DNA of 27,650 nucleotides from a virus: the IMG/VR virus record IMGVR_UViG_3300021960_000396, positions 1 through 27,650 of that record; one strand, written 5' to 3'. Each line of letters begins with the position of its first letter. The first letter of the stretch is position 1. A program made the position numbers and the translations under genes. Under the pieces are notes generated by a model. The model saw only the letters and a list, made by a program, of their open reading frames with translations. It ran no database searches and was not told where the DNA came from. Below, one piece after another: positions 1 through 27,650 of this stretch.

Positions 1-254
1 TCAAGTATTAGTTTTGGTTCAGACCCTGAGTTGTTTTCTGCGGCATGAATACGGAGTGTTGCATCACCTGTAGCGGCTTCTACGTCTAGGTTTGAACTAG
101 GCGACGACGAACCTATCCCAACTCGTCCCGAGCTGTCCTTAACAACAATCTCACCTGCTGTCGCTGGCAATGTTAGCTGCAGGTCACTACCTACAGCTGC
201 GGGGACATCCAGTTCAACCGAACCAGACGTTGCCCCGTTTAATTTAATAGGCAT
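1..254 (-). CDS. Tail fiber-like protein, N-terminal part (runs off window start)
   Basis: The reading frame opens with ATG at 254 and stays open to base 1, giving about 84 residues with the C-terminus missing. The protein starts MPIKLNGATSGSVELDVPA and contains a segment SGRVGIGSSSP followed by a short beta-type stretch. This is the same beaded motif seen in the fiber gene just upstream, and the N-termini (MPIKLNG here, MTIKING there) are also alike, so the two genes are paralogous. The start codon overlaps the upstream stop as TGATG, and a strong Shine-Dalgarno (AAGGAGG, 264-270) lies 9 nt before it, which is unusual in this window. A receptor-binding or fiber-tip role is inferred from the neighbour; whether it carries its own S74 chaperone domain cannot be seen. 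Confidence 0.75.
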   Translation of the reverse strand, partial: MPIKLNGATSGSVELDVPAAVGSDLQLTLPATAGEIVVKDSSGRVGIGSSSPSSNLDVEAATGDATLRIHAAENNSGSEPKLIL

Positions 255-1228
255 CAGCTTGCTCCTCCTTCTAGTGCTGTAAGTCGAGCCTCAAGGGAGG
301 CGTTTTGTGTTTCTAGGGATTCGATACGTTCCATTGCCTCTTGAAGTGCTTTGACAGCCTTCATATAAAGCACGGAGTAGTTGACGGATTTAGTGACAGT
401 GCCAAGATCAATACCTTCTTCGTCGCGGTCAGTAGTTTCATAGACAAGGCCAGGTGATACGGCCTCGGCCTCTTGGGCGATAACGCCTATTTGAGTGTGT
501 GTTTGACCTTCAATAAAGTTGTAGTTACGAACTCGAAGCCCCTTAATGTCATCCCACTGGGAGTTTGCATCAACGATGTTTTCTTTTAGCTTAACGTCAG
601 AAAGAGAACCGTAGGAGTTGTTGGTGTTTACAACGTTGCCATTAGTCCAAACTGTGTAACTAACTGTACCCGCAATACCTGTTGACGAATGAGAACCGTA
701 ATACATCCTGACTGACGTACCCGCAGAGGCTTCAGACATTGCACCAATGACGTTTTGAGCCGATGCAAAGAAAGAAGTTCCGTTACTTGCAATTTGCAGC
801 CGTTTGACGGCATTGGTATAGAACCCCAAATCAGTTGATTCGTAGCCGAGATATGCTTGAGAATTAACGCTATTGGCTAATTGTAGATATACATTGGCTG
901 AACCACTTTTAAAGTAGGCAGTGGTTTGTTCTGAACCAAGAGCATGAACAGAAAAAGTAGCTGGTGGTGAAGAGAACCCAACACCTAGCCGACCCGAGCT
1001 GTCGATTCGCATTTTTTCCGACGCACCACCTGCTGACCAAGTGTGGTAATTGGCTTGGTTTATGCTGCCAATATATGCAGAAGTAGATCTGTTGTAGTGA
1101 AGGGTTAAATTTGTTCCGGCAGTATCTCCTGGGCCAAATTCAAAACCTTCTGCACCCCCGTTTGATACGGATAAAGGTCTAATTGGGCTCGAGGTGCCAA
1201 TCCCTACACGGCCCGAGCTGTCGATTCG
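127..1228. repeat. Dispersed direct repeats (CCCGAGCTGTCGATTCG type) in the fiber genes
   Basis: The 17-mer CCCGAGCTGTCGATTCG on the plus strand occurs exactly at 993-1009 and 1212-1228, and its first 11 bases recur at 127-137 in the next fiber gene. On the coding strand it encodes the start of the repeated DSSGR motif. Identical DNA shared within and between adjacent fiber genes is a plausible substrate for recombination that would swap fiber segments; that role is inferred. Confidence 0.55.
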
Positions 1229-1756
1229 GGCTTTTTCTCCGCCATTAACTTGGAATAAAACTGGATTATTAGCAGAACTACCAAATTTTGCATCCCCATT
1301 ATTTCCAAAGAATCCAGCATTAGCAGAGTTTTGAATATAACTTCCTGCTGCAACAGTCACAGGCGTTGCGGCAAGACCTCCATTCGCGATTGTTCCATCG
1401 CTTAGGATGCGCATCCGCTCGGTGTTGTTTGTGCCAAGCGACATAAAGCTATTCTCTTTATTCCATATATAAGTGTCATTGCCATCCTGGTTAATAATTA
1501 AACCATCTGAACTTGATGAACCAGAAGTGGAATTTGTAATATGAATTGTTGCTCCAGCTATGCTGCTATTAACATGTAAAAGATTTGTAGGCGACGACGT
1601 TCCAATTCCCAATCCCGTGTTATTTACCGTTACCCTATCCGTCCCACCAGTAACAATCTTGACTTCATCTGTTCCGTAGACCAGACCTGTATCAGTATCT
1701 GTTCCTGTAATACTTGGTTGTGCGGTTGTATTAGTACCGTTAATTTTAATAGTCAT
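254..1756 (-). CDS. Tail fiber with C-terminal S74 intramolecular chaperone (self-cleaving) domain
   Basis: This is a 500-residue fiber or tail-spike protein. The N-terminal two thirds contain several copies of a beaded motif of the type (S)SGR(V/L)G(I/V)G.SSP, for example near residues 50, 180 and 255, which is common in fibers capped by S74 domains. The C-terminus from about residue 382 is a peptidase S74 / intramolecular chaperone domain with SDVKLKENI. S386 and K391 match the Ser...Lys pair (spacing 5) of characterised S74 auto-proteases, so the last roughly 115 residues are probably cleaved off after trimer folding. The very end (ALQEAMERIESLETQNASLE) is a predicted trimeric coiled coil. 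The gene lies 2 nt after the gp17-like fiber and overlaps the next fiber gene by one base. Host recognition is inferred; the receptor is unknown. Confidence 0.85.
   Translation of the reverse strand: MTIKINGTNTTAQPSITGTDTDTGLVYGTDEVKIVTGGTDRVTVNNTGLGIGTSSPTNLLHVNSSIAGATIHITNSTSGSSSSDGLIINQDGNDTYIWNKENSFMSLGTNNTERMRILSDGTIANGGLAATPVTVAAGSYIQNSANAGFFGNNGDAKFGSSANNPVLFQVNGGEKARIDSSGRVGIGTSSPIRPLSVSNGGAEGFEFGPGDTAGTNLTLHYNRSTSAYIGSINQANYHTWSAGGASEKMRIDSSGRLGVGFSSPPATFSVHALGSEQTTAYFKSGSANVYLQLANSVNSQAYLGYESTDLGFYTNAVKRLQIASNGTSFFASAQNVIGAMSEASAGTSVRMYYGSHSSTGIAGTVSYTVWTNGNVVNTNNSYGSLSDVKLKENIVDANSQWDDIKGLRVRNYNFIEGQTHTQIGVIAQEAEAVSPGLVYETTDRDEEGIDLGTVTKSVNYSVLYMKAVKALQEAMERIESLETQNASLEARLTALEGGAS
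264..270 (-). promoter_or_regulatory. Strong Shine-Dalgarno for the last fiber gene
   Basis: AAGGAGG on the minus strand sits inside the 3' end of the preceding fiber gene, 9 nt before the ATG at 254. It fixes that start and stands out because most genes in this window have no recognisable ribosome binding site. Confidence 0.65.
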
Positions 1757-1758
1757 AA

Positions 1759-3204
1759 TTAAACAATCACCCAGTTAGATCCAGAAGGTACGGTTACAGT
1801 TGCACCGCTATTGACCGTCAACGGTCCAGCACTGACTACATTTTTACCAGTACCAATTGTGTACGATTGCGTGATCGTGTTGTCATGCTCAACAGCCCAC
1901 GTATCACTACCACCACCTGTTGCACCACCGCCGACACTTGACCATGAAGATCCTGTGTAGCCTTCAAACTGACCAACATCAGTATTAAAACGAATAAAAC
2001 CAGCTGAAGGAGATGCATCACGTTGGGCTTGAGTACCTGCTGGTAACTGAGCAGATGCTGTACTAGCTGTTATTTGTAGCTTCTCAGTATCAAGCTCTTG
2101 AATTGCAGTCTGTACGTTAGTACCAGATAGATTACCTGCTGCCGTAAAAGAGATATTGATAGCTTCTCCTGGGACGTAAGCAGTAACCCAAGCAGAACCT
2201 GTGTACAACCTCATCACGTCAGACGTTGTGTTGAAATACAAGTCGCCAGCGGTCAGGGCATCGCCGTCATTGTCAGTAGTGGGATCAGATGCCTTAGCAC
2301 CAAGATAGGTATCGTCAAAGTTATCGAAAGCAGCTAATGCAGAAGCTGCAGATGAAGCCGCTGCAGTTGCACTGTTAGACGAGTTTGTTGCACTAGTAGC
2401 TGCATTACTCTCAGAGTTAGCTGCTTGACTGGCACTAGTTGCAGAAGCACTAGCACTGTTAGAAGAGTTAGTTGCTTGAATAGCTGCAGCAGTAGCGCTA
2501 GCAGCTGCATTAGTTGCCTGTGTAGATGCCGTGGTTGCTGACCCAGCAGATGCGGTAGCACTAGTAGCGGATGCAGTTGCACTGTTGGCAGAAGCAGTCG
2601 CTGAGGTAGCACTAGCTGTAGCACTAGTTGCTGAGTTACTAGCTTGAGTGGAGGATGTAGTAGCACTAGAAGCTGCGTTAGTTTCTGATGTACCTGCATT
2701 CGTTTCAGACGTAGCAGCTGCCGCAGCAGAAGCAGCCGCTGCATCAACCTGAGCTTGATGTGTAGTAATTAGCCCATCTACATAACCACGCGTACTAGCG
2801 TCAGTAGCTGCAGTTGGAGTGCCAACGTTAATGATTTTTTGATTGCTCATATTGAGCTGACCAACCATTGTGCCACCTAAAGCACTTAATGCATTATTTT
2901 CAGTTTCCTGGGAAACATACAATACTTGGTCAAAGTTAGCATTAAGATCTTGTGCCTTAATAGCTGATCCAGCAAAGAAAGTCGCAGCAGTAGTGTCGTT
3001 TGCAGTATCACGAAAGATAATGATACTTGCACCAGAGGCAGGAGCTGTGTTGAAGGCAACTGTTGTTGCATTGGGAATTGTAAATGCTGTAGTAACAGCG
3101 CCATCAATAGAGGCTTTAATATCCTCTTGGCCTAAATATTCAAATGTAAACGAATAGTTCGTTGTCGAACCATCTCCTGTGTATGTATTTTGAGTAGTTG
3201 CCAT
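1759..3204 (-). CDS. Tail fiber protein, T7 gp17-like
   Basis: This 481-residue protein has the N-terminal T7 tail-fiber attachment domain at residues 1-150: TGDGSTTNYSFTFEYLG, then FNTAPASGASIIIFRDT, AIKAQDLNANFDQ and MSNQKIINVG...ASTRGYVDG. In T7 this region anchors the fiber to the tail tube. Residues about 155-290 are an almost pure Ala/Ser/Thr/Asn rod with a 7-residue period, comparable to the T7 fiber shaft. The distal part ends in NVVSAGPLTVNSGATVTVPSG, a short C-terminal beta motif that I recognise from other marine phage fibers. There is no enzymatic domain and no S74 domain. It follows the gp16-like gene by 6 nt, the T7 gene order, and the other fiber genes probably dock on or beside it. 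Confidence 0.9.
   Translation of the reverse strand: MATTQNTYTGDGSTTNYSFTFEYLGQEDIKASIDGAVTTAFTIPNATTVAFNTAPASGASIIIFRDTANDTTAATFFAGSAIKAQDLNANFDQVLYVSQETENNALSALGGTMVGQLNMSNQKIINVGTPTAATDASTRGYVDGLITTHQAQVDAAAASAAAAATSETNAGTSETNAASSATTSSTQASNSATSATASATSATASANSATASATSATASAGSATTASTQATNAAASATAAAIQATNSSNSASASATSASQAANSESNAATSATNSSNSATAAASSAASALAAFDNFDDTYLGAKASDPTTDNDGDALTAGDLYFNTTSDVMRLYTGSAWVTAYVPGEAINISFTAAGNLSGTNVQTAIQELDTEKLQITASTASAQLPAGTQAQRDASPSAGFIRFNTDVGQFEGYTGSSWSSVGGGATGGGSDTWAVEHDNTITQSYTIGTGKNVVSAGPLTVNSGATVTVPSGSNWVIV
2329..2742 (-). repeat. Heptad Ala/Ser/Thr repeat encoding the fiber rod
   Basis: Within the gp17-like gene this stretch encodes roughly 19 near-tandem 7-residue units such as SATSATA, SANSATA and SATSATA. 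The DNA is correspondingly low in complexity, with many gcact/agtagc-type near repeats. A 7-residue period with small residues fits a tight trimeric Ala-zipper coiled coil, as in the T7 fiber shaft. The repeat also makes other frames stay open, which explains spurious long ORFs here. Confidence 0.75.
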
Positions 3205-3210
3205 TACGTT

Positions 3211-6200
3211 TTAGTAACCAAAAGTTTCTCTTGTATACTTCAAATATGATTCGGCTCTTTCCTGTTTGCCTCGTCTTAAATAGTCTTGAGTCCTAGCTTT
3301 AACATATTGCCTACGTTCAATATCGGTAAAGTGAATTGAATCAGTAGTAGCATCGCCTATAGCATCTCGTAGTTCGTCATCAAGACGAAGATGAATACTT
3401 TCAAAATTCTTAGTATCAGGATTCAGTGCTTCTGTAGAGTTAAGAGCATCCTTAAACCTATTTCTAAAACCTTGACCACCGCCTTCAGTATCGTTCATAA
3501 CACGCCTAATACCATCAAGCCACCTTCCCTGTTTACCCATGATGCTGAGAATATCAGACTGCTCCACATTATCTAGTGGTTCGCCCTTACCATTTGTACG
3601 CAAGGCAGCAGTAGCGTCATACTCAATATCAATAAGGAACTGTTTTTCAGGACTAATTTTTCCGCTTTCTTTCCATGGCGTATAGACATTCTTAAAACGT
3701 GTAAAGATATCCTCTGTACCGTTTACTTCTTTGCCATCAATCCAGTCGTACTTAGCTGGAAGAAGTCCTTTGGCACCAGGAAGGCGGTTCATAATCATAC
3801 CTTTGAGGTCGTTATTGATTTGATTAAGACCAGGATCCATGATTCTGCCGATTTCAGCCATCTGACTAGAACCTCGTACAGTTGATGATGTGATGAATGC
3901 AGAAGCCCAACGATTAAAAGCACCTATATCACCGCGTGCTACATCTAGAAACGGCTCAACACCAGCCATATAAGTCTTGTCTGCAAAAGAAGCAGCAAAG
4001 ACAAAACCTAGCTTTTTAAAAAGTTCACCAACACCTTGAGGTTCAAGAACATCAAAGTTGTCTCCAATAGTACCTACTAGACTTAAAAAATTAGTAACTG
4101 GACCCAAGCCTTCAAAGCTATACCACTTGTCATCAAGACCACGTATTGAATTAGGCTGCCAACCACTCTCTCTTCTTGTCTTTTGAACTTGACGATTGTA
4201 ATGACCAACCCCATGCAATCGATCATCTAAGAACAAACCGATAGCAGAAGCTGTAACTAAACCACCTAACGCCTTTCTTCCAAGAATATCTGCACGCAGT
4301 TCATTGTACTTGCCTTTAGCAACGAACGGGTCAGATACATCGACTCCTCTTTGTCTAAGGATGTCAAGAACTTTTCCTGTCTCCATATCGTCAAATGATT
4401 TACTAAAGACATTCATATCTTTAACAAACATACCCAACAGAGGATCTATAGGACTATAAGTTAATGTATACTGAAGCTCATTAAGCGGTGTTTTGGTAAA
4501 CAAAAAGAATGGCTTCAACACAGGCATCTTACGAATAAGACCAGAGATAGCATCATTGGCATCGTTGTCTAAATTAAAAGACAACTCACCTGCTGCTCTT
4601 TGTACAGACTTATCAGTAATGATTCCATTTTCATTAAACATTTCTGCAAAAGCATCAGCAGCTAAGTCTTCTGCTGCCTTGGGATCAAACTCAACAGTGC
4701 CATTCTTAGTAAATTTATCGAAGGCTCTACCTTTGGCTTCAAAGTTAGCTGTCATAGATTGGACAAAACCATCCATTGCTTGCATTGATCTTGTACCAAA
4801 GCGCAACCAAGGATGATTAGCCAAATCATTCATTGCATTGATATTTTCCATCAACATTTGAGGACCAAAATCACCGACATCAGCCTTGGCTTGTGCAAAT
4901 GCAGTAAGAACATCTAGTTGTCCTTGATTTTTAAGCCCAATGTCATCACGTACTGCCATTACGTTTGGATCAAGTGCTGATCTTTTGTAGATCTGTTTGG
5001 CATAATCCAAGCTGCCGGTAATACTCTGGAGCATATTGCTGTATTGGTACATTCCTCTACGCAATGTACGCTTATCTCCAGTAACCAAAAATCCTGCAAA
5101 TTGCCTCAGTGGTTTTTCAACTAACAAATGACTACCTGAAATACCAGCCTTGATGGGAGTTGCAGCAGCACTCAGCGTAGAGTTATAGACATTTGCATAG
5201 AAAGCCTGGTTAATAACAGAAGGAATCTCAGGCTGAAGATCGATAAATGCCTTATTAAAGATTGATGTAGATTGCTTAACGTAATTGTTTAAAGCACTAA
5301 TTGTATTAACATTGCCATCAGTCAACTCATAAGCCATGAAAAGCGGAGTAAGAATTTCTGGATTACTATCTTTAAGTTCACGTAAAACATTTGTCGTTTC
5401 GGCTGCTTCCTGTTTGAAGCGTTCAATAGCAGCAAGCGTCTTATTACTTTCGTCTTTGATTAAATTTTCTACGCGCTTAGCGGTAGCCTTATCAAATGCG
5501 TTAGAACCTGGAACAGTTACTCTATTCCAAAGATTGAGCATATTCAGAGCACGACCACGAACATAGGAAGTCATACCCTTCTGAGCCATAAGAAATTCAA
5601 CACGATCAAGGATCTGTTCTTGTGCGCGTTGGATGGATCCGGAACCTTCTGTAAGCCGCATTCCCTGCGCCATATCGCTGACCTGACCACCTAGTGATGT
5701 AGCTATATAGCCCTTAGCTATAGCCTCATCCATATTGATGAAGTCGTCCATGTACTTTTTAATAGCACCCATGACGCCAGAATAGGCTTCATCAGTTAAT
5801 TCAGGTGTCCCCGTAGAAACATTTCTACCTTGATAGATAGATCCAGGTCTAATAGATCTTTGAAGCTCCTCAAGATCCATTTCATAGAAATCGTTGGCAT
5901 ATTTTGCACCAACGTCTTGTATCTGTTTGAATGTTAGGTATCTGGTATCGTCAAGTCGGTAACCATATTCACCGGCATCTTTTAAAGTTTCAGCAAGACC
6001 ACTAATAATAATCTTTGCATTTTGACTAGACTCATTGACAAACTTAATAGCAGCATCAGACATGGTACTGCCGACACGTCCATAAGTAGTGCCTAAGTCA
6101 TTTTCAATACGTGCAGCGTCAATTGAAGCTCCCACGATACCTAGATTATCGACAGACCTAATACCCTGTTCTTGATAACCATAAGCATCGTGATAACCCA

Positions 6201-7179
6201 AGATAGGCTCATTAGGATTATATGAATTTTGGAAGTTATAAACTCCTAATTCATCCAATGCCTCTTGACGCTTAGCAGCTGAACGCTCAATTAAATCTTC
6301 GGGAGTCTTATCTATCTCGACATTAGAATCAAACCAAGTTTTAGCTTTTTCATTTTCAGGTACGAAATTTACACTTTTATGAGCGCCACGAACACGTTTG
6401 ATTAGGCTAGACAGGCCCACAACCATATCCATGCCGACACCTAAATAAGCACCTTCAAAGACATTCTTACCACGTTTAACATCTGGACTGTCGCTGTCTA
6501 AAGTGGCAAGATCATTGGGAATCCACCCAAACTTCCTTGGATACGTTTTTTTCAGAAAGCCAGCTAGGTTGTCATCTGTCTCACTTAAGTTAAGTGTATT
6601 GTCAACAAAGGCACCTGCACCAGCTCCAAAAGCTGTAGAGCCAAGCCATTTAACGAACGGATCGCTAAGAACTTTTAATGGTCCAACATTTTTGACCTTT
6701 GCAGCTTGTGCTGCTAATCCAGCATTGCCAGCTCCACCTAAAGCCATTGTAGGTAATACAACAGAAGAGATCTCTCTGACAGTTTGAGTTACTTCATCTT
6801 CAAACTCAGGTGCTTGTTGGATATCTACGCCTGGAATAAGGTCAAGAGTACCTCTAACAAAATCTCCCAAACCCATACCAGCAGCTAAACCTGCTTTGAC
6901 ATTCTCAGGGAGGTATTGATTTAAAATTGGATTGCCAACATCTAAACCATCAGAGCCACTTTTTGGTTGAGGTGGTTGTTGTTTGGTAGGTTGCTGTGTA
7001 GAAGTATTGGAAACCTGCTGTGGGGGAGCGGGTGCAGTCGCCTGAGTCTGCTGTTCGGTTGCAGCAATATCTGCATCTAGTCTTTGGAGTTTCTCTTCTG
7101 CTGCTTGCAGCTCAGCTTCCCACTGCGTGCGTTGCTCAATACTTTCAAAGCCACCTTCTAGTAATTCATCTTCATTCAT
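3211..7179 (-). CDS. Internal virion (core) protein, T7 gp16-like
   Basis: At 1322 residues this is the largest protein in the window, close to T7 gp16 in size and in the same place (after the gp15-like gene, before the fiber). In T7 the protein sits in the inner core of the capsid and is ejected first to form a channel for DNA across the cell envelope. An acidic coiled N-terminus (1-45) is followed by a Pro/Gln-rich linker (about 46-73). Gly/Ala-rich hydrophobic segments that could insert in membrane lie at about 95-115, 142-185 and 245-262. The rest is long and mostly helical. I do not see the N-terminal transglycosylase that T7 gp16 carries; a lysozyme-like domain is instead at the C-terminus of the preceding gene. 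Start ATG at 7179 has no Shine-Dalgarno. Function is inferred from position and size more than from motifs. Confidence 0.8.
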   Translation of the reverse strand: MNEDELLEGGFESIEQRTQWEAELQAAEEKLQRLDADIAATEQQTQATAPAPPQQVSNTSTQQPTKQQPPQPKSGSDGLDVGNPILNQYLPENVKAGLAAGMGLGDFVRGTLDLIPGVDIQQAPEFEDEVTQTVREISSVVLPTMALGGAGNAGLAAQAAKVKNVGPLKVLSDPFVKWLGSTAFGAGAGAFVDNTLNLSETDDNLAGFLKKTYPRKFGWIPNDLATLDSDSPDVKRGKNVFEGAYLGVGMDMVVGLSSLIKRVRGAHKSVNFVPENEKAKTWFDSNVEIDKTPEDLIERSAAKRQEALDELGVYNFQNSYNPNEPILGYHDAYGYQEQGIRSVDNLGIVGASIDAARIENDLGTTYGRVGSTMSDAAIKFVNESSQNAKIIISGLAETLKDAGEYGYRLDDTRYLTFKQIQDVGAKYANDFYEMDLEELQRSIRPGSIYQGRNVSTGTPELTDEAYSGVMGAIKKYMDDFINMDEAIAKGYIATSLGGQVSDMAQGMRLTEGSGSIQRAQEQILDRVEFLMAQKGMTSYVRGRALNMLNLWNRVTVPGSNAFDKATAKRVENLIKDESNKTLAAIERFKQEAAETTNVLRELKDSNPEILTPLFMAYELTDGNVNTISALNNYVKQSTSIFNKAFIDLQPEIPSVINQAFYANVYNSTLSAAATPIKAGISGSHLLVEKPLRQFAGFLVTGDKRTLRRGMYQYSNMLQSITGSLDYAKQIYKRSALDPNVMAVRDDIGLKNQGQLDVLTAFAQAKADVGDFGPQMLMENINAMNDLANHPWLRFGTRSMQAMDGFVQSMTANFEAKGRAFDKFTKNGTVEFDPKAAEDLAADAFAEMFNENGIITDKSVQRAAGELSFNLDNDANDAISGLIRKMPVLKPFFLFTKTPLNELQYTLTYSPIDPLLGMFVKDMNVFSKSFDDMETGKVLDILRQRGVDVSDPFVAKGKYNELRADILGRKALGGLVTASAIGLFLDDRLHGVGHYNRQVQKTRRESGWQPNSIRGLDDKWYSFEGLGPVTNFLSLVGTIGDNFDVLEPQGVGELFKKLGFVFAASFADKTYMAGVEPFLDVARGDIGAFNRWASAFITSSTVRGSSQMAEIGRIMDPGLNQINNDLKGMIMNRLPGAKGLLPAKYDWIDGKEVNGTEDIFTRFKNVYTPWKESGKISPEKQFLIDIEYDATAALRTNGKGEPLDNVEQSDILSIMGKQGRWLDGIRRVMNDTEGGGQGFRNRFKDALNSTEALNPDTKNFESIHLRLDDELRDAIGDATTDSIHFTDIERRQYVKARTQDYLRRGKQERAESYLKYTRETFGY

Positions 7180-7181
7180 AA

Positions 7182-9860
7182 TTATTTAAGACCATATCGA
7201 CGGGCAGCTTGTTCTCTATGTGGACCCATTTCAGATACACCAATATTGGGAGATGTATTAAAACTGTCTACTCCATCTCTATTTGCCTTAGGATTACCAG
7301 CTAATACAGTGGTATAAAGGTCTAATAGTGAAGCACCTTGCGTAGACATACCTACACCTTCAAATCTATCTTTTAGGAATGCTGCGACAGAAAGCAGTTG
7401 GTTCCTAAATGACATACCTTCTACAACTCCATACGTGGCACGTTCCTCAGGACCGAACTGAATAAGTCCCATATAATTGCCACCATCACCGCCCCATTGA
7501 TTAGGACTATATGTGCCAGCTGTTTCGTAGCCAATAATAGTAGCCAAATCAAGTGCGTTAATACCTAGTTCATTAGAAACTTCCAGAAGAGCTTGTGTAT
7601 CATCTTCAGGGGCTTCTCCTACACCAGTCATGACAGCTTGATCCGGTCTCAGTGAATCTCTGATTGCATAACTATTTCTGTTTTCAAATTCATTAATCTG
7701 CTGCTGAAGAGTTCTAAGCTTCTGCTCGTTAGTAGTTAAATTACTAGTAAATGAAAATCTCTGATTTGCAGACCATGCGCTTTGAATTTCTGCATAAGTC
7801 TGACTTAGTTCTACTGGTTCGATAGTGTCACTCACCTCCGCGATTTTTTGTTGTACTTCGTATTGCGTTAAATTTGTTGATCCGGCAATAGCAGCTAAAA
7901 CTTCACTTTTACCTGTCCTAGCTAATTCCTCAGAGGCAGAAGCTAAAGATTGCTCACCAATGACTGATAACCAGTTTTCCGGCTTTTTCTGTTGAACAGG
8001 TGTTAGTTTTCTCCATGATCTAATCTTTTGTTGAATGACACGTTGAGCAACGGTAGAGTCATCCATTGCCTTGTTGTAAGCAGCAATGCCGTCATTAGTC
8101 AGCGCACCGTTAGCTTGAAGTTTAGTAAGTGAATCTTTAGCAGCTTGATCACCAATTATATTGAGGACTGTTTTTGGATCTTCACCGACAAGAACTGCAT
8201 CCATAAATGCCTTCCTGAATATCTTGACCTGTTCACCTACATACCAATTAAATTGATCAGACTGAGCACCGGCTTCCTTATAGTTTAAGTCTTTAAGCTC
8301 TTTAATAGAGCCTACAATCCTTTCCTTAAGATACTTATTTATGTTCTTATACTCGTCAGAATTGCGAGCCTTATCAAAGTCACGAGCCGGGCCAATGAAT
8401 TGATCATACACAACTTTGGGAGGATTGACTCTGTTCAGTTCAGCAACACTTAAAGTTTGATTTAATCTCGCTTGCTCTAAGATTTCTATCATGACAGGAA
8501 CAAGCCTGGACTCTGCTGTCTGTCTCTTATAGAAATTGTCGTTACTAGTGTCACGACCAGGGCCACCATAAACCTGATCACCGTATGCTGCTAATTCACG
8601 GAAATCTGCAGTTGAAAAAAGACCATCATCGTCTTGTAGCTCCTGCGCCTTTGCGTTCATTGCCATCCGAGTTTTCAGCTGTCTAGCCTCCTCCTCTAAA
8701 GCGATCTGCTTAACTGCATCAGTTTTCCTATCTTGTAAGGCAGCTTCAATAGCAGCCGCAGCCTCGAAATAACCACCCTTTCCAATAGATACTGTCTGAC
8801 CATTCCGATAAAAAGGAGCATCTCTTAATGCAGACAATTCTTGTGCATTTAACTTAGGGATTAAATAACTAACAGCTTCATTGATTGCATTAGGTCTAGG
8901 GTCGTTAGACACTCTTGCCATAACTGCAGAGCCATTGAAAACACCAGAAGAAAATGCAGCTTGGTCAATAATAGCGATACGATAGTTAGTATTTTTCTCC
9001 TGAAGCTTAGCCCTAGTCTCCCTATTAATGATGTTATCAGCTCTAGATAACGCTTGCCGGATTGTAGGATTGTAGGATTTTTCAAGAATCTCGATTCCTG
9101 GGATCCTGCCATCGATCTGTAGGGAACCCCTCATTTGAGATTCCTTAGTAGCAATTGCCTGCCGCTTTTGCTGAACACTAAGAGAAGGATCATTGGCAAT
9201 TTGATCAATCTGCTGGCTATTGATTCTTGCTGTTTCCGTTAAGACGTTAGAGTTATTAATATAGTTACGATAACCACCACCTTTTACAAGATGATCATAC
9301 ATCGCATTAATGAACTCTTGCGACTTACCTTCTTTTAGGTAGTCCTGAACAATATTCGTTTCCTGCCAAGCTGCATTAGAAATCGAGCTATTAACACTTT
9401 GTGCATTAAGTATATCTTTATAAGACAGCTGATGTTTAAAAGCAATCTGATTAATAGCTTTTAGCTGGTTATCTTTGTTTTGCTGGACGATACCTGCAGT
9501 AATATCAAAAGCAGTCTTGGAGAAAGCAGCTAGAGTACTAAATGTATCTAATTTATTCTTGTTTTTAGCTTCCTCCTGAGCGAGGGCTCTTTGCCAATTA
9601 TCTGCTGCAGAAGCTTTCTGGGCGCTGATATTTGAGCTATTAATATTACGGGCTCTTTCGCGATCATCTTGCTGAAAAGCCTGTGCTTGTTGCTGTGCTG
9701 CCAGAAAGAGTTGCTGGTTCTTTTGTAGATGGGCTTGTGCAGTACTCATCCCTTGAAGGCGTCTATTACCTTCGTTTTGGATTTTACGCACCTCATCAGG
9801 AACAATCAGCTGATTACTGGAAAAGCTACCTTCTTGTGCTGAAGATTTAAATTGTGCCAT
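7182..9860 (-). CDS. Internal virion (core) protein, gp15-like, with C-terminal transglycosylase-like domain
   Basis: This 892-residue protein lies between the gp14- and gp16-like genes. The first 130 residues are rich in Gln, Asn and Ala and probably helical (KNQQLFLAAQQQAQAFQQDD). The long middle is helical and unassigned. The last roughly 140 residues look like a lysozyme / lytic transglycosylase fold: LGINALDLATIIGYETAGTY, then a Gly-rich loop and YMGLIQFGPEERATYGV. The glutamate at residue 779 is the candidate catalytic acid, followed by a G-L-I-Q-F segment as in SLT-type domains. Such a domain would cut peptidoglycan when the core is ejected. In T7 the equivalent activity is on gp16, so the enzyme module appears to sit on the neighbouring core protein here. 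Catalysis is inferred from sequence pattern only. Confidence 0.8.
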   Translation of the reverse strand: MAQFKSSAQEGSFSSNQLIVPDEVRKIQNEGNRRLQGMSTAQAHLQKNQQLFLAAQQQAQAFQQDDRERARNINSSNISAQKASAADNWQRALAQEEAKNKNKLDTFSTLAAFSKTAFDITAGIVQQNKDNQLKAINQIAFKHQLSYKDILNAQSVNSSISNAAWQETNIVQDYLKEGKSQEFINAMYDHLVKGGGYRNYINNSNVLTETARINSQQIDQIANDPSLSVQQKRQAIATKESQMRGSLQIDGRIPGIEILEKSYNPTIRQALSRADNIINRETRAKLQEKNTNYRIAIIDQAAFSSGVFNGSAVMARVSNDPRPNAINEAVSYLIPKLNAQELSALRDAPFYRNGQTVSIGKGGYFEAAAAIEAALQDRKTDAVKQIALEEEARQLKTRMAMNAKAQELQDDDGLFSTADFRELAAYGDQVYGGPGRDTSNDNFYKRQTAESRLVPVMIEILEQARLNQTLSVAELNRVNPPKVVYDQFIGPARDFDKARNSDEYKNINKYLKERIVGSIKELKDLNYKEAGAQSDQFNWYVGEQVKIFRKAFMDAVLVGEDPKTVLNIIGDQAAKDSLTKLQANGALTNDGIAAYNKAMDDSTVAQRVIQQKIRSWRKLTPVQQKKPENWLSVIGEQSLASASEELARTGKSEVLAAIAGSTNLTQYEVQQKIAEVSDTIEPVELSQTYAEIQSAWSANQRFSFTSNLTTNEQKLRTLQQQINEFENRNSYAIRDSLRPDQAVMTGVGEAPEDDTQALLEVSNELGINALDLATIIGYETAGTYSPNQWGGDGGNYMGLIQFGPEERATYGVVEGMSFRNQLLSVAAFLKDRFEGVGMSTQGASLLDLYTTVLAGNPKANRDGVDSFNTSPNIGVSEMGPHREQAARRYGLK

Positions 9861-9869
9861 ATACTTTGA

Positions 9870-11720
9870 TTAAAAACTTGAACCTAATGTACCTAATGAT
9901 CTACCAATATTTGTAAAACTAGCAGCCTGAGAAGCATTTAGGCCAAATAGACCTGTAGCCCCAGTAGCAGCAGAAGCACCTATCGAAGCAATAGTGCCGA
10001 TACCGCCTACAGCCATGCCACCAATCGTTAGTGCATCACCAAAGTTAGAAAGACCAACGTTTTCCCTTTCACCCCTGTAAGAAGCTCTATTAGGTTCAGG
10101 ACTGCCTTCGTACTCAGGTAGATCTACATAAGTAGGTCTGAGGAACATCTCCACATAATCCGTATCAGGATTATCATATTCAGCATAGAAAACTCTTGGA
10201 TCAGTAAGCTCAGGTAGAGGTTGTGGTTCAAGCAGTATTGCAGCATCTGCATTCAGATTTGCCTGAATAAGAGAGTTCTGAATTTTTTTCCTTACAATTG
10301 CATCTCGCTCTTCAATACTCATTTTTGAAGCAGCGATCTTCATTTTATCTAGACCTAGATTTGCATCTAGTTTTGCGCTACCAAGTTCGTATTGATTGTC
10401 AGCCCTATCTCTTGCAATTTGATCTACCATATCAAGCTGTGAACTTTTCAAGTCAAAGGTATTATTAGTTCTGTCCCTATTAATCCTGTCACCAACATCA
10501 AGAAGATCGCTTTGTAAATCGAACTCATTATTTGCACGATTTTTTCGGATAGTATTCTGTGTATTGAGTAGAGAGCTCTGAAGCTCAAACTCATTATTAC
10601 TACGGTCCTTTGCGATTGCCTTCTCTTGTGCAGCTATAGATTCTTGTAAGTAAAAAGCATTATTAGCTCTATCTCTAGATGCTAGGACCATAGTTTGCTC
10701 AAGAATAAGCATGTCTTTAAGCTGAGCAATACCTAAGTCAATACCTTGTTCTGCATACATCAAGCCACTAGCGATCGAAGCCCGTATAGCTCCGGATTCA
10801 GCCATCACGCCAAGTACATTCTTAGTAGAAGATCTGCCAGCAGTACCAGAAGAGCTAAGAGCACCTGCCGCTTTCATGCCAGCAATGATTGCTCTTTGAG
10901 CTTCGACCTGACTTTGCCCCTGTGCCTTGCGTCGCTCCAGTTGGAATTGAGCAATATTACTAAGGAACTTGTTCTGCAAAGATGCATCTTTAAAATTAGC
11001 TTCAACCAACTGATTACGCTTAGTGAACTCAGCATTGGTTAAAGAAGCTGTGTATTTAAAATCAGCATCTACTAACTGATCCTGCTTATTAGAACTTAGA
11101 TTAGCCTTAGTACTTTCGTAGTCGTATTTTGCATCGACCAGTAGATTATTCTGTTTTGACTTAAGATTTTGTTTGTTCGAAGCGTACTGATAATCTGCAG
11201 AAGTCAGTTGATTCTGCTGGTCAAAGAAAAGGTTATCAGATTGAAATGCATAATTAATATCAGCATCAACTAATTGGTTACGCCTATCGACCTTTAGACC
11301 AGTACTATTAGCTGAGAAATCAAGAAAGGTTTGACCCTCATCAAACATAACTGCAAGAAGGTCATCCCTCTTTTTTGCGTTCTGCTCTAAACCGGCTGTA
11401 TAAGCAGCCATTGAGTTAAAGCTTTTCTGCTGAGCGGCTTGCTGTACAGACTTCTGGTAGGCTTTCTGAGCAACGTCAAACTCATAATTCTGCATTTCAA
11501 CAGCAGCTTCATACTGTTGAATTGCATTCGCTTCTTGAAATTGTAGATTAGCCTCATTGTCAGCAATCTGAGCATTTCGGGAATCTACTTGAAAATCATA
11601 GTTGTTTTTCCTCAGGCGTTCATTAAACCGCCACATCTCCTTGTCAGACTTAAATTGAGCGTTCTCAGCTTTACGTCTTTCGTTGTTCCTATCTGCTGCA
11701 CCAAATAATCCTAGGACCAT
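9870..11720 (-). CDS. Internal virion (core) protein, gp14-like, with two 22-residue repeat arrays
   Basis: This 616-residue protein follows tail tube B, the position of gp14 in T7-like phages, though it is much longer than T7 gp14 (about 196 residues). It is highly helical. Two arrays have exact 22-residue periods: residues 148-257 (units beginning NQLVDAD, at 148, 170, 192, 214 and 236) and residues 351-460 (units beginning RxNN, at 351, 373, 395, 417 and 439). Between them lies a Gly/Ser patch (GALSSSGTAGRSS, about 287-298) of the kind I recall in gp14-like proteins. Residues about 562-595 are Gly/Ala-rich and hydrophobic and could enter the membrane. The start ATG at 11720 is supported by GAGG 9 nt upstream. 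An ejected channel component is the likely role, from position and helical character. Confidence 0.8.
   Translation of the reverse strand: MVLGLFGAADRNNERRKAENAQFKSDKEMWRFNERLRKNNYDFQVDSRNAQIADNEANLQFQEANAIQQYEAAVEMQNYEFDVAQKAYQKSVQQAAQQKSFNSMAAYTAGLEQNAKKRDDLLAVMFDEGQTFLDFSANSTGLKVDRRNQLVDADINYAFQSDNLFFDQQNQLTSADYQYASNKQNLKSKQNNLLVDAKYDYESTKANLSSNKQDQLVDADFKYTASLTNAEFTKRNQLVEANFKDASLQNKFLSNIAQFQLERRKAQGQSQVEAQRAIIAGMKAAGALSSSGTAGRSSTKNVLGVMAESGAIRASIASGLMYAEQGIDLGIAQLKDMLILEQTMVLASRDRANNAFYLQESIAAQEKAIAKDRSNNEFELQSSLLNTQNTIRKNRANNEFDLQSDLLDVGDRINRDRTNNTFDLKSSQLDMVDQIARDRADNQYELGSAKLDANLGLDKMKIAASKMSIEERDAIVRKKIQNSLIQANLNADAAILLEPQPLPELTDPRVFYAEYDNPDTDYVEMFLRPTYVDLPEYEGSPEPNRASYRGERENVGLSNFGDALTIGGMAVGGIGTIASIGASAATGATGLFGLNASQAASFTNIGRSLGTLGSSF
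10341..10670 (-). repeat. Coding repeat array 2: five 22-residue units in the gp14-like protein
   Basis: Five consecutive units start with R-x-N/D-N followed by x-F/Y-x-L, with no insertions (residues 351, 373, 395, 417, 439). Examples are RSNNEFELQSSLLNTQNTI and RANNEFDLQSDLLDVGDRI. Twenty-two residues equal two hendecads, which fits a right-handed or straight coiled coil rather than a heptad one. Confidence 0.85.
10950..11279 (-). repeat. Coding repeat array 1: five 22-residue units in the gp14-like protein
   Basis: Five consecutive units of 22 residues start at residues 148, 170, 192, 214 and 236, with Leu at the third place of every unit (150, 172, 194, 216, 238) and mostly LVDA after it. 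The sequence differs from array 2 but the period is identical. Confidence 0.85.
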
Positions 11721-11723
11721 CCT

Positions 11724-14357
11724 TTATTTCCTCTTATAAAATCTAGGTGTATAATTGCCTTCCCACATCATTGCGTTGAGTGCGACTGGGAATGGAGTGT
11801 TGTTAAATATCCTTAGGCTGAAATTCTCTGTTCGCTGATGAATAGGTACAGTAAAGACAGACCCATTATCAAGCGGTACATCATTAGCAAGATACTGGTT
11901 TGCTTCAATTACAGGATTAGTAGTAAACCACTCCTTAATTAGAAATGAAATAGCAGAGTTAGCAGGCGGAGCAGTAGTAAATGAAATGGATGTATCGTTA
12001 ATAAAGCTGAAAGCTGTTGTAGCAATGCCGTTCACAGTGACCTTAACGTCACTTCTATCTTCGTAAGCTAAGTCTTTTTTATTGAATTGATATACTGTAG
12101 TGGAGCCATCACCGATGAAATCAACTTTGTACGGAACACGACCTAGTTGATTTACCTTGAAGCTCATTGAACCAGACAAACCAACAGAGAATTTCATTCT
12201 TGCAATAGTTAGGTTTGCTGTGAAGTCAGACATCCTTTCATCTGGCCTATAGTATGTAGTAGGTAGATGTACATCAAAATTATATTTATAACCCACAATC
12301 ACATCTGACGCAACGCTTGTAAGATCTTTTTGCGGTACAATAAAAAAGGGTCCAGCACCATCACTACTTCGTTCTGGAGTAATAGTGAATCCTGATTCAA
12401 CAAACGAACCAGCACTAGTATTACCTTTAATAATTAATGATGGGGTTAGGTCAGAAGCATCGTTGTATGGCAAGTAACACTTACTAAGTTTGTTAGTAGA
12501 GTCATATACAACACTAGCTGCCGTTGCAAATAGGTCTATACATGGATTAACTTTCTGACCACTATTGTTGACAATAATAGCTTGTTCAGGACTCTGACTT
12601 AATGCTGTTTTCAAAAGAACAACCTGTCCTCCTTGCTTAGTGACTGCATACATATCATCAGAATCAATGGAAAGGAACTGTGTATTCCCTGGCATGACCC
12701 AACTAGTCCATGCTTCCATTAAGTTCTTTTCGCCATCAGTGTAGTATCTAAAAATATATACTTCTCTTTCTGATTGACTAGAAAGGGCAATCATAGAGTT
12801 CTGTGGACTAGCAACCAAATGATCAATATTTGGAGAAATCCACTCTTTCACGACTCGCGATAAGTCAAGCACTTGAGGGTTCATTTGCTGCCCCTTAGTG
12901 ACCATACTAAAAACTCGTGAGTAGCCCGGAGTCTTACTAATGAAATTGATATTTGTACCAACATCAACTGGTAATACATTATTATCCATCTCAAAGTTAG
13001 AGATAGTTCTAATAGTAGCTAACGATGGAGTTAGAACACCACTATCTGAGAACAGCATAAACTGCTGTCGTGAAGAGAATAGAATGACGCCTTGTGCTGT
13101 TGGAATAACTGCATAGAGTCTTGTCGGCAGGATTGACGAACAACTAATATCAATAGGATCTGAATCAAGTGATGTCTGTGCTGTCTCAAAGAAGAAGTTG
13201 TAATACTTACCAGAGCGGCTCATGATTACATTATCCTTTGATAGAAAGCCAAGTCTGTTGCTATGGAAGAAAGCAGCGGAAATGGTTTCTCCTACAAAAC
13301 TAGGATCACTATTGGTAGTCTGATCACCAACTAGCCTGTCGGCATAATTAATATGTTGAAAGACAAAAGTATTTAATGCTGTATTAATTAGCTCATGAGG
13401 CATTGTGGAATAATCTAAGCCAGGAGATACGCCTGGGCTAATAGTTTCTTCCCAATAACCACGACCACTCACACCATCGTCAGCAACGAACTTTGTGTAA
13501 TAGTCATCAACTGACGTTATGGTATTTACAATTTTGACGATATGACCGTGGTAAGTTTCAAGAGGAAGCAATGCAACACTTGAAGCTTCATCTTGGAATG
13601 CAGTCAAACCAGCATTGGAAGCACCACCTCTAACTTGTAAAGTAAAGGAAGCTGGTGAGCCACCTACTGTACGAGAAATATTTAAACTAGATTTACCGTT
13701 CCTAGTTACTGACCAAGTACCAGTAAAGTCTGCGTTGCTAGCAGCCTGTTGTGCAGCAATGCCATTGGTAATTGCATCCTTAATATTATGACCAGACTTG
13801 TCAGTCAAAATATCGTCAAACGTAAAGTCATCAACATGTGATGTAGTCTGAAACTGAACACCTTGTAGAGTGACATAGTAATCAACTTCAGGCGCTGCAG
13901 ATTCTAAGACAATGGTGCCTACAGCATTTACCTGTGTAGGAGGTATGGGCTGGGTTCCAACAACAACTTGATCATTGATGACAATAGTAGTGTCTTGAAC
14001 AGTCAGTAATCTGTAGTTATTTCTGGATCCTGAAAGGTATGCAGGTGATCCAGAGGCATACGTGACAGTACAGGCAACACCGCTTAATGCATTCCAGATG
14101 AAGATGTTAGAACCTTTGATGCATCCAATATAGATTTCATCATCATCCCTATTTATGTAGAACCATTTAGCATCATCATATGTAGTACCTGTACCCAGGT
14201 TTGTTATATGCTTAAAGCCAGGTCTTTTTGTTAAACCATACGTTGCATCAGGAAAACCGTTGTAGCACTGACGGACCTGACCGGGAAGCATTTTATCATC
14301 TGATTGTTTTGATACTCCGCCAAGATAGGTAGAGATCCGTTGTGTTACTGCAGCCAT
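11724..14357 (-). CDS. Tail tubular protein B (nozzle), T7 gp12-like
   Basis: This 877-residue protein begins like T7 gp12: a QRISTYLGGVSKQSDDKMLPGQV segment, then YGLTKRPGFKHI. It is followed by a beta-rich propeller-type body, including INYADRLVGDQTTNSDPSFVGE and FFHSNRLGFLSKDNVIMSR. In T7 this protein forms the hexameric nozzle below gp11. It is somewhat longer than T7 gp12 (about 794). Part of the extra length is a block at residues about 745-808 (GDGSTTVYQFNKKDLAYEDRSDVKVTVNG...ISFTTAPPANSAISFLIK) that clearly resembles the N-terminal attachment domain of the gp17-like fiber in this same genome. The C-terminus (MMWEGNYTPRFYKRK) matches the end typical of the family. The gene abuts tail tube A directly (stop and start adjacent). 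Confidence 0.92.
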   Translation of the reverse strand: MAAVTQRISTYLGGVSKQSDDKMLPGQVRQCYNGFPDATYGLTKRPGFKHITNLGTGTTYDDAKWFYINRDDDEIYIGCIKGSNIFIWNALSGVACTVTYASGSPAYLSGSRNNYRLLTVQDTTIVINDQVVVGTQPIPPTQVNAVGTIVLESAAPEVDYYVTLQGVQFQTTSHVDDFTFDDILTDKSGHNIKDAITNGIAAQQAASNADFTGTWSVTRNGKSSLNISRTVGGSPASFTLQVRGGASNAGLTAFQDEASSVALLPLETYHGHIVKIVNTITSVDDYYTKFVADDGVSGRGYWEETISPGVSPGLDYSTMPHELINTALNTFVFQHINYADRLVGDQTTNSDPSFVGETISAAFFHSNRLGFLSKDNVIMSRSGKYYNFFFETAQTSLDSDPIDISCSSILPTRLYAVIPTAQGVILFSSRQQFMLFSDSGVLTPSLATIRTISNFEMDNNVLPVDVGTNINFISKTPGYSRVFSMVTKGQQMNPQVLDLSRVVKEWISPNIDHLVASPQNSMIALSSQSEREVYIFRYYTDGEKNLMEAWTSWVMPGNTQFLSIDSDDMYAVTKQGGQVVLLKTALSQSPEQAIIVNNSGQKVNPCIDLFATAASVVYDSTNKLSKCYLPYNDASDLTPSLIIKGNTSAGSFVESGFTITPERSSDGAGPFFIVPQKDLTSVASDVIVGYKYNFDVHLPTTYYRPDERMSDFTANLTIARMKFSVGLSGSMSFKVNQLGRVPYKVDFIGDGSTTVYQFNKKDLAYEDRSDVKVTVNGIATTAFSFINDTSISFTTAPPANSAISFLIKEWFTTNPVIEANQYLANDVPLDNGSVFTVPIHQRTENFSLRIFNNTPFPVALNAMMWEGNYTPRFYKRK
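11730..11733 (-). promoter_or_regulatory. Shine-Dalgarno of the gp14-like gene
   Basis: GAGG on the minus strand, 9 nt before the ATG at 11720 and inside the 3' end of the tail tube B gene. It is one of few clear ribosome binding sites in the window and fixes this start. Confidence 0.5.
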
Positions 14358-14972
14358 TTATCTATAAAGTACGTTGTAAGGTTGATAGCTGTTATATGTA
14401 TTCGTAGCGCCAGGGTGACCAAAGAATGTGTAATCTCCTTGATTACATTCGTACTCCATAGCAAGGGCTCTACTCATCCCTTCTTTTTGTTGAAGCATTT
14501 CATACTGATTAGGGTCACCTACGATTCGACTTGATACTGTCGTAGCTGCCTTATTAGTAATAAAGTCTGCAATAGGCGTAGGGATATCTACCCAGTCAAA
14601 CAACCAAGTGATATCACACACTACCTTCTTAGTAAATGTATAAGTGTGTTTTGCCTTGTCGTAGAGCTTACCGCTACGCCTAATTACATTAAGCTGAGCA
14701 TTAGCCGCATTCTTAGATGCGTCAATCTGCAGCATATTATTAGGAATTAGAATTTCATTATTGCTGTCAGGAAGCATGTCATAGTTAAGCTCCTTATTAA
14801 ATGACCATCCTTCCGCCTGTACTTCCCGTGAGACTTCTAACAAAGTCTGATAGGCAATCGCAACGTCCGGGTTGGTTTGATCTAGGGTTGTCACAGGCGC
14901 TTGACCACATGACTGTAGTATTTGATTTACAGCTGGCAGCTCTCGCTGAGCATTCGTGGTTGGAAAAGCCAT
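14358..14972 (-). CDS. Tail tubular protein A (adaptor), T7 gp11-like
   Basis: This 204-residue protein has the family opening AVNQILQSCGQAPVTTLDQTNPDVAIAYQTLLEVSREVQAEGWSF and the ending GDPNQYEMLQQKEGMSRALAMEYEC. T7 gp11 (196 residues) forms a dodecameric ring that joins the portal to the nozzle. It is the first gene after the post-capsid terminator and is followed without a gap by tail tube B. No Shine-Dalgarno is visible; the start is preceded by an A/T-only stretch. Confidence 0.92.
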   Translation of the reverse strand: MAFPTTNAQRELPAVNQILQSCGQAPVTTLDQTNPDVAIAYQTLLEVSREVQAEGWSFNKELNYDMLPDSNNEILIPNNMLQIDASKNAANAQLNVIRRSGKLYDKAKHTYTFTKKVVCDITWLFDWVDIPTPIADFITNKAATTVSSRIVGDPNQYEMLQQKEGMSRALAMEYECNQGDYTFFGHPGATNTYNSYQPYNVLYR

Positions 14973-14986
14973 ATTATTTTAAGGTT

Positions 14987-15013
14987 AAAAAAAAGGGCCT
15001 CCGAAGAGACCCC
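14987..15013 (-). terminator. Rho-independent terminator after the capsid gene
   Basis: On the minus strand a 7-bp stem GGGTCTC / GAGGCCC (one G-U pair) closes a TTCG tetraloop with a C-G closing pair, and eight T residues follow directly. In plus-strand orientation the wobble becomes a C-A mismatch, so the sense is minus. It lies 14 nt past the capsid stop codon, the same place as the T7 terminator T-phi after gene 10, and would favour capsid and upstream genes over tail genes. Confidence 0.85.
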
Positions 15014-15027
15014 AAAGAGTATTTAAA

Positions 15028-16152
15028 TCAGAATGCAGAAGGTGCAGTAGCACCGACATACAGCTCAACAGCTGCAGCAGGGTTGAGGTAATCAGCACCC
15101 ATTGCAAGACGGCCAAGGATAACGTCGCCCTGATAAATCACAGAGACATCACCACTGGTGACTTGTACTTGAGGACCGATTGCTTCAACACAAGCGGCTG
15201 CTTCACGTTGGAAGATAAGACCACAAGATGTAGCAGCAACTTCTGCGGCAGTACCGTAGTCATTGTTGATTCCAGTCTGTGCAGTAGAAGCATCCTCCAA
15301 GGCAGGTCCGATGAAGTCACCGGTATTGCCAGGAGAGGTTTGGCCAGTAGTACCGCCATACTTCGTACCGTACTTACCAAGGAACGGGATGTTCATTGAC
15401 TTGTAGATGTGGATACCCGCAATCTCGATGATGCCGTTACCGCCTTGCAGAGCATTGCCCTGAGCGTCACGGTTGACAAGACCATTGGAACCAACAGCTT
15501 GGATCAATTCGTAGTACTGACGTGGGTTCAGGACGGCACAGCGGCCATCACTTGAAACACCCTTTTCATCCATTGCAGCGGCTGCATCATAGAAAGAAGC
15601 AACCAATGCGGAAGAAGAGAAAGCATCAGATTCGTTGGTAGAAGATCCAACACGGATTTGAGTACCACCAGGCTCAACGAAGCCGGTTGCACTTACTGGG
15701 GATGCTGCACGAGCACCACGAGCAACTGCACGGAAGATCAAGCGGTCATACTTTTCTGCGAGGGCGTAGCCGATCTTGCGGCTGATTTCCGAACGCAGAT
15801 CGTAGTGAGAAAGAGTTTCGTCAAGGTCATAAACGAAGGCTGAACTAATCAGCAGGTCGTCAACCGTGACGGTCTTCTCTGCCACAGGAGGCGCACCGTC
15901 GGAGTTACCGAGGATTGCATTTCCTGGGGTGTGATACTCAGCCTTGGTACGGCCAGTATAAATGAACTGCAATGACTTGCCGTTCTTTAGTGTACGCTTC
16001 ATCACAAGATCGCGAGCGATCGTATTGTGTTGGAAGCCCTTGAACATCTCACCAGAGAAGAGCTTTAAATACAAAGCTCGCTTATCACCAGCAAGATTAG
16101 ATTGACCTAGATTAACCAAACTGGTTGTCAGGTCTGAAGATTGTTGTGCCAT
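15028..16152 (-). CDS. Major capsid protein, T7 gp10-like
   Basis: The 374-residue product has the HK97-fold capsid pattern of T7-like marine phages. Its opening includes DKRALYLKLFSGEMFKGFQ, then AKYHTPGN-type strands and TVDDLLISSAFVYDLDETLSHYDLRSE. There is a helix EKYDRLIFRAVARGARAAS, then RCAVLNPRQYYELIQAV, and the C-terminal domain ends in DYLNPAAAVELYVGA. The length is near that of T7 gp10A (345). It would form the icosahedral shell around the scaffold. It is preceded by an unusual structured leader and followed by a strong terminator, so its transcript level is probably set separately. No Shine-Dalgarno precedes the ATG at 16152, only CTAACTTAA. Confidence 0.95.
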   Translation of the reverse strand: MAQQSSDLTTSLVNLGQSNLAGDKRALYLKLFSGEMFKGFQHNTIARDLVMKRTLKNGKSLQFIYTGRTKAEYHTPGNAILGNSDGAPPVAEKTVTVDDLLISSAFVYDLDETLSHYDLRSEISRKIGYALAEKYDRLIFRAVARGARAASPVSATGFVEPGGTQIRVGSSTNESDAFSSSALVASFYDAAAAMDEKGVSSDGRCAVLNPRQYYELIQAVGSNGLVNRDAQGNALQGGNGIIEIAGIHIYKSMNIPFLGKYGTKYGGTTGQTSPGNTGDFIGPALEDASTAQTGINNDYGTAAEVAATSCGLIFQREAAACVEAIGPQVQVTSGDVSVIYQGDVILGRLAMGADYLNPAAAVELYVGATAPSAF

Positions 16153-16369
16153 TTAAGTTAGAGAGTTAATTATGTACGACTCTCAAAGATCTTTGAGTAA
16201 TATTCAATTGTATTGTGGTCTATCCCACCGTCTAGACGACTAAGGGTATCCCTCGTAAGGGGCCGAAGCCAATAGCAATGGAGTCCTACTCTGAGGTGCT
16301 CCAAAGCCAGACCTTAGGTTTTTCCAGTCCTAAGTCCGTAACCATTCCTTGGGAGTTGTCAAGGAAAAA
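16153..16369 (-). ncRNA. Structured leader RNA candidate upstream of the capsid gene
   Basis: This 217-nt stretch has no long ORF, is visibly richer in G+C than its surroundings, and on the minus strand can form a row of hairpins. They are a 7-bp TTCCTTG/CAAGGAA stem (16345-16366), a 10-bp stem with one bulged G (16308-16338), a two-part stem TGGAG+CCT/AGG+CTCCA (16279-16303), GGC(TTCG)GCC (16261-16270), CCC/GGG (16250-16261) and GTGG/CCAC (16215-16228). Close to the ATG lie two overlapping elements, the palindrome CTCAAAGATCTTTGAG (16182-16197) and GAGAGT/ACTCTC (16161-16184). They share three bases, so both cannot form fully. It does not match tRNA, hammerhead, group I intron or glutamine-riboswitch signatures that I know. 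A capsid mRNA leader, processing site or regulatory RNA is inferred. A 19-codon ORF (ATG at about 16342) lies inside it and may be chance. Confidence 0.45.
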
Positions 16370-16480
16370 TCAGATATTATCAAGCCTCTGAGGGGGCTCT
16401 TTAAACTGCCAGTAGAGATAATGTTTTACTTCTATAAAGATACATAGAGACAAAACAAATATGAGTCCCCACTTAACCAT
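16370..16480 (-). CDS. Small single-span membrane protein, 36 residues
   Basis: ATG at 16480 overlaps the end of the previous small gene by 8 bases (ATGGTTAA) and the frame runs to TGA at 16370. The product begins MVKWGLIFVLSLCIFIEV, with a hydrophobic stretch at residues 4-17, then KHYLYWQFKEPPQRLDNI. One transmembrane helix with a short charged C-terminal tail is the only visible feature. Position and tight overlap argue that it is real; there is no clear ribosome binding site. A holin-like, spanin-like or envelope-interacting role is possible but nothing in the sequence decides it. Confidence 0.5.
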   Translation of the reverse strand: MVKWGLIFVLSLCIFIEVKHYLYWQFKEPPQRLDNI

Positions 16481-16691
16481 ATTTCTTTTTAGATTTTTTC
16501 TTAGCTAGTGGCGGTAGCTGAGGTCCAGTCTTCTTCAGGAAGGTATCACGTTCATGCTTGTTATCAGTACTCTTACCTTTGTCATAGATCTTTTTGCCAC
16601 GCTGTGCGCCCTTATGACCTGGCCCAATATCCATAGATTGAGCAGTAAAGTTACTATCGAATGCCTTTTGGTCTACTTTCTTTTTATGCAT
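16473..16691 (-). CDS. Small Lys-rich protein of unknown function, 72 residues
   Basis: The product starts MHKKKVDQKAFDSNFTAQSM and ends in a basic run KKKSKKKYG, with many Lys, Gly, Asp and Gln and little hydrophobic core. Its start codon overlaps the stop of the previous gene (TGATG), so it is probably translated by coupling. I do not recognise the family. The charge suggests binding to nucleic acid or to the acidic scaffold, or a minor virion component; that is inference. It lies in the cluster between scaffold and capsid. Confidence 0.65.
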   Translation of the reverse strand: MHKKKVDQKAFDSNFTAQSMDIGPGHKGAQRGKKIYDKGKSTDNKHERDTFLKKTGPQLPPLAKKKSKKKYG

Positions 16692-16852
16692 CAGTATTTT
16701 TTAGAGGAAGGTTTCTTTGCTGTCTTTGCTGCACGTTTAAAATTGGCTGCGGTAGGAGCACCTTTGGCTCCAGGCTTACGCATCTTCTCTCCACTGCCTC
16801 CAGCAATACGCTTCTTTTTGGCGTGGATATTCGCATACAATCCTTTATCCAT
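16691..16852 (-). CDS. Small basic phage protein, 53 residues
   Basis: ATG at 16852 to TGA at 16691 encodes MDKGLYANIHAKKKRIAGGSG, EKMRKPGAKGAPTAANFKRA and a Lys/Ala-rich end. I recognise this pattern (MDKGLYANIHAK.KRI..GSGE.MRKPG..GAPTA..F..AAKTAK) as a small protein common in marine cyanophages and related phages, with no assigned function. Both ends overlap their neighbours as TGATG, a chain of translationally coupled genes. The protein is strongly basic and probably disordered. It may bind DNA or a virion protein, which is inference. Confidence 0.8.
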   Translation of the reverse strand: MDKGLYANIHAKKKRIAGGSGEKMRKPGAKGAPTAANFKRAAKTAKKPSSKKY

Positions 16853-17202
16853 CAGAAGTTATATTTCACTCCTACTTTTGTTCCGTAGCTGTTTACGTCA
16901 TCGAACGCTGCAGACAGCTCACCGTAAACTGATACACGCTCAGTAGCTTTAAATGAACCACCAAATTTGCCAGTCAGCTTGGTTTCTTGCTCACCGCCAT
17001 CGGGTGCAAAGATCGTGGGACCAGCTTGTACATAATAAGAACTGACATCATTACCACTTTCGTATCCGATATGAAAGTCAGTAACATGTCCACCGAAATT
17101 AGAACCGCTGAAACCAGCGTTGTTTTCTACGTTGACATAAGGACCAGCTACAGCTGGAGTTGCCAATGCAGCGGCAGAGAGAATAGCAATAATTTTTTTC
17201 AT
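16852..17202 (-). CDS. Secreted small beta-barrel-like (outer-membrane-type) protein
   Basis: This 116-residue protein has a clear Sec signal peptide: MKKII, a hydrophobic core AILSAAALATPAV and a likely AVA|G cleavage at residue 19/20. The mature part of about 97 residues is a set of alternating polar/hydrophobic strands (VTDFHIGYES, VSSYYVQAGPTIF, ETKLTGKFGGSFK, VSVYGELSAAFD, YGTKVGVKYNF). It ends in phenylalanine, the usual recognition signal for outer-membrane barrels. It resembles small bacterial outer-membrane porin or opacity-type proteins. A Gram-negative host such as a cyanobacterium has the needed membrane. A role in blocking superinfection, altering the envelope or aiding lysis is inferred. 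It sits between scaffold and capsid and is read with them. Confidence is high for the signal peptide and moderate for the barrel. Confidence 0.75.
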   Translation of the reverse strand: MKKIIAILSAAALATPAVAGPYVNVENNAGFSGSNFGGHVTDFHIGYESGNDVSSYYVQAGPTIFAPDGGEQETKLTGKFGGSFKATERVSVYGELSAAFDDVNSYGTKVGVKYNF

Positions 17203-17221
17203 TATAAATTAAAAGGTTTGT

Positions 17222-18007
17222 TTAGAAATTAACGTTTGAATTTTCAAGCTTTGCCATCACCTCTTGGCGATAGGCAGGATCACGGTCATATCGTGGATCT
17301 TGCATTGCAGAGACCACTTCCGCTTGACTCTTGAAACCTTGCTTATTACTTGTCGAGGCCTTACCTTGTAGTAGATTGCCATCAACACCAACAGAATCTT
17401 TAAACTGATAGTTCAAAGCCTGCATAGCAAAGTATGCAGCACCAGCACTACCAGATTCCATTACTGAGTCATACATACTGATCTCAGATTCACTTAAATT
17501 CTGACCAGCCCACTCCAGCATTTCATTGTAGGCTTTATCACCACCAACAGAACGCTTAAGAGTCGAGACATCGCTATCACTAAGCTCTGGTTTTTGTTGT
17601 GTATTTTTATACCTAAAGTCAAGGTACATCTTTGCCAAATCTTGTGGATTAGATTGGGCAAGTTCTCTTAGAGTTTCATCAGTAAATTCATTTTGAGACT
17701 CTTCATAAAGACGATCAAATAAAGTGGGATCCGTAGATGACTCTTCGGGCTCCTGCTCCTCTGCTTTGTCTTCAGGCTCTTCAGTAGGTGTGGGCTCTTC
17801 TGGTGCTTCCCGTTCTTTAGGGTTACCCAGTTTTTTCTGGAGTGAGATATAAGCAGCTTCAAGCTCCTCAGCATTTTTGTACTTACCAGCAAGCATAGTT
17901 TCTTGCTGCTGTTCCATCTCTTCTCCAATCTGCAGAGACTCTTGTTCATCTGCATTTAGTTCTCCCTGACTATTCTCGTCAGAAAGCATAGACATTACTT
18001 CTGCCAT
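17222..18007 (-). CDS. Capsid assembly scaffolding protein, T7 gp9-like
   Basis: This 261-residue protein is very acidic in its first half (about residues 1-110 rich in Glu, Pro and Asp, including EEPTPTEEPEDKAEEQEPEE) and has a helical C-terminal part ending in MQDPRYDRDPAYRQEVMAKLENSNVNF. The segment with RYD-DPAYR is characteristic of T7-like scaffold C-termini, which contact the capsid protein. It lies directly after the portal gene, as in T7. It would be expelled during head maturation. Only 23 nt separate it from the portal. Confidence 0.9.
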   Translation of the reverse strand: MAEVMSMLSDENSQGELNADEQESLQIGEEMEQQQETMLAGKYKNAEELEAAYISLQKKLGNPKEREAPEEPTPTEEPEDKAEEQEPEESSTDPTLFDRLYEESQNEFTDETLRELAQSNPQDLAKMYLDFRYKNTQQKPELSDSDVSTLKRSVGGDKAYNEMLEWAGQNLSESEISMYDSVMESGSAGAAYFAMQALNYQFKDSVGVDGNLLQGKASTSNKQGFKSQAEVVSAMQDPRYDRDPAYRQEVMAKLENSNVNF

Positions 18008-18030
18008 ATATTACTTATTTAAAGTGGTGG

Positions 18031-19602
18031 TTATTGTTGTTGTTGAGCCATTGCCATTTCCTGTGCTTGCAACTCTCCATTTTTAGAAGGGTCCATTTGA
18101 GGAGTCTTCATTGCATCGATTTGCATCTGTTGTTGCTGCATCTGCATTGCTTGTTCCTGCATCTGTTGCTGCTCTTGCTTAACTTCCTGCATGGAACGTA
18201 CAAGATTAAGTACATCAATACCTTGTGCTGCTGCAAGACGCTTGATCACCTCATCAGTATTGATGAATTGGGCAATGGCTTGTGGACCTAGTGTTTGAGC
18301 AAGTACCGTCAGGAATTGACCAAGACTTTCTCTGTCTTGACCACGACCTAAAGCATTAATACCTGCAACAATTGTAGGCTTGATAATGTTCTTAGGGATC
18401 TTAGGGATCTCACCTTTACGTTGAGCATCAGCTAGTTTCCGATTAAGATACGGCACTAGGAAATCAACAGTAAGTAAAGAGAACAATCCACCAAGCTGGG
18501 ATTCCAACTCAAACTGAGTCATACGAACCTCTTCAGCTGTAGTTCTTTCAGACTGACGAATATTTAGAACTAAGAAAGCTTCGCTTAATCTTCGCTCCAA
18601 TGTACCTGCCATCTCATATGCAGTCCTAAAGTCAGCAGTCTTTCCAACTTGGATAACTCCTACATCATCAGGACGACCTGAAATGATTGCTCCATTCCCT
18701 GCTGAAGCCAGCGTAGAAGGCTTAGTAGTACTTGAAGGGGATAATGTAAAGACTACTTTTGCAGCCGCTGCAGAGCCTTCTACCAATGCCTGAGAAAGTC
18801 CTTCAAGTGACTTCAAATCACCAATGAATTGACCTACTCTTCCACGACCGTAGCCTTCACCATCAACAGTATTAAACCGTAGCGGGATCCAAGGATTGAT
18901 GTTGACTGGAGCCTTGCCTTTTGAATCTTTCAGTACAGCACCATTAACTTCTTGGTGCCATACAAACCGATTATTGTCACGCTTGATATGTGTGTACACA
19001 TCTACGTCATCATCATATGAAGACTCATCACCAGGCGGATCTTTATCTAAAAGTTCTTTAGGTAATTGATTCTGGATGAGTTGTTTTGCAATGCGTTCTT
19101 TAGTGACTATTTCAATTACTTGACCGTTACCATCCCGTTCGACGACATAACGATTCAGAGGATATACCTTAAGACCATTCTTACTCATATAGACAAGAGC
19201 ATTACCAGCAACTACAAGATGTAGTAGTGCTTGGTGGACAGCAACACGATCATCAGATGCAGAGATAGATTCGAGAATGATTCGTTCTACTTTTGCAAAA
19301 GAGAGATCAAGTTCTGATTTCATCTCAGGAGGAAAGTCCTCACCGAGTTGGCTTTCGTCTAGTTGTAACTTGAAGAAACTAGTCTGTACAGGTAACAATG
19401 CCAACATCAGCTTACTTGCTAATGTCACACAACCTTTTGCACCAACTGATTGGTAAGGAGTTTTGAGTTGTTTCATACCTGACATGTATTCTTCATGTCC
19501 ACGGATTAAATATGGAAGGGTAAGCTCTGATGCTTGCCGTGCTTCTTCTAGGAATTGGGAACGATCGCTAGCTAAATAGTCATACCTTGTTCTTGCTGAC
19601 AT
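18031..19602 (-). CDS. Portal (head-tail connector) protein, T7 gp8-like
   Basis: This 523-residue protein, close to T7 gp8 (536), forms the dodecameric DNA gate at one capsid vertex. Family features include SELTLPYLI near the N-terminus, TPYQSVGAKGCVTLASKLMLALLP (40s-70s), VVAGNALVYM and a YPLNRYVVERDGNG segment. The VWHQE-type strand, PWIPLRFNTVDGEGYGRGRVG and ERTTAEEVRMTQFELE follow, the last two being hallmark portal motifs. The C-terminus is a Gln/Met-rich coiled segment (QQQQMQEQAMQMQQQQMQ). It is preceded by the Gln-rich repeat protein and followed by the scaffold. Confidence 0.95.
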   Translation of the reverse strand: MSARTRYDYLASDRSQFLEEARQASELTLPYLIRGHEEYMSGMKQLKTPYQSVGAKGCVTLASKLMLALLPVQTSFFKLQLDESQLGEDFPPEMKSELDLSFAKVERIILESISASDDRVAVHQALLHLVVAGNALVYMSKNGLKVYPLNRYVVERDGNGQVIEIVTKERIAKQLIQNQLPKELLDKDPPGDESSYDDDVDVYTHIKRDNNRFVWHQEVNGAVLKDSKGKAPVNINPWIPLRFNTVDGEGYGRGRVGQFIGDLKSLEGLSQALVEGSAAAAKVVFTLSPSSTTKPSTLASAGNGAIISGRPDDVGVIQVGKTADFRTAYEMAGTLERRLSEAFLVLNIRQSERTTAEEVRMTQFELESQLGGLFSLLTVDFLVPYLNRKLADAQRKGEIPKIPKNIIKPTIVAGINALGRGQDRESLGQFLTVLAQTLGPQAIAQFINTDEVIKRLAAAQGIDVLNLVRSMQEVKQEQQQMQEQAMQMQQQQMQIDAMKTPQMDPSKNGELQAQEMAMAQQQQ

Positions 19603-19607
19603 TTAAT

Positions 19608-20420
19608 TTAAATATTAAGGCCTTGAATGCGTAGTCCTGCTCTGTTAAACGAACCTTTGGTTCCTCTAGCCTGAAGCTTCGCAGCACCGGCTTTATCCTT
19701 TGCATCAGGTGCTTGTACACCAACTTGAGTTTGCCTTGTATGAGGATTAGCCTTGGCATTTAATGTATCTTTGAGCTGTTTCTGCTGCTCCTTAAAGGTG
19801 TTCTGCATATTCAATATATTATCATTATATTTCTGCTCTTGTGCTAGCCGATTAGTATTATATGTATTCTGCATATTCAGAATATTGGCAGCATACTTCT
19901 CTGCCTGCTTCTCCTGACGTGCAGTAAGTTCATTTCTTACAGCAGCAAGGTTACCTGCATACAACTGATTCTGCTGAGAATACTTCTGAGAGAATGAATC
20001 TTGCATGCTTCTCAGATCAGTTGCATATTGAGCCTGTTGTGCCTGTTGAGTGGCATTAAACTTAGCTGTCTGTTCAGCCAAAGTTGATGAATATGATTGC
20101 TGCTGTTCCAACATTTGAGCGTTGACAGCTGCCATACGCGCATCGAAACTTTGCTGTAGCTGAGCCATTGCAGCCTGTTGCTGCTGTAGTTGCTGCTGTT
20201 TAGCCGCTTTATCTGCAGCAAGCCGCTGATCTTGCTGAACAGCTGCTTGAATTTCATCGTAAAGACCACCACCACCTGGCTGATTCTTTGGACCCTTAGA
20301 GAGTTGACCCATATTGCTATTAATCCAGGAGAGAATCTGTTGATTACTCATCCCTGAATTAAGAGCTTGATAATAATCTTGGTGGCCAAAAAGATTTGAG
20401 GCGCCGTAACTAGTATTCAT
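19608..20420 (-). CDS. Gln-rich 22-residue-repeat protein, possible gp7.3-like virion / tail assembly protein
   Basis: This 270-residue protein lies immediately before the portal, the place of T7 gp7.3, a virion protein needed for tail assembly and adsorption. The N-terminus (1-55) is Asn/Gly/Ser-rich. Residues about 60-222 are a Gln/Ala-rich helix. From residue 91 to 222 it shows six 22-residue units with no gaps, with Tyr at exactly 110, 132, 154, 176 and 198 and Leu or Ile at 114, 136, 158, 180 and 202. The C-terminal end KLQARGTKGSFNRAGLRI followed by QGLNI resembles the end of T7 gp7.3 (a basic Ala/Gly/Ser/Arg stretch ending G-INI). It is much longer than gp7.3 (99). The gp7.3 link is inference from position and the C-terminal motif; a long rod-like coiled coil is well supported. 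Confidence 0.7.
   Translation of the reverse strand: MNTSYGASNLFGHQDYYQALNSGMSNQQILSWINSNMGQLSKGPKNQPGGGGLYDEIQAAVQQDQRLAADKAAKQQQLQQQQAAMAQLQQSFDARMAAVNAQMLEQQQSYSSTLAEQTAKFNATQQAQQAQYATDLRSMQDSFSQKYSQQNQLYAGNLAAVRNELTARQEKQAEKYAANILNMQNTYNTNRLAQEQKYNDNILNMQNTFKEQQKQLKDTLNAKANPHTRQTQVGVQAPDAKDKAGAAKLQARGTKGSFNRAGLRIQGLNI
19755..20150 (-). repeat. Coding repeat array: six 22-residue units in the pre-portal Gln-rich protein
   Basis: The units start at residues 91, 113, 135, 157, 179 and 201. Two adjacent units begin with the identical NILNMQNT (179 and 201). A Tyr three residues before the end recurs five times at exact 22-residue spacing. The period is the same as in the two arrays of the gp14-like protein. 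Confidence 0.8.
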
Positions 20421-20435
20421 TACTATTAAATTAGT

Positions 20436-20618
20436 TTAGTTTTCTTCCATGTATTTAATGACCCATTCAACGACATCACGCTGTCCAGATCGAAACATAA
20501 TTTTTGAATGCGAATCTTCTGGCGAAGGATTCACTGGTGGAAAAGCTTCTTCTAATTGATGTACTAAACCGCGAGCTTGCATGCCCACGGTCTCAAGCAT
20601 ATTGAGGGAGGTTGACAT
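20436..20618 (-). CDS. Small protein of unknown function, 60 residues
   Basis: With the ATG at 20618 the product is MSTSLNMLETVGMQARGLVH, then an acidic/Pro segment (EEAFPPVNPSPEDSHSK) and an amphipathic C-terminal helix (DVVEWVIKYMEEN). A TTG at 20630 would add four residues; the ATG is preferred. It overlaps the end of RNR beta by 26 bases. I do not recognise the family. It is placed between nucleotide metabolism and virion genes, the location of small genes such as 6.7 in T7, but shows no motif linking it to them. Confidence 0.6.
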   Translation of the reverse strand: MSTSLNMLETVGMQARGLVHQLEEAFPPVNPSPEDSHSKIMFRSGQRDVVEWVIKYMEEN

Positions 20619-21309
20619 TACTATGTTCAAAGAATGCTGGCATCCGTGCCGACTTGGTAAAAGAAAGCTCAGGAGCTTTACCTTCGTACATCAAGCGATC
20701 ACTAGAATCAAGCCAAAATTTTTTATCCAAATATTTATCAGTAGTATTAATACCTAAGGGTTGCATCACCCAATTGATAGTTGCCTTACGGAGTTTATCA
20801 AGACTAGGGCTGATATCAAGCCCCAGCTCCCGACAAACAAGACTATTGGCAGCAACGTGAATTTGCTCATCTCTACTTATATCTGCACTAACCGTTCGCA
20901 TTCCAGCGTCACCATTAGCGCGCATGAATGGTAGAAGAACGAAGAAGATCGCACGCTCGGCAACCATCGCTTTGAGGATTGTGTGATCAGGATGCGAAGT
21001 CCAAGCTTCCCTGAGTTTGATAGCTTCCGATTCAGCTTTTTCGTCAACCCCGTAAGAATTGGCAATGTAACCAAGTGCCAGGTCGTGATTGATCTCGTCG
21101 GTGATGTTGGATTCCAGTAACTCCCGCGATAGTTTTGGTACGTCGGTAGCCAGTCCATCACGGATAAAATCTCCCACAGGTAGTTCCATGTGTCGCAACG
21201 CAAGAGCACGGAGTACCGTCTCTTCCGCCCCTTCCCTGCATAATCCGGCAGTCGTCTGAACTGGTGTCCATTTCCTTTTTCTGTTTAGTAGTTTCTCGTA
21301 AGGGTTCAT
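20593..21309 (-). CDS. Ribonucleotide reductase class I beta (radical-generating) subunit, cyano SP type
   Basis: This 238-residue protein is short for an R2 subunit (E. coli NrdB is about 376) but has the ferritin-like di-metal pattern. E72 and H75 occur in NITDEINHD, E119 in AERAIFF, and E148 and H151 in SRDEQIHV; an acidic residue near 42 could be the first ligand. The beta subunit builds a metal-based oxidant and passes the radical to alpha. The position that holds the radical tyrosine in E. coli (four after the His ligand, Y122) is leucine here (L79), so a tyrosyl radical at the usual place is not possible. The start overlaps the alpha stop by 4 bases (ATGA), so the two are coupled. P-SSP7 has been reported to have such an overlooked beta gene. 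Confidence 0.85.
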   Translation of the reverse strand: MNPYEKLLNRKRKWTPVQTTAGLCREGAEETVLRALALRHMELPVGDFIRDGLATDVPKLSRELLESNITDEINHDLALGYIANSYGVDEKAESEAIKLREAWTSHPDHTILKAMVAERAIFFVLLPFMRANGDAGMRTVSADISRDEQIHVAANSLVCRELGLDISPSLDKLRKATINWVMQPLGINTTDKYLDKKFWLDSSDRLMYEGKAPELSFTKSARMPAFFEHSNVNLPQYA

Positions 21310-22673
21310 TCTTGACAGTCACATGTAAGTTCATTGGTTAAAATATCCTCTAAATAATTCTCGACATCTTCTGCATCAAGTGCAGCATATGCATCAGTCT
21401 TATCTTGTGTATCACTCATTACTTGTAATGAATAATATAGAGAGGTTTGTGGAGACCGAAGCCACTCTTCCACGAACGCATTGTCGTAGGTCACTACATC
21501 ACTCCAAGAGTTGAAGCTATAACCGTGAAGAAGTCCTGTGCGATCAAGTAATGTCATCATTCCGTCAGCCACTTGCTTATAAGCATCCCAGCCAACTTCT
21601 GAAGCAATTTCTACATCGCCATAGTTATATGTTTGTACACCAAATGTACCGCTATCACGATCAACGGTTCTGCTGATCGGCGGTGCAATCTCTGGTGTTG
21701 CAGTGAAGCCATCTAGATCTCTTGACCTATAGCTACACGATGCAGTCGGTGCAATAGCAAAAGCACGGACCATATTATATTCCCTTGCAATTGCTGCAGC
21801 TCCTTCAACACCCGAAGCAATCTCAGACACCAACTCAAAGGCTGGTGTACGCACGATTTCACCACGATTGTATTGACTCAAAGCATTACCAAATTGCCTA
21901 TAAGTTATGCCGTACCTTCGTAGCAGGTTGGCAAGTCCAAGCATTCCAAGTCCGACTTGTCTGTCAACATCTGGTGAGAGGTATTCTCCGCTATCGCCAA
22001 TGCCAGTTGCAGCGTGGAGGGCACACAATTCGGACATACCTTCAGCAAAAGCTCTCGTGATATTCCCGAACTCACAGGCAGATAGATTGACGTGCTGAAG
22101 CAAGCAAGTTCCGCGTGAGGGCAGGTAAACTTCCAGGCATACATTGCCTCTGATTCTGTTTCCTTCATTGTCATACTTAACTTTGTTTAGCCAGATGTCA
22201 CCGGACTTGATTCCATGAAGAAGCTCTTCCTTAAACGTACAATCCTGCCACCACTCTTCAGTGATGTTGATGCATCGTTTGACCCAAGGTAGTTCCGATC
22301 TAGGAGTAGTAATAAAGTCAAGAGCATCGGCATGATTGAGCGAAATATGAAGAACAATCGCACCGTTCTTGTAAACACCACCTCTACGTAGTATTTCATT
22401 TAAGGTACTATAAATTTTACCAAAGCTTACGGGGCCAGACGCAGTAACACCTGACGGTCGCTGATGACCTTTAGGGTCAAGATTGTCTAAGTGAATAGCA
22501 CAACCTGCACCGTATCTAAGAGCATGTGAAGCAAACCTCCAGCTAGCCTCAATACCATTTGGACCTTCCATTTCATTATCAACTACAAATACTGTGCAGC
22601 TGACAGGAAGCCGTCCTGTTGGATCATCAATCCAAGATTGTACCCGGCCTGTGCGGGATATTAAATTAGTCAT
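21306..22673 (-). CDS. Ribonucleotide reductase class I alpha (catalytic) subunit, cyano SP type
   Basis: This 455-residue catalytic subunit is compact and has no N-terminal ATP-cone. It reduces ribonucleotides to deoxyribonucleotides for phage DNA synthesis. Visible active-site elements are C26 in LPVSCTVF, N177, C179 and E181 in GNVCLEV (the N-x-C-x-E motif with the thiyl-radical cysteine), and C190 as the likely redox partner. Near the C-terminus are adjacent tyrosines Y413-Y414 (SLYYSL), which match the class I radical-transfer pair, and a final Cys pair C451/C453 for re-reduction. C179 to C190 has the 11-residue spacing usual in class II enzymes, which explains why relatives were called B12-dependent. 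The tyrosine pair and the adjacent beta gene support class I. The start overlaps the MazG-like stop (TAATG). Confidence 0.92.
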   Translation of the reverse strand: MTNLISRTGRVQSWIDDPTGRLPVSCTVFVVDNEMEGPNGIEASWRFASHALRYGAGCAIHLDNLDPKGHQRPSGVTASGPVSFGKIYSTLNEILRRGGVYKNGAIVLHISLNHADALDFITTPRSELPWVKRCINITEEWWQDCTFKEELLHGIKSGDIWLNKVKYDNEGNRIRGNVCLEVYLPSRGTCLLQHVNLSACEFGNITRAFAEGMSELCALHAATGIGDSGEYLSPDVDRQVGLGMLGLANLLRRYGITYRQFGNALSQYNRGEIVRTPAFELVSEIASGVEGAAAIAREYNMVRAFAIAPTASCSYRSRDLDGFTATPEIAPPISRTVDRDSGTFGVQTYNYGDVEIASEVGWDAYKQVADGMMTLLDRTGLLHGYSFNSWSDVVTYDNAFVEEWLRSPQTSLYYSLQVMSDTQDKTDAYAALDAEDVENYLEDILTNELTCDCQE

Positions 22674-23038
22674 TAAATTAAGTCATTCAAAAATGGTGGT
22701 GCATAGTTTGGTCCTTTAAGAACCTTGCCATCAGCTCTGTAAATGGGCTTACCGTCTTCTCCTAGCTTTGACATATTTGATTTGTGTACACGACGCATGG
22801 CTTCATCTAGATCCCACTCTTGAGATGCAGCCATTTGAAAGCAGACATACACCAAGTCAGCTAACTCTTTAAGTTGTTCACACTCATCCTTTAAATGGAA
22901 TGCTTCATGAAACTCACTCCACTCTTCATCAATCAATGATTTTTGAGTCAACTTCTGATTCCCATTCGTCGTAAGATTGTAGGCTGCTCGGAATTGCTCC
23001 GCCTGATCCATTAACGTTTGGTGTGTTGTATAATTCAT
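22673..23038 (-). CDS. MazG-like nucleoside triphosphate pyrophosphohydrolase
   Basis: This 121-residue all-alpha NTP-PPase has the metal-binding motif EExxE at 38-42 (IDEEWSEF) and ExxD at 58-61 (LKELADLVYV), followed by MRRVHKSNMSKLGEDGKPIYRADGKVLKGPNYAPP, typical of the family's C-terminal half. Members hydrolyse NTPs or dNTPs to the monophosphate. In cyanophages MazG has been proposed to act on nucleotides during host takeover, though the real substrate is debated. The start at 23038 is preferred because the region before EExxE is family-like (QAEQFRAAYNL), even though it makes a 110-base overlap with the preceding gene. It is coupled to RNR alpha, so both are in a nucleotide-pool module. 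Confidence 0.88.
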   Translation of the reverse strand: MNYTTHQTLMDQAEQFRAAYNLTTNGNQKLTQKSLIDEEWSEFHEAFHLKDECEQLKELADLVYVCFQMAASQEWDLDEAMRRVHKSNMSKLGEDGKPIYRADGKVLKGPNYAPPFLNDLI

Positions 23039-23207
23039 TCTCTAAGTAGTGGATTGCTTTAACAAGATCTAAGTGTTTGTTTTCTTTGTGACCAGCACGG
23101 CAAATGTACTTCACAGCACAGCCAAGATGGTAGTTAAGTTGCTGATCTCTTATGAAGTCCCAGCATTCGATGGTGCCTCTGGTGTAGTAGGCAGGTGAGT
23201 TGGCCAT
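22929..23207 (-). CDS. DUF3310 protein, related to T7 gp1.7 nucleotide kinase
   Basis: This 92-residue protein opens YYTRGTIECWDFIRDQQLNYHLGCAVKYICRAGHKE and then HLDLVKAIHYLENEL, the recognisable DUF3310 signature (YY..G..E..DFI, LG.A.KYI.RAG, DL.KA..YL). T7 gp1.7, which I recall as carrying this domain, phosphorylates dTMP and dGMP and affects dideoxythymidine sensitivity. A nucleotide-metabolism role fits the neighbours (MazG, RNR). The last 35 residues or so go beyond the domain and are encoded by DNA that also codes for the MazG N-terminus in another frame. It overlaps the preceding small gene by 58 bases. Confidence 0.8.
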   Translation of the reverse strand: MANSPAYYTRGTIECWDFIRDQQLNYHLGCAVKYICRAGHKENKHLDLVKAIHYLENELYNTPNVNGSGGAIPSSLQSYDEWESEVDSKIID

Positions 23208-23404
23208 AGTTTTACTAGGTTGGATACGGTGTTAGCTAAAGCAAAGTTCTGACGTTGTAACGCCATAAATAATGTGATGATGTCGTCCTTACCTGCCTCC
23301 GGTAAAAGATCTTCTAGTCGTCGCAGCTTGAATGACTGCTCAACTGTCAGCTCGATAATCGGCGGCGGGGGTCCAAGGAATGACGGTGTGTTCGATTGGG
23401 TCAT
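23150..23404 (-). CDS. Small conserved phage protein, 84 residues, unknown function
   Basis: After a Pro-rich start (FLGPPPPIIELT) comes a helical core KLRRLEDLLPEAGKDDIITL, then FMALQRQNFALANTVSNLVKLW. I recall similar short proteins with the D-I-I-T-x-F-x-A-L-Q-x-Q-x-F pattern next to gp6-like exonucleases in marine podoviruses, without a known function. It begins with ATG inside the 3' end of the exonuclease gene (65-base overlap) and runs 58 bases into the DUF3310 gene. The hydrophobic face suggests a small helical protein or a partner of a replication enzyme; this is inference. Confidence 0.65.
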   Translation of the reverse strand: MTQSNTPSFLGPPPPIIELTVEQSFKLRRLEDLLPEAGKDDIITLFMALQRQNFALANTVSNLVKLWPTHLPTTPEAPSNAGTS

Positions 23405-24080
23405 AGTCAGTACAGGTAAGGATTCTTGCTAGTCGTGCATTCATTAAGGCATCATCTTCTGAGAGACCTTTGTCTTCAAAAGCTTTGACTACTGTCTTCC
23501 ATGTGTACCCATGCTCTTCAAACAAAGCTACTGCCCGTTTGATTCCAATACCAGGAACACCGCTGTAGCCATCAGTCTGATCACCTGCAAGTGTCTGAAT
23601 AAGATGCCACTTAGCACCCTCTTCAGGTTCTACTGTGGTCAACTCTTTCATGTCATAAAGCTTGCCAGGTATCTGTTTCATATCCTTGTCAGGACTACAT
23701 ATAATATTATCAATATGAGCTGTTGCATAAATGCCCATAGCATCATCTGCTTCCAGTGTCGGGAGTCTGATGACTTCATAACTTTCAGCTAGTTGTGTGA
23801 TAACTTTTCTGTAGCCACAAGGCTTCTTACGATTTCGATGTCCCTTGTAATCGGGATAAATTTTCTTCCTAAAATTCTTAGAGTCACTAAAGAAAAGAAT
23901 TAGTTCTGGTGTGTCCCACATAAATTCATTCTTGATTTTAGTTAGGTCACGCTCTACATTCTTCAATGCTTCAGAGAACTTACTGACTACAGTAATGACA
24001 TCATCACCCCAATCAATATCTTCTTCTGCTCCAGCGCAGGCTTTGTAGACTATGTAGTCTGCATCAATAAGTAGTTTCAA
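23340..24080 (-). CDS. 5'-3' exonuclease, T7 gp6-like (PIN/FEN fold)
   Basis: With TTG at 24080 the protein has 246 residues starting (M)KLLIDADYIVYKAC, the first acidic strand of the PIN/FEN fold. Further metal-site motifs are YPDYKGHR, LEADDAMGIYA, CSPDKDMKQIPG, and the helix-hairpin-helix LAGDQTDGYSGVPGIGIKRA. In T7, gp6 removes RNA primers and degrades host DNA for reuse. An upstream in-frame TTG (24098) would add MGGFLG. The 24080 start is preferred because it gives the classic family beginning, overlaps the previous stop (TTGA) and has a GGGAGG ribosome site 10 nt before it. The recycled nucleotides would feed the MazG/RNR genes that follow. Confidence 0.92.
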   Translation of the reverse strand: MKLLIDADYIVYKACAGAEEDIDWGDDVITVVSKFSEALKNVERDLTKIKNEFMWDTPELILFFSDSKNFRKKIYPDYKGHRNRKKPCGYRKVITQLAESYEVIRLPTLEADDAMGIYATAHIDNIICSPDKDMKQIPGKLYDMKELTTVEPEEGAKWHLIQTLAGDQTDGYSGVPGIGIKRAVALFEEHGYTWKTVVKAFEDKGLSEDDALMNARLARILTCTDYDPIEHTVIPWTPAADYRADS

Positions 24081-24415
24081 TCCCAAAAATCCTCCCAACC
24101 TTCTGGAACATGTCGTTTATTCCAACGAGGCTTCCAGTTTTCAGCGTCAATAAAAACGTGGTATATGCCGGGCAATGGCTTTTCAGCGACAGAACAATAC
24201 TTATTGGTTCGAGGATCAAATTTAAGGGTCTTTACATCAACCTTTAAAACCATACCTTCTTTCATGAAAATAAGATCAGCTTTGCCTACACAGGAGACAT
24301 TCCTAAATACATCAGCACCGCGTAATAGAGCATCACGACATACAGTCAATTCCATAATGTCACCACTTCTATTGGAGTCAAACTCATCAGTGAGTCTCTG
24401 CCCATGTTTTTCCAA
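24077..24415 (-). CDS. PD-(D/E)XK family nuclease, possible Holliday junction resolvase-like
   Basis: The conserved part is SGDIMELTVCRDALLRGADVFRNV, then CVGKADLIFMKEGMVLKVDVKTL. It is the order Glu (helix), Asp (strand), VDVK (D-x-K) of a PD-(D/E)XK nuclease with E, D and K ligands in the right spacing. The fold occurs in resolvases and recombination nucleases, including T7 gp3, but this protein does not look like gp3 directly and lies after the polymerase instead of before the primase. The start is unclear. The frame is open back to an ATG at 24565, giving 162 residues, but that would overlap the polymerase gene by 179 bases. A TTG at 24415 keeps the nuclease core intact (112 residues) and is preferred. 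Function beyond nuclease fold is inference. Confidence 0.7.
   Translation of the reverse strand: MEKHGQRLTDEFDSNRSGDIMELTVCRDALLRGADVFRNVSCVGKADLIFMKEGMVLKVDVKTLKFDPRTNKYCSVAEKPLPGIYHVFIDAENWKPRWNKRHVPEGWEDFWD
24091..24096 (-). promoter_or_regulatory. Shine-Dalgarno deciding the exonuclease start
   Basis: GGGAGG on the minus strand lies 10 nt before the TTG at 24080 and within the end of the upstream nuclease gene. It favours that TTG over the in-frame TTG at 24098, which the site itself immediately follows. Confidence 0.55.
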
Positions 24416-25667
24416 TGACTGCTTCTGCTTCGATTGGGACTCTAAGTTTGTAATATTCTCCAGCTGCGAGGCTGCTAAATACCAAGGATGTTGAAAGGTC
24501 AGCTGCGTGTTCAGGGGAACATTCGTATTGCAATTCGTCATGTATAAATGCGAGCTGTGATGCACACAGCCCTGTTTGTTTAATAGTTTCGTTTGTAATA
24601 ACCATCCACCGCTTTGCTATGACTGCGGCTGATGACTGTAAGAGCATGTTTAATGCCTTGTGTGGGCTATCAACTTTGATGTGACGCCCGTCTATTGATT
24701 TGATAAAGCCTTCCGCACTTGCCTTTTTAATCGCCTCAAGTAATTCCGAAAGTCCATCAATTGCAGAGACAAATGCTTCTCTAATTTCTTTGCCTTTCTT
24801 TTTAGCCTGAGCTTCATTTAATAAAGGGTCGTAGGACATACCAATTTTCTGATTGCCTGCTCCATAGATGAAGGCGTAGGAAATTGTTTTGATTTGTTTT
24901 CTAGAAACTCCGACCTTATCTGCATTGACTTGATGAATGTCTCCATTGAGTAAGGTGTCTCTAAAGTTGTTACTCCATCGTCCAAGGTAATGCGCGAGCA
25001 TCCGAAGCTCGATGCCACTAAGATCAGCGCCAACCATAACTTGACCTGGCGTTGCTGTAAACAACTTCCTAAATTCATCATCACTTTTACACTGAGCTAA
25101 ATTTGGATTACGATGAGCACATCTGTGAGTTACTGTGGCAACAGAACAGTGATGATGTATACGCTTAGCACTCGTACATAGCTTGAGCCATGCGTTGGTG
25201 CCTTCGGAGATCATCCCCAAGCTCTTCGTAATATCGAGACATTTCAGAAACTCCAAAGCAATCTGCGGTCCACCTGAGGCAGCCATCTCCTTCAGTACAA
25301 TCTCGTCGATAATTGGCTTCCCAGTAGCTGTCATCTGGGTTGGTTTCCAGTGATAGTGTTCCTTTAATATCCATGCAATATGATCTCTTGAGGTGGGATT
25401 CGTTTCTTTTAAACGTGTGAATGGAGCATCTTTGACATAGCCTGTGGTCCGATTATCTCGTTTAGGAGTAAATACTGGTCCGGCAACGAAAGGATGCCTG
25501 TGACGTAATAGTTGATTAGTTTCTTCAAGTTGTTTTCTGAGAGACGATGCAAGTTCCCATGCAGCGCGTTCATCAAAGTACCATCCATGTAGTTGTTGTG
25601 TAGTTAATAATTGAGCAACTTGGTGCTCTAGTTTGACCCACTCAGGTATTTGTGGAAGTGGTCGCAT
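24387..25667 (-). CDS. DNA polymerase, polymerase domain (family A, T7 gp5-like; split gene)
   Basis: This is the palm-fingers-thumb half of a T7-like polymerase. It starts in the segment that follows the exonuclease domain (PQIPEWVKLEHQVAQLLTTQ). Counting from ATG 25667 (426 residues), motif A is GADLSGIELRMLAHYL with D215, motif B is RKQIKTISYAFIYGAG with R256, K260 and Y264, and motif C is FIHDE with H376-D377-E378. Tyr at the position of T7 Y526 predicts weak discrimination against dideoxynucleotides. The thumb insert that binds thioredoxin in T7 (about 70 residues) is much shorter here. ATG 25724 or TTG 25733 are alternative starts. The first 40 bases overlap the exonuclease ORF in the -1 frame. 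All catalytic residues needed for synthesis are present. Confidence 0.88.
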   Translation of the reverse strand: MRPLPQIPEWVKLEHQVAQLLTTQQLHGWYFDERAAWELASSLRKQLEETNQLLRHRHPFVAGPVFTPKRDNRTTGYVKDAPFTRLKETNPTSRDHIAWILKEHYHWKPTQMTATGKPIIDEIVLKEMAASGGPQIALEFLKCLDITKSLGMISEGTNAWLKLCTSAKRIHHHCSVATVTHRCAHRNPNLAQCKSDDEFRKLFTATPGQVMVGADLSGIELRMLAHYLGRWSNNFRDTLLNGDIHQVNADKVGVSRKQIKTISYAFIYGAGNQKIGMSYDPLLNEAQAKKKGKEIREAFVSAIDGLSELLEAIKKASAEGFIKSIDGRHIKVDSPHKALNMLLQSSAAVIAKRWMVITNETIKQTGLCASQLAFIHDELQYECSPEHAADLSTSLVFSSLAAGEYYKLRVPIEAEAVIGKTWAETH

Positions 25668-26143
25668 AGTTTGACTGTGACGTTTACATCTTGGGCGCAG
25701 TAAGTCTCCATTTCTGGTGACCATTCCTGCCAATCTGTGCTTTTACCAAACTCACCTTTGTATTCTTTTAGCCTGTAGCCGTATGACTCCAACGAATGGC
25801 GTCCACGAAGGTGCAATGGCATGAGTGGGTTATCTATCTTCCTATCTATCTCTGCCATATCTGTGTGATAGAGCCGAGAAAGAAGCAGTGTGTCCAATAC
25901 AAAAGCTTGTGGTTCAAACCACGGATACAGTTTTTTGATTATTGGAATGTCGAAACCAATCACGTTGTGACCTACTAGGACATCAGCATCTTCTAATCTT
26001 TGAATACCTCTGGTAATAGGTTCTTGATTACCTTTGTCGTTGTAAATAACTGTGGTGTCAGCCTCGCTGTCAAAGATAACAAGGCAGTGGATTTTGGTAA
26101 CATCATCAAGTAGACCGTCAGTCTCTAGATCGAATACGAGCAT
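25628..26143 (-). CDS. DNA polymerase, 3'-5' proofreading exonuclease domain (split gene)
   Basis: The 171-residue protein matches residues 1 to about 190 of T7 DNA polymerase. Its opening MLVFDLETDGLLDDVTKIHC gives Exo I with D5 and E7, GHNVIGFDIP gives Exo II with N60 and D65, and METYCAQDV gives Exo III with Y148 and D152. These are the full metal-binding set for proofreading. The frame ends with KLCDHFHKYLSGSN at 25628. The expected continuation of the polymerase (PEWVKLEHQ) is found in the -1 frame, so this is one domain of a normally single polypeptide. Either two proteins are made and associate, or a frameshift joins them, or a base is missing in the sequence. Confidence 0.88.
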   Translation of the reverse strand: MLVFDLETDGLLDDVTKIHCLVIFDSEADTTVIYNDKGNQEPITRGIQRLEDADVLVGHNVIGFDIPIIKKLYPWFEPQAFVLDTLLLSRLYHTDMAEIDRKIDNPLMPLHLRGRHSLESYGYRLKEYKGEFGKSTDWQEWSPEMETYCAQDVNVTVKLCDHFHKYLSGSN

Positions 26144-26258
26144 TAGTCCAATGGTATGTTTTGTCTACAAACTGTGCTTTTCGTATAGCTTCAGCTGTAG
26201 GTGGGTTAGGTTTAAAAATCTGGTTCTTGGTCGAACACTGCTGCAATTCCTGTTTCAT
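26118..26258 (-). CDS. Small ORF between primase-helicase and polymerase, 46 residues
   Basis: ATG 26258 to TGA 26118 encodes MKQELQQCSTKNQIFKPNPP followed by TAEAIRKAQFVDKTYHWTN and a basic end. It fills the 68-base gap between the primase-helicase stop and the exonuclease-domain start, and overlaps both. The central PTAEAIRKAQFVDKTYHW looks like real protein, but the ORF is short and has no clear ribosome binding site. No family is recognised. If real, it is a small basic helper in the replication module. Confidence 0.35.
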   Translation of the reverse strand: MKQELQQCSTKNQIFKPNPPTAEAIRKAQFVDKTYHWTNARIRSRD

Positions 26259-27650
26259 TAAACTTACAAGTATTAAGGTCGTATTTCAGTTGGCATGCTT
26301 CACCAACTTCGCCTGAATGGCGATTTTTAAGGACTCGCACTGTCGTAGCATCTCGTTCAGATCCGCTCTGTTGATTTCGCTCGAGTGCAATAACTGCGTC
26401 GCTAAGTTGACCAATGCTCCTACTTCCGCGCAAGCTTCTGAGCTGTACCCTTCCTCCTTCTTCATGTGATTGTCCATTAGGTGGTGTTGTTGTGTGACAT
26501 ACAAGGAATAAAGCAATACCTGTGCGTTCAACTAATGACCTTAGTTTTGTCATTGTTGTATCAATCATCCGACGTTCATCACCTTCAAGACCACTCAAAA
26601 GAATGGATAGGTGATCAAGAAAGATGACCTTTGTATCTAGTCCAGCCGCCATGTATTCAATGCGGTTGTAGATATGGTCAGGGTCATAGCTACCAAAACC
26701 ATCAAACAAATGAAGGTTCCATTTAGCAATAGTGTTATCAAAGATCTCTGTCAGCTCGCTTCGTTGTTGCTCCCCGAGGTGTAGAGATCGTCTACTAGCG
26801 ACTGACATGAGTCCGAGTGCTGTTCTTCTATTAGATTCTTCAAGCGCCAAGTAACCGCACCGCTCACCCTTGCTGAGAAGGTCAGCACATATTTCTCTGA
26901 GAATGGAACTCTTCCCCACGCCAGAGCCAGCAGTAACCGTGACAAGCTCTCCATATCTGATCCCGTGTAATAGCTTGTTGAGGCCTTCAAAGGGGTAGTC
27001 ATGATCTGATGGTGGTGAAGGTGTGGTTACTATCTCTAAAAGAGTTTTGGCATCAACGATGCCGTCCGGTTGATATTGAACATGGTTGTAATTACATACT
27101 GCTCGTACTGCTTCAGTATCACCAACCTGTAATGCATCAGAGGCATCCTTGTAATCGTCTAAAAAGCCTATGAAAGTCTTGTTAGGTGGTAATACACTAG
27201 CTGCCTCTTTTGCAGCCTTCTGGCCTGCCTCATCGTTATCAAAGAATAAAACAATCTTGTCGTAATGATTGATCCATTCATAGTTTTTCTGAATGGCTTT
27301 CTTAGCTGCAGCTGCTCCATTTGGAATGGAGACCACAGGCCAAGGTTGACATTCATAGATGCTCATCGCATCCATTTCGCCTTCGCAAATTATTAACTTC
27401 TGATCCTTAGCTGTCTTGTGTCTGAAGTTCTGCATCCCGAATAGAGAATTGACTTCTCCTTCACAGCGGAATGACTTGTCTTTAGACCTTACTTTTGCTC
27501 CGACAACCTTGCCAGAACTGTCGAAATAATAGTGGCGTAAGATCTCACCATCTTTGTAGGTTTTGAATAGTTCACAGGTTCGCTCAGAGATTCCTCTTGA
27601 TTGCAGCCGTCTGGCTGATCCTTGAAGTTGGACATTTGACACGTGATGAT
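26212..27650 (-). CDS. DNA primase-helicase, T7 gp4-like (5' end runs off window)
   Basis: The visible 476 residues (numbered from a GTG at 27642) contain a Toprim primase domain: the template SRGISERTCELF, then IICEGEMDAMS with E88, and FFDNDEAG with D135 and D137. The RecA-like DnaB-type helicase domain follows, with Walker A GSGVGKSS at 239-246, Walker B VIFLDHLSI with D343, LFLVCHTTTPP, and the arginine-finger region SLRGSRSIGQLSDAVIALERNQQ. T7 gp4 unwinds DNA and lays primers at the fork. The frame stays open from the GTG to the window end, so an N-terminal Cys4 zinc-binding domain (needed for primer-site recognition) may lie just outside. Alternatively the GTG could start a short gp4B-like form. 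Confidence 0.93.
   Translation of the reverse strand, partial: HHVSNVQLQGSARRLQSRGISERTCELFKTYKDGEILRHYYFDSSGKVVGAKVRSKDKSFRCEGEVNSLFGMQNFRHKTAKDQKLIICEGEMDAMSIYECQPWPVVSIPNGAAAAKKAIQKNYEWINHYDKIVLFFDNDEAGQKAAKEAASVLPPNKTFIGFLDDYKDASDALQVGDTEAVRAVCNYNHVQYQPDGIVDAKTLLEIVTTPSPPSDHDYPFEGLNKLLHGIRYGELVTVTAGSGVGKSSILREICADLLSKGERCGYLALEESNRRTALGLMSVASRRSLHLGEQQRSELTEIFDNTIAKWNLHLFDGFGSYDPDHIYNRIEYMAAGLDTKVIFLDHLSILLSGLEGDERRMIDTTMTKLRSLVERTGIALFLVCHTTTPPNGQSHEEGGRVQLRSLRGSRSIGQLSDAVIALERNQQSGSERDATTVRVLKNRHSGEVGEACQLKYDLNTCKFNETGIAAVFDQEPDF

Follow-up and report, generated by a model that had tools for sequence, protein, structure and literature searches.

The window (the whole stretch of DNA analysed here, a 27,650-base IMG/VR virus record) comes from a T7-like (Autographiviridae) marine cyanophage, and its PHROGs matches include head, connector, tail and ribonucleotide reductase genes. 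The major capsid protein gene (15028-16152, minus strand; 374 aa; phrog_27239, E = 7.9e-93) encodes a product with 80.8% identity across 97% to the gp10 capsid of P-SSP7, and 74-84% identity to the capsids of S-TIP37, P-SSP7, S-RIP1/2, S-B28 and P-GSP1. The complete gap 5' of the capsid ATG covers 320 nt (16153-16472, minus strand). Its 217 nt directly 5' of the ATG (16153-16369), for which a first-pass annotation had proposed a structured leader RNA, are indeed non-coding, with no ORF of at least 50 aa on either strand. No intrinsic terminator (a GC-rich stem followed by a T run) was found within 16153-16472. This leader consists of several separable modules, which the first-pass annotation had not recognised: in 5' to 3' order, a pseudoknot (module M), an upstream hairpin (element A), a conserved core, and a spacer containing a palindrome and a hairpin adjoining the ATG.

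All the individual hairpins of the first-pass annotation are found in the leader sequence, including the stem GACUUAGG/CCUAAGGUC, a 7-bp stem (UCCUUGA-type), and a palindrome (16182-16197) and hairpin (16161-16184) that have three bases in common; in the middle of the leader, however, comparative data favour another pairing, and it is the helices of the core (P-a, P2 and P4) that covary instead. The C(UUCG)G hairpin, also present in the window, is not conserved, the loop of relatives being AUUG, GUUG or UUUU. A chance feature of the window genome, it was discarded as a functional element; it also competes with P-a. Folding energy was likewise set aside as proof of a structured RNA, as the advantage of the 217 nt over shuffled sequence is slight (z = -1.79, equalled by 8 of 200 shuffles; z = -1.75 in a repeat), and the core alone has none (z = -0.12). 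Given this weak signal (z = -1.8), the case for an RNA was built on relatives, using covariation.

A blastn search with the leader retrieved more than 30 cyanopodovirus records, always directly before the capsid gene and mostly in unannotated sequence. We then considered 214 capsid leaders, drawn from eighty IMG/VR capsid loci, a pattern scan and isolates, 201 of which carry the 3' motif of the core. A strict descriptor of P-a and P2 matched 185 of 188 main-group leaders and at most 0.001 of shuffled sequences, so that hardly any relative lacks the leader. The same descriptor matched 25 of 37 Syn5-type, 33 of 62 S-CBP2-type and 19 of 26 Roseobacter CRP-804-type leaders. Two pelagivirus leaders (one from a Pelagibacter isolate and one from a marine metagenome) have a hairpin that is similar by eye and falls below the descriptor threshold. 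No match was obtained in the capsid leaders of T7, Pseudomonas Pf-10 and a Rhizobium phage; the same place is occupied in T7 by the phi10 promoter and in Pf-10 by an annotated phage promoter.

The association with the capsid gene is strict. A context-blind scan for the core pattern returned 120 contigs, and in all 115 of these with an assessable capsid the core lies 43-109 nt upstream of the start and in the same orientation, while capsid identity falls to as little as about 46%. From 15 sequences a covariance model (R1) was derived, which gave 87 matches in 98 sources, with a single copy in the window and a single copy in P-SSP7. The core was thus found solely upstream of capsid genes, at one copy per genome in these two phages. 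Scanning 84,980 bacterial and archaeal genomes with the pattern yielded 118 contigs, but the pattern comprises 18 letters and nearly all of these matches are due to chance, and a wide bacterial occurrence was therefore rejected. When a sample of them was rechecked with R1, L226, L262 and L264 alone were clear, each with a phage capsid gene downstream; the contigs L226 (Porticoccaceae MAG) and L264 (Neomarinimicrobiota MAG) are probably misbinned phage DNA. One apparent loss of the leader, in L030, proved to be a displacement: in this contig, as in L548 and L568, the capsid ATG is preceded by an ORF for a LAGLIDADG endonuclease, with the core retained on the far side of that ORF, 375-416 nt before the ATG. 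ORFs with the LAGLIDADG-type motif AAGLFEGEG finish just before the capsid ATG in L030, L528, L548 and L568.

The whole core (16215-16271, minus strand) is the only match to R1 in the window (cmsearch, 71.0 bits, E = 1.1e-14). Its first helix, P-a (16238-16270, minus strand), is formed by strand s1, GGCUUCGG (16263-16270), pairing with strand s2, CCUUAGUC (16238-16245). The P-a consensus is GGCN-UU-GG / CC-UU-N'GCC with a tandem U.U mismatch, and it encloses a 1x4 internal loop, C/AYAM, and the hairpin P2; in the window, the mismatch is a tandem pyrimidine mismatch and the internal loop is C / AUAC (16246-16249). P2 (16250-16261, minus strand; CCCU-UACG-AGGG) is capped by a YNMG-type tetraloop, and the P2 loops of relatives (UACG, UAAG, UGCG, UGAG, CACG or CGAG) all fit the YNMG pattern. 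Next comes a short linker, with GACR at its end, and then hairpin P4 (16215-16228, minus strand; GUGG-GAUAGA-CCAC), which has a GANAGA loop and forms the 3' end of the core. P4 had at one stage been drawn as GGU/ACC, a pairing dropped for GUGG/CCAC once the variants GUCG/CGAC and UCUG/CAGA appeared; with these, UAGG/CCUA and other stems in relatives, double changes affect 4 of its 4 pairs.

Across 86 distinct core sequences, 99.5% of the cells are paired (81.2% in shuffled sequences), both partners have changed in 11 of the 13 pairs, and the covariation score is 0.438, a value reached by 0 of 500 shuffles (0.104 for shuffled alignments); this signal vanishes when the partner is shifted by one to three columns. 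This alignment was fitted to the covariance model, MAFFT having aligned P2 poorly, and a tree-based R-scape-like test was therefore run as well (our own implementation, with 60 null alignments in which the inferred substitutions were re-placed on the tree). The six most covarying of the 1326 column pairs were all pairs of the structure, four of them with E below 0.05. The strongest covariation of the alignment is that of P2 (column pairs 12-17 and 11-18, E = 0); P-a has column pairs 7-25 (E = 0) and 4-28 (E = 0.017), and the best pair of P4 reached E = 0.63. The base pairs of P-a, P2 and P4 thus covary among relatives. Together with the confinement of P2 loops to the YNMG class, the covariation of these pairs indicates, at the level of comparative sequence analysis, that the core is maintained as RNA, and we regard the existence of a capsid-leader RNA in marine T7-like cyanophages as near certain.

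An alternative palindromic hairpin, GCCGUCUAGACGGU, can be formed in most members by s2 with the 5' strand of P4. In the window this alternative, P3 (16227-16240, minus strand), reads GUC-GUCUAGAC-GGU. As it overlaps s2 and P4, it excludes both P-a and P4. The P3 palindrome (GTCTAGAC, GTCATGAC or GTCGAC) occurs in 189 leaders; it is missing from L351, L401 and L403, where an AUGACR linker is found instead. Energetically, P3 is poor in the window, where P-a with P4 amounts to -15.3 kcal/mol and P3 with P2 to -4.2 kcal/mol.

Directly 5' of the core lies element A, which has the form of a T-arm in 77 leaders and of what we call a type-2 hairpin in 114, the window included (about 60% of leaders). 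In the window, the type-2 hairpin (16279-16303, minus strand) has a 5-bp stem and a conserved 15-nt loop, CACCUCAGAGUAGGA (16284-16298). The loop is near-invariant among relatives (CACCUCAGWGUMGGA; 8 variants in 114 leaders) and the stems are very variable, with 67 distinct 12-nt flank pairs and stem positions 1-5 paired in at least 94% of cases. The stem reaches 9-11 bp in some relatives, and others have a tRNA or mini-tRNA in its place. The T-arm leaders carry a genuine T-loop, U[U/G]C[A/G]A, and most are mini-tRNAs with an acceptor-like stem; as these stems were found by complementarity search, they are weaker evidence than full tRNAs. Full tRNAs do occur: a true tRNA-Gly precedes the core in L331 NATL1A-7 (annotated, and detected by ARAGORN) and in L131 (ARAGORN), a tRNA-Leu-like gene is fused 5' of the core in L043 and L044, and Rfam tRNA matches were obtained in L331, L545 and L117. 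No cloverleaf tRNA was detected in the window by ARAGORN or Rfam. The distance from the T-loop to s1 is 15-16 nt in 42 of 42 distinct T-arm leaders, and that from the type-2 loop to s1 is 13-14 nt in 60 of 60 distinct scored cases. In length, too, the type-2 hairpin is similar to the tRNA-like forms. The two forms are interchangeable at one place, which suggests that they serve the same purpose. Because the window itself is of type 2, any argument from tRNAs extends to it by analogy alone.

The tRNA-like leaders recall mascRNA / menRNA (RF01684), which also combine an acceptor stem and a T-arm with T-loop, and this family is the best match of the Syn5 mini-tRNA, at 23.4 bits (E = 0.013) and below the gathering score of 42.5. 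In contrast to the leader element, which lies 5' of an mRNA, mascRNA / menRNA lie at the 3' end of a long RNA, and the window's own element A is, unlike them, not tRNA-like. mascRNA / menRNA and other tRNA-like elements are processed by RNase P and RNase Z.

The spacer from the core to the ATG holds a perfect palindrome, CTCAAAGATCTTTGAG (16182-16197, minus strand), centred about 37 nt from the ATG and sharing GAG with a hairpin, GAGAGU/ACUCUC (16161-16184, minus strand), that adjoins the ATG and has similar pairs, by eye, in several relatives. Perfect even palindromes of at least 10 nt were found in the spacers of 72% of 178 relatives and in 12% of shuffled spacers, usually centred 35-44 nt from the ATG and with 44 different sequences. 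These palindromes vary between phages, yet they are self-complementary through the central four bases, and a symmetric centre of this kind is not explained by a simple hairpin. RNA dimer formation, a role at the DNA level and palindrome correction during replication are all open readings.

Upstream of element A, module M (16310-16369, minus strand) is an H-type pseudoknot in which UUUUUCC (16363-16369) pairs with GGAAAAA (16319-16325), itself within the loop of the hairpin CUUAGG/CCUAAG (16329-16334 / 16313-16318), in the order UUUUUCC...CAAGGAAUGGUUACGGA-CUUAGG-ACU-GGAAAAA-CCUAAG. Its linker is conserved as (G)GAAYGGUUWMNGGA. Only a minority of leaders contain M; among 16 relatives, 98.9% of its cells are paired, 9 of 12 pairs have changed on both sides, and its covariation score is 0.693, against 0.215 for shuffled sequences. 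M had no Rfam match, and neither M nor the core matched the glutamine-II riboswitch (Downstream-peptide RNA, RF01704) at E <= 10 in the window or the Syn5 leader. M nonetheless has in common with that riboswitch a topology in which a hairpin loop forms a pseudoknot with a 5' strand, and also the neighbourhood, since a glutamine-II riboswitch lies between psbA and the capsid gene in many relatives; the M linker, GGAACGGUUUAAGGA, is in contrast unlike that of glutamine-II. Real glutamine-II elements near the leader in relatives score 37-58 bits, and M stands in tandem with one, just downstream of it in several relatives (L602, L604, L114 and others). M can precede a small CxxC-type ORF, which resembles the ORF that follows the glutamine-II riboswitch in S-RIP2. 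On this comparative evidence, we consider M a candidate orphan riboswitch. Glutamine-II riboswitches near the capsid leader were seen in P-SSP7 (L338:20522-20575), L323, L083, L331, L330 and L028; in P-SSP7 and others they lie between psbA and the capsid gene, and the window has none at the gathering score.

The first-pass annotation had named no matching phage or cyanobacterial RNA family, and Rfam bore this out, with no match at the gathering score in the window and nothing credible in the leader at E <= 10. The psaA, PhotoRC, wcaG and manA motifs are RNAs of cyanobacteria and cyanophages that also came from comparative genomics, some with UNCG loops (PMC2864571). They belong, however, to photosynthesis and metabolism genes, capsid genes are not mentioned in that work, and the leader has no significant Rfam match. 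Theta ribozymes, which are HDV-like and lie beside phage tRNAs (PMC10879173), similarly place a structured RNA directly 3' of a phage tRNA, as does the leader core; the core differs in the 4-nt YNMG loop of P2 and in being found upstream of one gene only. A ribozyme of this type was set aside as no fit was found: by eye, neither a nested double pseudoknot nor the catalytic J4/2 cytosine could be identified, and there was no Rfam HDV match. Finally, the T7 gene 10 leader with phi10 occupies the same position before the same gene, and both arrangements would give high capsid expression, but in T7 the element is a phage promoter without the P-a/P2 motif, whereas in the marine phages it is a covarying RNA. 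The conserved sequence GGGANAGACCACAA (16215-16226), at the 3' end of the core, resembles the initial transcript GGGAGACCACAAC of phi10 in T7 (L616), possibly by coincidence.

The Syn5 RNA polymerase uses a 15-bp promoter, a single one of which drives transcription over 37 kb (PMC3950665). In the Syn5 genome, this promoter sequence is found solely at 4929 and 44797, and not at the capsid gene, and a search of the window for the Syn5-type promoter ATTGGGCACCCGTAA with up to 3 mismatches gave 0 matches; such a promoter in the capsid leader was thus dropped from consideration. The lack of a capsid promoter in Syn5 and the reach of a single promoter over 37 kb imply that high capsid output is set after transcription, at least in Syn5-like phages.

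The leader is therefore best described as the 5' leader of the capsid mRNA, carrying a conserved, modular, cis-acting RNA. As to its function, the first-pass suggestion of a regulatory or processing element or a protective 5' end still seems the best reading, and among such roles we tentatively favour post-transcriptional processing and protection of the 5' end of the capsid mRNA. The late genes would be read as very long transcripts, with the capsid gene lacking a promoter of its own. RNase P and RNase Z cut a tRNA or tRNA mimic placed directly before a message. A host factor would recognise the upstream module: RNase P, RNase Z or both where this is tRNA-like, and some other host factor or RNase where it is the type-2 hairpin; we know of no enzyme that cuts the latter, which is the form present in the window. 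Close to where P-a begins, the capsid message would be parted from the transcript 5' of it, leaving the core as a structured 5' end that would shield this very abundant message from 5'-end-dependent decay (by RNase E or J) and would also keep it translatable. RNase P and RNase Z both occur in cyanobacteria, and infection by P-SSP7 induces RNase E (PMC10989914), so that a protected 5' end would be useful. This model assigns no role to P3 or to the palindrome near the ATG, and the tRNA, instead of signalling processing, could simply be a partner in recombination. A more specific scenario strikes us as possible but doubtful: in the marine T7-like phages, a promoter at the capsid gene would have been lost or have been absent from the start. 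Instead, tRNA mimicry, or else a new type of hairpin with an equivalent role, would bring in host tRNA-processing enzymes to cut the long late transcript, with the new core capping the capsid mRNA.

A translational operator, with the capsid or another phage or host protein binding the core and tuning capsid synthesis, would fit the strict association with the capsid gene and the conservation of the internal loop and tetraloop class. The internal loop of the core hairpin is asymmetric, as is frequent in coat-protein operators, and the hairpin adjoining the ATG could provide the link to initiation. We nevertheless consider an operator unlikely: the endonuclease genes of L030, L548 and L568 leave a conserved core so far from the ATG that direct occlusion should fail, which disfavours any mechanism requiring contact between the core and the ribosome binding site, and the core also precedes the quite different capsids noted above.

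The exclusive pairings of s2, with s1 in P-a or with the strand that starts P4 in P3, invite comparison with an attenuator (1:2 and 3:4 versus 2:3), for which M, with its riboswitch-like pseudoknot and its glutamine-II neighbours in relatives, would be a possible ligand sensor. The frequency of the P3 palindrome speaks for such a conformational switch, and by eye the three alternative pairings all seem to be compensated jointly in Syn5 and L400. The three leaders devoid of P3, however, make a switch optional at most and exclude a universal four-strand attenuator, M is restricted to a minority of leaders, the pairing of P-a and P4 is far more stable than its alternative in the window, and no U-tract terminator follows, all of which makes a switch improbable.

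A DNA-level element, namely a phage RNA polymerase promoter or binding site, would account for the position equivalent to phi10, the likeness to the T7 initial transcript and the frequent palindromes near the ATG, but it is very improbable for an element whose stems vary freely in sequence while pairing is kept, whose loops stay within an RNA tetraloop class, and which occurs once per genome, the known Syn5 promoter lying elsewhere. Equally hard to credit is a free-standing small RNA or tRNA-like RNA released from a transcript in which the capsid gene is merely downstream: the gap is large and modular and some members contain tRNAs, but the association with the capsid gene is constant, the distance to it is nearly so, and a full tRNA is absent from most members.

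T7-like cyanophages and pelagiphages rank among the most abundant marine viruses, and the single promoter of Syn5 raises the question of how the shell protein comes to greatly outnumber the products of neighbouring genes. An unlisted family of conserved RNAs found only before the capsid gene offers a concrete and testable answer, all the more as two of the phages concerned, S-TIP37 and Syn5, are open to genome engineering (PMC8776855). The riboswitch-like M next to the core could in turn reveal a new sensor.

Three group I introns (RF00028, about 106 bits; L602:1725-1951, L603:2973-3201 and L607:2497-2723) seem to split the major capsid gene in its 3' part. In L093 (at 372), L111, L117 (at 120), L131, L158 and L164, a second type-2 hairpin lies about 0.8-2 kb upstream of the capsid gene, preceding another gene and with a different structured RNA behind it. 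A type-2 hairpin was also seen on L368 (minus strand, near 673-691), a 56-kb virus contig that looks unrelated, just 5' of a Shine-Dalgarno-like sequence of an unknown ORF.
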